A DNA stretch of 64,000 nt, from contig SCUJ01000005.1 in NCBI GenBank assembly GCA_004297165.1, positions 62,001-126,000 on the forward strand, given 5' to 3'. The DNA is from Gammaproteobacteria bacterium (lineage in GTDB: Bacteria; Pseudomonadota; Gammaproteobacteria; Eutrophobiales; Eutrophobiaceae). Each line of letters begins with the position of its first letter. The stretch's first letter is position 1. A program made the translations under genes and the position numbers. Shown in pieces: positions 1 to 64,000 of this stretch. A model generated the notes under the pieces. It saw only the letters and a list, made by a program, of their open reading frames with translations. It did not search any database and had not been told where the DNA came from.

Positions 1-720
1 GTTCGACGTGTAGATCACGAGTTGCGCCTCGGCCCGGTGCGCGGGTGAGTTGTCCACCAGGCCCATCACCGCGGGGATGGAATCCACCGCGAAGGCGAGG
101 TCAACCGCCGCGAGCATCATGACCACCACGAACAGGACCGTATAGCGGCGCTTGCCGTGTTCATCGCGTACGGTATACCTGCCGTCATGATCCCCCGGGA
201 TCATCGGCAGCACTTTCGCCATGAAACGGTAGACTTTCGTTTCATGGGGATCGAATTCCTCATCGACATCGGCGGGAAAGATCTTGCAGCCGGTATACAC
301 GAGAAACGCGCCGAAGAGATACAACACCTGATGGAACTGGTTCACCAGGGCCACGCCGCCGGTGATGAAGACGATCCGCAACACGATTGCCATCAGGATC
401 CCGAGCAGCAGGACCTGACCGTAATTCCGCTCCTTCACGGCAAAGGCGTTGAAGACCAGGATGAAGACGAAGATGTTGTCGATGCTGAGGCTCCACTCCA
501 TGAGGTAGGCGCTGACATATTCAAGCCCGGTGACCCGGCCCTTCTCCACCCAGACGTAGACGCCAAAGGAAAGTCCCAATGCCACCCAGAACAGGGTCTG
601 ATACAGGGCCTGGCGGATCGTGACGACGTGATTTTTTTTGCTGAGCAGACCGAGGTCGAAGATCAGGGCAACTGACACCACCACGGCGAAGATCAAATAA
701 GGAATATGTTGAGCGGTCAT
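1..720 (-). CDS. TerC family integral membrane protein (partial, runs off left edge)
   Basis: Minus-strand frame open from ATG at 720 to position 1: MTAQHIPYLIFAVVVSVALIFDLGLLSKK...EWSLSIDNIFVFILVF...AVDLAFAVDSIPAVMG, typical TerC motifs; not listed in the ORF track because it has no stop in the window. Confidence 0.88.
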   Translation of the reverse strand, partial: MTAQHIPYLIFAVVVSVALIFDLGLLSKKNHVVTIRQALYQTLFWVALGLSFGVYVWVEKGRVTGLEYVSAYLMEWSLSIDNIFVFILVFNAFAVKERNYGQVLLLGILMAIVLRIVFITGGVALVNQFHQVLYLFGAFLVYTGCKIFPADVDEEFDPHETKVYRFMAKVLPMIPGDHDGRYTVRDEHGKRRYTVLFVVVMMLAAVDLAFAVDSIPAVMGLVDNSPAHRAEAQLVIYTSN

Positions 721-724
721 TTGA

Positions 725-2623
725 CTAAAGACTAATTTGAGTCCCCAACTCCATCACCTGATTGGTCGGCAGTTTGTAGGACCGCGCGGAGCTGGTGGCG
801 ACGCGGGACAGGACCGTGAACAAGCGACGACGCCAGCGGCGGATGCCGCCGCCGCTCGGCACGATCAGGGTCTCGCGGCTCAGGAAATAAGACGCCATGG
901 CCGGATCGAAGTCGAGCCCGAAGCGCTTGCAATCGGCGAGATCGACCGGCAGGTTGGGATTGTCCATGTAGCCGTAGCGGACGGTGACCCGATAAAACTC
1001 GTGGCGGATGGGCGTTACGGCGATGCGTTCCTCCTGCGACACATACGGCACATCGGCGGTCTGGATGGTCAGCAGGATCACCTGTTCGTGCAGGACCTTG
1101 TTGTGCTTGAGGTTGTGCATGAAGGAACGCGGCATCTTGTCCTGGCTCGTCGTGAAGAAGATCGCCGTGCCGGGCACCCGCATCGGGATGTCGTGGACGA
1201 TGAAATCCAGCAGGGGATCCAGTCCGAGGGTCTCGGCCTCGCGCTTCTCGCGCAACAAAACACGTCCACGCTGCCAGGTCGAAAGCAGCAGATAAAGCAC
1301 GGTCCCGATCAACAAAGGGAACCAGCCGCCGTCGCCGATGCGGGTGCTGGTCGAGGCTAGGAACGCGCCATCGAGTGTGAGCTGATATGCGCCGAAGGCC
1401 ACGACCGCCGCCGGGGCCCAGCGCCACATGCGGCGCAGGACGATCAGGAATAACAAAGTATCCACCATCACCGTGGCGGTCACGGCCAGCCCATAGGCCG
1501 AGGCCAGGTTGCTCGAACGGTGAAAGATCAGGACGAGGCAGACCACGGCGGCGAACAGCATCCAGTTGATGACCGGCACGTAGATCTGGCCCATCGTGTG
1601 CTCCGAGGTGTATATCACGTCCATGCGCGGACACAGATCGATCTGCATGGCCTGACGGGTCAGTGAAAACGCCCCGGAGATGACCGCCTGCGAGGCGATG
1701 ATCGATGCGACGGTCGCGAGCAGGATCACCGGGGCCAGCAGCCAGTTGGGAAACATCAGGAAGAAGGGGTTGCGCAGGGCGGCGGGATCCTCGAGCAACA
1801 GCGCGCCCTGCCCGAAATAATTCAGCACGAGGGCCGGCAGCACGGCGTACAACCAGGCCATGCGAATCGCCTTGCGGCCAAAGTGACCCATGTCGGCATA
1901 CAGCGCCTCGGCCCCGGTAATGACCAGCACCACCATCCCCAACGCCAGCAGCGCGGCCAGGCGATACCGCAGAAAAAATCCAATCGCGTGATGGGGCGAG
2001 GCGGCCGCCAGCACCTCCGGACGTTCAACGATAGCGGCAATGCCCGAGATGGCGAGCACCGCGAACCACAGGCACATGACGGGACCGAACCAGCGGGCGA
2101 GGCCCCCGGTGCCGCCGCGCTGGAGCATGAACAGGGCAATCAGAACCGCCAGGGCGATGGGAGTGACATACGGGCTGAATGCCGTGGTTGCAACCTCCAA
2201 ACCCTCCACCGCCGACAGGACGGTAACCGCCGGGGTGATCATGCTGTCGCCGTAGAACATGGCTGCCCCAAGCAGGCCCAGGGTAAGGATTACAGTCTGC
2301 TTGCGGGGATCCCGCACGAGCCTCCGGGACAATGACAAGAGGGCCATGATGCCGCCTTCGCCCTTGTTGTCCGCGGCCATCATCAGGAAAACGTATTTGA
2401 CGGTGACCATCAGGACCAGCGACCAGAGGATCAGCGACAACACGCCGATGACATTCTCGCTCGTCAAGGGAATATGGAAGCCGGACTCGAAGACGGCGCG
2501 CATGGCATACAAGGGGCTGGTGCCGATATCCCCGAAGACAACGCCCAAGGCGCCTACCGACAACATCAACAGTGGGGACTTCCCCGCGGCGGCGTCCGTG
2601 GGTTCTGCTCCGGTATCAGGCAT
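725..2623 (-). CDS. kup: KUP/HAK/KT family potassium uptake protein
   Basis: 632 aa; LGVVFGDIGTSPLYAMRAVF, GALLLEDPAALRNPFF, multi-TM pattern. Confidence 0.95.
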   Translation of the reverse strand: MPDTGAEPTDAAAGKSPLLMLSVGALGVVFGDIGTSPLYAMRAVFESGFHIPLTSENVIGVLSLILWSLVLMVTVKYVFLMMAADNKGEGGIMALLSLSRRLVRDPRKQTVILTLGLLGAAMFYGDSMITPAVTVLSAVEGLEVATTAFSPYVTPIALAVLIALFMLQRGGTGGLARWFGPVMCLWFAVLAISGIAAIVERPEVLAAASPHHAIGFFLRYRLAALLALGMVVLVITGAEALYADMGHFGRKAIRMAWLYAVLPALVLNYFGQGALLLEDPAALRNPFFLMFPNWLLAPVILLATVASIIASQAVISGAFSLTRQAMQIDLCPRMDVIYTSEHTMGQIYVPVINWMLFAAVVCLVLIFHRSSNLASAYGLAVTATVMVDTLLFLIVLRRMWRWAPAAVVAFGAYQLTLDGAFLASTSTRIGDGGWFPLLIGTVLYLLLSTWQRGRVLLREKREAETLGLDPLLDFIVHDIPMRVPGTAIFFTTSQDKMPRSFMHNLKHNKVLHEQVILLTIQTADVPYVSQEERIAVTPIRHEFYRVTVRYGYMDNPNLPVDLADCKRFGLDFDPAMASYFLSRETLIVPSGGGIRRWRRRLFTVLSRVATSSARSYKLPTNQVMELGTQISL

Positions 2624-2707
2624 GAGTGCAATCTAAACTGGCGAAAGTGGGGCCGGATTATCGCCCGCGCCTGCGAGCGGCGCAAGCTGGAACCCGCGTT
2701 GCATCTG

Positions 2708-3556
2708 TTAATGCGTCAGTGCATACATCACGACATTGACGCCCAACCGCAACGACAGATTCGCCTCATCGGCCGGATAACGCGGGTCGTCGGCCCACTG
2801 CCAGCCGTCGGCGACATCGTTGTTGAATGCGATCAGGACCATGAGCAGGCCGGAGTCGTCGTGAATGCCACGCCAGCGCGGGATGGCCCCGTTGCCAAGA
2901 TAGCCCGGCCCGCCCCCCCACAGTGAATTCCAGTTCGGGATCTGCACCTCGGTCATATGCGGGAGATCAAACACAGTGTGGAACACCGGATGATCGTCGG
3001 CAAGATCGACGATCGGACGATCGGGAAAGACCCGCCGCATGCCCTCCTCGAAGACGAGCCAGTCGCGCGTGTCGAAGAAGCTGTCGCAGAACAGGAAGCC
3101 GCCGCGCAATAAATAATCTCGCAGTCTCGCGGCTTGGTCATCGGTCAATTCCCAGGCCGAGGCGAGGCCGACGATCATGAACGGCCAGTGATAGACGTCG
3201 TCGCCGTCATCCAGATTCACGGGTTGTTCGACCGCGCGTACATGGGTCTGTGTAAACCGCCGCAACATCTGCACGAGCGTGCGGTCGCCGCGCGGGTAAT
3301 CGTCGGTCCAGCTCGTGCCGCCCTGAGTCCAGTCTCCGCCGAACCAACCGAAGCCCCGGCTGGGGTACATCAGACGCCCGATCACGAGTTCACCCGGAAC
3401 GGCGTAATCCTCGGGCAGCGGGGAATCGGCCTCCGCCCCTTCGAAGCTCGGATAAACGCGGAACTCGCGCTGCGCCTGCGCGGGTCCCTGCGCGAGCAGC
3501 AACGCCGCGGCAAACGCGAGCGCGTGGATGCATGGCTTACTGATCCATGGATCCAT
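2708..3556 (-). CDS. DUF4159 domain-containing exported protein
   Basis: Signal peptide; LRDYLLRGGFLFCDSFFD..F...M..VFPDRPIVDL.DDHPVFHTVFD pattern of DUF4159. Confidence 0.75.
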   Translation of the reverse strand: MDPWISKPCIHALAFAAALLLAQGPAQAQREFRVYPSFEGAEADSPLPEDYAVPGELVIGRLMYPSRGFGWFGGDWTQGGTSWTDDYPRGDRTLVQMLRRFTQTHVRAVEQPVNLDDGDDVYHWPFMIVGLASAWELTDDQAARLRDYLLRGGFLFCDSFFDTRDWLVFEEGMRRVFPDRPIVDLADDHPVFHTVFDLPHMTEVQIPNWNSLWGGGPGYLGNGAIPRWRGIHDDSGLLMVLIAFNNDVADGWQWADDPRYPADEANLSLRLGVNVVMYALTH

Positions 3557-3611
3557 CAGGCAGGCCCGCGGTTGCCGGTAAAGTATGGATTTGAATCCCG
3601 TTGCGACATGG

Positions 3612-4175
3612 TTATTGCAGAAGCGTATTCAGCGGCTCAATCCGCACATCGTCGATCCACGCCTCGCCGGCATCCTCGGAAAGGATGCGGATATCGGCAT
3701 AATCCGCCGGCAATGAAAACGTGCCTGACAGTTTCGTCCAGGCGAAGGATCCCCCCGGCAGTGCTATCGGCCGCACCTTCCAGGCCTCGTCAACGATGAG
3801 CGTCACCGCGCCCGCCGAGGCAAGATCCAGGCCCCGCGCCCAGAGCGTGATCCGGTACGGCCGATTCGGCTCGATGCGGACGCGCTGCGCCACTGTGCCG
3901 TAGACATGCGCGGTTCTCGGCGTGAGATTGACGATGTGCAGCGCGGCAATGCCTTCAATCGGCCCGCGCTCGTCGAGTTCGACCGTCGAGTCGCAGTCCC
4001 CGCTGTTCCACCAGAGCGGGCGGTCCTCGCTGTACATACCCGTACCCCACGGCTTCACGAGGCCCTGTTCGAAGCCGCCATTCACAAACAGCGGTTCCGC
4101 CGGCCACGCGTGACCGCCGGTCAGCGTGAGCGCGACCAGCAAACCCAGACTAACGAGTGCGCTGCGCTTGCACAC
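3612..4175 (-). CDS. Exported carbohydrate-binding-module-like protein
   Basis: Signal peptide then FVNGGFEQGLVKPWGTG... and RITLWARGLD, like CBM4/9-type jelly-roll domains; start overlaps the next upstream gene. Confidence 0.55.
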   Translation of the reverse strand: MCKRSALVSLGLLVALTLTGGHAWPAEPLFVNGGFEQGLVKPWGTGMYSEDRPLWWNSGDCDSTVELDERGPIEGIAALHIVNLTPRTAHVYGTVAQRVRIEPNRPYRITLWARGLDLASAGAVTLIVDEAWKVRPIALPGGSFAWTKLSGTFSLPADYADIRILSEDAGEAWIDDVRIEPLNTLLQ

Positions 4176-6216
4176 GGATGGTCATCCTGATGTCGTTCAC
4201 GGCGGATACAGCGTCGCCTCTCAAATCGTTGCCGATCAAGGTCAGCCGCCACGAGGCGGCCATGGGCATGTCCGGATGCTCGTAGCCCTGCGTATCCACC
4301 ATGGGCCCCTGATAGTAGAACACCACACTATCGCCCTCGATCCTGGAATCCAGCGGCGCGGTCGGGGTGTCCGGATCGAGCAGGTCATACACCCGGTAGG
4401 CCCCGGCCTCATAAGTAATGCGGAACCTGACCGGGACCCGCTCGCCCGGATTCAGACCCTCGATCCCGCTGCTGCTTAAAACCATCCCCTCGCCTTCCCA
4501 ATCGCCGATAAAGTCCCGCGCCTGCGTGGTGGGCCGCAGTCCTGGCGCTGGCATTGGCGCCAACACCGGCGCCGGCGCCCTGCGCACGGCGACATCCGGC
4601 TGGCGTATGACAAAACTTCCGTCGGCGAAATCCACGGCCGGCGGCATCAGCACCGAGACGTGGACCTCGTAGCGGCCGGGGCTCCAGCGCGGCGTCGCGA
4701 ATCCATAACGGCCGGTGTACTCGCCGTTGACGACCATGCCTTGTGAGGTCTCGTCGAACGTCTCGGCATTTTCCGGTCCGCTGCGCCGCCCGGCATAGCG
4801 GATGCTTATCGGGGCTTGTTTGCCCTCGGGCACGCCGGAAACGTCGTAATGCACCTCGAACTCGACGACATCGCCGGGCTTGAGCGAGGCGGGATTGATA
4901 TCGAGTCTCGCAATCCTGACTTGTACAGGTCCGGAACTCGCGGCAGCAGGCGCCGCTTTCGGCGGCGGCGCTATAACCTGTATCACCGTGTTCAGCGTGC
5001 CCAGATTGCGGAATTCCTGCTTGTCGATAAAGGACACCGAGAGCGGATGCGGACCCACCTCCGTCGATTGAAAGGTGGCCTCCAGCGATGATTCCTTCAG
5101 GAGCAGTTCGCCGCTGTACGCCCAACCGAATATGAACTCGTCCTCCGTCCGGCCGGGCGGGAGTATCGCGCGGATCTCGGCGATCTCACCGGCGATGACT
5201 TGTTGCGGGGCTGACAATCCGAATTGCAACGTCGGCGTCTTGCGGCAATTCTGGTTGGCCAGGGCATAAACCCGGTGTTTTTCGAGCTGTTCCGATTCCG
5301 CCTCCTTCGCGGCGGCCTCCCGCGCCTGCGCCTCGAGCGCCTCGATGCGCGCCTGGCGCTCAGTGTTCAGGCGGTAGCTCTCGGCAATGGCCTGTTGCAA
5401 CCGTTGTTGGTCGAGGTACTGCGTACGCAGGATCGCGATTTCCTCCGGCGTGATGTCCGGCTTCATCGCCTTGGCATCGAGCACTTCCTTGACGCCGGTG
5501 TCCAGCACCTTGGTGACCACGCTGGCCACCAGTTCCAGGCGGCTCTTCTCGCTGTTCTTGAGCCCCTCCAGCAAGGCATCCACGCCGACATTGACGACCC
5601 TGCCCTCGTTGCCGGGCAGTTTGGAATATTGCTTGGGCACGAGTTTCTTGACGACCCCGAGCATCTTGGCGGTGGAGGCGACCGAGATTTTTTCGCTGAA
5701 CAGTTCGGCGTAGGATCTCCCCGCCTTGATCATCTCCGTTTTCCCGGTTGGACCGCCGATGGTGTTGAAGGTGATCCAGGCGAGTCGCCAGAAGGCCCGC
5801 AACAGGTTCGCCTTCAACCCCTGAGTGAGGGATTTCTCCAGATCCCGCGCCGCGAGGCGGGCCTCGCGGTCCAGTTCCATGTGCGCCAGAATCCCGGCAA
5901 TCTCCATCTCGATATTGCGGATCTCCTTTTGCGCGGCCTCGTATTGCTGCACAGGCAAGCTCCGGGATTCGAGGGGACCGCCGGGCGTTTCGAAGTCCGA
6001 CAGCTTGCGCCATTGGCTCTCGAAGGCCGCATCGACCACGCAACCCTTCGCGTCCAATACATCCGTCTGCGCGAGCACCGGTTGGATGACCGCGGCAACC
6101 AGGGCACAGATCGCTATGCGTATGCAGACGCCCACTGCCTCTGTCTCCACGGACTCATACAAGTAAAGATAGACAACCGGCATCCGCCGGACAAGCTGCG
6201 TCCGTAAACCGGACAA
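4150..6216 (-). CDS. Large exported multidomain protein of unknown function (coiled-coil N-part, beta-rich C-part)
   Basis: 688 aa ORF, hydrophobic N-terminus, EALEAQAREAAAKEAESEQLEKH coiled coil; overlaps downstream gene start (4150-4175). Confidence 0.6.
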   Translation of the reverse strand: MSGLRTQLVRRMPVVYLYLYESVETEAVGVCIRIAICALVAAVIQPVLAQTDVLDAKGCVVDAAFESQWRKLSDFETPGGPLESRSLPVQQYEAAQKEIRNIEMEIAGILAHMELDREARLAARDLEKSLTQGLKANLLRAFWRLAWITFNTIGGPTGKTEMIKAGRSYAELFSEKISVASTAKMLGVVKKLVPKQYSKLPGNEGRVVNVGVDALLEGLKNSEKSRLELVASVVTKVLDTGVKEVLDAKAMKPDITPEEIAILRTQYLDQQRLQQAIAESYRLNTERQARIEALEAQAREAAAKEAESEQLEKHRVYALANQNCRKTPTLQFGLSAPQQVIAGEIAEIRAILPPGRTEDEFIFGWAYSGELLLKESSLEATFQSTEVGPHPLSVSFIDKQEFRNLGTLNTVIQVIAPPPKAAPAAASSGPVQVRIARLDINPASLKPGDVVEFEVHYDVSGVPEGKQAPISIRYAGRRSGPENAETFDETSQGMVVNGEYTGRYGFATPRWSPGRYEVHVSVLMPPAVDFADGSFVIRQPDVAVRRAPAPVLAPMPAPGLRPTTQARDFIGDWEGEGMVLSSSGIEGLNPGERVPVRFRITYEAGAYRVYDLLDPDTPTAPLDSRIEGDSVVFYYQGPMVDTQGYEHPDMPMAASWRLTLIGNDLRGDAVSAVNDIRMTIRVQAQRTR

Positions 6217-7923
6217 TCAAGCCGGTAGATAATCGGGATATTCGTACGACCACCTGGTCTCGCGCACGACACGTTCGACATCGGCAGGCTTGAGGTCCGT
6301 GACGCCATCACGGATCGCCTGGCGCGCAACGGCGACCGCAATCTCGAACGACACAGCGCGCAGGCGCGACACGGAGGGAAAGAGCAGGCCCGCGGCGCGC
6401 TCCCCAGCCGTAACCTGCGCCGCCAGCGTTTCGGAGGCGACCTTCGTCATGCCGGCTGTCACCTTGCGGGCGTTGGCGGCGATCGCCGCAAGCCCGAGGC
6501 CGGGGAAGATGAAGACATTATTGCCCTGGCCCACGCGGTAATTCCGGCCGCCGCATTCGACGTCGGGGAATGGGCTGCCGGTCGCGACGAGACAGCGGCA
6601 GTCGGTCCAGGCGTAGAGATCCGCGGGAAAAGCCTCGGAACTTGCGCTCGGATTCGACGACGGGAAGATGACCGGTCGATCGGCATGTGCCGCCATCGCG
6701 CGCACGATCTGTTCATTGAAGGCCCTGGCCATGCCAGAGACGCCGATCAGGACGGTGGGCCGGAATTTACTCACCACCTCCAGGAGACCGCGCCCGTTGG
6801 GCGCTGCGAGACCGAGGGTGGCGGCGCGCGCGGCGGGCCAGGCGAGCGCGCGTTTATAGGCATCCATCGCCTGACCGTCGTCCACCAGCAAGCCGCTGCG
6901 ATCGAGCACGCCGATAACTGCGGATTGATCGGCAACACCCTCATCCTTGAGTTGGGCGCTTATCTGCCGATAGATGCCGAGCCCGGCCGCGCCCGCGCCG
7001 AAGATCACGATGCGCTGTTGCGCGAGTCGCTCGCCCTTGATCTGCAGGGCGCTGTTGAGTCCGGCCATCACGACCGCGCCCGTGCCCTGGATGTCGTCGT
7101 TGAACGATGGCAAGACATCCACGTAGCGATCGAGGATCGCCAGCGCATTGTCCTTGCGGAAATCCTCCCATTGCACGACCGCCCGCGGCATGGTGGCGCG
7201 CACGGCCGCGACGAACTCGTCGACGAGCGCCAGGTATTCGACGCCGCGCATACGGCGCGTCGGCCAGCCGAGATACTGATCGTCTTCGAGCAGCGCCGCG
7301 TTATCCGTGCCGAAATCGAGGCTCACGGGGAGGGTCTTTACCGGGTCGATGCCGGCGGCGGCGGTGTAAAGCGCGAGCTTGCCCTGCGAGATGGCCATGC
7401 CGCCCGCCCCCTGATCGCCGATGCCGAGGATGGATTCGTTGTCCGTGACGACGAGCAGCCGGATCTCGCGCTTGCCGACAATCCCCCGCAACACATCGGT
7501 CATCCGGCCTTTCATGTCGGGCGTGATCCAGACACCGTTGCTGCCGCCCTGGAAGACATGGCTGAAGTGCTGTACCGCCGCGCCTACGGTCGGCGTGTAG
7601 ACGATCGGCATCAGCTCCTCGAGGTGATCGGCGAGCACGCGAAAATAGAGGTGCATGTTGCGGTTGTATAACGCGCTCAGCATGATGTACTTCTGCAGAT
7701 CGTCGGGCTGCCGGCACAATTGCTCGTAGGTGCGCTCCGCCTGCTGGGTCTGATCCTTGGCGCGCACCGGCATGAGCCCTTCGAGGCCGAAGGTCCGCCG
7801 TTCGCCCAGCGGGAATCCGGTGCCCTTGTTGAGCGTGGGATTGCGGATGAGTTCCGTGCCGCGCGCCGAGACCTTCATGGTGTTGCGGGTTTGGTCATGC
7901 CCTTCTGTCTGTGTATTTTTCAT
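6217..7923 (-). CDS. maeA: NAD-dependent malic enzyme
   Basis: Start reset to ATG at 7923 (MKNTQTEGHDQTRN); MPIVYTPTVGAAVQ, VTDNESILGIGDQGAGGMAI, FNDDIQGTGAVVMAGL, FGAGAAGLGI. Confidence 0.93.
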   Translation of the reverse strand: MKNTQTEGHDQTRNTMKVSARGTELIRNPTLNKGTGFPLGERRTFGLEGLMPVRAKDQTQQAERTYEQLCRQPDDLQKYIMLSALYNRNMHLYFRVLADHLEELMPIVYTPTVGAAVQHFSHVFQGGSNGVWITPDMKGRMTDVLRGIVGKREIRLLVVTDNESILGIGDQGAGGMAISQGKLALYTAAAGIDPVKTLPVSLDFGTDNAALLEDDQYLGWPTRRMRGVEYLALVDEFVAAVRATMPRAVVQWEDFRKDNALAILDRYVDVLPSFNDDIQGTGAVVMAGLNSALQIKGERLAQQRIVIFGAGAAGLGIYRQISAQLKDEGVADQSAVIGVLDRSGLLVDDGQAMDAYKRALAWPAARAATLGLAAPNGRGLLEVVSKFRPTVLIGVSGMARAFNEQIVRAMAAHADRPVIFPSSNPSASSEAFPADLYAWTDCRCLVATGSPFPDVECGGRNYRVGQGNNVFIFPGLGLAAIAANARKVTAGMTKVASETLAAQVTAGERAAGLLFPSVSRLRAVSFEIAVAVARQAIRDGVTDLKPADVERVVRETRWSYEYPDYLPA

Positions 7924-9068
7924 GATTGTGCCACCGCCTTCTGTTCCAACAATGAGTCGATATCGGTTTCCGTAAATCCCCAATCGCGCAGGACCTCGCT
8001 GGTGTGCCGGCCGGGTTCGGCCGGCGGGCGCTGGACCTCGGCCTGAGTACGGGAGAAACGCGGGGCCGGGGCGGGCTGGCGCACGCCGTCGATCTCGATG
8101 AAGGCATGGCGCTCCGCGTTGTGCCGGTGTTCGTGCGCCTCCGTCATGGTCAGCACCGGCGAGAAGCACGCATCGGTGCCTTCGAGCAGCTCGCACCATT
8201 CGGCGCGGGTGCGGGTCAGAAAGATCGCTTGGAGTTTCTCCTTCAATTCCGGCCAGCGCGCCTCGTTGAACTGATCCTTGAACTCCGGATCCGTGATGTT
8301 GAGCTTCTCCAGCAGCAGGCGGTAGAAGCGATTCTCCACCGGGCCGATGACGATGTGCTTGTCATCCTTCGTCCGATAGACGCCGAAGAAGTGCGAGCCG
8401 CCGCCGAGGATGTTGGTGCCGCGCCCGGCATGCCACATGCCGGCCGCCTGCAGGCCGTAGAACAACGTCATAAGCGAGAGGGCGCCGTCCACCATGGCGC
8501 AATCGATGACTTGGCCCTTGCCCGAGCGCACGCTCTCCAGCAAGCCGGCCAGCATGCCCAGCGCGAGAAATGTCCCGCCGCCGCCGAAATCGCCGACGAT
8601 GTTCAACGGCAGGATCGGCGGGCCGCCCCGTTCGCCGATCGCATCCAGCGCCCCGGTCAGGGCGATGTAGTTGGGGTCGTGTCCGGCGGCCTTCGCGAGC
8701 GGACCGGTCTGCCCGAAGCCGGTCATGCGGCCGTAGACGAGGCGCGGATTCCTTTTCATACAGACCTCGGGTCCGAGCCCCAGTTGCTCCATGACGCCGG
8801 GGCGGAATCCCTCGAAAATACCGTCGGCCTTTTCGCAGAGGCGCAACACCGTCTCGACGCCGGACGGGTCCTTGAGATTTACGGCCACCGAACGCCGGCC
8901 GCGATTCAGCAATTCGAATTTCGCGGGCACGGCGATCCCCAGATCCGCCGCCTGCACCCGGTCGATGCGGATGATCTCGGCCCCGAGGTCCGCGAGCAGC
9001 ATCGCCCCATACTGACTCGGGCCGATGCCGGCGATCTCGATTAATTTATATCCTGCTAATGGACCCAT
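7920..9068 (-). CDS. CaiB/BaiF CoA-transferase family protein (alpha-methylacyl-CoA racemase-like)
   Basis: Start reset to ATG at 9068 (MGPLAGYKLIEIAGIGPSQYGAMLLADLGAEIIRIDRV); NRGRRSVAVNLK, YGRMTGFGQTGPLAKAAGHDPNYIALTG. Confidence 0.92.
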   Translation of the reverse strand: MGPLAGYKLIEIAGIGPSQYGAMLLADLGAEIIRIDRVQAADLGIAVPAKFELLNRGRRSVAVNLKDPSGVETVLRLCEKADGIFEGFRPGVMEQLGLGPEVCMKRNPRLVYGRMTGFGQTGPLAKAAGHDPNYIALTGALDAIGERGGPPILPLNIVGDFGGGGTFLALGMLAGLLESVRSGKGQVIDCAMVDGALSLMTLFYGLQAAGMWHAGRGTNILGGGSHFFGVYRTKDDKHIVIGPVENRFYRLLLEKLNITDPEFKDQFNEARWPELKEKLQAIFLTRTRAEWCELLEGTDACFSPVLTMTEAHEHRHNAERHAFIEIDGVRQPAPAPRFSRTQAEVQRPPAEPGRHTSEVLRDWGFTETDIDSLLEQKAVAQS

Positions 9069-9087
9069 CGATTTACCTCTTTGTCGT

Positions 9088-10644
9088 TTACCAATCGGCC
9101 GCGCCGCAGGTGAAGTTTTCCGTCGCGTCCGTGCTGCCGCTGCCCTTGTAGATGGCGACCTCGGGATAGGCGCAGACAGGCCGAGTGCGGTAGGTCCGGC
9201 CCTGGTTGATGTAGGCGGATTCGATCCGATCCGGGGCCTTGCCCTCCTCCACCCACGCCCGCAGCGCCGAGAGCGCATCGAAGGCCGCGGGGTTGCTGAA
9301 GCCCGGACACATGCCCATGCCGGGGACCATGAAGAGCCGCAGGAAATCCCTGGTCTGCTCCACGCCGCCCAGCGCGTCATTGACCTTCTGGTAGTACCCG
9401 GTGATGGTCCGGGGCGGCACCGCCGTCTCGCCCCAGGATTGATAGATGATCAACTTGCCGCCTTGCCCCTTGAATTCGCTCAGATCGGGATCCTTTCCAT
9501 CCAATGCGGCCCCCAGTTTACGTTCCGCCTGCCGGGTGTGGATCTCCACGTCGAAGGTGCGGAAATCCCATTCCGGGTCCTCGAAGACCATGCCCTGAAA
9601 AAAACCATTGCTGATCCCGAGAGGCTCGGGTCCGGCCGCCATCATCCCCCAACCCAATTCGCTGCCCGGCTCGAAACCCGAATAGATCGGCGAGCCGTCC
9701 GCGAACTTCGCCCCGGCATAGATGCGCCGGGCGGTATCCACCTGCGGCGCGGTGAGACAGGAGGCCGCGTCGCCCGCCGGGCACTGGATCGAGGCCGGAT
9801 CGAAATCGCAGCGGGTGGGGTCGGCGATCATGTCGTCCCTGACGCCATCGCGCGCGTCGCAGGCATCCAGGGCCGCGCGATGCAGCACGGGATATTTCGC
9901 GGGCGGGATATAACCCGGCGCCTCGACGCCGTCCTTCAACGCGATCCAGCTCAGGTATTCGGAACCGGACTGCAACCGCGTCACGTAATAGGCCGGGTCG
10001 CCGGCGACCACGCCGTCGTAGTCATCGGGATAGCGTTGCACCTCGTTCAGTCCCTGATTGCCGCCGTTGTGGCAGGAATTCCAATAGGCATAATCCTGCG
10101 CCTTGCCGTAATAGGCCCGGATCAGCTTTTTGGCGGCGACCGTGGTCTCGTGCACCGCCCGGTGTCCCCAGTCCGCCACGCGTTCCGGTTTGCCGATCGA
10201 CCAGTCATAACCTGGATCGAGATGTCCGGTGTCGGTCGAGGCGGTGGCATAACCCTCCTCCATGATACGGGCGAGTCCGCCAAAGCTGATCGAGCCGATG
10301 AAGCCGGGATTGCCGACCGCGAGAAAACGTTGATTCCACGCGGCGGGCTCGGGCAGCCAGATCTCGAAGCCGATATGCGAGCCGGGCGCCGGTTCGATGT
10401 AGCCCACCACGCGGCAGAAGGGATTGCTCACCTTGAGCCCGGCGGGCGTGCCGAAGACGCCACCCGTGCGCGGAGGGTAAAAATCCGGCGGGGTCTTGAT
10501 CGCGTTTGCCGCGACGATCGAGAGACCGGGAGACTTCACTGCCGAGAGACTCTCGCAGGTCTGCTGGGCCCGCGCGTCAGGCAGGAAAGTTAAGACGAAC
10601 AACAGCGAACAGCAGGAACACATTATTGTTTTACGCTTGTGCAT
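9088..10644 (-). CDS. Tannase/feruloyl esterase family alpha/beta hydrolase
   Basis: 518 aa, signal peptide; YYGKAQDYAYWNSCHNGGNQGLNEVQRYPDDYDGVVAGDPA; WxDPAxYPADE-like C-terminus absent but MVPGMGMCPG present. Confidence 0.85.
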   Translation of the reverse strand: MHKRKTIMCSCCSLLFVLTFLPDARAQQTCESLSAVKSPGLSIVAANAIKTPPDFYPPRTGGVFGTPAGLKVSNPFCRVVGYIEPAPGSHIGFEIWLPEPAAWNQRFLAVGNPGFIGSISFGGLARIMEEGYATASTDTGHLDPGYDWSIGKPERVADWGHRAVHETTVAAKKLIRAYYGKAQDYAYWNSCHNGGNQGLNEVQRYPDDYDGVVAGDPAYYVTRLQSGSEYLSWIALKDGVEAPGYIPPAKYPVLHRAALDACDARDGVRDDMIADPTRCDFDPASIQCPAGDAASCLTAPQVDTARRIYAGAKFADGSPIYSGFEPGSELGWGMMAAGPEPLGISNGFFQGMVFEDPEWDFRTFDVEIHTRQAERKLGAALDGKDPDLSEFKGQGGKLIIYQSWGETAVPPRTITGYYQKVNDALGGVEQTRDFLRLFMVPGMGMCPGFSNPAAFDALSALRAWVEEGKAPDRIESAYINQGRTYRTRPVCAYPEVAIYKGSGSTDATENFTCGAADW

Positions 10645-10778
10645 ATTCCCCCCTCAGGCTGTGGCATGCCGGCGAACAGGGCTGTCGCCGTATAGCGTTT
10701 TCATTATATATTGAAACCCGCAACCCACGATTCGAATAATAAACCGTGGGCCAGATACTTCGATCAGGGGGAGGCGCC

Positions 10779-12644
10779 ATGTACCGATCATCATACCTGC
10801 TGCTGTTGCTGGCGCTGTTCTGCGGCGCCTGTCAGATGTCCGTCAATCGCACCGCCGTCACCTCCGAGGGGGAAACGGAGGCCGCGGAGGAAACGCCGAT
10901 CCCCGGGATGGTCGGCACGGAACTCGGCATCGGCCTCTTCCAGACTCATTGCGCCGCCTGCCATGGCAACCCCAACGGGCCCGAGAACGCCACGGATCCG
11001 GCCATCATCCGCCAGATGCCGCCGGAGCGGATCTATGCGGCGCTAACCGGTGGCGTCATGCAGATCCAGGCCCAGCAACTGAATGACCGCCAGAAGCAAA
11101 CCCTGGCCGAATTCATGAGCGGCCGGCCCCTGGGGAGCGAGGCTTCCGGCGATGCCAATGCGATGCAGAATCATTGCCAGGACAATCCCCCGCTGGCGCC
11201 AGCAACAATAGGCCAATGGAACGGCTGGGGCGCGGGGATCGACAATGCCAGATACCAGCCGGCGGCAGCGGCGGGGCTCGCGGCCGCCGATATCCCGAGG
11301 CTCAAACTGCGCTGGGCCTTCGGCTTTCCGGGCGGCATCTCCACCTACAGTCAACCGGGCGTGTACGCGGGACGGCTCTACACCGGATCGGATCTCGGTT
11401 ACGTCTATTCCCTCGACGCCGCCACCGGATGCATCTATTGGTCCTTCCGCGCCGATGGCCAGGTGCGTAACGCGCCGTTGGTCGGCCCGGTGCAGGGACA
11501 TGCCGGGGCCACGCACGCGGTATTCTTCGGCGACGCCGAGGCGAACGTATACGCCCTCGACGCGCGGACCGGGGCGCTCTTGTGGCGTGAAAGGATCGAC
11601 AATCACTTCACCGCGCGCATCACCGGCAGCCTGACCCTGCACGAAGGCCGGCTCTATATCCCGGTTTCCTCCTCGGAGGCCTTCGCGGGCGGCACACCCG
11701 ATTATCCGTGCTGCACCTTCCGCGGCAGCGTCGTGGCGCTCGACGTCGATGACGGCCAGCGGATCTGGAAGACCTACACCATCGCCGAAACGCCGAAGCC
11801 CTATAAGAAAAACGAGAAAGGCGTGCAGCTTTATGCACCCGCGGGTGTATCGGTGTGGGGCACGCCGGCCGTTGATCCGGTGCGGCGCGCCATTTACGTC
11901 GGCACGGGTGACAGTTGGACAGCGCCGGCCGTGGACACCTCTGATGCGGTCATGGCCCTCGACATGGACACCGGCGTGGTCCGCTGGGTCTTTCAGGGCA
12001 CTCGCGAGGATGTCTGGCTGGGCGGCTGTTTCGGCGAGAAAAAATCCGCCGCCTGCCCGCCGGAGATGGGGCCGGACAATGACTTCGGCGCCGCGCCGAT
12101 CCTGCAAACCTTATCCGACGGCCGGCGTCTGCTCATCGTTGCGCAGAAATTCCGCAACGTCTTCGCCCTGGATCCCGATAAGGATGGCGCAGTGGTCTGG
12201 CAAGGCCAGGTCAGTCCGAGTGAGCGCGGCGGGGTCTTCTGGGGCGGCGCTGCGGTGAACGGCCGGGTCTATTACGGGGTCTCCGACGGCGGCGTGGCGG
12301 CCATCGAGTTGAAGGACGGCGCTCGGTCCTGGTTCAACCCGATCACTCAAGGCGAGACCCGCGTCTCCTTCACCGCGGCAACGAGCGCCGTCCCCGGCGC
12401 GATCTTTGCAGGCGGCAGCGACGGCAAACTGCGCTCGCTGTCGATGGAGAACGGCGATCTGATCTGGGAATACGACACGGCCCGCGACTTCGAGACCGTG
12501 AACGGCGTGGCGGCCCACGGCGGCTCGCTGCGCTCGCCGGGCGCGGTCATCGCGAACGGGATGCTCTTCGTCGGATCTGGTTATGGGGTGCTGGGGGCCT
12601 CGGACAAACCGGGGAATGTGTTGCTGGCGTTTGGGGTGGAGTGA
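10779..12644 (+). CDS. Cytochrome c domain plus PQQ-type beta-propeller dehydrogenase (polyvinyl-alcohol dehydrogenase-like), lipoprotein
   Basis: Start reset to MYRSSYLLLLLALFCGACQ; CAACHG heme motif then WNGWGAGIDNARYQP, KLRWAFGFPG, VGTGDSW repeats. Confidence 0.85.
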   Translation: MYRSSYLLLLLALFCGACQMSVNRTAVTSEGETEAAEETPIPGMVGTELGIGLFQTHCAACHGNPNGPENATDPAIIRQMPPERIYAALTGGVMQIQAQQLNDRQKQTLAEFMSGRPLGSEASGDANAMQNHCQDNPPLAPATIGQWNGWGAGIDNARYQPAAAAGLAAADIPRLKLRWAFGFPGGISTYSQPGVYAGRLYTGSDLGYVYSLDAATGCIYWSFRADGQVRNAPLVGPVQGHAGATHAVFFGDAEANVYALDARTGALLWRERIDNHFTARITGSLTLHEGRLYIPVSSSEAFAGGTPDYPCCTFRGSVVALDVDDGQRIWKTYTIAETPKPYKKNEKGVQLYAPAGVSVWGTPAVDPVRRAIYVGTGDSWTAPAVDTSDAVMALDMDTGVVRWVFQGTREDVWLGGCFGEKKSAACPPEMGPDNDFGAAPILQTLSDGRRLLIVAQKFRNVFALDPDKDGAVVWQGQVSPSERGGVFWGGAAVNGRVYYGVSDGGVAAIELKDGARSWFNPITQGETRVSFTAATSAVPGAIFAGGSDGKLRSLSMENGDLIWEYDTARDFETVNGVAAHGGSLRSPGAVIANGMLFVGSGYGVLGASDKPGNVLLAFGVE

Positions 12645-12674
12645 AGGAAGCGGATATCCGGGGTGTCTAATTCT

Positions 12675-12714
12675 GCTCTGTCCACGTGTGCACAAACGGC
12701 GTGCACACCCTACG
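12675..12714. repeat. Direct repeat copy 1 (40 bp, contains inverted TGTGCAC/GTGCACA)
   Basis: gctctgtccacgtgtgcacaaacggcgtgcacaccctacg; 34/40 identical to 13479-13518. Confidence 0.7.
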
Positions 12715-12812
12715 ATTACTGCTTCTTCGCTGCCCAGCGATCACAGTAATTCCCTCAGGTTGAAGCGAAAAGGTACACACTACAACGTTTCACAGCGCCA
12801 GCCTTGACAGTG

Positions 12813-13073
12813 TTATGCCGCCGACTGATGGTCAGTATCCCACCCCGGAAAAACCAGCACTGCCGGGTGGCAGCGCAGCGCTCGCGCAAGAACCTTGGCG
12901 CGCTCCACGCCGAGATTGACGCGATCGTTTTCAATGGCGGAGATTGTCGCCTGCGGAATGCCCGTGAGTTCAGCCAACTGATTCTGGCTGAGTTCCTGAA
13001 GGTCGCGAATAATCCGGACGGATTCCCCGACGCTTACCGCGGTGCGGCGCTTGGCTGTTCGAAACTGGCTCAT
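12813..13073 (-). CDS. XRE-family HTH antitoxin
   Basis: 86 aa; VRIIRDLQELSQNQLAELTGIPQATISAIENDRVNLGVERAKVLARAL HTH; start immediately follows toxin stop. Confidence 0.9.
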   Translation of the reverse strand: MSQFRTAKRRTAVSVGESVRIIRDLQELSQNQLAELTGIPQATISAIENDRVNLGVERAKVLARALRCHPAVLVFPGWDTDHQSAA

Positions 13074-13355
13074 CTACAACCTCCGATAGTCGTGTGCGGT
13101 AATCGATATCACCTGAAAGATCTGGTCCGCGGCTATGACGCGATAAATAACCCGATATTGAATGGACAAGCGGGATGAACGATGCCCATTCCATTCTCCA
13201 GACAGGGCCTCGTCATGAAACCCCTTGATCGCGCGCAAGCCCGGCGGTCCTGATATGGCTGCGATGTCCAGCCATTTCTCGTAACGTTTGAGGATGTCCT
13301 TTGGCGCCGCATCCAGCTGTTTGTCCACTCTCCTGTGTTCCTCGATGCGCCACAT
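13074..13355 (-). CDS. RelE/ParE/HigB-superfamily toxin
   Basis: 93 aa; GLRAIKGFHDEALSGEWNGHRSSRLSIQYRVIYRVIAADQIFQVISITAHDYRR pattern; toxin-first order with HTH antitoxin. Confidence 0.88.
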   Translation of the reverse strand: MWRIEEHRRVDKQLDAAPKDILKRYEKWLDIAAISGPPGLRAIKGFHDEALSGEWNGHRSSRLSIQYRVIYRVIAADQIFQVISITAHDYRRL

Positions 13356-13368
13356 AGCCTATTCTGGT

Positions 13369-13386
13369 CATACCATATATGGCATG
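13369..13386. promoter_or_regulatory. Palindromic operator candidate upstream of TA operon
   Basis: CATaCCATATATGGcATG, near-perfect 18-nt inverted repeat 14-31 nt upstream of the toxin ATG. Confidence 0.5.
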
Positions 13387-13478
13387 TCAAGCCAATCAGC
13401 TACGTTCGATAGCGGTTTGGCCAAGTATAGGCAGTGGTTGTCCGGGATGCCCAGTTGACTTTTCTGTTATCCAGTAGA

Positions 13479-13518
13479 GCCCTGCCCGCGTGTGCACAAA
13501 CGACATGCACACCCTGCG
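13479..13518. repeat. Direct repeat copy 2
   Basis: gccctgcccgcgtgtgcacaaacgacatgcacaccctgcg. Confidence 0.7.
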
Positions 13519-13566
13519 ATGAAGGTCCGCTATACTTTTCGAAGGCGAGCAGTTGCAGAGGTGAGT

Positions 13567-14277
13567 ATGCGGCGGATCATAACCTTACATGTGTTGATGT
13601 TTTATCTGGCGGGCGCGGGCGCCGCTGATGTCCCGGTACTGAGCGGCAGGGAAATTCTGAGTCATTGCGTGATCGCGGGGCAGCTTGCGCCCATGCCCTG
13701 GGGCGTCAAGGTGACAACCGGCGATGCCTCCGCGATCGCCTGCCGCGCCTTCCTCGGCGCCGTCAACGATGCCCACGAATTCCATGTATCCAGCACTCGC
13801 ATCACCCCGCGCTATTGTCTTCCACCCAAAATCTCCATGGACAGCGTCGCAATCATGCTGGAACAGCGATCCCTCACAATCCCACCTGGCGATGAATCCG
13901 CGGGTAAATATATTCTCGATGCCTATGCGGCTGAGTATCCCTGCACTGAAGGAACAATGACCGGGATGAATGCCTTCTCCATGACTGGCGAGGCGTTGCT
14001 GGCAGCATGCCTGCCACTGGTGGATATGCCTGTCGACATCCATGACATCACGGCTCATGGGGAACGCAATCTCTGCCTGGGCTATATCGCCGGGGCCGTC
14101 GACAGCCTTGCAGATTTGCAGTCTGAACCGGCCTGGTGTCTGGCCGATGATCATGCCGATATGGGAAGACTGGTGAACACGGTGACGCGCTATCTGCAAA
14201 CGCATGCAGAAACGCTCGCCGGCAATGCCGCGGCGGTTATCGATGCGGCGTTGAAAGAAACCCTTCCTTGTAAATAA
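13567..14277 (+). CDS. Exported protein with two Rap1a/Tai-immunity-like domains
   Basis: Start reset to MRRIITLHVLMFYLAGAGA; two tandem units each with G..LL..C ... A/LCxxxxxGAxx ... CLxx ... PC. Confidence 0.6.
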   Translation: MRRIITLHVLMFYLAGAGAADVPVLSGREILSHCVIAGQLAPMPWGVKVTTGDASAIACRAFLGAVNDAHEFHVSSTRITPRYCLPPKISMDSVAIMLEQRSLTIPPGDESAGKYILDAYAAEYPCTEGTMTGMNAFSMTGEALLAACLPLVDMPVDIHDITAHGERNLCLGYIAGAVDSLADLQSEPAWCLADDHADMGRLVNTVTRYLQTHAETLAGNAAAVIDAALKETLPCK

Positions 14278-14314
14278 TCATGGGAGAGATTCGACTGCCT
14301 GTTAAAATGCCGGC

Positions 14315-14884
14315 ATGAAACGACTCATCATCGGCATCTCAGGTTCCAGCGGCGTAATCTACGGCATCCGCCTGTTGGAGATCCTGCGGCAACAGAAACT
14401 CTTCGAAACACATCTGGTGCTCACGTCCAGCGCGCGCCTTAGCATCCCCATCGAGACCGATTACAGCGTCGCGGATGTGGAGCGCCTGGCGAACGTGACG
14501 CATGCCCCGGAGGACCACGCCGCCTCCATCGCCAGCGGTTCATATCTCACCGAGGGCATGGTTGTCGCGCCCTGCTCCATGAAGAGTCTCTCCGGGATCG
14601 TGCATTCCTACGCCGACAATCTGCTGCTGCGCGCGGCGGATGTGTGCCTCAAGGAGCAGCGCCGCCTTGTGGTGCTGCCGCGCGAGACGCCGCTGCACGT
14701 CGGGCATTGCAAACTGTTGTACGATGCGGCGCAGATGGGCGTGACGATCATGCCGCCGATGCCGGCTTTCTATGGCAAACCCAAGACCATCGACGATCTC
14801 GTCAACAATACCCTCGGCCGGGTGTTGGATCTGTTCGGCATCGAGGCCGGCATCGTGCAACGCTGGACTGGGCCAGACCGTTGA
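14315..14884 (+). CDS. ubiX: UbiX family flavin prenyltransferase
   Basis: KRLIIGISGSSGVIYGIRLLEIL, VAPCSMKSLSGIVHSYADNLLLRAADVCLKEQRRLVVLPRETPLH, MPAFYGKPKTIDDLV. Confidence 0.97.
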   Translation: MKRLIIGISGSSGVIYGIRLLEILRQQKLFETHLVLTSSARLSIPIETDYSVADVERLANVTHAPEDHAASIASGSYLTEGMVVAPCSMKSLSGIVHSYADNLLLRAADVCLKEQRRLVVLPRETPLHVGHCKLLYDAAQMGVTIMPPMPAFYGKPKTIDDLVNNTLGRVLDLFGIEAGIVQRWTGPDR

Positions 14885-14900
14885 AACAAGGATAGTTATA

Positions 14901-15755
14901 TCAATCCCAGCCGGAAGGCGTCCCCGCCGGAATAATTTCCATGAAGGCTTCCACCGCCTGGATGCGGCTGTCGTAAATCTTGAACATCTCCCACACCGAG
15001 AGTTCGCCTTCGCCCTGCATGATCGACCCCGGTCCGAAATTCATGCGCAGCCAGACGATGCCTTGCTCCTCATCCACGGCCGCCACTCGCGCCGTGATGC
15101 CGGGCAATGTCGGGATGCGCTGTTCGCGGATATTGTCGCAGCCGGGAAAAAAAGTGCAGCCGGGTCCGGCCATGAGTTGTCCGTTTTCGAAGCGATAGGC
15201 CTCCGGTGAAAACCGCGCATCGACGGTCACGAAACTGCCGCTGCGCAATCCTTCCGGATAGAGCAGCGCCAGTTTGATCATCTCCTCCCGCGTATTCCGC
15301 TGTTCGGGCGCCGGCGTTATATTCATCGCCTTGCTGGCCTCGACGATTGCCTCCGGGCGATAGATCATGCCTTCCTCCCGGCTGCGCACCACGGTGGATT
15401 CGATTTCGCTGATCTTGCCTTCCGCCACCTTCAGGCGGATTGCAACGAGTACGCGCTTGCCGCCTTCGATGGCGGTGACATGCACGCCTGCCGTGCTGTT
15501 GCGCACATCGATGATGTCCTGGCGAAAAGTATCCAATCCCTCGATGCCTTTCCACAAACCTTCTCCGGGTTGCAGTTCCCGCGTATCCTCGGTGAAACGC
15601 ACGTCCGGCGAGAGCGGCGCCAGGCCGGGATCGTGCCGGAGCATGGCATCCAGATAACGGGTGGTCATGTTGGCGAGGCACTCGCGGTCGCAGGATTGCG
15701 CGGAAACGGAGGAGAGCCATAGTAAGGTCGTCGTGAAAAGTATCAGGGTTCGCAT
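14901..15755 (-). CDS. Exported SnoaL/NTF2-like hypothetical protein
   Basis: 284 aa with signal peptide; RYLDAMLRHDPGLAPLSPDVRFTEDTRELQPGEGLWKG. Confidence 0.6.
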   Translation of the reverse strand: MRTLILFTTTLLWLSSVSAQSCDRECLANMTTRYLDAMLRHDPGLAPLSPDVRFTEDTRELQPGEGLWKGIEGLDTFRQDIIDVRNSTAGVHVTAIEGGKRVLVAIRLKVAEGKISEIESTVVRSREEGMIYRPEAIVEASKAMNITPAPEQRNTREEMIKLALLYPEGLRSGSFVTVDARFSPEAYRFENGQLMAGPGCTFFPGCDNIREQRIPTLPGITARVAAVDEEQGIVWLRMNFGPGSIMQGEGELSVWEMFKIYDSRIQAVEAFMEIIPAGTPSGWD

Positions 15756-15963
15756 CGGATTACGCCTTTTTTGGTAGTTGCATGGTTATTGCGTATGCAG
15801 TAAACAGTACCCTTGCCGAAACAGTTCTTCAATAGCATGAAAGCGACCACCCATGGAATTCGAGTTTAATCGACTAAGACAGCCGGTCGGCAAAGCAGTG
15901 GAGGGCTGGACGCCACCTCCGTGGCCGCATAGCGGCTGGGTTTCTCTTTTGCTGAACTGACCG

Positions 15964-16416
15964 ATGCAAATCTCCCTGGAAACCGCAAATCAACCCGAGG
16001 TCATCCGGCTCATCGAGGAACTGGATGACTATCAGAAACCCTTGTATCCGCCGGAATCGCACCACGGGATCGATATAGAGGCCCTGTCACAGGACAACGT
16101 CATCTTCGCGGTAATCCGTGCGGACGATGGGGAGGCCATCGGTTGCGGGGCCGTCGTGGTCAACGGGGATGAAGGAGAAATCAAACGGATGTACATCCGG
16201 CCGGCCCGGCGCGGCAACGGGCACGGCGGAGAACTCCTGGAATTCCTTGAGACAAAGGCAGCGCGCGCGGGCTGCGTTGTCCTGCGGCTCGAAACCGGGA
16301 TACTGCAGCCCGAGGCCCTCCGTCTCTACGAACGCTCGGGTTATCGGCAATGCCCGCCCTTCGGTGATTATAAAGAGGATCCAATGAGTCTGTTCTTCGA
16401 AAAATACATCCGGTAA
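15964..16416 (+). CDS. GNAT family N-acetyltransferase
   Basis: IGCGAVVVNGDEGEIKRMYIRPARRGNGHGGELLEFLE, LRLYERSGY. Confidence 0.92.
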   Translation: MQISLETANQPEVIRLIEELDDYQKPLYPPESHHGIDIEALSQDNVIFAVIRADDGEAIGCGAVVVNGDEGEIKRMYIRPARRGNGHGGELLEFLETKAARAGCVVLRLETGILQPEALRLYERSGYRQCPPFGDYKEDPMSLFFEKYIR

Positions 16417-16446
16417 GCTGAGAACGTAAGCCGGGGAGGATCAAGT

Positions 16447-17811
16447 ATGTCGCAAACCACAGCCGAATACTTCAACGCCACCATCCGCAACTCGCAGACA
16501 CTGCGGCTCCTGTCGATTGGTTTCCTGGTCATTCTGCTCATCATCCCGATTGCCATGATCAACGAGCTGGTCAGGGAACGTCAGGAGCGGCGCGATACCG
16601 CCGTCACCGAGGTATCGTCCAAATGGGGCAACATGCAGATCATCACCGGCCCCGCGCTCGTGGTCCCGTATACCTATCAATGGACGGAAACCAATCCGGA
16701 AGGCCAGACAATTGCCCGCACCGCGCCGCGCAGCGCCGTGTTCCTGCCGGAACGTCTCCGAATCAACGGGACGATAACCACGGAAACCCGGCAACGGGGC
16801 ATCTTCTCGATCCCGGTATACAAACTCGCCATCGAGATCGCCGGTGAGTTCGCGCGTCCCGACTTTTCGACGCTCGGCCTGGAGCCCGCCGCCGTAGCCT
16901 GGGAGCGTGCCTATCTTGCCATCGGCATCGCGGACGCCCGGGCAATCCAGGAGGAAACGACAGTGACGTGGAACGATCGCAGGGTCCCGTTTCTTCCGGG
17001 GACCGGGGAATTCACGAACACCGCGAACGGGATCCAGGCCATGGTCGGCGTGGCAACGGATGCGCAGCGCTTCGAGTTCTCGTTGCCGCTCGCGCTGAAC
17101 GGCAGCGTCGGGGTCTATTTCACGCCCTTCGGCAAGAGTACCGAGGCAACGCTGGAATCGAATTACCCACACCCCAGCTATCAGGGCAACTGGCTGCCGA
17201 CAGATCATTCCACCACGGATACGGGCTTCCGCGCGACGTGGTCGATTCCCTTCCTGGGGCGCAACTATCCGCAGTCATGGAGCACGGAGAATTCGTTCGC
17301 CGAGGTTGTGCAAAGCTCGCGTTTCGGGGTTGAGTTGACGACCCTGGTCGATCACTATCGAATGGCGGAGCGCAGCGTGAAATACGCCATGCTCTTCATC
17401 CTGCTCACCTTCGCCACGATCTGGCTCATCGAGGTGCTGGCCAGGGTCAAGGTCCATCCGATCCAGTATCTGTTGCTCGGCGGTGCGCTCTGTCTGTTCT
17501 ATTTACTGGAGTTATCGCTCGCCGAGCATCTGGGTTTTCCCGCAGCCTATGCCATCGCCAGCGTCGCGGTCATCGGGATGGTGACCGCCTATGCCCGCGC
17601 GATCCTGCACCGCCCGGCGCGCGCGCTCATTGTCGGCGGCGGCGTCACACTGCTCTATGTTTATCTCTACATCCTGCTCATCAACGAAGACTATTCCCTG
17701 CTCATCGGTTCGATAGGGCTCTTCATCATCCTTGGCGCGATCATGTACTCGACCAGGCGCGTGGATTGGTACGAGGTAGGCAAGGATCAGGAGATCGGGA
17801 AACAAACGTAG
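16447..17811 (+). CDS. creD: CreD-like inner membrane protein
   Basis: Lxx-I-P-I-M-I-ELVxERQxRRDxAVxEVSSKWG, VEFVFxLVDHYRxAERSxKYAxLFI-like block. Confidence 0.9.
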   Translation: MSQTTAEYFNATIRNSQTLRLLSIGFLVILLIIPIAMINELVRERQERRDTAVTEVSSKWGNMQIITGPALVVPYTYQWTETNPEGQTIARTAPRSAVFLPERLRINGTITTETRQRGIFSIPVYKLAIEIAGEFARPDFSTLGLEPAAVAWERAYLAIGIADARAIQEETTVTWNDRRVPFLPGTGEFTNTANGIQAMVGVATDAQRFEFSLPLALNGSVGVYFTPFGKSTEATLESNYPHPSYQGNWLPTDHSTTDTGFRATWSIPFLGRNYPQSWSTENSFAEVVQSSRFGVELTTLVDHYRMAERSVKYAMLFILLTFATIWLIEVLARVKVHPIQYLLLGGALCLFYLLELSLAEHLGFPAAYAIASVAVIGMVTAYARAILHRPARALIVGGGVTLLYVYLYILLINEDYSLLIGSIGLFIILGAIMYSTRRVDWYEVGKDQEIGKQT

Positions 17812-17988
17812 GGTAACTCTGAACCAACTCGAATCCATTCACCCTGAGACTGGCGAAGGGCAACGAATTCTGGTTTTCCGTTAGTGCTTCGACAGGCACC
17901 GTACGAACGGGTGCTGTGTATTAGTTCCTTGGGACACACCCTTCAGGTTGGTCCGGAATCCGGAACGTGCGTATTAAATTTCTGTTGC

Positions 17989-18010
17989 TAATGAGAATGT
18001 TTCTCGTTTA
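17989..18010 (+). promoter_or_regulatory. Putative Fur box upstream of hemP
   Basis: TAATGAGAATGTTTCTCGTTTA imperfect palindrome resembling Fur consensus, 11 nt before hemP ATG. Confidence 0.6.
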
Positions 18011-18020
18011 CTATATCCAT

Positions 18021-18194
18021 ATGGACAGTGCACGTAAGGAACAAAACTCATCACAACGCTCGGTGCCGGTCATCGATAATACCGTGGCCAGTATCGTGTT
18101 ACTGGGAGAGAAGAAATCCCTCGTGATTGAGCATAAGGGCGAGCGTTATCAACTCCGCGAGACCCGACAAGGAAAGTTGATACTGACCAAATAA
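18021..18194 (+). CDS. hemP: HemP hemin-uptake protein
   Basis: Start at ATG 18021; SxxLxxGxxxLxIxHxGExYQLRETRQGKLILTK. Confidence 0.9.
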   Translation: MDSARKEQNSSQRSVPVIDNTVASIVLLGEKKSLVIEHKGERYQLRETRQGKLILTK

Positions 18195-18273
18195 CACCAC
18201 GGGGCGCAAGCCAGCCAGCCGCCAGCCATTTCCCGCCGGTTTCGTATTTCAATTCGAACTTGAGGAATGGCTT

Positions 18274-20277
18274 ATGACTAATAGTGAATTTGTGTCTATT
18301 GCCTGTCTGCTGGCGGGCCTCGCCGGTACGCAACCGGCGCTCGCGGCAACGACCGGACAGCCTGACGAAGAAATCGTCATCTGGGGAACCCGGGTAAAGA
18401 GTTCCTCGATCTTCCTGGACGAGGAGCAGATCGGCGTCAAGCAGGCGGATCACTTAAGCGATCTCCTGCGTGATATCCCGGGAGTGGATGTCGGCGGCAC
18501 TCATTCCCTCAACCAGCGCATCAACATCCGGGGGCTGGATGACACCGACCTCCAGGTAACCATCGACGGCGCGAATCAGAACAACTACATGTACCACCAC
18601 ATGGGTAACCTCCTGATCAACGCCGATATCCTGCGTGCCGTGGATGTTCAGGTCGGCGCCAACTCGGTGATCAACGGCGGGATGGGCGGTGCGGTCCACT
18701 TTGAGACCAAGGTTGCCGATGACCTCCTGAGCGCAGGGGAAAACTACGGCGCGCGCATGCAGACCGCCTACCACGATAACGCCCTCTGGTCCTATGGACT
18801 GACCGGTTACGCCCGGATAGGCGAAAGGCTGGATGCGGTTATGTATTACTCCCAGGTAGATCGGGACAACTTCGAGGACGGCGATGGCGTCGAGGTCTTT
18901 GGCAGCGACGGGGATCTCGAAAATCTCCTACTTAAAACCGGTTTCGCGATCGACGATCGGCAACGCCTGGCGCTGAGCTATGATCGTTACCGCGATTCAG
19001 GCAGTTACGCGGAACGTCCGGACATGGGCGTGCGCACCAATCAGGCTCTCTCCGCGGGCTTGTTATTCCCGACCGAATACGGGCGCGACACGCTAACAGC
19101 CGCCTATACTCTGGATCTCGGATCGGGCTTGAATCTGCGTCTCAGCGGCTTCCGGAACGAAACGGATCTCGAGCGGCTTGCAACGCTCACCAACAACAGG
19201 ACTGAGGGCAACGCCGCCAACCAGGGCGTTAGCTTGCTGGCCGAGTCGCGGATCGATTTCGCCGGTTTTGCGCATCGTCTGCTCTACGGTTTCGACTATC
19301 TGCATCAGGAAACCGACTATCGCTTGAAGTACGGTAACGGATCGCCAGACCGGACGGACCTCCAGCAGGCCGAAAATCTGGCCTTCTATGCCGAAGACCG
19401 CATCGGGATTGGCGAACGGTTTTCGCTCAAACCCGGCATCCGCGTCGATCGCTATGCCATGGACACGGACATCAATGATTCAGACTACACACGCTGGTCC
19501 TTCGGACTCGCGGGGGAATTCGTCATGACCGACCAATTACGGCTCCAAGGCGGGCGCACGGAATTTTTCAAGGGACCGGAACTCTCGGAGGTGTTCACTG
19601 GGGCGGGCATCGGCAACATCCCCAATCCTGACCTGGAGCCGGAGTCAGGCCATAACGACGAGTTGGGACTGCGTTTTCGCACCACGAACATGCTCGGCAT
19701 CGACTCCATCAACGCGAATTTCACCGTATTCCGGACCCGTCTGGAAGACAAGATCGAGGAGGTCGATTACCCGCTTGACGCCTGCACAGGCCGCGGCTGC
19801 GCCGGCTGGTACGACAATACCGGGGCAGTCGAGATCCAGGGTCTCGAAGCCGGCTTGAGCGTATTCAAAAACAACCTGAGCGCCACCGCGAGTTACTCCA
19901 AATCCGATTCCGAAGTCAAATCGACGGGTTTCCCGCTGGAACGGGAGGTTGGAGACAGCATCGGGCTCAGCCTCGATTACACATTCCCTTCGTTGCATCT
20001 CGATTTGAACTGGACCTCACGCTTCGCGCTCGATGAGACGGCCTCCGCCGCGGCCAAACAGGGATATGACCTTCACAACATTTCCGGCCGCTGGCAACCG
20101 GATTCTATTCGCGGCCTGAGTGTTACGCTCGGGGTGGAGAACCTGTTCGATGAACTCTATGTCTCGCATGCCTCGCGGGTCGGCGTCACGATACATCCGG
20201 TCTTCGGTCCGCTGGTGCTGGACGATTACGAACCGGGACGCAACATCAAGGCGACATTGAGTTACAAGTTCAATTGA
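18274..20277 (+). CDS. TonB-dependent receptor (iron/heme-type)
   Basis: 667 aa; plug domain LSDLLRDIPGVDVGG...RINIRGLDDTDLQVTIDGA; C-terminal ATLSYKFN; downstream of hemP. Confidence 0.9.
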   Translation: MTNSEFVSIACLLAGLAGTQPALAATTGQPDEEIVIWGTRVKSSSIFLDEEQIGVKQADHLSDLLRDIPGVDVGGTHSLNQRINIRGLDDTDLQVTIDGANQNNYMYHHMGNLLINADILRAVDVQVGANSVINGGMGGAVHFETKVADDLLSAGENYGARMQTAYHDNALWSYGLTGYARIGERLDAVMYYSQVDRDNFEDGDGVEVFGSDGDLENLLLKTGFAIDDRQRLALSYDRYRDSGSYAERPDMGVRTNQALSAGLLFPTEYGRDTLTAAYTLDLGSGLNLRLSGFRNETDLERLATLTNNRTEGNAANQGVSLLAESRIDFAGFAHRLLYGFDYLHQETDYRLKYGNGSPDRTDLQQAENLAFYAEDRIGIGERFSLKPGIRVDRYAMDTDINDSDYTRWSFGLAGEFVMTDQLRLQGGRTEFFKGPELSEVFTGAGIGNIPNPDLEPESGHNDELGLRFRTTNMLGIDSINANFTVFRTRLEDKIEEVDYPLDACTGRGCAGWYDNTGAVEIQGLEAGLSVFKNNLSATASYSKSDSEVKSTGFPLEREVGDSIGLSLDYTFPSLHLDLNWTSRFALDETASAAAKQGYDLHNISGRWQPDSIRGLSVTLGVENLFDELYVSHASRVGVTIHPVFGPLVLDDYEPGRNIKATLSYKFN

Positions 20278-20287
20278 TCGGAAACAA

Positions 20288-20317
20288 CTCCCCGCGCTGT
20301 GTTCTCAGCGCGGGGAG
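20288..20317. terminator. Convergent intrinsic terminator
   Basis: CTCCCCGCGCTG-TGTTCT-CAGCGCGGGGAG perfect 12-bp stem between convergent genes. Confidence 0.75.
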
Positions 20318-20333
20318 TCTTTGCCAGTGGATA

Positions 20334-22196
20334 TCAGACGTAATCCAGACCAAATCCATAAGTGAACAGCGGGTCATAGTCCGCGTCGCCGGCATTGATC
20401 GGGATCTGCGCCATGCCGCGCGGCCAGGTGCACGATAGCTTCCCCGTGGGTTTGGCATGTCCGAACAGGATATCGGCAACGCCCTGCCCCTCCGTGCCCG
20501 GCAGCCAGGCGGCGATCAAGGCGTCGGCCTCATCCAGGAGATCGCCCAGGATCAGGGGCCGCCCGGAGAGCAGGATCACGACCACCGGCAAGCCCGCCGC
20601 CTTTAACCGTGCGACAACCTCATGGTCCGCCGGGTCAATCGCGAGATCGGCGCGATCGCCGACCCCCTCGGCATAGGGAATCTCGCCAATGACGGCGATG
20701 CCGACCGAAGCCCCTTGGGCGCCGCTGCCGTCTGCGGAGTAACTCACATTCGCGGCGTCCCCGACCGCGGCTCGCAGCGCGGCCAGGATCGTCGTGCCGC
20801 CGGTGGTGACCTCGCCCATCTTGCCCTGCCATTCGACGGTCCAGCCGCCGCACTGCATGCCGATGTCGTCCGCACCGCGTCCGGCCACATGGATTTTCAC
20901 CCGTGCCGGATTCAGCGGAAGGATGTTTCCCGCGTTCTTTAACAGCACCAGGGATTCGCGCACCGCCTGCCGCGCGACCTCACGGTGTGCGGCGGAACCG
21001 AAGGTCTGATGCAAGTTGCGATCCGGGAGCTGATTGCGCTCCGGATCCAGCAGTCCCATGGCGGCCTTGACCCGCAGGATGCGCAGTACGGCATCGTCAA
21101 TCCGTGCCTGTGGCACCTTGCCCGCTTCGACCAGGGCCGTGAGCCGATCGATGAAATCCTCGAAGCGATCGGGTTCCATGGCCATGTCGATGCCGGCGTT
21201 GATCGATTGCATGATGGCGGTATCGCGATCGGGATCGACCTGCGATATCGCGTTGTAATCCGAGATCAGAAGACCCTCGAAGCCGAGTTCCTCTTTCAGG
21301 ATCTCCGTGAGAAGCCGCCGGATCCCCGTGACCTTCGCGCCATTCCAACTGTTGTAGGAGACCATGATGGTGCCAACGCCCGCCGCAATGGCATCCAGAT
21401 AAGGCGCGAGATGCACGCGCCGCAATTCGTCTTCATCCAGCCGCGTATCGCCCTGATCGATCCCGAACCGGCCGCGAAAGGCGCGCGATCCATACGTGGT
21501 GCCGCCATCGCCGAGATAGTGTTTCGCGCAGGCGAGCAGCGACAAGGGGTCGCTCAGGTCTTCGCCTTGCAGGCCGCGGATGGCGGCGGCGCCAAGGCTC
21601 GCGGAGAGTTGCGGGTCCTCGCCGAAGCCTTCATAGGTCCGGCCCCAACGCTCATCGCGCGGCACGGTGACGCAGGGCGCGAAGGTCCAGTGGATGCCCG
21701 TCGCCCGCACCTCTTCAGCGGTGATGCGGGCGATCCGTTCGACGAGGGCCGGATTGCGCGTGCAACCGAGCCCGATGTTGTGCGGGAAGATCACCGCGCC
21801 CAGAACGTTGCTGTGACCATGCACGGCATCGACGCCGTATAGGATGGGGATGCCAAGCCGGCTCTCCTGGCTTTTATCGATTAACCCGGCCACGGTGTCG
21901 GTCCAGGCCGCAAGACCGTTGCCTGCCTCGGGGTCGGCCCCGCCGCCGCTCAAGACCGAACCGAGCGCCAGACGCGCAACCGCGCTGCCGTCGCCCAACT
22001 GACCCAACTCCGCCTGAGTCATCTGACCGACCTTCTCCCGCAGGGTCATCCGCGCGAGCAACGGCCGCACTTGATCGTCGTATTTGGAGAATCGTCCCGG
22101 CGGCGTGCGTTTGCGCCAATCCTGAGAGCAGCTGGTGAAAAGCGGCAGACCCGCGCTGAGGATCAGCGTTGTCTGAAGAAATTTCCGACGTTGCAT
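20334..22196 (-). CDS. Glycoside hydrolase family 3 protein, exported
   Basis: 620 aa; [59 protein letters not shown]; lipoprotein-like leader. Confidence 0.93.
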
Positions 22197-22338
22197 GTTG
22201 TATCCCTCCCTGCCGCCATCCTATAAAAACCATTAGTGAGTGTCGATGGCGATGATTTACCTTGCGCGATCATGGCCCGCGCAGATTAATAGGCATAAGA
22301 TTTCAGCCATTCACATAACCGATTATAAGGAGACTCTC

Positions 22339-22656
22339 ATGGCCTCAGACAATGGCAGCGTCCTCATGGGCATGATCTGGATGATCGTCTTTTCGATACT
22401 CCTCTTCTGGCTGCCGGGGCTCGGTGCGCTACTCGCCGGCATCGTGGGCGGCAAGGTAGCCGGGAACGTATTTAATGCACTGCTGGCGGCGATCCTGCCG
22501 GGGATCCTGCTGGCCGGCTTCATCTTCTTCTTCGCCTCGGCCTTCACCGGCCTGCCACTGGTGGGCGCCATCTTCGCGGGCGGTAGCATGCTCCTGTATC
22601 TGATCACCGTGCCGGTATTGCTGATCGGCGCGTTGATCGGCGGATTGCTGGCGTGA
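22339..22656 (+). CDS. Small multi-TM hypothetical membrane protein
   Basis: 105 aa, Gly/Leu-rich TM helices, RBS-like aagGAGactct before ATG 22339. Confidence 0.65.
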   Translation: MASDNGSVLMGMIWMIVFSILLFWLPGLGALLAGIVGGKVAGNVFNALLAAILPGILLAGFIFFFASAFTGLPLVGAIFAGGSMLLYLITVPVLLIGALIGGLLA

Positions 22657-22690
22657 TGGGTTCGTTGCCGGCCGGCGCCCTCTACCAGTT

Positions 22691-23332
22691 TCAGCCTGAA
22701 ACCCCCTGGCGTTGGCTGACGATAGCCAACCAGGATTGCTGCTCTCGTGGTAAGCCACGAGGGCGATAGTAGTGGTCGATTATTTTAAAACCCGCTTGCT
22801 GGAGATAGGCGGCACTGGTTTCGAGTTCCATGTAATGGCCATAGCGTTGCCCTTGCCACCCCTCGGAATTGCCTCTGGGGTTGGAGGAAAATAAAATGCC
22901 GCCGGTACGCAGGGCGCGGTGTAATTCCCGTAAAATCCGGGGCAGTTCCTGACTGGGTATGTGAAACAATGAAGCGTTGGCAAACACACCGTCGAAACTG
23001 CTCTCCTCCAGCGCCAGTTTCAGAAACTGCTGCTGTAGCACAGGACAACCGCTGAGTTTCCGCGCCATCTCACAAAACGTCTGACTGCCATCCAGCCCCA
23101 CCGGTCTGTGGCCCAACGATTTAAACGTGCAAATATCCCGTCCAGGACCGCAACCGAAGTCCAGGATATCCAGGAGTTTATCCTTGGGTAGCGCTTGCAG
23201 GAAGGCCTCGATATTCTGGCTGACATCGTGATCGCGCGTCCCGGCCCAAAAGGACTCGGCATTTTGCTCGTAATGGTCGAGGGTGCAGCCTTCTATTTCA
23301 TCGAGGATGTTGTGGGAGTTATCTATCGGCAT
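22691..23332 (-). CDS. Class I SAM-dependent methyltransferase
   Basis: ILDFGCGPGRDICTFKSLGHRPVGLDGS; FDGVFANASLFHIP. Confidence 0.92.
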   Translation of the reverse strand: MPIDNSHNILDEIEGCTLDHYEQNAESFWAGTRDHDVSQNIEAFLQALPKDKLLDILDFGCGPGRDICTFKSLGHRPVGLDGSQTFCEMARKLSGCPVLQQQFLKLALEESSFDGVFANASLFHIPSQELPRILRELHRALRTGGILFSSNPRGNSEGWQGQRYGHYMELETSAAYLQQAGFKIIDHYYRPRGLPREQQSWLAIVSQRQGVSG

Positions 23333-23672
23333 GGAGAAGCTTCAATCAAAGATACGCAGCTCGGTATACGTGGTCCGTTTCATGAAGCAAACCACCAACG
23401 CGAAGGTGACGATCATCAATGTACGTTATCATGTACATAATATACACCCGCTCCAGAGAAGCGAATGAGTGATGTCAGGGTAAATTTTTTACAGAGTACA
23501 GGCCGGCAAAGATAGGAAAACCACCGAAGCGAGGAGCGGTCCCGAACTCTGGCTCAATCTTCAGCGTGATTGGGACCTCTGGAATTCCATGCGCAGTCAT
23601 CAGAAGATTCAGCCGTTGAGTAAAGGCGGGTTAATACACGACTTTCATTTGGTGAATTCGGTACACATCCAG

Positions 23673-23706
23673 GCGTAGGTTGGGCTGAGCGCAGCGATGC
23701 CCAACA
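23673..23706. repeat. Interspersed repeat of GTAGGTTGGGC...GCCCAAC type
   Basis: gcgtaggttgggctgagcgcagcgatgcccaaca with inverted TTGGGC/GCCCAA ends. Confidence 0.6.
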
Positions 23707-23720
23707 TAAATACACTGGGC

Positions 23721-25676
23721 TTAACCCGATCTCCCGCGACCCCCATCCGGTAACCTGTCGATTATCTCCATCAACCGCCGCTTCGCCTTGTGCCGCTCCC
23801 GCAGATCGTCGAGGAGTTGCCGCCATTCGGACAAGCGGCGCTGCCTGGCGTAAAGGTCGCGCATCATTCGCAAATAGCGGGCCGCCGCCTGGTAGGCCTT
23901 GGGTTTGACTTGTCCGATCTGGTTTTCGACAAGGGTGCGCCAGATATCAAGCGTGGCGTCCGGATGCGTTTTGGAGACCGCGGCGGCAACCGCTTCCGCA
24001 AGATCCGGGCCTATCCTGCGTTTGCTCTTGCGCAGGGCCTGATAGATATCCACGACGTCGTCGAGCCGCTGTTCCAGGACGGCTATCCGTATCAGGGTAT
24101 CGTAATCGGGAAACGCAAGGCGGTACATACGCCTTCCGGCGGTAGGCTCAACCTCGATCGCGGGCAATGGCCAGTCTTCCGGCCGGCCAGGATCGCCTGA
24201 TTCGAGATAACGCAGGATCACGGTACGCACCGTGGGCCAGCACTTTACCTTTTCTGATGCCTTCTGTATTTCGCGAAAGGAATCTGGGCCGGGAAGATTG
24301 AAGAATTCCTCAGCCCGGTAAGCCGCCACGAGGTCATGACGGCGCTCCCGCCGCGCCAGTTCCCGTAAGCGGTTCAGTAACTCACTGGCTATCCCCGGCG
24401 CCTCCTTCTCCGTGCTCCGGTAACCCTGGATACACCACTGCCGCGCCCGCTCCAGATCCCTCGCGGCGATCAATTCATCAGCCAGCCGCGCATAGCACAT
24501 GCAATAATCGGCCTCCGCTTCGAGCAACGGAATAACGCGCTCCTTCCAGCCGGCCCGGGCATAGGCATCGAGCAGCGCACTGAGTAGCCGTTCACGCGGC
24601 CAGCGGCGCATGAAATCCTTACCACGCGGTTTTGCCATGGCCCGCAACCTTTGTTCGAGTACACTCGCCACGTCCCGCCATTGGGCTTGCGTGTAGGCGC
24701 GCTTGTTCAACAGATTGCCGGCGCCGGATTCGAGCAAACTGTACTCGTCCTCCAGCAGCCGGTCGATAACCCACAGCAGTTGCTGCGGCGGCGGCTGTGA
24801 TGAGCGCGGCAGGGCGTCGAGGACGATCTCCAGGCACGCGGCGATGGCCTGCGCCGTCTCGCCCTCGTCGTTCGATTGTTCGACCTGTGCGTTGCCCCGC
24901 CGCCAGAGGTCCTCGCCCAGGCTGACCACCGCGTCGGCATGGCCCCCGGCGAGTAACGTCCGCAACCGCTCCGCAATCGGGGAGTAATCAGGCAGGTTAC
25001 CGATGCCTTTCCATGGGTTATACCAGACCGGCTCGGCGGTAATGCGCGCAATATCTTTACGCACTGCCGCGACAATCTTGTCCACCTTGCCGGTGGCCAG
25101 ATGTTCCTGTTCATGGATGCGCCGATGGGCTTTCGGATCGCGATCGGCGATGTCGATCAGCAGATCGCGCAGCGTTTCGGCGTCTTTGTCCGCAAGCAGC
25201 TTTGCGATAGCGGCACGCGTGCCGGGGTTTCGCGCAGGGATCTTCCGTATCGGCGCCGCGCCGACTTCGTATTCCACGTCCTCATTATCATCGTCTTTCC
25301 GATAATCAGCTTCTTCGCCAAGCAATGCGCTATGCAAATAATCGTCCTCTCCGAGCGCCGGGATCTTCTTCTTGCGCCGGATCAAGTCCGCGCCCGCCAG
25401 CAGGAGCGCCACGGCGTGCTTGCACGGACCATCGTCATACGGGCAGGTGCAATATTCGTCGAACTCCCCGCTTTCGTCGATCCGCACGGAGGTGGCGTAA
25501 CGGCTCGTGCCCATGACCCACGCGGCCAGCGCCCCATCCGGCGTGAGATGGACTTTCTCGACTTGACCGACATAGCTCTCGCCGCGTTTCAGGATCGTGT
25601 CGCCCGCCCAGTCGCGGAGATCGTCGGAGGTGAGGGTGGCAAGGGTTTTCTGTAAGGTTCGGTTCAGGGTTGGCAT
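23721..25676 (-). CDS. SWIM zinc-finger domain-containing protein
   Basis: 651 aa; CTCPYDDGPCKHAVALLL (CxCx7CxH). Confidence 0.92.
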   Translation of the reverse strand: MPTLNRTLQKTLATLTSDDLRDWAGDTILKRGESYVGQVEKVHLTPDGALAAWVMGTSRYATSVRIDESGEFDEYCTCPYDDGPCKHAVALLLAGADLIRRKKKIPALGEDDYLHSALLGEEADYRKDDDNEDVEYEVGAAPIRKIPARNPGTRAAIAKLLADKDAETLRDLLIDIADRDPKAHRRIHEQEHLATGKVDKIVAAVRKDIARITAEPVWYNPWKGIGNLPDYSPIAERLRTLLAGGHADAVVSLGEDLWRRGNAQVEQSNDEGETAQAIAACLEIVLDALPRSSQPPPQQLLWVIDRLLEDEYSLLESGAGNLLNKRAYTQAQWRDVASVLEQRLRAMAKPRGKDFMRRWPRERLLSALLDAYARAGWKERVIPLLEAEADYCMCYARLADELIAARDLERARQWCIQGYRSTEKEAPGIASELLNRLRELARRERRHDLVAAYRAEEFFNLPGPDSFREIQKASEKVKCWPTVRTVILRYLESGDPGRPEDWPLPAIEVEPTAGRRMYRLAFPDYDTLIRIAVLEQRLDDVVDIYQALRKSKRRIGPDLAEAVAAAVSKTHPDATLDIWRTLVENQIGQVKPKAYQAAARYLRMMRDLYARQRRLSEWRQLLDDLRERHKAKRRLMEIIDRLPDGGRGRSG

Positions 25677-25779
25677 TTCAAAATGTTATTACATCCTTCA
25701 GCGACCATCAAAGTGTCGTGATAGGTGATAGCGAAATTTCCGTGTGTTATGAAATATCTGAAAAGAGTCTATCTCGTCT

Positions 25780-25872
25780 TGCCGGTGCAGGCCGGCATCC
25801 AGTAAACATATGTTATTAACTGGCTTCCGACTCATCGTACCCTTCTGGTCTCCACCGGAATGACGATAAATG
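25780..25872. repeat. Interspersed repeat (CCGGCATCCAGT...CCGGAATGACG type)
   Basis: cgtcttgccggtgcaggccggcatccagt...ggtctccaccggaatgacgat; resembles common non-coding interspersed repeats. Confidence 0.45.
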
Positions 25873-25984
25873 ATATTAGACAAATGTTCGGGTCTTCCTC
25901 AAGTAAGTACTCCTGCTCCTTCGGGCTCTTGAAGAAGAGCGGTAGGTAGTTGCCTATTTCAACGGCATCTTCCTTGGCTATTCC
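25832..25984 (-). pseudogene. Possible truncated CDS remnant downstream of the DUF2326 ATPase gene
   Basis: Frame open after the ATPase stop: GIAKEDAVEIGNYLPLFFKSPKEQEYLLEEDPNICLISFIVIPVETRRVR*; protein-like but no start codon in frame and runs into repeat. Confidence 0.35.
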
Positions 25985-27706
25985 TCAGAAGCGGAACCCG
26001 AACAATCCACCGCTTTCCTCGGCATCAGTCAACACTGTTGGGAGCACGTGGTCGTGCAGGTTAAAACCCGCGACAGTCTCCTTGAAAGCATCGTCTTCAT
26101 TCATCGTCACGAGGTACTGAAAGCCCAGCTCCTTCGCTGTTTCGGCACCGACCTTCAGTGCGCTGATCAGCTGCCGGCCATCGACCCCGTCAAAGAGATG
26201 GCTATCGTGAATCAGGAAGCCCGGCCCGACGCCTCGACTGGCGCATAGACTCATGAGCATCATGTCGAAGCAGAAGATCTGCATATTCTTGATGCCCTTG
26301 CTGCGGGAGCCCTGCATCGGAAATTGGAACACCGGACCATTGGAGGTTTCCTCCACGGTCATGCTGCCGGCGGACTCGTACAGTCGCTTCGATGTCTCCT
26401 CGAACGCGAGAATAGCCTCGGACAAGCGCGTCCTCTGCTCGGCAAAGTCGCGCCGCAGGCGCAGCGTCAATCGGTTTCGCTCGATCTCAAGCTCGTTCTT
26501 CGTGCCCTCCAGTTGTTCGGCGGCTTCGAAACGTTGCCGCAGGGACTCAACCGTCGCTTCTATGCGCCCAGCTTCCCCTTGTAGCTGGGAGAACTGGTCC
26601 AGCGCGCCGTGACTCCGAAGCACGCCCATCACGGTTGCGCGCCGCGCGTCAAGCCGGGCCTTCTCCTGCTCGCGCGTCGCAACGCGTTGTTTCGCAGCGT
26701 CCAATTCTCCGGCGAGGTAGTCCTGCCGATTCCGGATGACAGACTCGTGGAAACTCCGCACTTCGTCATAGCGCCTGACGGCGACGCTCGGAAGTGCAAT
26801 ACCAGCTTCCGCATAGACACGCTGTAGATCCGTGAGTGACGGCGGTGACTCAGCCTTCATCGCCCGTTCCATATCGCCGATCGATGCCGTGTCGATGACA
26901 TTGGCGTTTGACAGATCACTGATTGCGCGAGTCAGTTGATCGGCCTCGGCCTCGAGTTCTGTGTACTGTGGTAGCACACGAAACGCGTCGACCTGGGACT
27001 TCAGATGTGCGAGTCGGGCCTCCTCGACGGTCAATTGAGTACGCAGATCAGATGCCTTTCCGATGTACCCGCCGAACGCACCGTCGCCCGCCGCCTTCTT
27101 CAGCTCCTTGAGGGTCTTCTCCCGATCCCGGACTTTCTGCCAGTCGCTTGCGATTCTCCAATCCAGGCTGAGCAAGAACAGCAGGGCGACCTGCCAGTCG
27201 CCCGCTTGTTGCATGGTTGCTTGCTTCTCCGGGGACGTGAATGCACCGCTCAACTGCCGGCGTACAAAGTAGGCGAACAGGGATCGGAAGGTCGGGGCGC
27301 GGCCAGCATTGTCAGGCTCCTCGTGCAATCCGAACATCGTTTCACCGAGGACTGTAATCCACTCGGTATTCGAGAGACTGGTCTTGCCACGCAGAAAACT
27401 AGCACCCTTGCAACGAATCTTCGATTTCTGATGTCCGGAGCGTTCAACGACAAGCCTCTCCCCGCCGAAGTCTAACTCAATCCCGAACGATTCGTCGGCA
27501 AGCGCTTCCGATCGGAAAATGGAATCCTTCCCAACGTCGGAGCCCGTCAGAAAATGCACAATCTCGATCAGGCTGGTCTTGCCTGCGCGGTTGCGGGTTT
27601 GTCTGTCAGTGGCGCCGGCTTCCTTCTGCGCGATCAGCACATTCAGGCCAGGATTGAGCTCCAGGGTCTTAAACGTTGCGAGACTGCTGTAGATGCGGTG
27701 GATCAT
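25985..27706 (-). CDS. DUF2326-type ABC/SMC-like ATPase (ABC-three-component system ATPase)
   Basis: 573 aa; N-term LNPGLNVLIAQKEAGATDRQTRNRAGKTSLIEIVHFL (Walker A), coiled coil, C-term FDMMLMSLCASRGVGPGFLIHDSHLFDGVDGRQ. Confidence 0.85.
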   Translation of the reverse strand: MIHRIYSSLATFKTLELNPGLNVLIAQKEAGATDRQTRNRAGKTSLIEIVHFLTGSDVGKDSIFRSEALADESFGIELDFGGERLVVERSGHQKSKIRCKGASFLRGKTSLSNTEWITVLGETMFGLHEEPDNAGRAPTFRSLFAYFVRRQLSGAFTSPEKQATMQQAGDWQVALLFLLSLDWRIASDWQKVRDREKTLKELKKAAGDGAFGGYIGKASDLRTQLTVEEARLAHLKSQVDAFRVLPQYTELEAEADQLTRAISDLSNANVIDTASIGDMERAMKAESPPSLTDLQRVYAEAGIALPSVAVRRYDEVRSFHESVIRNRQDYLAGELDAAKQRVATREQEKARLDARRATVMGVLRSHGALDQFSQLQGEAGRIEATVESLRQRFEAAEQLEGTKNELEIERNRLTLRLRRDFAEQRTRLSEAILAFEETSKRLYESAGSMTVEETSNGPVFQFPMQGSRSKGIKNMQIFCFDMMLMSLCASRGVGPGFLIHDSHLFDGVDGRQLISALKVGAETAKELGFQYLVTMNEDDAFKETVAGFNLHDHVLPTVLTDAEESGGLFGFRF

Positions 27707-27948
27707 GGTGCCCCTCGAACAAGCAACCCCTCACGAAATTCGATCGCGCCGATGAGAAACAGCAGATCAAGCGCAAGCACGAATCCGTCATAGCGCAGGG
27801 GCGACGAGGCCTTATGGTCGGCGGTAGCGCGCGGCAACTGCTCCCACAAGGCCGACACGGTGAGTGGATGTGACAGGTGCCGCAGGATCGCGGCCCCGAC
27901 AGTCAGCAGGGCACGGTCCTGGGGTAGGTGTTTGGAAGGGAGAATCAT
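27703..27948 (-). CDS. Small ABC-three-component middle component
   Basis: 81 aa; ILPSKHLPQDRALLTVGAAILRHLSHPLTVSALWEQL....YDGFVLALDLLFLIGAIEFREGLLVR; ATGA overlaps with both neighbours. Confidence 0.8.
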   Translation of the reverse strand: MILPSKHLPQDRALLTVGAAILRHLSHPLTVSALWEQLPRATADHKASSPLRYDGFVLALDLLFLIGAIEFREGLLVRGAP

Positions 27949-28847
27949 CGTGCGGTGCTCCGTGGTTCTTCAAAGATGTCGCAGCGCTCGAAGTAGTACG
28001 CGATGATGGTCACCACCGCCAACTCGTGTTCCGGTGACCCGCGATCCTTGCCGCCAGCCCACGACTGGAGTTCGGCAAAGATCTGGTTCGGGCTATGGCC
28101 TCCGCGCAACCGCTGATACTCGGTCTTGAAGGCCTCCGCCAATCGTTCCCCGAGCGTTTCGTCATGCCATCGGTTCAGAAAGTCGGCGACCAACGGCGAC
28201 TTGACCATGCCTTCCTTGAGCAACTGCGCCACTGCCTCGGACAAGGCATTTGCCTCGATCTTTCCAGCTGGCACGTCCTTCACATCGGTCATTGGAGGCG
28301 CGGGGAGCCCAGCGATCCTCTTCAGTACGACCTTCAAGTCACCGAAACCTAAATTGATCTTGGTTGCATCCGTTAGGGCAGGTCCGAACCATGACGCTTT
28401 GTCGTCTGCGGTGAGCTTTCGGAAGATCAGCCGAAGTTCCTCCAGACACCATGGCTGCAACCGAATTCCAGAGTTTGCCTCCTCAAAATCGAGTAACAGC
28501 TTCTGAACATGTGGCGGCAGCCCATCCGTCGCGTTATGAACGAACGTCCAAATGTCGAAATGCTTGCTCCAATACTCCCGGGCACCCGCGAAGTCCTCGG
28601 TGATCTTCTTCGTCGCCTTGGCAGCGTCCATCTCGTTGGGCGCATAGACCTGGAACAGCCGGCGCTCCGACTTGAGAAATCCGTCATTCTTGCGGTCGCC
28701 CTGATTGCCCCACGGACGGCACGCCATGAAGTCGGCCTTGTAGGCGAATCCCATCAGCCGCTCGAAGAAGGTTTGGAAGGCATCGCCCTTGGCGCGAAGG
28801 AATTCAATTTCGAACTGCTGTTCGTAGTAGGCATCCTGCAGATTCAT
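27945..28847 (-). CDS. ABC-three-component system protein with REase-like N-terminus
   Basis: Start reset to ATG 28847 (MNLQDAYYEQQFEIEF); FFERLMGFAYKADFMACRPWGNQGDRKNDGFLKSERRLFQVYAP resembles PD-(D/E)XK core; C-term AVVTIIAYYFERCDIFEEP. Confidence 0.75.
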   Translation of the reverse strand: MNLQDAYYEQQFEIEFLRAKGDAFQTFFERLMGFAYKADFMACRPWGNQGDRKNDGFLKSERRLFQVYAPNEMDAAKATKKITEDFAGAREYWSKHFDIWTFVHNATDGLPPHVQKLLLDFEEANSGIRLQPWCLEELRLIFRKLTADDKASWFGPALTDATKINLGFGDLKVVLKRIAGLPAPPMTDVKDVPAGKIEANALSEAVAQLLKEGMVKSPLVADFLNRWHDETLGERLAEAFKTEYQRLRGGHSPNQIFAELQSWAGGKDRGSPEHELAVVTIIAYYFERCDIFEEPRSTAR

Positions 28848-30862
28848 ATGTCGGTCTCCTTCGACAAGGCTCCATTCTCGCCCCAAACGCGGGCCAGTGT
28901 AGCTTCGATCTTCCTTTCGAAGCGGGCGATAACGGCGCGGGCACCGTCGATGACTTTCTGGTAGCCCTCGATCTCGGTCACGAGTTCCTTTTGTACGTCC
29001 AGCGGAGGGAGGGGGATTTCGACATCTCCAACTTGCTGTAGCGAGATGTTGTACTGCGCGACGCCCGCCTTTACGGATTCAATGTGCGCGCGTACTCGTG
29101 GAGATCGAAGCAGTTGCGATAAATATATCGGAGAGATCAACTCCTGTTTTAATCGGATGACTGCTAAGGCTTGATTTGTGTTTGCAGGCAGCAAGGAAGA
29201 ATCTACAACCGCAGATCGACCCATTGCACCAGCGATTGAGAACAAGACATCGCCCGCCGCTAGCTGCGAACGTGCAAGAGCGGCGTGCGCTTCATTTGAT
29301 ATGTGAGCGACTTTCGACGCGATTATCGTTCCGTCCCCTGCTACCGACTCGATTTTGATGAAGTTAACCCCGGAATCCTCAAAGTTAAAACCTGCTGTCG
29401 TAGGTGTAGTTCCCTTGGTAATCACGTTGCTGACGTCACGGATCAAGGTGTGCGGAAACTCCGAGTTTGATACGACGCTTTTCTGATACCGCTCCCCGCT
29501 CAAGTTGTAATCACCATTGCCGGCGATGCGGCTCTTTTCGACGATGAGGACGTTGCGGATTTGTGATTGTTGATTTTGGATTTCGGATTTAGGGTCGGGT
29601 AGCCAGTGTTTCAGGAATGCGGCGGCGGCGGGGAGATCGTTCTTGTCGATTGCGCGGCGCTGGGCGCCGAGGCCGAAGCCGTCGTTTTCGATCTTGATGA
29701 AGGCGATGCTGTTGGTGCGTTTCGCGAGCGACTTGTCGAGGATGAGTATCGAGGTCTTCACGCCGGAATAGGGATTGAACATGCCGGCCGGCAGAGAGAC
29801 GACGGCAACGAGATATTCCTCGACCAGCATCTTGCGCAGTTGTTTGTAGGCGGTCTGACTCTGGAAGATGACACCTTCGGGCACAATGATTCCGGCGCGG
29901 CCGTTCGGCGTCAGGTGCTCGGCCATATAATCGACGAACAGCACTTCACTGCGTTTGCTCTGCACCGAAAACCGGTTGTGCGGTTTGATGCCGCCTTTCG
30001 GCGACATGAACGGCGGATTGGCGAGGATAACGTCCGCGTATTCGTTCCAGTGATCCTGGCTGGTGAGGCAATCATATTCGTGGATATGCGGGTCGGCGAA
30101 ACCGTGCAGGTACAGGTTCACCAGAGACAGGCGCACCATGTCGGGGGAGATGTCGTAGCCCTTGAAATTCTGCGCGAGTCGGCCGCGTTCATCGGGAGTC
30201 AAAAGATCTCCCGGCATGATTCCCTCACCCCCGGCCCCTCTCCCGGTGGTAGAGGGGAGTGAAGAATTGGCCTTGAGGATGTGCTTGTAAGATGAGATCA
30301 GGAACCCCGCAGTGCCGCACGCCGGATCGAGCACGGTCTCGTGCTTCTTCGGGTCGATCACGGCAACGATGAAATCGATGATGTGGCGCGGCGTGCGGAA
30401 TTGACCGGCGTCGCCCTGGCTGCCGAGCACCGAGAGCAGGTATTCGAAGGCGTCGCCGAGTCGCTCGGAGTGGTCGTATTCGAATTCGTCGATGATCTTC
30501 AGGAAGGCGCGCAGGGTTTCAGGGTCGCGATACGGTAGATAGGCGTTCTTGAAGATGTCGCGAAAGAGCGGCGGGATGCCGGGGTTCTCCGGCATCCGGG
30601 TGATGGCTTCGGCGTAGAGGTTCAGCGTCTCGTGACCGCCGAGGCCGGAGCGCATCAGTTTCGCCCAACCGTAGCCCGCGAAATCTTCGGCGAAGAACCG
30701 GCGCTTGCCGCCCAGTTCCTCACTCTCCGCGTCCATGTCATCCATGAACTTGTAGATCAGCGCGATGGTGATCTGCTCGACCTGGCTTTTCGGGTCCGGC
30801 ACCTTGCCAACGAGGATGTCGCGGGCGGTGTCGATGCGGCGTTTGGTTGCGGTATCGAGCAC
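28844..30862 (-). CDS. Type I restriction-modification HsdM fused to a C-terminal single-TRD HsdS region
   Basis: 672 aa; DPACGTAGFL, NPPF motifs; C-term IRDVSNVITKGTTPTT...IPLPPLDVQKELVTEIEGYQKVIDGARAVI. Confidence 0.92.
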   Translation of the reverse strand: MLDTATKRRIDTARDILVGKVPDPKSQVEQITIALIYKFMDDMDAESEELGGKRRFFAEDFAGYGWAKLMRSGLGGHETLNLYAEAITRMPENPGIPPLFRDIFKNAYLPYRDPETLRAFLKIIDEFEYDHSERLGDAFEYLLSVLGSQGDAGQFRTPRHIIDFIVAVIDPKKHETVLDPACGTAGFLISSYKHILKANSSLPSTTGRGAGGEGIMPGDLLTPDERGRLAQNFKGYDISPDMVRLSLVNLYLHGFADPHIHEYDCLTSQDHWNEYADVILANPPFMSPKGGIKPHNRFSVQSKRSEVLFVDYMAEHLTPNGRAGIIVPEGVIFQSQTAYKQLRKMLVEEYLVAVVSLPAGMFNPYSGVKTSILILDKSLAKRTNSIAFIKIENDGFGLGAQRRAIDKNDLPAAAAFLKHWLPDPKSEIQNQQSQIRNVLIVEKSRIAGNGDYNLSGERYQKSVVSNSEFPHTLIRDVSNVITKGTTPTTAGFNFEDSGVNFIKIESVAGDGTIIASKVAHISNEAHAALARSQLAAGDVLFSIAGAMGRSAVVDSSLLPANTNQALAVIRLKQELISPIYLSQLLRSPRVRAHIESVKAGVAQYNISLQQVGDVEIPLPPLDVQKELVTEIEGYQKVIDGARAVIARFERKIEATLARVWGENGALSKETDI
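29557..29591. repeat. Five degenerate tandem heptamers (G/T)GATT(T/G)N inside hsdM-S linker
   Basis: GGATTTG TGATTGT TGATTTT GGATTTC GGATTTA. Confidence 0.75.
30222..30262. repeat. Interspersed palindromic repeat inserted in frame in hsdM
   Basis: ccctcacccccggcccctctcccggtggtagaggggagtga, encoding SSLPSTTGRGAGGEG in the protein. Confidence 0.75.
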
Positions 30863-30865
30863 GGA

Positions 30866-31699
30866 CTATCCCTTGAGTTGCTTCATTGATGACGCGGAGA
30901 CGAGCACTCGCATCTGGCGGATGGCCATCTCGTTCAGGCGTTTGAGGCGGTCTCCCTGCGACAGCCCCATGTGGATGAGTTCGGCATTCATGCCCTCGAT
31001 ATTAGCAAGCACCAGGAGTTGTTCAACAGTGGCATAGTCACGCTCATTACCTTTTTTATCTGGATTCGCATCCCGCCATTCCCGCGCTGTATGCCCGAAC
31101 AGAGCGACATTCAGGAGATCCGCTTCTGTGGCGTAGGTCATGGCTGCCTGGGTGGGAGTGACCTGCGGGGGAATGAGGTGTGACTGAATGGCATCAGTAT
31201 GAATGCGATAGTTGAGCTTCGAAATGGCTCGGTTCAGGTTCCATGAAAGCGATAGTCGGCTGTTTTCATCCTCCTTGAGCCGCTGGAATTCCTTGATTAG
31301 AAAGAGCTTGAATTCGACCGATATCCAGGTTGCGAATTCAAAGGCGATGTCCTTGTGAGCGAAAGTGCCGCCGTAACGTCCCGGCTTGGACAGGATTCCG
31401 GTAGCGCCGGTTTTCTCGATCCATTGCCGGGGGGTTAAGGCAAAACTGTTCAGGCCGGCGCCCTTTCTAAACCCGTCGAATTCGACGGGATTAAAATCGG
31501 GATTGTTGAGGCTCTCCCAGATGCCGAGGAATTCAATCGTGTTACGGTTGCGGAGCCAGTTGCGGATCAGGTCATCCGTAAGCTTCGGGTTTTTGTGGCG
31601 GGCGATATCCGTTAATGAAATATAATCCTGCTTTCCGAATTCGAGGACTGTAATGTCGGTTCCTTTAACGCTGACTTTGGTTTTACGGGTCTTGTCCAT
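30866..31699 (-). CDS. KilA-N domain-containing protein
   Basis: 277 aa; DYISLTDIARHKNPKLTDDLIRNWLRNRNTIEFLGIWESLNNPDFN...TPRQWIEKTGATGI. Confidence 0.9.
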   Translation of the reverse strand: MDKTRKTKVSVKGTDITVLEFGKQDYISLTDIARHKNPKLTDDLIRNWLRNRNTIEFLGIWESLNNPDFNPVEFDGFRKGAGLNSFALTPRQWIEKTGATGILSKPGRYGGTFAHKDIAFEFATWISVEFKLFLIKEFQRLKEDENSRLSLSWNLNRAISKLNYRIHTDAIQSHLIPPQVTPTQAAMTYATEADLLNVALFGHTAREWRDANPDKKGNERDYATVEQLLVLANIEGMNAELIHMGLSQGDRLKRLNEMAIRQMRVLVSASSMKQLKG

Positions 31700-31708
31700 G
31701 GGTCCCTC

Positions 31709-34312
31709 CTAGGCGGCGAACTGGTTGAGTGAAACATAATCCTTGACGTATTCCGGTATCGACTTGCGGTATTCCTCAGGCACGTCCTTGAAGTCGCGCA
31801 AGGTCAACTCCGGGGTAGTCGCCAGACCCGTAAACTGGCGGCTATCGATGATGTCCCGCACCCGTCTGCTGTTGAGATAAGCCTTGAAGTAATGCTTGAT
31901 GGCAGGAATTGCCCGGGCCTGATCCGGCTTGCGGTCGGCGACGAACTTGGCAAACTCCTCTTCCAGCAGTTCATCCTTCGATTTGAAGCGCGGAATGAGG
32001 CCGAAGACCTTCTCCAGGATCTCACGCAATGTGATACGCCGGTCCACGGCGGCGGCACTGCGCAGCTTCTCGAGGTTGTAGTATTCCTCCGGTTTATCGA
32101 ACACCTCGCGGTTCACGTAATCGATGACCCGATCCCACTGGCCGGCCTCGACGGCTTGGACGATGACCGGATCCTCCCGGACGGTCTCTTCGAAGCGCCC
32201 GAAGAACATCCGGTCAATCTTCATCCCTTCGGCGCCAATGGCTTCTTCCTTGATACCCGCAAGAATGTCCGCCCCAAGGTGCTCGTAGATACCGCCCACT
32301 AGCACCGGACCAGCGCCCTCGCCTCCATTGCCATCTTTTCCCCGACGCAAGGGGAGTTTCAGCATCTCGTCGTAGTTGAAATGCTCCTCGAAATATTCAC
32401 AGGTGGCGAAAAAGTCAAACAGCTTGAATGTGGTCTTGCCTGGCCGGGTCACCCCACCCTTGATCGCCTCATCGAAGAGCTGCTCCAGAAAGTCATGCTT
32501 GCGCGTTCCGCGGCCCTTGATCTGAATGAAATCCGTGGGCGAAAAAATCGGCCTGAAGAGGCCGAGGTTGAGGATATCCGTGCAGTCATAACCAGTGGTC
32601 ATCATGCCGACGGTTACGCAGACCCGCGTCTTGCTGGTCTTGTAGGCTGGGATGAAGTTACCCGAGCCGTGCAGCTTGTTATTGGCGAAGTTGATCGTGA
32701 ACTGCTGTGCGTCCGGCACCAATGAGGTGACCTGTATGGCGAAATCGGATTGGTACTTGCCGGGAAACATGCGGTCGGCTATCTGGTTGAAAATCTGCGC
32801 GAGCTTCGCAGCGTGATTCTGGCTGACCGCGAAGACGATCGATTTACCGATTTCGCCGCTCACGGGATCGCGCAGCGCGTTCTCAAGGAACGTCTTGCAG
32901 AAGAGCAGATTGGTGCTCTCGGAGAAAAACTTTTTCTCAAACTCCCGTTGCTTGTACGTCTCCTCTTGATTTTCCCCGGTATCATCCGCGAAGGAGACGA
33001 TGAAACCATCTTCAGAAAGCAACTCAGTAGTAACTTCGGTCCGGGCATCAACTACCGTCGGGTTAACGAGGTGTCCGTCCTTTACGCCATCCAGAAGGGA
33101 GTAGCGGGAGGTAGGTTCGCCGCTTTCGCAGCCGAAGGTGCGGTAGGTGTCGAGCAGCAGGCGACGCTCGGCTTCGCGGGGGTCGCGCTTCGTGGGTTTA
33201 TCCTTGTCGAATCGGCGCAGGTAGTCGCGCGGCGTGGCCGTCAGGCCGAGTTTGTAACCGACAAAATAGTCGAAGACCGCCCGTGCATTACCGCCAATCG
33301 AGCGGTGCGCCTCGTCGGAGATTACGAGATCGAAGTCAGTCGGCGAAAACAACCGCTGGTACTTGTTGTTGAAGAGGAGTGACTGCACGGTGGTCACGAT
33401 GATCTCGGCCCGCCGCCAGTCGTCCCGGTTTTCCTTGTAGACGACGGTTTTGTAGTCGGCGGCAAGCGAAAGTAGCGGCGAGTCCGCCTTACGACCCGCC
33501 TGCTCCTCCAGTTCCAGACGATCCACGAGAAACAGCACGCGTTGGGCATTGCCTGTGCGCAGAAAAAGCTTGATGACGGCCGCAGCGGTAAGCGTCTTGC
33601 CGGTGCCGGTGGCCATCTCGAATAAGAAGCGATCCTTGCCTGCGGCGACGGCGGCTTGCAGGCTGCGTATGGCCTGCAGTTGGTAATCCCGGAGAAAACG
33701 CAGCTTGTTGGTCTGGATGTAAACCGGGCGCTCCGTCTCGTTCCGCCAACCGGCCTCGGATTGGTAGCCTGGCCGCTGGCTGAGCACGATGTAATCTCTG
33801 TCGACTGGCTCTGCGATCAGTCGCTGCGGGTCCGGCGTGACTTTCCGATAGGCGCTGACAGAGTCCGGTGCCGGGAAGGCTGTAATGATATATGGGTTAC
33901 CGCGTTCCAGATCCCAGAAATAATGCAGGTTGCCATTGGAAAGGATGACGAAGCGGCAATTCTGGGAGCGGGCGTACTTGCGAGCCTGTTCTTTCGCAGT
34001 GAGCGGGTTTTTGTCTTCGGCCTTGGCCTCGAGGACGATGAACGGAAATCCCTTGGCGTCGAGCAACAGGAAATCGATGAAACCCTTGCCCACTTTCTCA
34101 AAGTTTGCGCCGAATGCGTCCAGGTCGGCGGACTTTATGGTGACTCCGGGTTCGAGACAGATGTTCGCGGGCTTGTTGTCTTCCGGAAAGAATCGCCAAC
34201 CCGCCGTTTCCAGCAGTCTGTTGATCTTGATGCGGGCCGTGGCTTCCTTCGCGGGCACTCGGATCTCCTCGTTCGGGTCGTGGCCTTGGGGTTGCGCGGG
34301 GGCAATAGCCAT
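31709..34312 (-). CDS. hsdR: Type I restriction endonuclease HsdR
   Basis: 867 aa; FIDFLLLDAKGFPFIVLEAKA nuclease core, FEMATGTGKTLTAAAVI, DEAHRS helicase motifs. Confidence 0.95.
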   Translation of the reverse strand: MAIAPAQPQGHDPNEEIRVPAKEATARIKINRLLETAGWRFFPEDNKPANICLEPGVTIKSADLDAFGANFEKVGKGFIDFLLLDAKGFPFIVLEAKAEDKNPLTAKEQARKYARSQNCRFVILSNGNLHYFWDLERGNPYIITAFPAPDSVSAYRKVTPDPQRLIAEPVDRDYIVLSQRPGYQSEAGWRNETERPVYIQTNKLRFLRDYQLQAIRSLQAAVAAGKDRFLFEMATGTGKTLTAAAVIKLFLRTGNAQRVLFLVDRLELEEQAGRKADSPLLSLAADYKTVVYKENRDDWRRAEIIVTTVQSLLFNNKYQRLFSPTDFDLVISDEAHRSIGGNARAVFDYFVGYKLGLTATPRDYLRRFDKDKPTKRDPREAERRLLLDTYRTFGCESGEPTSRYSLLDGVKDGHLVNPTVVDARTEVTTELLSEDGFIVSFADDTGENQEETYKQREFEKKFFSESTNLLFCKTFLENALRDPVSGEIGKSIVFAVSQNHAAKLAQIFNQIADRMFPGKYQSDFAIQVTSLVPDAQQFTINFANNKLHGSGNFIPAYKTSKTRVCVTVGMMTTGYDCTDILNLGLFRPIFSPTDFIQIKGRGTRKHDFLEQLFDEAIKGGVTRPGKTTFKLFDFFATCEYFEEHFNYDEMLKLPLRRGKDGNGGEGAGPVLVGGIYEHLGADILAGIKEEAIGAEGMKIDRMFFGRFEETVREDPVIVQAVEAGQWDRVIDYVNREVFDKPEEYYNLEKLRSAAAVDRRITLREILEKVFGLIPRFKSKDELLEEEFAKFVADRKPDQARAIPAIKHYFKAYLNSRRVRDIIDSRQFTGLATTPELTLRDFKDVPEEYRKSIPEYVKDYVSLNQFAA

Positions 34313-34453
34313 TTGTATTTTGAGGCGATTCTACCCCGCAGGATCACGCTTTGCTATACGCGAGGGAATTATTTCAGGGTATTATCAGCCCCGAATAACC
34401 CCACGTGCAGGCACATAATAAATCGCTTTGTATTATTCAGATACGATACGTTC

Positions 34454-35215
34454 ATGGATAGCAATACCGCCCCCTGGTCCCCGCCCTACACTCTTGAGGA
34501 ACGGCTCAAATACGCCTTGATCCCGGCGGGGCTTTACATCCACCACCGGGTACGCAAGGAGTTGCGGCGGGGAGAGCCGGAGCTTCATCTGCTTCCCTTC
34601 CTCGCCGATCGCCGGAAGATTAGTCTCGATATCGGGGCGAACAAGGGCGTTTACGCCTGGATGCTTGCGCGCTGCTCGCATGAGGTCCATGCCTTCGAAC
34701 CCAATCCGAAGCTGTTCCGGATCCTGCAACGTATCAATGGTCCGAAGCTGCATGTCTCGCCTGTCGCCTTGTCCAACATTTCCGATAAGGCCATGCTGCG
34801 GATCCCCGGCAATGCGCAACGCGGCTATTCGAACCAGGGGAGCAGCCTGAGCGCGGTCAAGGTCTCCGGGGAGCACGGGGAGGTTGAGGTGGAAACAAAG
34901 CGTCTGGATGATCTCGACCTTGGCGACATTGGATTTATAAAGATTGACGTGGAGGGTTTCGAGCAGGCGGTCCTCGAGGGCGCAGTGGAGACCCTGCGGC
35001 GCTGCCGGCCCAACCTGCTCATCGAGATGGAGGAGCGGCATACCCACAAGCCGATCGAGGAATCCCTCGACTACATTAAACGGCTGGGTTACGAAGGCTT
35101 ATTTCTGCGCAATGGGGAACTCGTCTCAATCTCGCGCTTCGATCCGGCGGGGATGCATCGGGAGTGTGTCGATCGGCCGGGGTACGTCTTCAACTTCATC
35201 TTTCTGCCTGACTAA
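34454..35215 (+). CDS. FkbM family methyltransferase
   Basis: Start reset to MDSNTAPWSPPYTLEER; ISLDIGANKGVYAWMLARCSHEVHAFEPNP, DLGDIGFIKIDVEGFEQAVLEGA. Confidence 0.9.
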   Translation: MDSNTAPWSPPYTLEERLKYALIPAGLYIHHRVRKELRRGEPELHLLPFLADRRKISLDIGANKGVYAWMLARCSHEVHAFEPNPKLFRILQRINGPKLHVSPVALSNISDKAMLRIPGNAQRGYSNQGSSLSAVKVSGEHGEVEVETKRLDDLDLGDIGFIKIDVEGFEQAVLEGAVETLRRCRPNLLIEMEERHTHKPIEESLDYIKRLGYEGLFLRNGELVSISRFDPAGMHRECVDRPGYVFNFIFLPD

Positions 35216-35281
35216 AGCAAGATTGTTAAGTTCTCAATTTCCCAAATAAGAGAGCAAATACAAAACACGATTATTTTTTCT

Positions 35282-35326
35282 GCCCCCTCTCCCCTTGCCC
35301 CTCCCCCGCGAGAGGGGGAGGGGGAT
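35282..35326. repeat. Interspersed palindromic repeat, same general type as 30222-30262
   Basis: gccccctctccccttgcccctcccccgcgagagggggaggggga. Confidence 0.65.
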
Positions 35327-35475
35327 CCACCTCTACCATCAGTGAAAGTAATTCCACGGGAGTTGCAGGGGCCGGGACATCCCAATAGAATTTCCCGGTC
35401 AAATCCAGGCGCAATTCCCGGGACTCCGGGATCCCTATCACTCAACACACCGTCATCCGACAGGAACACAACAAG

Positions 35476-36330
35476 ATGTCAAATACGAGATTCACCGGCA
35501 CCGCCACCTACGTCGCCACCGAGGACCTGATGACCGCGGTCAATGCCGCCGTCACCGTGGGCCGTCCGCTCCTGATCAAGGGCGAGCCCGGCACCGGCAA
35601 GACCCTGCTCGCCGCCGAGGTCGCCGCCGCCCTGAACAAGCCCCTGATCGAATGGCATATCAAGTCCACCACCAAGGCGAGGCAAGGTCTGTATGAGTAC
35701 GATGCCGTCTCCCGTCTGCGCGATTCCCAGCTCGGCGATGGCCGGGTGAAGGACATCGCGAATTACATCATCCACGGCAAACTCTGGGAGGCCTTCGAGA
35801 ACGAGCAACAGGCCGTGCTGCTCATCGACGAGATCGACAAGGCTGATATCGAATTCCCCAACGACCTCCTGCAGGAACTGGACCGGATGGAGTTCTATGT
35901 CTATGAAACGCGGGAACTGATCCGCGCCAGACACCGTCCCGTGGTGATCATCACCAGCAACAACGAGAAAGAGCTGCCTGATGCCTTTCTCCGGCGCTGT
36001 TTCTTCCATTACATCCAGTTCCCTGATCACGAGACGATGACCCGGATCGTCAATGTGCATCATCCCGAGATCAAAAAGCGCCTCCTGGCCGAGGCCCTGG
36101 AGACCTTCTTTAACGTTCGCGAGGTGCCGGGCTTGAAGAAGAAACCCTCCACCTCGGAACTGCTGGACTGGATCAAGCTCCTGCTGGCCGAGGACATCTC
36201 GCCCGAAGATTTGCGCGAGGAGAATCAAAAGAAGGTGTTGCCCAAACTCTACGGCGCGCTGCTGAAGAACGAGCAGGATGTGCATCTCTTCGAGAAACTG
36301 CTGTTCATGAACCGCGGCGGACGGCACTGA
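35476..36330 (+). CDS. MoxR family AAA+ ATPase
   Basis: LLIKGEPGTGKTLLAAEVA, AVLLIDEIDKADIEFPNDLLQEL, VIITSNNEKELPDAFLRRCFFHYI. Confidence 0.93.
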   Translation: MSNTRFTGTATYVATEDLMTAVNAAVTVGRPLLIKGEPGTGKTLLAAEVAAALNKPLIEWHIKSTTKARQGLYEYDAVSRLRDSQLGDGRVKDIANYIIHGKLWEAFENEQQAVLLIDEIDKADIEFPNDLLQELDRMEFYVYETRELIRARHRPVVIITSNNEKELPDAFLRRCFFHYIQFPDHETMTRIVNVHHPEIKKRLLAEALETFFNVREVPGLKKKPSTSELLDWIKLLLAEDISPEDLREENQKKVLPKLYGALLKNEQDVHLFEKLLFMNRGGRH

Positions 36331-36372
36331 ATATATGACCCGGATTCCAGAGCCCGGCATGCCGGTACCTAA

Positions 36373-36452
36373 CGTAGGGTGGGCAGGTTTCTCATGCCCA
36401 CGCGGGCATGTGGATCCGACAGCGTGGGCACCAACGGCGTGCCCACCCTACA
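36373..36452. repeat. MITE-like element with 11-bp terminal inverted repeats
   Basis: TAGGGTGGGCA (36375-36385) ... TGCCCACCCTA (36440-36450). Confidence 0.7.
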
Positions 36453-36471
36453 TCTGCGGTATCCAGTTCCT

Positions 36472-37662
36472 ATGTTCCTGAACCTCTTTTACAAACTGCG
36501 CGAGGTCGGGATTCCGGTCTCCATCACCGAGTATCTAACGCTGATGGAGGCCCTCGATCAGGGCGCCGCCGGCAAAGACATCGACGCCTTCTACTATCTG
36601 GTCCGCGCCTCGCTCGTCAAGGATGAACGCTACTTCGATCGTTTCGATCGGGTCTTCGGCGCGCACTTCGAAGGCATGGAAAACCTGATGGAGGGACTGC
36701 TGGCGGAGATCCCAGCCGAGTGGCTGCAAAAGCAGGCCATGCTCAATCTGAGCGATGAGGAGAAACGCCAGATCGAGGCCATGGGCGGCTGGGAAAAACT
36801 GATGGAGGAGTTGCGCAAGCGCCTGGAAGAACAGAAGGAGGCGCACCATGGCGGCAACAAATGGATCGGCACCGGCGGGCGCTCCCCCTTCGGCGCCTAC
36901 GGCTACAACCCGGAGGGGATCCGCATCGGCCAGGACCAGTCACGCAACCGCCGCGCTGTGAAGGTCTGGGACAAACGCGAATACCGCAACCTCGATGACG
37001 ATGTCGAGATCGGCACGCGCAATCTCAAGCTCGCATTGCGCAAGCTGCGGCGCTTCGCGCGCGAGGGCGCGAGCGACGAACTGGATCTGGACGAGACCAT
37101 CCACTCCACCGCCCGTAATGCCGGCATGCTGGATATTCACATGGCGCCGGAGCGGCACAACGCGGTCAAGGTGCTGCTGTTTCTGGATGCGGGCGGATCG
37201 ATGGACGATCACGTGCAGGTCTGCGAGGAGCTGTTCTCCGCCACGCGCTCGGAATTCAAGCACCTCGAGCATTTCTATTTTCACAACTGCGTCTACGAGG
37301 CGGTGTGGAAGGACAACACCCGCCGCCGTCACGATCTCATCCCGACCCTGGATGTAATGCACAAGTACGGCCACGACCACAAACTGATCTTCGTCGGCGA
37401 CGCCAGCATGAGCCCGTATGAACTCATGATCGAAGGCGGCAGCGTGGAGCACTGGAACCAGGAATCCGGCGCGGTCTGGATGAGCCGTCTCCTGAGCACC
37501 TACCCCAACGCCATCTGGATCAATCCCATCCCCGAGGACTACTGGAACCACACCCACTCCATCAACATGGTGCGGGAACTCATGAGTAAACGGATGTTCC
37601 CGCTGACCCTCGACGGACTTACTCGTGGGATTGAATCGCTGAAGCGCAGTCAGGTCGGCTGA
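36472..37662 (+). CDS. VWA domain-containing (CoxE-like) protein
   Basis: Start reset to ATG 36472 (MFLNLFYKLREVGIPVSITEYLTLMEAL); VLLFLDAGGSMDDHV. Confidence 0.9.
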   Translation: MFLNLFYKLREVGIPVSITEYLTLMEALDQGAAGKDIDAFYYLVRASLVKDERYFDRFDRVFGAHFEGMENLMEGLLAEIPAEWLQKQAMLNLSDEEKRQIEAMGGWEKLMEELRKRLEEQKEAHHGGNKWIGTGGRSPFGAYGYNPEGIRIGQDQSRNRRAVKVWDKREYRNLDDDVEIGTRNLKLALRKLRRFAREGASDELDLDETIHSTARNAGMLDIHMAPERHNAVKVLLFLDAGGSMDDHVQVCEELFSATRSEFKHLEHFYFHNCVYEAVWKDNTRRRHDLIPTLDVMHKYGHDHKLIFVGDASMSPYELMIEGGSVEHWNQESGAVWMSRLLSTYPNAIWINPIPEDYWNHTHSINMVRELMSKRMFPLTLDGLTRGIESLKRSQVG

Positions 37663-37666
37663 CTGC

Positions 37667-38899
37667 TTATTCCAGCAACGTCGAAATCTCCGTGGACCAC
37701 TTGATGGCGTCCAGATAAGCGCTGGACAGTTCCCCGGGATCCATCCCCTCAAAGCGGATCCGCTTCCAGTCGCATTGCTCGCAGGCGATGGCGCAATCCA
37801 GGGCCGCACCCTCCGCGCCTTCCCGGTGCAAGAGACCCGCGGTCACATGCGCCGGCAGGGGTAATTTCGCCAGGATCTGATCGAGCGGATGCTGCATGAG
37901 TGCCTCGAGTATGGAAAACAGACCGACGATAAAATACCCCTCGGGATTCGGCCTGCGGGCATGCATGCAGAGCAGTTCGCACAACTTGGCCCGAACCAGT
38001 CCCGCGCGCACCAGTTCCGAAGGTTTGTCGTCAACCCCCATCAGGGTAATCAGGCTGGCAAGCTGGCGGATATGATTCAGGCCCAGATATACGATCGCCT
38101 GATGAATGGACTGGATCGTTCTGGATTTGCCGAGAAACGCCGAATTAAGGTACTTGAACAGCTTGTAATTGAGGGTTACGGTCTGGGTGATCAGTTTCTC
38201 CACCTCCTTGATGGCGACATCCGGGTCCTGCAAGACTGCCAGCAACTGCAACAGGGCCACGTGATTGTCCGGCAAACGGTCCTGGCTGACGATGGCTGGC
38301 TTGCTGAAAAAATAGCCCTGGAAGTAATCGAAGCCCAGATCGCGATAACGCTGGAATTCCGCCTCGGTCTCCACTTTTTCGGCCAGCAGTTTATAGTTAT
38401 GCCCGCGCATCAGATCCAACTGCCGGACGATCTCTTCCGCATTGCTGCTGCGCACGTCGAATTTTATGATTGAGGCGTGTCGCAGCAACGCCTCCCATTG
38501 CGGCGAATAGACGAAATCGTCCAGCGCCACGGCAAAACCGCGCGCGACGTGCTCCGCCACCGCCTTGACCAGCGCCTCATCCACTGCCTCGTTTTCCAGG
38601 ACCTCGATGACGATCCGCCCAGGGGGAAGCAACGTGGTCATGCCGCTCAGGAGAATGTCGCGCGGCATGTTGATGAAGGCGTAATGACCGCCGACGAGAT
38701 CATCGATCCCGATCTCGAGCAAGGCGTTATGAATCACCTGGGCAGTGGCGTTGTTGCCATCCATGCGGGCGGAGTTGGTCAGGGCATCCGAGCGAAACAG
38801 CAGCTCATATCCATAAATGGAGTGATCCCTCCTGAATATGGGCTGCCTGCCGACAAACACCCTGGGAGTGACATCAGGTTTCCTGGGAGTGATAGTCAT
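37667..38899 (-). CDS. EAL + HDOD domain signalling protein
   Basis: VFVGRQPIFRRDHSIYGYELLFRSD, FAVALDDFVYSPQWEALLR, GFDYFQGYFFSKP, HDOD-like C-terminal half. Confidence 0.92.
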   Translation of the reverse strand: MTITPRKPDVTPRVFVGRQPIFRRDHSIYGYELLFRSDALTNSARMDGNNATAQVIHNALLEIGIDDLVGGHYAFINMPRDILLSGMTTLLPPGRIVIEVLENEAVDEALVKAVAEHVARGFAVALDDFVYSPQWEALLRHASIIKFDVRSSNAEEIVRQLDLMRGHNYKLLAEKVETEAEFQRYRDLGFDYFQGYFFSKPAIVSQDRLPDNHVALLQLLAVLQDPDVAIKEVEKLITQTVTLNYKLFKYLNSAFLGKSRTIQSIHQAIVYLGLNHIRQLASLITLMGVDDKPSELVRAGLVRAKLCELLCMHARRPNPEGYFIVGLFSILEALMQHPLDQILAKLPLPAHVTAGLLHREGAEGAALDCAIACEQCDWKRIRFEGMDPGELSSAYLDAIKWSTEISTLLE

Positions 38900-38903
38900 G
38901 CGA

Positions 38904-39683
38904 TCAGTAATTCATCCGCATCCTGAGGCCGCGATCGCGCAGGTATTGCTTGATCCCCGCGATGGTGTGCGTGCCATAGTGCAACATGGAGGCGACCAGC
39001 GCGGCATCCGCGCCGCCCTCGGTCAGGACCTGATGGAGATGCTCCGGCTCGCCGCCGCCGCCCGAGGCGATCACGGGGATGCCGACCTTGTCCACGATCA
39101 TGCGCGTCAGTTGTAATTCATAACCGGTCTTGGTCCCGTCGGCGTCGATCGAATTGACGACCAGCTCCCCGGCGCCAAGCTCCTCGCCGAGTTGCGCCCA
39201 TTGGATGGCGTCGATGCCCATGGGCGTGCGTCCGCCGTCGATGACGATCTCGTAACCGGAGGGAATTTTATTTCCCGGCGCCACGGATTTCACATCCATG
39301 GACAGGACGACGCATTGCGCGCCGAAGGCCTGTGACGCCTCGCTGATCAGGGCGGGATTGCGCACCGCCGCGGAATTGACATTGATCTTTTCCGCCCCCG
39401 CGAGCAGCACCCGCCGGCAATCCTCCACGCTGCGCAGGCCGCCGCCCACCGAAAAGGGGATGAACACCTGCGCGGCCACGGCCGCGACCACCTCGATCAT
39501 GATGTCGCGCCTGTCGCTGGAGGCGGTGATGTCGTACATCACGAGCTCGTCGAGTCCTTCTTCGTAATATTTCCGGGCCTGCGCGATCGGGTCGCCGATG
39601 TCTTTGGTGTCGACGAACTTCACGCTCTTCGCGAGCTTGCCGTCACGCACATCCAGACAGGAGATCAGGCGCTTGGTCAGCAT
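38904..39683 (-). CDS. hisF: Imidazole glycerol phosphate synthase subunit HisF
   Basis: Start reset to [53 protein letters not shown]. Confidence 0.9.
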
Positions 39684-40297
39684 GGGTTGCCGTCCCAGGT
39701 CACGAAATTGGCCAGCAGGCGCAGGCCGATCCGGCCGCTCTTTTCTGGGTGAAACTGCGTCGCGAAGAGATTTCGCCGGCCAATCGCCGAGGCGAAGACG
39801 GTCCCGTATTCCGTCTCCGCATAGACACAATCGGGATCGGCGGGCTTGGGATAATAAGAGTGGACGAAATAAAACTCGGCGCCCTCCTCCACGTCCTTGA
39901 GCAACGGATGGGGTTTCCTGACGCGCACCTCGTTCCAACCCATGTGCGGGATCTTGAGCCTCGGATCGTCGATTGTGAAGCGCGGGCAGTTGCCGGGGAT
40001 GATGTCGAGACACTTCGTATCGCCTTCATCGGAATGCCCGAGACTGACCTGGCATCCGACGCAGATCCCGAGGATGGGCGTGCCCGCCGCGTAGGCCTCG
40101 ACCAGTGCCTGATCCAGGTCCCGCTCCTTCAATACCCGCATGGAGGCGCCCGCATGACCCACGCCGGGAAAGATTATCCGTTCCGCGCGCCGTATCAGGT
40201 CAGGGTCCGGGCTGATGGTGGAAGCCACGCCGAGGGAATCCAGCGCGCGCTTCACCGAGGTGAGGTTGCCGGCGGCGTAATCTACAATGAAAATCAT
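39677..40297 (-). CDS. hisH: Imidazole glycerol phosphate synthase subunit HisH
   Basis: Start reset to [68 protein letters not shown]. Confidence 0.92.
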
Positions 40298-40608
40298 GCG
40301 GTCGTTCTTTATATATAAAGGTATCGCCGCTTGAGGCGATTTCATGCCGGCCAGGATTGAATGAATCCCGATGACGGGGCGCAAGTTTAATAGTAATGAT
40401 CCAGTGTTTCAAATCGACCTGGCTTGGAGGCCAGATTTTGATCGTAGCGAATGGGCGCATCGCGTTCAGGCGCCACCTTCCACCACTAATGGTGTTATTA
40501 TCCTGAAATTACACTACAATTTGCGCTATTAGTTCGACAATTATCCAAACTGACCACGGGGGCGTGATCAGCTTGTCGCGGCCAACAACCAGTGGGGGTG
40601 ATGTAGCC

Positions 40609-43470
40609 ATGATGCGATCTCTTACATGTTTCTTATCCGTTCTCGTTTTTTCATCCTGGGCATTCGCAGATATCGAGAGCGCGACACGGGCCCTGGATAG
40701 CGGGGATTACGCAACCGCGGCGCGCGAGTTCCAGATTCTTGCCGATCAGGGCGATGCCAGGGCGCAGGCCAACCTGGGGTACATGTACTACGTGGGCGAA
40801 GGCGTCCCGCAGAGTTACACGGAGGCGGTGAATTGGTATCGCAAGGCCGCGATCCAGGGCGACCGCGACGCCCAATACAACCTCGCCGTGGCTTATGCCT
40901 TCGGCGAGGGCGTCACCCAGAATTTCGCGGAGGCCGCCACATGGTATCGCCGCGCCGCGGATCAGGGCCATGTCCTCGCCCAGTACAGCATGGGTATCTC
41001 CCATGCCTATGGCGAAGGCGTGAACCAGGATGCGCGCGAGGCGGTGCGCTGGTTCACCGCCGCCGCCGAACAGGGTTATGACCGCGCCCAGGTGCAACTG
41101 GGCAGCAAATACCACACGGGCGACGGCGTCGCGCAGAATTATCAGGAGGCCGCCAAGTGGTACCGCATGGCGGCTGACCGCGGCAATGCCGCGGCCCAGT
41201 TCAATCTGGGCACGCTGTACCGTTCCGGCACTGGCGTGGAAAAGGATTACAACCAGGCGCTGCGCTGGTTCCGGCTGGCGGCCGACCAGGGCTATGCCTC
41301 CGCGCAGAATGAGCTGGCGAGTCTCGAACGGGCGATGGCCGGGGCCTCGCGCACACGTTCCACCGGCAGCTTGCAATCGCCGCCTCCTGTGAGCCGGCCT
41401 GCGCCTCCTGTACGTGAGGAACCAGCGCCGGCGCCCGCTGTCGCGCAACCTGAGCCAACGCCTGAACCAACACCCGAACCGACCCCGGCTGAGCCGGAAA
41501 CGCCGGTTGCCGTTGAGGAGCCGCCTGCGCCGGTTGAAGAGAACGCCACGACAGAGGAGGAACGTCCTTCCCGTTTCGGTTTCATCCGTAATATCTTCCG
41601 GCGCGACCGGGAGGAAGTCCCGGCTGAAGCAGAAACCGCCACGGCAGAGGTTGAAGACCGCTCCGCTCAAGCCGCTGCCGAAGCACCAGAAGCGATCGAA
41701 CCGGAACAACCCGAGGAAGAACTCCCCGCACCTGAGGCAGCACCCGTAGAAACGGAAGCAGAAGAAGTAGCGGAGGCGAAACGTCCCTCACGCTTCGGTT
41801 TTATCCGCAATATCTTCAATCGCGGAGACTCGGGCGAGGAACCTGCCGCCGTCGAGGAACCTGAATCGCCGCCCGAGGAGGTCGCGGTTGCCGAACCCGA
41901 ACCGGAACCCGTTGCCGAAACGGAGACGGGAACGGTTACGGAAGAATCTCCCGAACCGGCAATTGAATCCGCGGAAGAAGGTCAACAGCGTCCGGGCCTG
42001 CTCGCACGTCTGTTCAAACGCGACAACACGGAAGAACCTGCGGCGGAAACCGGGGTTGAGGCGACAGCAACGGAAGTAGTTGTTGAAGAACCCCCGACGC
42101 CGCCTGCCGAACCATTGGCAGAGACTGAACCCGCCGCGGAGGAAGAACAAGAGCGGCCGGGTCTGATCGCCAGAATCTTCAACCGTGACGAACAGGAAGC
42201 GGCGGCGGGAATCCCGGAAGAGACCGAAGAGGGCGACGTTTCCTCCATCGGCTATGCCGACCAGGACGCTGAATTCACCGCGTCGGCGGATCAGGTTGAT
42301 GCCGCGCGGATGGCGCTGCTGGAACGGGATTATCCCAAGGCCTACGAGGAATTCAGCACTCTCGCCAATCAGGGCGATCGCGCTTCACAATACGAACTGG
42401 CCTCGTTGTATTACCAGGGATTGGGCGCCCAGCAGAGTTACACGGAGGCGGCTTACTGGTATCAACGCGCCGCCGAACAGGGCGACAAGAATGCCCAATA
42501 CAGCCTCGGCAACATGTATCTGATGGGCGAAGGGATAGAGCAAAGCGACGTCAAGGCCGCTTACTGGTACGAACAGGCCGCCGAACAAGGTCACGAAGAG
42601 GCGCGTCACAACCTGGACAACATCGCCAAGGTCAAGGAGATCGCCGCCGCGCCGCCGGAGGAGGTGGAAGGCGAGGCGTCGCTGGAAGAGGCAGCCGGCG
42701 AGACCGCTGCCGCGGCTGGCGAGAAGCCCGCCAATTCCGGTTTCTTCCGGAACCTCTTCAAGCGCGACAAGGAAGAGAACCCTGAACCGGCGAAGAAAGT
42801 GACCGCGCCACCGGAAGAGGAGGAGATCGCGCCACCCAAGATCGTCTCTGCGGCGGAGACCGAGGCAGAGCCGGAGAAAAAAGGATTCTTGAAACGCTGG
42901 TTCGGCAAGGATGAAGAAGAGGAGACCGAGACTGCCGCCGAAACCCAGGTTGCAACCGCCGATACCGCAAAGGCGATGACCATCCTTGAAGGCAACGCCA
43001 CGCCCGAACAGGAAGCCAGGGTAATCGCTATTGCGGATTACGAGAAAGGCATGTCCTACTCCTTCGGCGAAGGCGTCGAGAAAGACAGCGCCGAGGCCTT
43101 CCGCTGGTTCCTGAAGTCAGCCGAGCAGGGGCATGCACCGGCGCAATATAAAGTGGGTGTCGCCTATGCCTACGGCGACGGCGTCGCACAGGATCCGGTT
43201 GAAGCGGCCGGCTGGTATCGCAAGGCCGCGCTCCAGGGATACGCCCTGGCCCAGCGCAATCTGGGCACCATGTATGCCCAGGGCGAAGGTCTCGATGCAG
43301 ATAAACCGCTGGCGTTTGCCTGGTACAGTGTTCTGGCCGATAGCGGTAACGTGATGGATATCCGCCGCCGGGATCAACTTCAAAGCGAACTGAGCCAGGA
43401 GGAATACCGGCGCGCCCTGGAGATCAAGGAAACTCTCTTGGGTTCCATCAGAGCTGGCGGCAGGGAATAG
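40609..43470 (+). CDS. Large exported SEL1-like repeat protein with acidic E/P/A-rich linker
   Basis: SEL1 units (AQ.NLGxMYYxGEGVxQ...A.xWYRKAAxQG) at N-, middle and C-terminal parts; signal peptide MMRSLTCFLSVLVFSSWAFA. Confidence 0.9.
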   Translation: MMRSLTCFLSVLVFSSWAFADIESATRALDSGDYATAAREFQILADQGDARAQANLGYMYYVGEGVPQSYTEAVNWYRKAAIQGDRDAQYNLAVAYAFGEGVTQNFAEAATWYRRAADQGHVLAQYSMGISHAYGEGVNQDAREAVRWFTAAAEQGYDRAQVQLGSKYHTGDGVAQNYQEAAKWYRMAADRGNAAAQFNLGTLYRSGTGVEKDYNQALRWFRLAADQGYASAQNELASLERAMAGASRTRSTGSLQSPPPVSRPAPPVREEPAPAPAVAQPEPTPEPTPEPTPAEPETPVAVEEPPAPVEENATTEEERPSRFGFIRNIFRRDREEVPAEAETATAEVEDRSAQAAAEAPEAIEPEQPEEELPAPEAAPVETEAEEVAEAKRPSRFGFIRNIFNRGDSGEEPAAVEEPESPPEEVAVAEPEPEPVAETETGTVTEESPEPAIESAEEGQQRPGLLARLFKRDNTEEPAAETGVEATATEVVVEEPPTPPAEPLAETEPAAEEEQERPGLIARIFNRDEQEAAAGIPEETEEGDVSSIGYADQDAEFTASADQVDAARMALLERDYPKAYEEFSTLANQGDRASQYELASLYYQGLGAQQSYTEAAYWYQRAAEQGDKNAQYSLGNMYLMGEGIEQSDVKAAYWYEQAAEQGHEEARHNLDNIAKVKEIAAAPPEEVEGEASLEEAAGETAAAAGEKPANSGFFRNLFKRDKEENPEPAKKVTAPPEEEEIAPPKIVSAAETEAEPEKKGFLKRWFGKDEEEETETAAETQVATADTAKAMTILEGNATPEQEARVIAIADYEKGMSYSFGEGVEKDSAEAFRWFLKSAEQGHAPAQYKVGVAYAYGDGVAQDPVEAAGWYRKAALQGYALAQRNLGTMYAQGEGLDADKPLAFAWYSVLADSGNVMDIRRRDQLQSELSQEEYRRALEIKETLLGSIRAGGRE

Positions 43471-43539
43471 GGCGTCGTCTCGACTGATGCAGGGCAGGCA
43501 CAAGGCCTGCCCCTACAGATCATGGTTATCCTGCTCAAC

Positions 43540-43569
43540 GTAGGGGCGAAAAATATTTCGCCCCTACAT
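43540..43569. repeat. Hairpin repeat copy 1 upstream of UGSC-like gene
   Basis: GTAGGGGCGAAA-AATA-TTTCGCCCCTAC. Confidence 0.75.
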
Positions 43570-43665
43570 CTAACATGGATGTGAAATCCGCTATAAACTT
43601 TCTATTCGAAATCATCTGAAAATGGGTGATCACCCTGTAAATTTATAACATTCCGGAGGGGTAAG

Positions 43666-45423
43666 ATGAATAGATTCCGTTTGTTCAACCCGTTATTTGC
43701 AATGCTGGCATTGGTATTTGCCACATGCACTCCTGCTGTGATCTCCGCCGGTGAAAAAATCACTGTCATGAACCCGGCCATCACCACGAAGATCGCCCAG
43801 CGGTTACCCATGACGGCCCCCCGCCTGGACACGCTGGAAGGCAAGACCATTTACCTGATCGACAACCAGTGGGGCGGCCCGGAAGGCGCCTATCAATTAC
43901 TTGAGGAAATGCAAAACTGGTTCGCCGAGAATAGTCCAGGCATCAAGACCGTGTTGCGCCGCACCAAGGGCAACATGTTCACCGATGACCCGGAGCTCTG
44001 GCAGGAGATCAGCGAGAGAGGAGACGCCGCCATAGTCGGCGTCGGCCAGTGAAACGGTTGTGTGTCGGCCGTGAGCCGGCATGCCAGAACCCTGGAGCAG
44101 ATGGGCGTTCCCACCATCGGCGTCTCGGCCGTCACCATGGTCCGCTACGCCACCGAATACGACTTCAAATACGCGAACGGCATGCCCATCCGCTACGTGG
44201 CAGTTCCGTTCCCGGTCACCGGACCGACCCGGGCGATGCATCGGGCATACGTTAACGGCAAGGATCAGTTAAGCGGCAAGCCCTTGATGACGGCGATCAG
44301 CGACGCCCTGACTGCGCCGCTGACCGACAGTGAGAAGATGACGAATACAACGGAAGTCCAGGCGCAGGCGGAGCCGCGTTTTCTGCCGCCGGATACCGAG
44401 GATAATTTGCGGCAACTCTTCAAGGACAAGGAATGGACGGACTACAACCCGATCATCCTGCCGACGGAGGAGCGGGTGAAGAAGATGCTCGCCGGCACCA
44501 GCCACAAGCCGGATGAAGTCGTCAATGCCGACACCTTCAACGCCGGCAGGCGGGAATTGACGGTGGAGAAGGTCGCCATCGCCGCGGTGATGGCCGGCGC
44601 GAAACCGGAATACATGCCGCTGCTGCTTGCCATCATGGCCTCCGGCGTACCGTACGGCAACTCCACTTCCTCCATGGCGAATGCCATCATCGTCAACGGC
44701 CCGATCCGCAACGAGATCGGCATGAATCCGGGCACCAACGCCATGGGTCCCTACAACGACGCCAACTCCGTCGTCGGCCGGTTCTTCAGTTTGTGCGGAA
44801 AACTCGCCGCCGATTTGCGCAACAATGTCACGGCCGTGGAATCGCTCGGCAACAACCTGCAATACAACAATCTGACCGTCGCTGAAAACGAGGAGATGTT
44901 GCCGGAAGGCTGGCAACCGCTGCACGTACAGATGGGCTTCAAGCCCACCGACAGCGTGGTTACCATCGGCACCGGCTGGACGTACATCTCGAGTCTGGGC
45001 GAGGTACAGCCCGCCTACCCCGCCAACATGCTGATCGCCGATTACATGCGATCGCTGTCGGCACTCGGATCAGCCGCCACCCTCTTCGTCGACCCGACCG
45101 TAGCCGGCTTGCTGAATAACGTGAACGGTTATGCGACCAAGCAGGATTTCAGCAAGTGGTTGGCGGGGAAGGTCGAGAAGACCGTCGCCTCCTACTGGGG
45201 CAACGGTGTGGTCATGACCTCGAATAATGCAATGGCGATCCAGGGGCTGGCGCCGTACGCGGACTGGAGCAAACTGCGCAAGGAATCCCCCGATGCCCTG
45301 ATCAAGCCGTTCAACAATCCGGAGGCGATCAACATCGTGGTGGTGGGCGGCGCCATCCAGACCACCTGGTTCGTGACAGACTTCCGGCTGCGCCGGGGGA
45401 CATTGGTGGATGACTGGCGGTGA
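43666..45423 (+). CDS. UGSC-family-like (seleno)protein, in-frame UGA at 44050-44052 read as selenocysteine
   Basis: ORFs 43666-44052 and 44062-45423 are in the same frame; junction VGVGQ-UGA-NGCVSAVSRHARTLEQMGVPT gives a U-x-x-C motif; continuous gene with signal peptide. Confidence 0.82.
44060..44084 (+). promoter_or_regulatory. Putative bacterial SECIS-like hairpin after UGA
   Basis: TGTCGGC (44063-44069) - CGTGA loop - GCCGGCA (44075-44081), extendable with G-U pairs to 44060/44084. Confidence 0.5.
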
Positions 45424-45450
45424 TAAACGAGGCGGATTAATCCATTCAAT

Positions 45451-45480
45451 GTAGGGGCGAAAGATTTTTCGCCCCTACAT
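45451..45480. repeat. Hairpin repeat copy 2 downstream of UGSC-like gene
   Basis: gtaggggcgaaagatttttcgcccctacat, near identical to 43540-43569; may also act as terminator. Confidence 0.75.
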
Positions 45481-45486
45481 CTTTAA

Positions 45487-47529
45487 TCAATACACCAACC
45501 TGAGTCTCGCGGTTACCGCCCGACCGGGCAGGGGCGCTCGATCTTTGAGAAAGGAGGTGTGCCGGCGGGCGTCCTCATCCAGCAGGTTGCTGCCGCGCAG
45601 GGACACCGTCGCGCCCCATTTGTTTTTCCGCCATTTGTAACTGATCCCGGTATCCAACAGCAGGTACGCGGGGGTTACGGTTTCGAGTCCCGCGGTCTGA
45701 TCCTGGGCGAAGGTATTCACCAGATCCAGATCGGCGTGCCAGGGACCGCGGTTGAATTCCAGCTCCAGGCCGAGCCGGCCTGGCGGGATGCGCGGCAGGT
45801 CCCCGCCCCGATGCAGCCGCGCCCTGACCCAATCGCCCCAGAGCCGGAGATCCAGCGTCCATGCCTCGCGCTCGATCAGGGTCCGCGTGTACTCCGCTTC
45901 CAGACCGTAAAAAAATGCATCGCCCTGCATCTGCCGGACCAACAACAGATCGCCGCCGGGGGTTCCATCCGCAGCCACGCGATCTGCGTTTCCATCCCCG
46001 TCGCCATCCTGCTCCCGCTGATGGACATAGTCCTCGATGTAATTGAAGAACAGGTTCAGCATCCACTGGTTCGCGTCGTGTTCCCGGCGCAGGCTTAGAT
46101 CGAGGTTGTTCGCCGTCTCCACTGCAAGCGCGGGATCACCGATCTCGTAGGTCCCGCTGGATAGATGCGGACCGTTGGATAGCAATTCTTCGATGTCCGG
46201 CGCGCGCTGCGAGCGGGTGAGCGACAATCCCACCGAGCGCAGGTCATCGAAATGCCAGACGGTCCCCGCGGAGATCGACCAGGCCGCGTGATCTATTTCC
46301 GGTAACCCGGAGAGCGATACAGGCGTAACCGTCTGGCGTTCGTACCGCAGGCCGCCTTCGAAATGCCAGTCGCCGCGATCGGTATTCTCCAGCATGAAGA
46401 TCCCCGCGGATTCCAATCCCGCCGGAGGGACAAAGGCCTCATCGCCAACGGCGGAGAAGTCCCGCTTGCGGTACTGGAAGCCCCCGGTGCCGTCCCAGCC
46501 GGCCAGGGGTTCGTGTTGTATTTCCGTCCGCAGTTCCCACTCATCGTTGCTGAATACCGTGCCCGGTTCGCCCGGGGCTTCAAACTCAGTGTGGCCATAA
46601 TCCACGTGTCCGACGCGCAGGCGGATCCCGCGCACGCCGGGCAGCGGTTTCAGGATCCTCCCGGAAATATCGATGCGGTCCTGGGCCTGATCGATATAGA
46701 CCGCCTCGGGCGCCGATGGATCGACGGGAATCTCGTAGCGGTTTTCATAATGCCCCAGGGAGAGACCGAAAAAACCTTTATCTTCGACGATCCAGCTCAG
46801 GCCCCCGTTCAGGTCGCGGCTTTGCACCCCACTGTTCGGCACTGCCCCGGAGGGTCCTGAATAATCCCCCGCCTGCCGGAACATGCCATCGACGTGCAGG
46901 CCCAGTCCACCCTGCTGCGCATCCGCATTGAAACCCGCGTAGCCCGGTTCCGCCGCGGAGAGGAACCCGGCGTTGATGCTGGCGCTGAAAGGCTCCGTCG
47001 CGTTCTCATGGATACGGTTATTGCTGATATTCACGATGCCGCCGGAGGCGCCGCTGCCGAATAACAGTGTCGCGGGCCCGCGCAGGACCTCAATCTGTTC
47101 TGCGCTCATGGGCTCGAGGGTAACGGCGTGATCGACGCTGATGGTCGAGACATCCATGGAACCCAGGCCATTCTGCAGGATGCGCACGCGCGGGCCCGCC
47201 ATGCCGCGGATGACCGGACGGCTCGCGCCCTGACCGAAATCGCTGGCGGAGACGCCCGGTTCGCGGGCCAGGGTCTCGCCCAGAGTACCAGCCATTTTTT
47301 CGAAGAGACGATCCCCTTGCAGGACACTCACGGGTTGCGCAATGTGATCGATGCCCTGGGCGCTGTCCGGCCGCGCCGTGATGATGACTTCCTCCAGGCG
47401 ATCATCGTGTTGTGCCGATAACCGCGTGCTGAAGGAACCGGCAGCGGCAATACATAGAATCGAATAACTGACTATGCTTATGGTACGCATTAAATTTGCA
47501 CCCCAATACTGAACAGGAAACGACGCCAC
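45487..47529 (-). CDS. TonB-dependent receptor (ZnuD-like metal type)
   Basis: 680 aa; LGETLAREPGVSASDFGQGASRPVIRGMAGPRVRILQNGLGSMDVSTISVDHAVTLEPMSAEQIEVLRGPATLLFGSGASGGIVNI. Confidence 0.88.
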   Translation of the reverse strand: MASFPVQYWGANLMRTISIVSYSILCIAAAGSFSTRLSAQHDDRLEEVIITARPDSAQGIDHIAQPVSVLQGDRLFEKMAGTLGETLAREPGVSASDFGQGASRPVIRGMAGPRVRILQNGLGSMDVSTISVDHAVTLEPMSAEQIEVLRGPATLLFGSGASGGIVNISNNRIHENATEPFSASINAGFLSAAEPGYAGFNADAQQGGLGLHVDGMFRQAGDYSGPSGAVPNSGVQSRDLNGGLSWIVEDKGFFGLSLGHYENRYEIPVDPSAPEAVYIDQAQDRIDISGRILKPLPGVRGIRLRVGHVDYGHTEFEAPGEPGTVFSNDEWELRTEIQHEPLAGWDGTGGFQYRKRDFSAVGDEAFVPPAGLESAGIFMLENTDRGDWHFEGGLRYERQTVTPVSLSGLPEIDHAAWSISAGTVWHFDDLRSVGLSLTRSQRAPDIEELLSNGPHLSSGTYEIGDPALAVETANNLDLSLRREHDANQWMLNLFFNYIEDYVHQREQDGDGDGNADRVAADGTPGGDLLLVRQMQGDAFFYGLEAEYTRTLIEREAWTLDLRLWGDWVRARLHRGGDLPRIPPGRLGLELEFNRGPWHADLDLVNTFAQDQTAGLETVTPAYLLLDTGISYKWRKNKWGATVSLRGSNLLDEDARRHTSFLKDRAPLPGRAVTARLRLVY

Positions 47530-47571
47530 CGGATCTTCTCTTCACCGGGGGCCAGTTGTGTCAAGAAATGT

Positions 47572-47850
47572 TCAGGAAATACCGGGAGGTGCGCGGCTGT
47601 GATAGTCCGCTGTTCGTAAAGTTTTCGGTAAGACTGTCGCCTGATAGGATATCGCGGCGCAGGTGTTATGAATGAGTGGGAATTCCGAAGCGGCGCCAGA
47701 TATTGCGGCATGCCCGCCGGTGTGCAGACAACCCAGGCAGACATCTTCAGTCACTGGGCCATGGTGTGTGGCGGCGTGCAGGTACTGGTTTAACTGCCCC
47801 GCAAGACACAAGGCCAAAACCAACGCCAATCGGAGGACTGCTTTACGCAC
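47572..47850 (-). CDS. Small exported His/Cys-containing protein upstream of TonB receptor
   Basis: 92 aa; hydrophobic leader then HAATHHGPVTEDVCLGCLHTGGHAAIS. Confidence 0.55.
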   Translation of the reverse strand: MRKAVLRLALVLALCLAGQLNQYLHAATHHGPVTEDVCLGCLHTGGHAAISGAASEFPLIHNTCAAISYQATVLPKTLRTADYHSRAPPGIS

Positions 47851-47982
47851 GATATAAAGTTTATCTCACCACCCGACCTGTCTCAACAATCAAGCCATAA
47901 TTTCGTACTTATGCGTGTCCTCGATAACTGGCGCGATATTCTGAAATGGCAACGGCTCAAACACAGATGATAAAGTTCAGAG

Positions 47983-48010
47983 CAAAAAAAAGGGCGCGCA
48001 CTGCGCGCCC
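47983..48010 (-). terminator. Intrinsic terminator of PEP-CTERM gene
   Basis: A-tract then GGGCGCG-CACTG-CGCGCCC on + strand, i.e. hairpin + U-tract on minus strand. Confidence 0.75.
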
Positions 48011-48029
48011 TCCTTACATCAGGTGAATA

Positions 48030-48866
48030 CTATCTCTGTCTCGTATTACGTCGGCTGAAACCCATGTTAGCAATCCCAATACCAAGCAAGATAATGGTGG
48101 TGGGTTCAGGAACCGAGGCGTGATCGCTTGGATCTTCATCAGGCGCGATGAAATTACCGAAACTCGCTGAAATATAAGGTATGGCGCCATATGTTCCTGA
48201 GGAATGGCCAAAATGGAAGCGCATGTCCACGCCATTGGGTTGAATGCCGAGAGATACGTGGCCAACGCTCGCGCCCGAGCCCCATAGGTCGGTTGGCGTC
48301 ACGCCACTCAACAGGACCGAAGCTGGATCCCAACTGTTCACGGCTTGACTGTGGCTGCCAGCGACTGTATCAAACCCCATCAGGGACAGGATTGGATTTA
48401 CATTCTTTGTCCAGTCTGGGTCATGATCGGTGCCAAACCAAACACCTCCATTACGGCTGTCAAATTCAGCGGCGATGTTTTGCAGCAATTTCACCTCCGA
48501 TGCGTTGTTGCCCTGGAAATAATAACCATATGACCGGGAATCGATTACGATGCTGTCGTGGACTCCATAAAAACCCGCCACAGCAGTTCGATCAGCTAAA
48601 TTCAGATAGCTATTAGAAGTGAGATCATACAGGAACAGACTATCGTAGATGCCCGATCCTAACGCAGTGGCAAGATTTCCTGCAATTTTGGCGTTAACGA
48701 TGTTTACAGTATGTCCAGCAGCTTCCAGATTGCTCTTCATGGTGGTGTAGGCGTAAGGACCATAATCAAATTCTGTAATCAGGATTGTCCCTGCATTCGC
48801 GTAAATGCCTGTTAGCGATGCAATGATGATGTTTGCTACGAGGATGAGTCTGAGTTTTATCTTCAT
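48030..48866 (-). CDS. PEP-CTERM sorting-signal exported protein
   Basis: Signal peptide; C-terminal VPEPTTIILLGIGIANMGFSRRNTRQR. Confidence 0.88.
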   Translation of the reverse strand: MKIKLRLILVANIIIASLTGIYANAGTILITEFDYGPYAYTTMKSNLEAAGHTVNIVNAKIAGNLATALGSGIYDSLFLYDLTSNSYLNLADRTAVAGFYGVHDSIVIDSRSYGYYFQGNNASEVKLLQNIAAEFDSRNGGVWFGTDHDPDWTKNVNPILSLMGFDTVAGSHSQAVNSWDPASVLLSGVTPTDLWGSGASVGHVSLGIQPNGVDMRFHFGHSSGTYGAIPYISASFGNFIAPDEDPSDHASVPEPTTIILLGIGIANMGFSRRNTRQR

Positions 48867-49330
48867 AATTGTTTAAATTCTCCTTGGTGATTTAAAAAGA
48901 TCGTGTCTAAATGACATTAATAACAACATGCGAGCTGCGACCCTAGCAAGTATCATGCCTTTTATATAATTACAGATTAAACAAAGGGTTATATTGAATA
49001 TGATTTGATCATTTGTATATTTGTAAGGAATTACGACACTATTCCCCCAAGTTGCTCCTAAATATCTTCATCGATACCCCATTTTTTCAGTAATAGTTCT
49101 ACTTATTCAACAAGTTAGAATTAGACATTGGTAACGATATACACTGTAAAGAAATTCGACTCTATCTTCATGGGACAGATCCGGGCATTCATCAAATAAT
49201 ATTAGTCATCGCTTATGCGGGCGCGAAATCTGGTGTCAGATTTCGCGTTATCCGGCACCCTTTGAATTCACGCGATCATGATTTAGATCGGATGCAACGA
49301 AGGATTTCGTCGAGCGCGAGGATGGCGTGT

Positions 49331-51058
49331 CTAGATCCGATGCAGAGGTTCGAGACCGCTGGCGCGGGCGGAGCGCGGCTGGCCAGGTCTGGTCTGGTCG
49401 GACAATTCGTGATGCAGTCGCGCGCCGTCCCAGCGTCGGCCCTCGCGGGCATAGAGCGCGACATCGAGTTCCCGGATCGCCGCCGCCAGTTCCGCATCAC
49501 AGCGCGCGGCGATCGCCGTGGTTCCGGCGGGAGGATCCTCCGGCCACAGGCAACGCCCCCACTGGACCAGCAACAGGCGGGCGCGGGCGGCGTCATTGGC
49601 TCGGCAGGCCGCGTGCAATTCCCTGGTGACCTGCCGCAACGATTCGGACGCAGCCGGTGTCGAACGCGGCGCGCGCCCGCGAGCGGATTTGTACCAAAGT
49701 AAAAGGGTCGCGAGCCACAGTATGAACAGGGCCAATGTCAGCCACTGCCAGATATTGGGTGCGGGGTTCGGGCTGCTGCTCGCAGGCGGCATGGCTGGCT
49801 CGGATAACGATGGATCCGTGGCGATCGCAGTGTCGCTGCCGGCGGCGGAGGCGGCGGCTGAATTCGATGCAATCGGCAGCACTTCGATCTCGTGTTCCGG
49901 GAGGCGCGCCACTTCCTGTTTTTCAGTCTGAAGATTCCACCAGGGGACCTCGATGGCCGGGAGGGTGTACTTGCCTGGCTGGTTGGGGATGATGGCGATC
50001 TTTTCGATGCGCTGACCGGTCACTCCCTTGGCAGTTACCTGATCATTGAGCGACGGCTGATCCGGATACTGCCGCAGCGCGGATTGATCCCAGCGCGGCA
50101 GTTCGGGCAACTGGCTCGCGGTCTGCCCGGCGGCGCTGAGCGTCAGGGTCCGGGTAATTGGTTGACCCACCGTGAACTGCGCCGGGTCCTCCGACCAGCT
50201 CTCGCTCAACTTCACATCGGCGGCGGGTAACCAGTTGGCGCCCTTGAAGCCGGCCGGGATGGGCTGCACCTCCAGGGTGATCCGATCCGACTGGATGTAG
50301 ATCGTCCGCCCGCCCGCATCGAACGGATTGAAAAAAAATCCATTGCGGGAGGCCGGCTGGGCCTGGAAGGCCACGGGTTCCACATTGAGCATGCCACTCG
50401 TCTGCGGGAATAGCGCATAGCTGCGCTCGATTACATCGTAACGCCTGCCGTTGCGGGTGGTCTGATACCGCGTGTCATCGCCGATCTTCTGAATCACGGC
50501 GGCCCCGCTTGGGACGGCAGGTTCAGTGAGCGAGGCGTTCGCGACGTTGATGGCGAGAAACAACCGGACGGTGTAGATCGCCTGGGCCTGGACGTAAGGA
50601 CGCGTCTCATCCACCTCCACCTCCAGAAAGACACCCTGATCGGAAGCGCTTTGAGGATTCGATCCGGATGCCCCGGATTCCACCCGGATCGTCACGGGAG
50701 GACTGGCATCGGAACCGAAACTTACGGCAGGGATCGTCAGGCGGCCCGCACGTTGGGGCATGACCGTCAACTGCCAGGTGTGGGAATTGCTGACCCGGCC
50801 GTTCATGATGCTCATGTTGGTGCTCTGCTGTTGGGAAAGGATCCGGAAATCCTGCTCCAGGACTGAAAAGTCCGGATCGTCATCCACGCGGCCGTCACTC
50901 TCAAAGGTGATGGTGAAGGATTCATTCAGGGAGACAGGGTCACGATCCGTGGTGACGCTGATATTGGCCGCCTGAACCAGAGTTCCGCAAAGCAAAAGTA
51001 GCGTGGCGAACAACCAGAGTCCCGCCGCCAAGGTGGATTTATGCATCAGCTTTACCAT
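49331..51058 (-). CDS. batD: BatD-like protein
   Basis: 575 aa; LNESFTITFESDGRVDDDPDFSVLEQDFRILSQQQSTNMSIMNG; C-terminal TM. Confidence 0.9.
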   Translation of the reverse strand: MVKLMHKSTLAAGLWLFATLLLLCGTLVQAANISVTTDRDPVSLNESFTITFESDGRVDDDPDFSVLEQDFRILSQQQSTNMSIMNGRVSNSHTWQLTVMPQRAGRLTIPAVSFGSDASPPVTIRVESGASGSNPQSASDQGVFLEVEVDETRPYVQAQAIYTVRLFLAINVANASLTEPAVPSGAAVIQKIGDDTRYQTTRNGRRYDVIERSYALFPQTSGMLNVEPVAFQAQPASRNGFFFNPFDAGGRTIYIQSDRITLEVQPIPAGFKGANWLPAADVKLSESWSEDPAQFTVGQPITRTLTLSAAGQTASQLPELPRWDQSALRQYPDQPSLNDQVTAKGVTGQRIEKIAIIPNQPGKYTLPAIEVPWWNLQTEKQEVARLPEHEIEVLPIASNSAAASAAGSDTAIATDPSLSEPAMPPASSSPNPAPNIWQWLTLALFILWLATLLLWYKSARGRAPRSTPAASESLRQVTRELHAACRANDAARARLLLVQWGRCLWPEDPPAGTTAIAARCDAELAAAIRELDVALYAREGRRWDGARLHHELSDQTRPGQPRSARASGLEPLHRI

Positions 51059-52860
51059 GCCTTATCTCCGGAATCCCGCCCCGTATCGCGTCGTTGATAT
51101 TGATAGAGAAATTTTCTGCGCAGCAGACCGCCAGGGTCATCCGGGATGCGCCGCAACCACTGTTCCGTCGCCTGCTTTTGTTCATCAGGACTGAGGTCGT
51201 CCCGGCTAGCCTGAATCTGTTCCGATCGATCCCCCGGCGTTTCCTCGCCCACGGATTCGGACTCATGCTCCTGCGTCTTTCCCTGTTGTTCCTGCTCGCC
51301 AGCCTGCTTGGGATTGGACTCCTCCTGCTCTCCTGGTTCGCCTTCCGGTTGCTGTTCGGAGTTTTGCGGCGCCTGTTCACCCTGTTGTTTGTCATTTTTA
51401 TCAGCGGACTCTTGGTCTCCCTCTCGTGAATCCTGCTGCTCCGATTGATCCTGCTCCTTGTCCTGATCGCCGCCGGTTTGCTGTTGCTGTTGTTGCTCCT
51501 GCAACTCCTTCTCCACAAGTTCCTTGTTATGCATCGCATCGGCGTGATCCGGCGCCGCATCGAGCGCCTTTTCGTATTCCGCGATCGCCTCCTGATAGCG
51601 GCCGAGCCGCGCCAGGGCATTGCCCCGGTTGTAACGGCTCTCGGCATCCGGGAGGGCGTCCAGGGTTTTTTCGGCCTCGGCGAATTCGCCGCTGCGATAC
51701 TGCGCGCTCCCTTTCCAGGCGGGGTCGCGAAAGAGGTTTGCCGCATCCGCGTGTTCGCCCGCATCGAAACGACGCGCCGCTTGCTGATCCTCCCGCAGCC
51801 AGAGGTCCCGCCACTCGAAGGCCTGCGCCGGCCGCGACAGCGGCAACAACGTAAGCACAAGGATCGCGAGATATCCCCGCCGGTAGATCAGGGACACGAG
51901 GGCGGCCAAAGGCAACAGCAGCCACGGTCCCTCCTCGCGCCATTGGTCCGTCTTGAGTTCTGTGTTCGCAAGTTCTTCGCTCATCGAATCTTCGACAAAA
52001 TATTCCTGTAACAGGGTGACATCCTTGTCGTCCTCGGTCATCCGCATGTAGATGCCATCGCCCCCGGCGCCGATCTCTCGCATATCGGCCTCATTCAGGG
52101 CCGGGATCACGATCGAGCCGGAGTCATCCTTCAGAAAGCCGCCCTCCTCCAGCGGGATGGGCGCGCCGGCCTCCGTGCCGATCCCCAGTACGGATACTCG
52201 ATAGCCCTGATCCCGCGCCGCGGATACGGCAGCGAGCGTCTGATCCGGGTCGATCTCGTCGCCGACCACCAGGATATCGCCGGCGGCAACCCCGCCCTGG
52301 CGCAGCAAATCGATCGCCATCCGTATCGCCAGATCCGCGCGGCCGCCTTGCGCCGGCATTATATCGGGATGCAGCGCATCCAGTTGCGAGATGATGGTGG
52401 CGACATCGTCGGTAAGCGGCGTGACCACAAAGCTGTCGCCAGCGAACGCCAGCAGCGCGGTCTGTCCTTCTGCGCGTAAACGCAACATATCGGCCACCTT
52501 GTAGCGGGCCCGCGAGAGCCGATCGGGTTTGATATCGCTCGCGATCATGGAGCGCGAGAGGTCCAGCGCGATCACCAGGGCGCGCTGGCTGCTGAATACC
52601 GGCTGCGGGAGTTTTTGCCAGGCCGGTCCGGCGAGCGCCAGTACCGCCAGAAGACACGCCAGCGCCGTCAGCGAAGGGGCGACGTAGTGACGGCGCGCCG
52701 GCCGCTCGATCAGGACATATGGCAGTAATTCACGATCGCACACCGCCTCCCACCCGCGATAGGCGAAGCGCCTGCGCAACGCGATCCAGAACAGGATGAA
52801 TGCCGGCAGAGCGAGCAACCACCAGGGCCTGAGGAATTGAAAATGCTCCAGCTCGTTCAT
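51052..52860 (-). CDS. BatB/BatC-like fusion: VWA domain plus TPR and Gln/Glu-rich tail
   Basis: ALVIALDLSRSMIASDIKPDRLSRARYKV; SRYNRGNALARLGRYQEAIAEYEKALDAAPDHADA; low-complexity C-terminus. Confidence 0.92.
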   Translation of the reverse strand: MNELEHFQFLRPWWLLALPAFILFWIALRRRFAYRGWEAVCDRELLPYVLIERPARRHYVAPSLTALACLLAVLALAGPAWQKLPQPVFSSQRALVIALDLSRSMIASDIKPDRLSRARYKVADMLRLRAEGQTALLAFAGDSFVVTPLTDDVATIISQLDALHPDIMPAQGGRADLAIRMAIDLLRQGGVAAGDILVVGDEIDPDQTLAAVSAARDQGYRVSVLGIGTEAGAPIPLEEGGFLKDDSGSIVIPALNEADMREIGAGGDGIYMRMTEDDKDVTLLQEYFVEDSMSEELANTELKTDQWREEGPWLLLPLAALVSLIYRRGYLAILVLTLLPLSRPAQAFEWRDLWLREDQQAARRFDAGEHADAANLFRDPAWKGSAQYRSGEFAEAEKTLDALPDAESRYNRGNALARLGRYQEAIAEYEKALDAAPDHADAMHNKELVEKELQEQQQQQQTGGDQDKEQDQSEQQDSREGDQESADKNDKQQGEQAPQNSEQQPEGEPGEQEESNPKQAGEQEQQGKTQEHESESVGEETPGDRSEQIQASRDDLSPDEQKQATEQWLRRIPDDPGGLLRRKFLYQYQRRDTGRDSGDKAW

Positions 52861-53846
52861 CCGCCGATCCTCCCGCTGCGGCGCAGACCCGCCAGCGCAA
52901 CGCCAATGAGGAACGCGAACGCCAACGGCCAGTAATATAAGGATTGTCGCGGCCTGAACTTTCTCGCCTCTTCCTCGATGGGCTCCAGTTGATCCAGCAA
53001 GGCATAGATCTTTTCCAATTCCTCCGTGTCGCGGGCGCGGAAATATTTTCCGCCGGTAAGTTCGGCGATGCTCCCAAGCGTCTTCTCGTCCAGGTCCGTG
53101 GAAGGATTGACGCGCCGGGTGCCGAACAGACTGCGCACCAGCATCTCGTCGGCGCCGATGCCGATGGTGTAGATCTTCAACCCTTCGCGCGCCGCAAGTT
53201 TCGCCGCCTCCACGGGTTCCACCGCCCCGGCGGTGTTGGCCCCATCGGTGAGGAGTATCACCACCCGGTTGCTCTCCTTACGCTCCCGCAGACGCTTTAC
53301 GGCGAGACCGATGGCATCGCCTATTGCGGTGGCCTGCCCCGCGAGTCCGATCACTGACTCATTCAGCAGCGTGTGCACCGTGCGCCGGTCGAAGGTCATC
53401 GGGACCTGCAGATAGGCCGCCTCGCCGAACAGGATCAGACCGATGCGATCCCCCACCCGCCGCTCGATGAACTCGCCCGCGACCTGCTTGGTCGCGGTGA
53501 GGCGATCCACGGCCTCGTTCCCGAGGAAAAAATCCTCCTCCTGCATGCTGGCGGAGAGATCGACGGCCAGGATCAACTCCCTTCCGCTCACCGGGATCTC
53601 CACCAGTTCGCCGATCCATTGCGGCCGCATGCCGGCCAGCACGAGCAGCAGCCAGGCGAGCGTGGCGAGCCAGAGCGGCCAGCGCAGCCGCACCGTTCGA
53701 TCCAGCCCGGTTCGATAACGAAATTCCTCCAGGAAGGGCACGCGCAGGGCGCTTTCCTGGCCGGGTTCCTGGGCGCTGAGCAGACGCCGGGTAAACAACG
53801 GCAACGGCAGGGCCAGCAGAAACCAGGGCCACTCGAATCCCAGCAT
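52857..53846 (-). CDS. BatA-like VWA domain membrane protein
   Basis: Start reset to MLGFEWPWFLLALPLPLF; LILAVDLSASMQEEDF, VVILLTDGANTAGAVEP. Confidence 0.92.
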   Translation of the reverse strand: MLGFEWPWFLLALPLPLFTRRLLSAQEPGQESALRVPFLEEFRYRTGLDRTVRLRWPLWLATLAWLLLVLAGMRPQWIGELVEIPVSGRELILAVDLSASMQEEDFFLGNEAVDRLTATKQVAGEFIERRVGDRIGLILFGEAAYLQVPMTFDRRTVHTLLNESVIGLAGQATAIGDAIGLAVKRLRERKESNRVVILLTDGANTAGAVEPVEAAKLAAREGLKIYTIGIGADEMLVRSLFGTRRVNPSTDLDEKTLGSIAELTGGKYFRARDTEELEKIYALLDQLEPIEEEARKFRPRQSLYYWPLAFAFLIGVALAGLRRSGRIGG

Positions 53847-54331
53847 CAGCGCCTCCCGGTCTGTGCGCGCAGCCACTGCTCACAGATCTCCAGTAGCGGC
53901 GCCAATTCCTGACGGTCGATGGCCTGCCGGTAGGGCGCCTCAATCAGGACCCTGCCACACCCTCTGGTAAAAGGTTTTTCCGGCAGGCGCGAATCCAGAT
54001 ATTGCAGCCAGGCCTCGCCGGTCAGGCCGGCGGATTCTTCACGGCCGGAGGCGGAGATGCTCATGCGCCGCAACAAGATGGACAGTTCCCGCACCAGTTG
54101 CAGCGGATCATCGTGTCGTTGATACGCCGCGCGGAGATCATGCAACCTTTGCATCGCCACATAGGCCGCCGAGGCCCTGACGCGCGCACGCTGTCTGCGC
54201 CAGCGCCAGACTCCAAAACCCGCGAGCAACAACACGCCGGCGAGGATCCACCAGCCTGGCGCGGGCGGCCACCAGGAGACCTCTTCCGGCAGATGGATAT
54301 CCCGCAAGGGTAATTGCGCCGGGTCCGTCAT
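53846..54331 (-). CDS. DUF4381 domain-containing protein
   Basis: Start reset to MTDPAQLPLRDIHLPEEVSWWPPAPGWWIL. Confidence 0.9.
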   Translation of the reverse strand: MTDPAQLPLRDIHLPEEVSWWPPAPGWWILAGVLLLAGFGVWRWRRQRARVRASAAYVAMQRLHDLRAAYQRHDDPLQLVRELSILLRRMSISASGREESAGLTGEAWLQYLDSRLPEKPFTRGCGRVLIEAPYRQAIDRQELAPLLEICEQWLRAQTGRR

Positions 54332-55269
54332 ATCCTGATCATGGCCGGCAGCGCGGTGGTGAAGAGGGTCACCGGATCGTCTTCCGTCGAGCAATGCACC
54401 AGCCGGATGCGATCCCGGCTGGCTGTTTGCTGGAGTTTTTGCAGGTGTTGCCGGAAACGCCGCGCATGATTCTCGCTGAGTCCGCGATCGCCGGCGTCGA
54501 TCACCAGTTCCTCGGCGCCGTTGCTGATCCGGTAACGGCCTCCGGTGGGCAACTCCGCCTCGAAGCGATCATAGATGTGCGCGAGCAGCAGCTCATTATG
54601 CCGGCTGAGACGGCTGATCCGGCTCCAGGCCGCATCGTCCAGTCCGCGGAAATCGCTGATGAGACAAACCAGACTGCCAGGGCGGACCACGTGCTCCAGA
54701 CGCACCAGGGCCGCGTTGCCGGTAATCCCGTCCGCGCCCGCGCCGCGGCCTTGCCAGGCGGGATGCCCCACGATCTTTTCGATCAACCGCAGCACCCCGC
54801 TCTTGCCGCGGCGTGGTTTTATTTCGTGGTGGGCCGTCTCCGAAAAAACCAGTCCGCCGATCCTGTCGCCGTGCTGCACGCCGCCCCAGGCCACGAGGCC
54901 GGCGCAACGCGCGGCCACCACGGCCTTGTAGGCCCCGTGGGTGGCGAAGAACATCGGCCGGCGGAGATCGAGCCAGACCAGGATCGGTCGCTCACGTTCT
55001 TCCCGGAAGACCTTGGTGTGGGTCTTGCCGGTGCGGGCCGTCACCCGCCAATCGATGTTCCGGGTATCGTCGCCAGGTTGATAGAGCCTGGATTCATCAA
55101 ACTCCATGCCCCGACCCTTGAATGGCGACTGATAATCGCCGCCGTGCCGGGCCAGGACCCGGCCTGGCCGCAACTGCATGGCGCGACCGAAGCGGCTGAG
55201 GCGCACGAGATCGGCGCTGCTGATCCGGACCCGCGCCTCGGGCGATTGCGCTACAACCTTCGGGTGCAT
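54328..55269 (-). CDS. DUF58 domain-containing protein
   Basis: Start reset to ATG 55269; GRGMEFDESRLYQPGDDTRNIDWRVTARTGKTHTKVFREERERPILVWLD. Confidence 0.92.
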   Translation of the reverse strand: MHPKVVAQSPEARVRISSADLVRLSRFGRAMQLRPGRVLARHGGDYQSPFKGRGMEFDESRLYQPGDDTRNIDWRVTARTGKTHTKVFREERERPILVWLDLRRPMFFATHGAYKAVVAARCAGLVAWGGVQHGDRIGGLVFSETAHHEIKPRRGKSGVLRLIEKIVGHPAWQGRGAGADGITGNAALVRLEHVVRPGSLVCLISDFRGLDDAAWSRISRLSRHNELLLAHIYDRFEAELPTGGRYRISNGAEELVIDAGDRGLSENHARRFRQHLQKLQQTASRDRIRLVHCSTEDDPVTLFTTALPAMIRI

Positions 55270-55280
55270 GGAAGGCACGG

Positions 55281-56249
55281 TCAGGGTACGGCGATCCGGT
55301 GGATCAGTTCCGCGATCACCCGATCGGTGGTGATGCCCTCGGCCTCGGCCTCGTAATTCAGGATGAGTCGATGCCGCAGGATATCGAAGGCAATCGCCTG
55401 GATGTCCTCGGGCGTGACGAAATCCCGGCCATCCAGCCAGGCCATCGCCCTGGCGCAACGATCCAGGGCGATGGTCGCCCTCGGACTTGCGCCATATTGA
55501 ATCCAGCCGGCGAGGTCTGCGCCATAGGCGGATGGCTCGCGCGTCGCAAGTACGATCTGGATGAGATATTTCTGAAGGTTTTCCGCCAGGTAAAGTTGCA
55601 GGATCTCGTCCCGCGCGGCGAAGATCGTCGACTGTTTTATCCGCTGCCAGTCCGCTCCGGCCGGCGCGGGATCCGAACGGGATTCCTCGCGGACCAGCGC
55701 CAGGATGGCGGCCTCCTCGCGGGCGGCCGGCCAACCGATCCGGACGTGCATCAGGAACCGATCGAGCTGCGCCTCCGGCAGGGGATAGGTGCCTTCATGT
55801 TCGATCGGGTTTTGCGTGGCCATGACCAGAAACAATTTCGGCAGGGAATAGGTTTCTCCGCCGACGGTGATCTGTCGCTCCCCCATCGCTTCGAGCAGGG
55901 CCGATTGCACCTTCGCGGGCGCCCGGTTGACCTCGTCGGCAAGTATCAGGTTGTGGAATAAAGGCCCCCGGTGAAAATGAAACGTGGCGTCCTGCGGGCG
56001 ATAGATCTCGGTCCCGGTCAGATCGGCGGGCAACAGATCGGGGGTGAACTGAATCCGATGAAAATCCCCTTCTATCCCTTCCCCCAGCACCTTGATGGCG
56101 CGGGTCTTGGCCAGACCCGGCGCGCCTTCCACGAGCAGATGACCGTCGGCCAGCAGGGCGATCAGCAGGCGGTTCACGAGGGTCTCCTGGCCGATGATCC
56201 GGTCATGGATGTAGTTTTTCAGTCTTTGTATTTCCGCATAAACGGTCAT
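55281..56249 (-). CDS. MoxR family ATPase
   Basis: LLIALLADGHLLVEGAPGLAKTRAIKVL, ILADEVNRAPAKVQSALLEAMGERQITVGG. Confidence 0.95.
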   Translation of the reverse strand: MTVYAEIQRLKNYIHDRIIGQETLVNRLLIALLADGHLLVEGAPGLAKTRAIKVLGEGIEGDFHRIQFTPDLLPADLTGTEIYRPQDATFHFHRGPLFHNLILADEVNRAPAKVQSALLEAMGERQITVGGETYSLPKLFLVMATQNPIEHEGTYPLPEAQLDRFLMHVRIGWPAAREEAAILALVREESRSDPAPAGADWQRIKQSTIFAARDEILQLYLAENLQKYLIQIVLATREPSAYGADLAGWIQYGASPRATIALDRCARAMAWLDGRDFVTPEDIQAIAFDILRHRLILNYEAEAEGITTDRVIAELIHRIAVP

Positions 56250-56427
56250 GAGATCGCAGTCCTGCTGTTAGGTAGTTTGTCTGTTGAACGCGTACGATTC
56301 GATGCAAACGGCGCGGATTGAGTTCACGCGCGGTTGATTTTAAGGAATTCATCGATGCCGCGCCATTCCAGGCGCGGATCTTTGAGGTGTCATCATCCGG
56401 GGTGACAAGATATGTTAACCATGCCGC

Positions 56428-56455
56428 TTGCAAGCAGGCGTTTTGCGCGTATAAT
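56428..56455 (+). promoter_or_regulatory. Sigma70-like promoter of tetR-family gene
   Basis: TTGCAA - 16 nt - TATAAT (56450-56455), 33 nt upstream of ATG 56488. Confidence 0.55.
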
Positions 56456-56487
56456 TTAGTCAACCAACTAACTAAGATACTTGGTGG

Positions 56488-57057
56488 ATGGCCAGGACCA
56501 GCGAAAAACGGGACAAGTTGCTCGATGCCGCTAAAACCCTGATACACAGGCAGGGGTTTTACCGCACCACGCTTGCCGATATCGCGAAGGAGTCTGAAGT
56601 ACCTTTAGGCAATGTCTATTACTACTTCAAGACCAAGGAAGAAATCCTGGCCGCGGTGCTGGATCAGCGCTGGCAACGCCTGCAGAAGACCCTGGACGGT
56701 TGCTGTGTCGGGGATCCGGTGAACAACCTGATCCATCTGGTCAAGACGGTCAGCAAGAGCAGCGGCAAGATAGCGGAGTTCGGCTGCGTCATCGGCAGCC
56801 TCTGTCAGGAACTGGACAAGACGCAATCGGAGATGCGACTGTCCGCGGACCGGATTATGCACGCCCATGTGGACTGGGCGAGCCGGCAGTTCAAGGCGAT
56901 GGGCCTGAAACGGCCGGGCGAGAAGGGCTTCGAGCTGATCGCCAGATTGGAAGGAATCCTGTTGTTGGGACACGTGATGCGTGAGCCGGACTTGATTAAA
57001 AAGCAGCTAAGGACGACCTGCGAATGGATCAAGTCGTTGCCAGGGGATGTGAAGTAA
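56488..57057 (+). CDS. TetR/AcrR family transcriptional regulator
   Basis: TSEKRDKLLDAAKTLIHRQGFYRTTLADIAKESEVPLGNVYYYFKTKEEIL. Confidence 0.95.
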   Translation: MARTSEKRDKLLDAAKTLIHRQGFYRTTLADIAKESEVPLGNVYYYFKTKEEILAAVLDQRWQRLQKTLDGCCVGDPVNNLIHLVKTVSKSSGKIAEFGCVIGSLCQELDKTQSEMRLSADRIMHAHVDWASRQFKAMGLKRPGEKGFELIARLEGILLLGHVMREPDLIKKQLRTTCEWIKSLPGDVK

Positions 57058-57229
57058 AATTTTTTAAGATTATGTGAACTTTTCGGGAAACAGGCGTACT
57101 AAGAGAGTCTTGAATGAAACAACGAACACAAAGAGACCATAAAGACACAACCACCACGAGGGTTTTATAAAATTTTATTATTATATTAGTCAGTTAACTC
57201 ACTCAACACGATCTAAAAGGAAACAGCAT

Positions 57230-57556
57230 ATGAAAAACCTCAACAGAAATAAGCTATCGGTGTTCGCAGCCATGGTGTTTCTGGTCGGGCACTGCTACAC
57301 GGCGCCGGTTATGGCCGAGCAAAAGGATTTCGAGGTGAGTAAGTCCTTCCGCAAGGAACTTAAGAAGGAATTGCGGTCGAATATAGAAAACCTGTACCGA
57401 AAAGCGCAGGTATTCGAAATGGATTCGGCGGTCGAGACGCCGGCAGTCGAGGATACGCTGCCCGAATTCATCACCAGAATTGCAGATGTGTTTTCCGGCG
57501 ATTCCCGCGGGAAAAACGCAGACGATGTTGCTAGAGAAGCAGGTAAGATTAACTAA
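57230..57556 (+). CDS. Small exported hypothetical protein
   Basis: 108 aa with signal peptide (MKNLNRNKLSVFAAMVFLVGHCYTAPVMA), followed by a strong terminator. Confidence 0.65.
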   Translation: MKNLNRNKLSVFAAMVFLVGHCYTAPVMAEQKDFEVSKSFRKELKKELRSNIENLYRKAQVFEMDSAVETPAVEDTLPEFITRIADVFSGDSRGKNADDVAREAGKIN

Positions 57557-57597
57557 TCCTTAATCTACCTCCCCCCAAAGACCTGCTTCGATAGCCG

Positions 57598-57638
57598 GCC
57601 GCCGCGGACCTCCTCCCCTTACCGCGGCGGCTTTTTTT
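57598..57638 (+). terminator. Intrinsic terminator
   Basis: GCCGCCGCGG...CCGCGGCGGC followed by TTTTTTT. Confidence 0.85.
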
Positions 57639-57699
57639 ATTTCAGTAAACCTCGATTCGATCGAATCGAGGTCCACTTTCCTGATTGCCGCCTACCGTG

Positions 57700-58659
57700 C
57701 TATTTCTTGCTCATGGCAATGACTTCATCGGCCGTCTTGCGCACCGAGGCCACCGATTTCCTGAACATCTCCTGTTCGGCCGCGGTCAGGTCGATCTCGA
57801 TAATCTGCTCCACGCCATTTTTACCGACAATGGCTGGAACGCCAACAAACAGGCCATCGACGCCGTATTCACCCTGTAACAGGGCGCTGACCGGCATGAT
57901 CTTGCGCTTGTCGTAGATGACGGCCTCGGCCATCTCCAGGGCGCTCCAGGCGGGCGAGACGAATGCCGAACCGCTGCCGAGGAGCTTTACCACCTCGCCT
58001 CCGGCCTTGCGGGTCCGATCCTCGATCGCATCCAGGCGCGCGGGGCTGACGAATTTCTCCACCGGCATCCCGGCGATACGGCAGGCGGAGCGGATCGGCA
58101 ACATGTCGTCGCCATGGCCGCCCAGCACCATCGCCTCGACGTTGCTCACGCTGATCCCCGCTTCCTCGGCAATGAATTGCCGGTAACGGGCGGAGTCGAG
58201 CACGCCGGCCATGCCCATGATGGTGGCGCGGTCCCGTTTCAGGTTCATTTGCAGGCGATAGACAATGGCATCCAGCGGATTGGCGATGGAGATGATGATC
58301 GCCTTGGGCGCGAATTTGGCAATCCCGGCGCTGACGAAATCCGTAATCTTCAGGTTCGTGGCGAGCAGTTCCTCGCGGGTCGGCAGGGTGCCATCAGGCC
58401 GCGCGGCGCGGGGGACGCCCGCGGTATTGATCACCATATCGGCGCCTTCGATGACGTCATACACCTTGGCGCCCTTCGCCCGAACGTCAGAGCCGATCAC
58501 CGGCGACCCTTCCACGATGTCCAGGCATTTGCCGGCGGCGAAATCGGGTTCCTTGACGTCCACCAGCGCCACGTTGCGGGCCAGTTTACGGGCCACGATT
58601 TCGTGCACCAGGACGCCGCCGATGTTCCCGCCGCCAATTACTGCAATCTTGTTCAACAT
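57700..58659 (-). CDS. mdh: Malate dehydrogenase
   Basis: KIAVIGGGNIGGVLVHEIVARKLARNVALVDV, MAGVLDSARYRQFIAEEAGISVSNVEAMVLGGHGDDMLP. Confidence 0.95.
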   Translation of the reverse strand: MLNKIAVIGGGNIGGVLVHEIVARKLARNVALVDVKEPDFAAGKCLDIVEGSPVIGSDVRAKGAKVYDVIEGADMVINTAGVPRAARPDGTLPTREELLATNLKITDFVSAGIAKFAPKAIIISIANPLDAIVYRLQMNLKRDRATIMGMAGVLDSARYRQFIAEEAGISVSNVEAMVLGGHGDDMLPIRSACRIAGMPVEKFVSPARLDAIEDRTRKAGGEVVKLLGSGSAFVSPAWSALEMAEAVIYDKRKIMPVSALLQGEYGVDGLFVGVPAIVGKNGVEQIIEIDLTAAEQEMFRKSVASVRKTADEVIAMSKK

Positions 58660-58811
58660 TGAAATTCTCCTATCGAGACGTGCTTGTACTTATGAGGTCG
58701 ACCGCGTGTCAGATCAGGCGCCGGGCAATTCCATGTGCCGCGGCCGCGGTCGCGGATGGTTGGAAAACCGCGAGGTATTTTAACGGCTCGCCGCGCCAAG
58801 CTGTAGCTGTT

Positions 58812-60329
58812 TTAGAGGATTTTCTTATCCAGCAGGAGATTCAGAGTGAAACGGATCCCGAAGCCGGTGACATCGGTCGGGACATGTGCCAGACCGCCCT
58901 TGTGATTGCCGGCCGAGAGATCCACATGGACCCAGGCTATGTCATGCTTGACGAACCGTTGCAGGAAGCGCGCGGCGAGGATGTGATCCGTCCCATCCTT
59001 GATGGCGCATTGTTTGATGTCCGCGATCCGGCTCTCCAGATGCCGGTCGTAGTCCGCATCCATGGGAAACGGCCAGACCCGTTCGCCGCTGTCCTTGCCG
59101 GCCGCGATCAGCAGCGGCAGATAGGGCTCGCGGTTGGTGAACACGCCGGAATATCCATTCCCCAGGGCGCGCGTACAATCGCCGGTCAGCGTCGCGTAGT
59201 CGATGATCAAACCGGGTTTGCGGCCACAGGCCAGCGCCAGTGCATCCGCGAGGACCAGGCGTCCTTCCGCATCGGTATCGACGATCTCGATCGTGGTCCC
59301 GTCCATGGCGGTTATCACATCATTGGGTTTGTAGGCGCGGGATCCAATCTCGTTCATGGCGATGGCCAGGTAACAATCGATACTGTAGTTAGCGCGGCAT
59401 TGCGTTAGGGCGATCAATGTCCCCAGGGCCACGGCGCTGCCCTGCATGTCCTCGTGCATGCCGAACATGTGCCGGGCGGATTTCAGATTGACGCCGCCGG
59501 TGTCATAACAGATCCCCTTGCCGACCAGGGCGAGCGAGCGCCGGGGATTCCCCGATTTCGGGCGATAACGCAGATGGACGATCCCCGCATCCCGGGCCGC
59601 GCTCCCCTGCGCCACCGCCAAAAAGGCCCCTGCCTTGCGCCGGCGCAAGGTGGACAAGTCCAGGAACTCGAACCGCCAGCCATGCTCCCTGGCGAGTTGC
59701 CTGGCTTCTTTTACATAGCGGCCGGGATTGAGCAGGTTGGAAGGCAACATGCTGAACGAACGGGCCACAGCGTTGCCCTCGGCCTCCGCCCGCGTGCGCC
59801 GGAAACCATCCCGGGGCTTGATTCCATACAGCGAGACCTGCCGCCAACCCGGCCCCGGAGGCGCATCCTGCTTGAAACTTGGCATGGGCGCGGCTGCGGC
59901 CCAGACCGCCGCCACCAGCCCCTCGGCCATGCGTTCCGCCGCTTTCGGGGCGAAACCATAAACCAGAAGGCCCAGTCGCGTTGAAGGCGTCTGCGCATGA
60001 ACGGCCGTCAGTTTGCGGGCCAGTTCCAGCAGGTTGAAGGCGCTGATGCCGGGGACCGGGCTGGCAAAGGCCACCCGGCTTGACTGTTTGTTCGGGAGAT
60101 CGAGGGTCACGGGATCCGTTTCCTTGACCCGTTTAGCCATCTCCCGATGCCGTTGCATGAGTTCCCGGCCAAAGGGCAAGGCCATGATCTCCGCGACTGT
60201 CAACGTCCCCGCAAGTAAAAAAATCCAATGCTGGCAAGCCTCGAGCTGCGCCCTGGTTGGCGACTTCTCCGTAACAGCGAGTTTCAGGTTCAGGATCGGC
60301 ATCTCGCGATTTATCCGTATGATTCCCAA
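58812..60329 (-). CDS. M17 leucyl aminopeptidase family protein
   Basis: LVGKGICYDTGGVNLKSARHMFGMHEDMQGSA, NDVITAMDGTTIEIVDTDAEGRLVLADALA. Confidence 0.93.
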   Translation of the reverse strand: MGIIRINREMPILNLKLAVTEKSPTRAQLEACQHWIFLLAGTLTVAEIMALPFGRELMQRHREMAKRVKETDPVTLDLPNKQSSRVAFASPVPGISAFNLLELARKLTAVHAQTPSTRLGLLVYGFAPKAAERMAEGLVAAVWAAAAPMPSFKQDAPPGPGWRQVSLYGIKPRDGFRRTRAEAEGNAVARSFSMLPSNLLNPGRYVKEARQLAREHGWRFEFLDLSTLRRRKAGAFLAVAQGSAARDAGIVHLRYRPKSGNPRRSLALVGKGICYDTGGVNLKSARHMFGMHEDMQGSAVALGTLIALTQCRANYSIDCYLAIAMNEIGSRAYKPNDVITAMDGTTIEIVDTDAEGRLVLADALALACGRKPGLIIDYATLTGDCTRALGNGYSGVFTNREPYLPLLIAAGKDSGERVWPFPMDADYDRHLESRIADIKQCAIKDGTDHILAARFLQRFVKHDIAWVHVDLSAGNHKGGLAHVPTDVTGFGIRFTLNLLLDKKIL

Positions 60330-60496
60330 TGTTTAATTTGGTCGAATCCAATTATAATGAACTCGGGGCGAAGCAGTAACGGTAATTGCAGAGACTTACC
60401 TGCCCTCCCCCTGATACCGCTTCGCGATCAAGGCGATACGGACCCGACACATTGGCATTTAATGACAGGCTGTACGGCTCAGGACATCAGCTATCC

Positions 60497-63154
60497 ATGG
60501 CAGAGCAAGGCAACGATATCGATCCACTGGAAACCGGGGAATGGCTCGAGGCCATCGATTCCATCCTGCGACAGGAAGGCGTGGAGCGGGCGCATTTCAT
60601 CCTGGAGCAGTTGATCGCCCGGGCGCGCAAATCCGGCGCTTATTTACCTTATTCCGCCAATACGGCCTATCTCAACACCATTCCGGCGGCCAAGCAGGAA
60701 CCCTCGCCCGGCAATCACGAACTCGAGGACCGGTTGCGGGCCCTGGTGCGCTGGAACGCGCTGGCAATGGTCGTGCAGGCCAACCGGGAAAGCAGCGAAC
60801 TGGGCGGACATATCGCGAGTTTCGCATCCTCCGCCACCTTGTACGATGTCGGTTTCAATCATTTTTTCCGGGCCCCGACCGAGGACTTCGACGGGGACCT
60901 GGTGCTCTTTCAGGGCCATTCCTCGCCCGGCATCTACGCCCGGGCCTACCTCAGCGGCGACCTGACGGAAGACCAGTTGCGGCGCTTCCGCCAGGAGGTG
61001 GATGGCGGCGGTCTTTCCTCCTATCCCCATCCCTGGCTGATGCCGGACTTCTGGCAGTTCCCCACGGTATCCATGGGGCTCGGCCCGTTGCAGGCGATCC
61101 ACCAGGCCAGATTCCTGCGTTATCTGGAAAACCGGGGTCTGGTCAAGGCGACCGATCGCAAGATCTGGGCCTTCCTCGGCGACGGCGAGATGGACGAGCC
61201 CGAGGCGAAGGGGGCGATCGGGCTCGCGGCGCGGGAACGGCTGGATAATCTCATCTTCGTCATCAACTGCAACCTGCAACGGCTCGACGGCCCCGTGAGG
61301 GGCAACGGCAAGATCATCCAGGAACTGGAGGCGGAATTCCGCGGCGCCGGCTGGAACGTGATCAAGGTCATCTGGGGTTCCTACTGGGACAAACTGCTCG
61401 CGCGCGACACCCAGGGCCTGCTCTACAAACGCATGGAAGAGGCCGTGGATGGCGAGTACCAGGCCTACAAGGCGAATGACGGGGCCTATGTCAGGGAGCA
61501 TTTCTTCGGCAAGTATCCGGAACTCAAGGCCATGGTGGCCAACATGACCAATGAGGATATCTGGCGCCTCAATCGCGGCGGCCACGATCCGCACAAGATC
61601 TACGCCGCTTATTCCGAGGCGATGAAACACAAGGATCGCCCCACCCTGATCCTGGCCAAGACCGTCAAGGGCTACGGCATGGGCGTCGCCGGCGAGGGAC
61701 AGAACATCACCCATCAACAGAAGAAAATGGGGGAAGACGCCCTGCGCGCCTTCCGGAACCGCTTCAACGTCCCGATCGCGGATGCCGCGGTTGGCGACGC
61801 GCCCTTTTACAAACCGGCGGACGACAGCCCGGAGATCCGTTATCTCCATGAGCGCCGCGCGGCCCTGGGCGGCGATCTGTTGAAGCCGCGGCCACCCGCG
61901 CCGAAGTTGACGATCCCGCCGCTCGAGATCCATGACAAACTGCTGGCGGGGACAGAGGATCGCGCCATCTCCACCACCATGGCCTATGTGCGCATCCTCA
62001 ACAATCTCCTGCGGGACAAGAATATCGGCAAGTACATCGTCCCCATCGTTCCCGACGAGGCCCGGACCTTCGGCATGGAGGGCATGTTCCGGCAGCTCGG
62101 GATCTATTCCTCCGTGGGCCAGCTCTACGAGCCCGTCGACAGCGATCAGGTCATGTATTACCGCGAGGACAAGAGCGGGCAGATCCTCGAGGAAGGCATC
62201 AACGAGGCCGGGGCCTTTTCCTCGTGGATGGCGGCGGGGACTGCCTATAAATTTCACCGGGTCACGATGATCCCGTTCTACATCTATTACTCCATGTTCG
62301 GTTTCCAGCGGGTCGGCGACCTGGCCTGGGCCGCGGGCGACATCCGCACGCGCGGCTTCCTCATCGGCGGCACCGCCGGACGCACCACCCTGGCGGGCGA
62401 GGGACTGCAACACCAGGATGGGCACAGCCATATCCTGGCCTCCACCATCCCGAATTGCGTGAGTTATGACCCGACCTACGCCCATGAACTCGCCGTGATC
62501 ATCCACGCCGGCCTGAAACGGATGTTCGAGCAGCAAGAGGATGTCTATTACTACATCACCGTGATGAACGAGAATTACGTCCACCCGGCCATGCCGAAAG
62601 GTTGCGAGGAAGGCATCCTCAAGGGGATGTACCTGCTGCACAAGGGCGCGGCCGGCGGCAATACCGTGCAACTGCTGGGCTCAGGCGCCATCCTGCGCGA
62701 GGTGATCGCCGCGGGCGAATTGCTGGCCCGGGACTTCAGCATCCCGGCGAATATCTGGAGCGTCACCAGTTTCAACGAGCTGCGGCGCGAGGGTCTCGCC
62801 ATGGAGCGCTGGAACATGCTGCACCCGGAAAGCGCCCCGCGCACACCCTGGGTAACGCGCTGTCTGGCGGACTACGCGGGGCCGGTCGTGGCCGCCACCG
62901 ATTACATGAAGGCCTATGCCGATCAGATCCGGCCCTATGTCCCGCATCGTTACAAGGTCCTGGGCACGGACGGTTTCGGCCGCAGCGACACCAGAGAAAA
63001 ACTGCGGCGCTTCTTCGAGGTGAACCGCTATTACATCGCGGTCGCCGCGCTCAAGGCGCTGGTGGATGAAGGCCGGATAGAGGACCGCCGGGTGACCGAG
63101 GCCATCAGGAAATACGGCATCGATCCGGAGAAACCCGATCCGGTGACGGTCTGA
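60497..63154 (+). CDS. aceE: Pyruvate dehydrogenase E1 component, homodimeric type
   Basis: Start reset to [75 protein letters not shown]. Confidence 0.97.
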
Positions 63155-63167
63155 AGGACATCCCAAG

Positions 63168-64000
63168 GTGACCACATTACATGAAGTCCGGGTGCCGGAT
63201 ATTGGCGACATCAAGAGCGTCGAGGTCATCGACATCCTGGTCAAGCCGGGCGATCAGGTCAGGATAGAAGACCCGTTGCTCACCCTGGAGAGCGACAAGG
63301 CGACCATGGACATCCCCTCGCCGGCCGCGGGCGTGATCCGGGAGATCAAGGTGGGCGTCGGCGACAAGGTCGCGGAAGGAACCTTCATTTTGGTGCTGGA
63401 GGAAACAGCCGGCGTTGCCCCGCCGAAGACCATCGCGCCCGCAGCGCCGCCTGCGCCACAGCAGGCGCCGGTGAAACCTGAACCCGAGCCGGTACGCGAG
63501 TTGTTCACCCCGCGGCCGCCGCCCGCTGCGCCAGGCGGCGCGATCACGGTGGGCGGGAGCCGGACAGCGCAGGCCCATGCCAGTCCTTCGGTGCGGAAAT
63601 TCGCCCGCGAACTGGGCGTCGATCTCGGTCTCGTTACCGGCAGCGGTCGCAAGGGTCGCATTCTGAAAGAGGATGTCATGGCCTTCACCAAGGCCGTGAT
63701 GTCCGGCCAGCATGTCTTCGCCAGCGCGCGTAGCGGCGTCATGCCGGAGATCCCGGCCATCGACTTCTCCCGTTTCGGACCGATCCACACCCAACCGCTT
63801 ACCCGTATCAGGATCCTCGGCGGCCAGAACCTGGTGCGCAGTTGGAGCAGCGCGCCCCAGGTCACTCATTTCGAGGAAGGGGATATCACGGACCTCGAGG
63901 CTTTGCGGAAGGAACGCACCAACGAGATGAAACCGGGCGTCAAACTCACCCTGCTCGCCTTCCTGATCAAGGCCGCCGTGGCGGCGCTCGGCAAGTTTCC
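63168..64000 (+). CDS. aceF: Dihydrolipoamide acetyltransferase (partial, runs off right edge)
   Basis: GTG start: [52 protein letters not shown] (lipoyl Lys), [29 protein letters not shown]3-binding. Confidence 0.93.

Follow-up and report, generated by a model that had tools for sequence, protein, structure and literature searches.

Selenocysteine (Sec) is costly, and most Sec-using bacteria encode few selenoproteins per genome. The described systems closest to the gene studied here are the UGSC family (Pfam PF24696; NCBIfam NF041046) and the PrdB/GrdB family (PF07355) of the D-proline, glycine, sarcosine and betaine reductases. UGSC proteins have a Sec site followed by a Cys at +3, occur elsewhere in Cys forms and number one or two copies per genome. 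A 2016 census listed 26 organisms with 33 UGSC genes between them; the record for all families together was 39 selenoproteins in one bacterium (PMC5029168). A UGSC/Unknown_1 fusion is described in the 2008 GOS survey; there, too, a UGSC domain is joined to a conserved domain whose function is not known (PMC2398784, Fig. S1A). The passages of that survey considered here describe no multi-copy repertoire, no split-gene form and no link to GrdB/PrdB. None of the papers searched names a function for the "UGSC family."

We analyzed a 64,000-nucleotide stretch of DNA (the window) from a gammaproteobacterial genome of 3.53 Mb in 13 contigs (98.95% complete). The window contains a gene with the same domain, the same Sec site and the same Cys at +3 as the UGSC family (Table 1). 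It differs from that family in its U-N-G-C motif, which replaces U-G-S-C, in its two-domain architecture and in the probable export of its product, as predicted from the sequence. It also differs in belonging to a set of 16 copies in one genome.

Table 1. Features of the two-domain UGSC gene and its surroundings (positions in the window)
Feature	Position	Strand	Remarks
Two-domain UGSC-family selenoprotein gene, complete	43666..45423	+	585 residues plus stop; UGA = Sec at codon 129
Shine-Dalgarno region of ATG 43666	43653..43665	+	ccggaggggtaag; ggagggg at about 43655-43661
Probable N-terminal export signal	43666..43752	+	hydrophobic stretch, residues ~10-27
UGSC domain (Pfam PF24696)	43765..44250	+	residues 34-195; core predicted to be alpha/beta, Rossmann-like
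TGA decoded as selenocysteine (U129)	44050..44052	+	N-terminus of a predicted helix
TGT codon, Cys132	44059..44061	+	conserved partner, +3 of the U-x-x-C motif
Bacterial SECIS-like hairpin	44062..44082	+	begins 12 nt downstream of the U in UGA
C-terminal domain, ~380 aa	44275..45420	+	no Pfam or NCBIfam family matched; separate gene in other bacteria and haloarchaea

One reading frame across a single UGA

The first-pass annotation had joined two open reading frames, 43666-44052 and 44062-45423, across one UGA. Both indeed lie in one frame: 128 codons lead from the ATG to the TGA, and the same frame runs on beyond it. Within the 586 codons, TGA occurs in frame only at codon 129 and as the gene's own stop (45421-45423), which is followed by TAA. 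The residues around the Sec site read GVGQ-U129-N-G-C132-VSA. Such joins are common by chance, as a loose criterion yielded 23 joins of long frames across one TGA in the window, this one included, and most of them are clearly noise. The case for a selenoprotein therefore rests on the evidence from family and homology and on the Sec machinery.

Membership in the UGSC family, also proposed at first pass, was borne out, since the joined protein scored 68.5 bits with the Pfam UGSC model (E 1e-18), well above the cut-off of 25 bits. The equivalog cut-off of the NCBIfam model UGSC_fam (NF041046) was not reached (48.6 versus 125 bits), and the paralogues scored 65 to 82 bits. The U-N-G-C motif, previously regarded as a possible variant, proved to be a real one and belongs to a subfamily that also occurs in two other gammaproteobacterial MAGs and in an Acidobacteriota MAG. 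The suggested signal peptide is plausible: a basic N-terminus precedes a 12-residue window with a mean hydropathy of 2.5, and export was judged from this hydropathy.

Haloarchaea and other Pseudomonadota encode the C-terminal domain separately, beside a short UGSC gene, so the window gene represents a fusion of two partners. One of these separate proteins has an N-terminal stretch that is weakly thioredoxin-like (E 0.009, below the cut-off). A scan of viral contigs for the C-terminal domain found none. As far as the GOS passages considered here describe it, the architecture of the window gene is probably that of the UGSC/Unknown_1 fusion; this assumes that the C-terminal domain is Unknown_1.

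Decoding of the UGA as selenocysteine

A search of the genome for selA, selB, selC and selD recovered all of them; SelA, SelB and SelD are encoded, and the tRNA-Sec has a UCA anticodon (70.8 bits). The SelD gene (G000:C13:1128855-1129781) contains one in-frame TGA, which makes SelD itself probably a selenoprotein. The sel locus (L051; G000:C2:142688-151898) has the order selB / UGSC / selA / ... / UGSC / tRNA-Sec. One UGSC copy lies between selB and selA, and the second directly follows the tRNA-Sec downstream, at a distance of about 140 nt and in the same orientation. The location of two of the sixteen UGSC genes in this locus suggests that Sec use and the UGSC family are tied together.

We then consider conservation at the UGA and beyond it. 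Homologues lacking both Sec and Cys at this site had been named as evidence that would speak against Sec; instead, Cys (TGC or TGT) occupies the site in Neorhizobium, Variovorax, haloarchaea and some short forms (L083, L086, L087, L129, L130, L132, L133, L135 and L136). In an alignment of 35 sequences, both positions of U/C-x-x-C were invariant. Raw reads with TGC or TGT in place of the TGA had been named as well; indirectly, the same TGA in orthologues from independently assembled MAGs and in 15 paralogues speaks against this. Downstream of the UGA, dN/dS was 0.15 and 0.09 against two orthologues and 0.25 against an Acidobacteriota homologue; judged by these ratios, the sequence past the UGA is under purifying selection. 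Sec is replaced by Leu or Asn in a few Acidobacteriota copies and by Met in a Sporomusa homologue (Asn, Leu or Met in L117:1-1290, L117:1444-3261 and L134:6695-8449), and these members are possible non-redox or regulatory offshoots. On the IncP plasmid p2-T1 of Acidovorax sp. T1 (L131:7965-8255), a 97-codon "hypothetical protein" ends exactly at the UGSC TGA, so that the annotation is cut at a probable Sec codon.

The hairpin after the UGA consists of an 8-bp stem (44062-44069 paired with 44075-44082) and the loop CGUGA (44070-44074). It is present in the window gene and most relatives, and a sister subfamily has it in the same place with the loop GGUC. Its stems swap among G-C, A-U and C-G pairs in relatives. 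Covariation scores in two groups were 0.294 versus 0.162 when shuffled and 0.221 versus 0.112; none of 500 shuffles scored as high, and the covariation collapsed in slid controls. One UGSC subfamily (L120, L122, L125, L126 and L051:7765) shows the hairpin less clearly. The Neorhizobium form encodes a nearly identical peptide with Cys (CSTCAPAVT) and has only 3-bp stems at the hairpin site; it is a natural control for the hairpin.

Together, the machinery, the Cys homologues and the recurring TGA support the reading of the UGA as Sec, and 43666-45423 almost certainly encodes a selenoprotein. It is very improbable that translation stops at the UGA and reinitiates at GTG 44062 to give two proteins, or that the gene is a decaying pseudogene. 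The GTG does open the downstream frame 9 nt after the TGA; however, it has no Shine-Dalgarno sequence, as the first-pass annotation had remarked, whereas that of the ATG at 43666 is clear, and the break falls on a catalytic residue inside a conserved domain. Neither two proteins nor a pseudogene would agree with a TGA kept in the 16 own copies and in relatives, with Cys in homologues and with purifying selection that continues past the break. A sequencing error, or a UGA read as tryptophan (genetic code 4), is more improbable still, and nothing was found in favor of either. The identical TGA in independently assembled MAG orthologues argues against an error, while code 4 is at odds with a gene that itself ends in TGA, with homologues that have Cys and not Trp, and with the tRNA-Sec.

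Sixteen UGSC genes, their spread and their neighbors

The larger result, a 16-copy repertoire, falls outside 43666-45423. Across the whole genome, 16 genes proved to encode a UGSC domain, and each of them has one TGA, always at the same site. The motifs at this codon include UNGC (in two copies), UDGC, UHGC, USTC, USSC, USLC and UGSC. An N-terminal hydrophobic segment is found in 13 of the 16 copies, which accordingly look exported from their sequences, and is missing from three.

Two related gammaproteobacterial MAGs have TGA in all copies that span the site. Among 58 genomes around the source genome, comparable UGSC sets were found only in one MAG of the same genus and one of the same family; one further genome of the family had a C-terminal fragment only. 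Across the phylum, the UGSC domain was detected in 6 of 399 genomes, the source genome counted, and the other five had one or two matches each, all of the short form where complete. Three Acidobacteria/Terriglobia MAGs carry 12, 27 and 14 copies, mostly with TGA. In the order of one of these, 11 of 81 genomes were positive, ten of them with 5 to 17 matches, nearly all TGA. Some Acidobacteriota and the two related gammaproteobacterial MAGs have repertoires of 5 to 27 copies, which most of the other sampled genomes lack. Large repertoires are probably undercounted, since these genes are truncated at the UGA by automated annotation. In the MAG of the same genus, one UGSC gene (L056:489-2371; G001:C128) is broken by an apparent frameshift between both domains and is either a pseudogene or an assembly error.

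The own copies form no clade of their own in the protein tree. They are interspersed with orthologues of Acidobacteriota and of the other gammaproteobacterial MAGs, and Sec has been kept. This scatter indicates that the subfamilies are old and common to both phyla; most simply, we infer from the tree that they spread between phyla by repeated transfer.

Clustering the genes around the own copies revealed no shared neighbor, and function thus cannot be read from one conserved operon. The gene immediately upstream of one cytosolic own copy (L046; G000:C13:1589066-1590643) encodes a TrxR-type flavoprotein whose CxxCD is intact. A TrxR-type enzyme with intact CxxCD also adjoins the Variovorax and Haloterrigena UGSC genes, and the Variovorax SRS16 cluster includes a "trxB." The flavoprotein neighbor keeps the CxxCD site of thioredoxin reductase (TIGR01292), but its score of 264 bits lies below the 343-bit equivalog cut-off. 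No TrxR-type neighbor was seen beside most copies, that of the window included. In Variovorax and Haloterrigena, the neighbors are catabolic (SDRs, dehydrogenases, LysR regulators and TTT substrate-binding proteins). The source genome has, among others, PQQ-dependent dehydrogenases, a glucose/sorbosone dehydrogenase, a molybdopterin dehydrogenase with rhodanese, and TonB receptors beside its copies. These neighbors favor small-molecule breakdown over general redox repair.

Directly upstream of the window gene, 40564-43470 encodes a 968-aa protein with ten detected Sel1 repeats. A TonB-dependent receptor gene (45487-47529, minus strand) is convergent with the window gene, and a TonB receptor also adjoins the cytosolic copy in L048. 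A near-perfect 28-bp palindrome (GTAGGGGCGAAA..TTTCGCCCCTAC) flanks the gene on both sides (43540-43567 and 45451-45478). Only seven occur in the genome, and a third one is placed just after the UGSC paralogue on C1; the palindrome is possibly a small mobile or terminator element.

Probable kinship with PrdB/GrdB and proposed function

Profile comparison makes it very probable that the UGSC domain is distantly homologous to GrdB/PrdB. Using hhalign, the UGSC profile was matched to a PrdB/GrdB-like profile with a probability of 94.4% and an E-value of 9e-8, Sec being aligned on Sec. A wider UGSC alignment gave 95.2%, and controls (reversed profiles and the C-terminal domain) gave at most 1%. 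The E-values ranged from 3e-8 to 9e-8 and refer to one pair, picked after the resemblance had been noticed. Two independent scans with curated models agree with this kinship: an own paralogue matched NCBIfam GrdF (sarcosine reductase; E 0.0015, residues 102-202, Sec included), and a PrdB matched Pfam UGSC (E 0.018). By hmmscan, the window protein had no direct match to PF07355 up to E 1. The alignment places the Sec of UxxC on Sec over about 72 columns, and both families have LE..G(I/V)-TV and P-R...P stretches after the Sec. The third Cys of the GrdB UxxCxxC is missing in UGSC, and PrdB has UxxC. The UGSC protein differs from PrdB/GrdB in its partner domain and its probable signal peptide, and the likeness is confined to the Sec-centered part.

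An AlphaFold2 model of the UGSC domain predicted the order beta-alpha-beta-alpha-beta-(U)-alpha-beta, with U129 at the N-terminus of a helix. Confidence was moderate (pLDDT 62; pTM 0.64) because only six sequences were usable as an alignment. Solved structures matched it with TM-scores of at most about 0.5 and were Rossmann and flavodoxin/lumazine-synthase-like. The C-terminal domain gave a poor model. Foldseek on the full-length model returned poor, mostly spurious matches, since only the UGSC domain was confidently modeled. In the PDB, sequence searches starting from the joined protein or from profiles of the single domains yielded nothing beyond weak or chance matches, and no solved GrdB/PrdB turned up with the GRDB profile.

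These data bear on a different assignment. In the passages considered here, the 2008 GOS survey suggested a thioredoxin-like fold, by which the protein would be a periplasmic thiol-disulfide oxidoreductase or a peroxidase (PMC2398784). The UxxC motif fits such a protein, and most characterized selenoproteins have a Trx-like fold (PMC13188914). However, the order predicted by the moderately confident model is Rossmann-like, no thioredoxin was among the 50 matches listed, and the profile match is to PrdB/GrdB. We regard the thioredoxin-like assignment as unlikely.

We favor, as the probable interpretation, a single gene whose product is a probably exported selenoprotein of two domains, in which a GrdB/PrdB-related UGSC domain is fused to a partner and works by a GrdB-like mechanism. 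The UGA at 44050 would be decoded as Sec by SelA, SelB, SelD and tRNA-Sec together with the SECIS hairpin, and the UGSC domain would carry the catalytic U-x-x-C. Sec129 would attack, as the nucleophile, a small organic substrate held between both domains and cleave it reductively. Cys132 would resolve the intermediate as an Se-S bond, and the selenol may be regenerated by a thioredoxin-reductase-type flavoprotein or by thioredoxin. Substrates would differ among the approximately 16 diverged copies of a genome. For the chemistry itself, GrdB-like reductive cleavage has slightly better than even chances. We infer a family of TrxR-driven selenoenzyme reductases with diversified substrates; against this stands that an exported protein would not be directly reducible by a cytosolic TrxR.

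More tentatively, the two-domain UGSC proteins may be reductive selenoenzymes related to GrdB/PrdB and form a class not characterized so far; most would be exported, and TrxR-type partners would regenerate them. In this view, they diversified in some Acidobacteriota of soil and sediment and in a few Gammaproteobacteria, reaching 5 to 27 copies per genome, mostly Sec-containing and differing in substrate, and their subfamilies moved between the two phyla. In the present organism, a single family of unknown function has 16 members, all with Sec, in a 3.5-Mb genome. If the family is linked to the proline and glycine reductase selenoproteins, UGSC would move from "Trx-like, unknown" to testable substrate-cleaving reductases, and the same link, if true, would extend proline/glycine reductase chemistry to exported enzymes.
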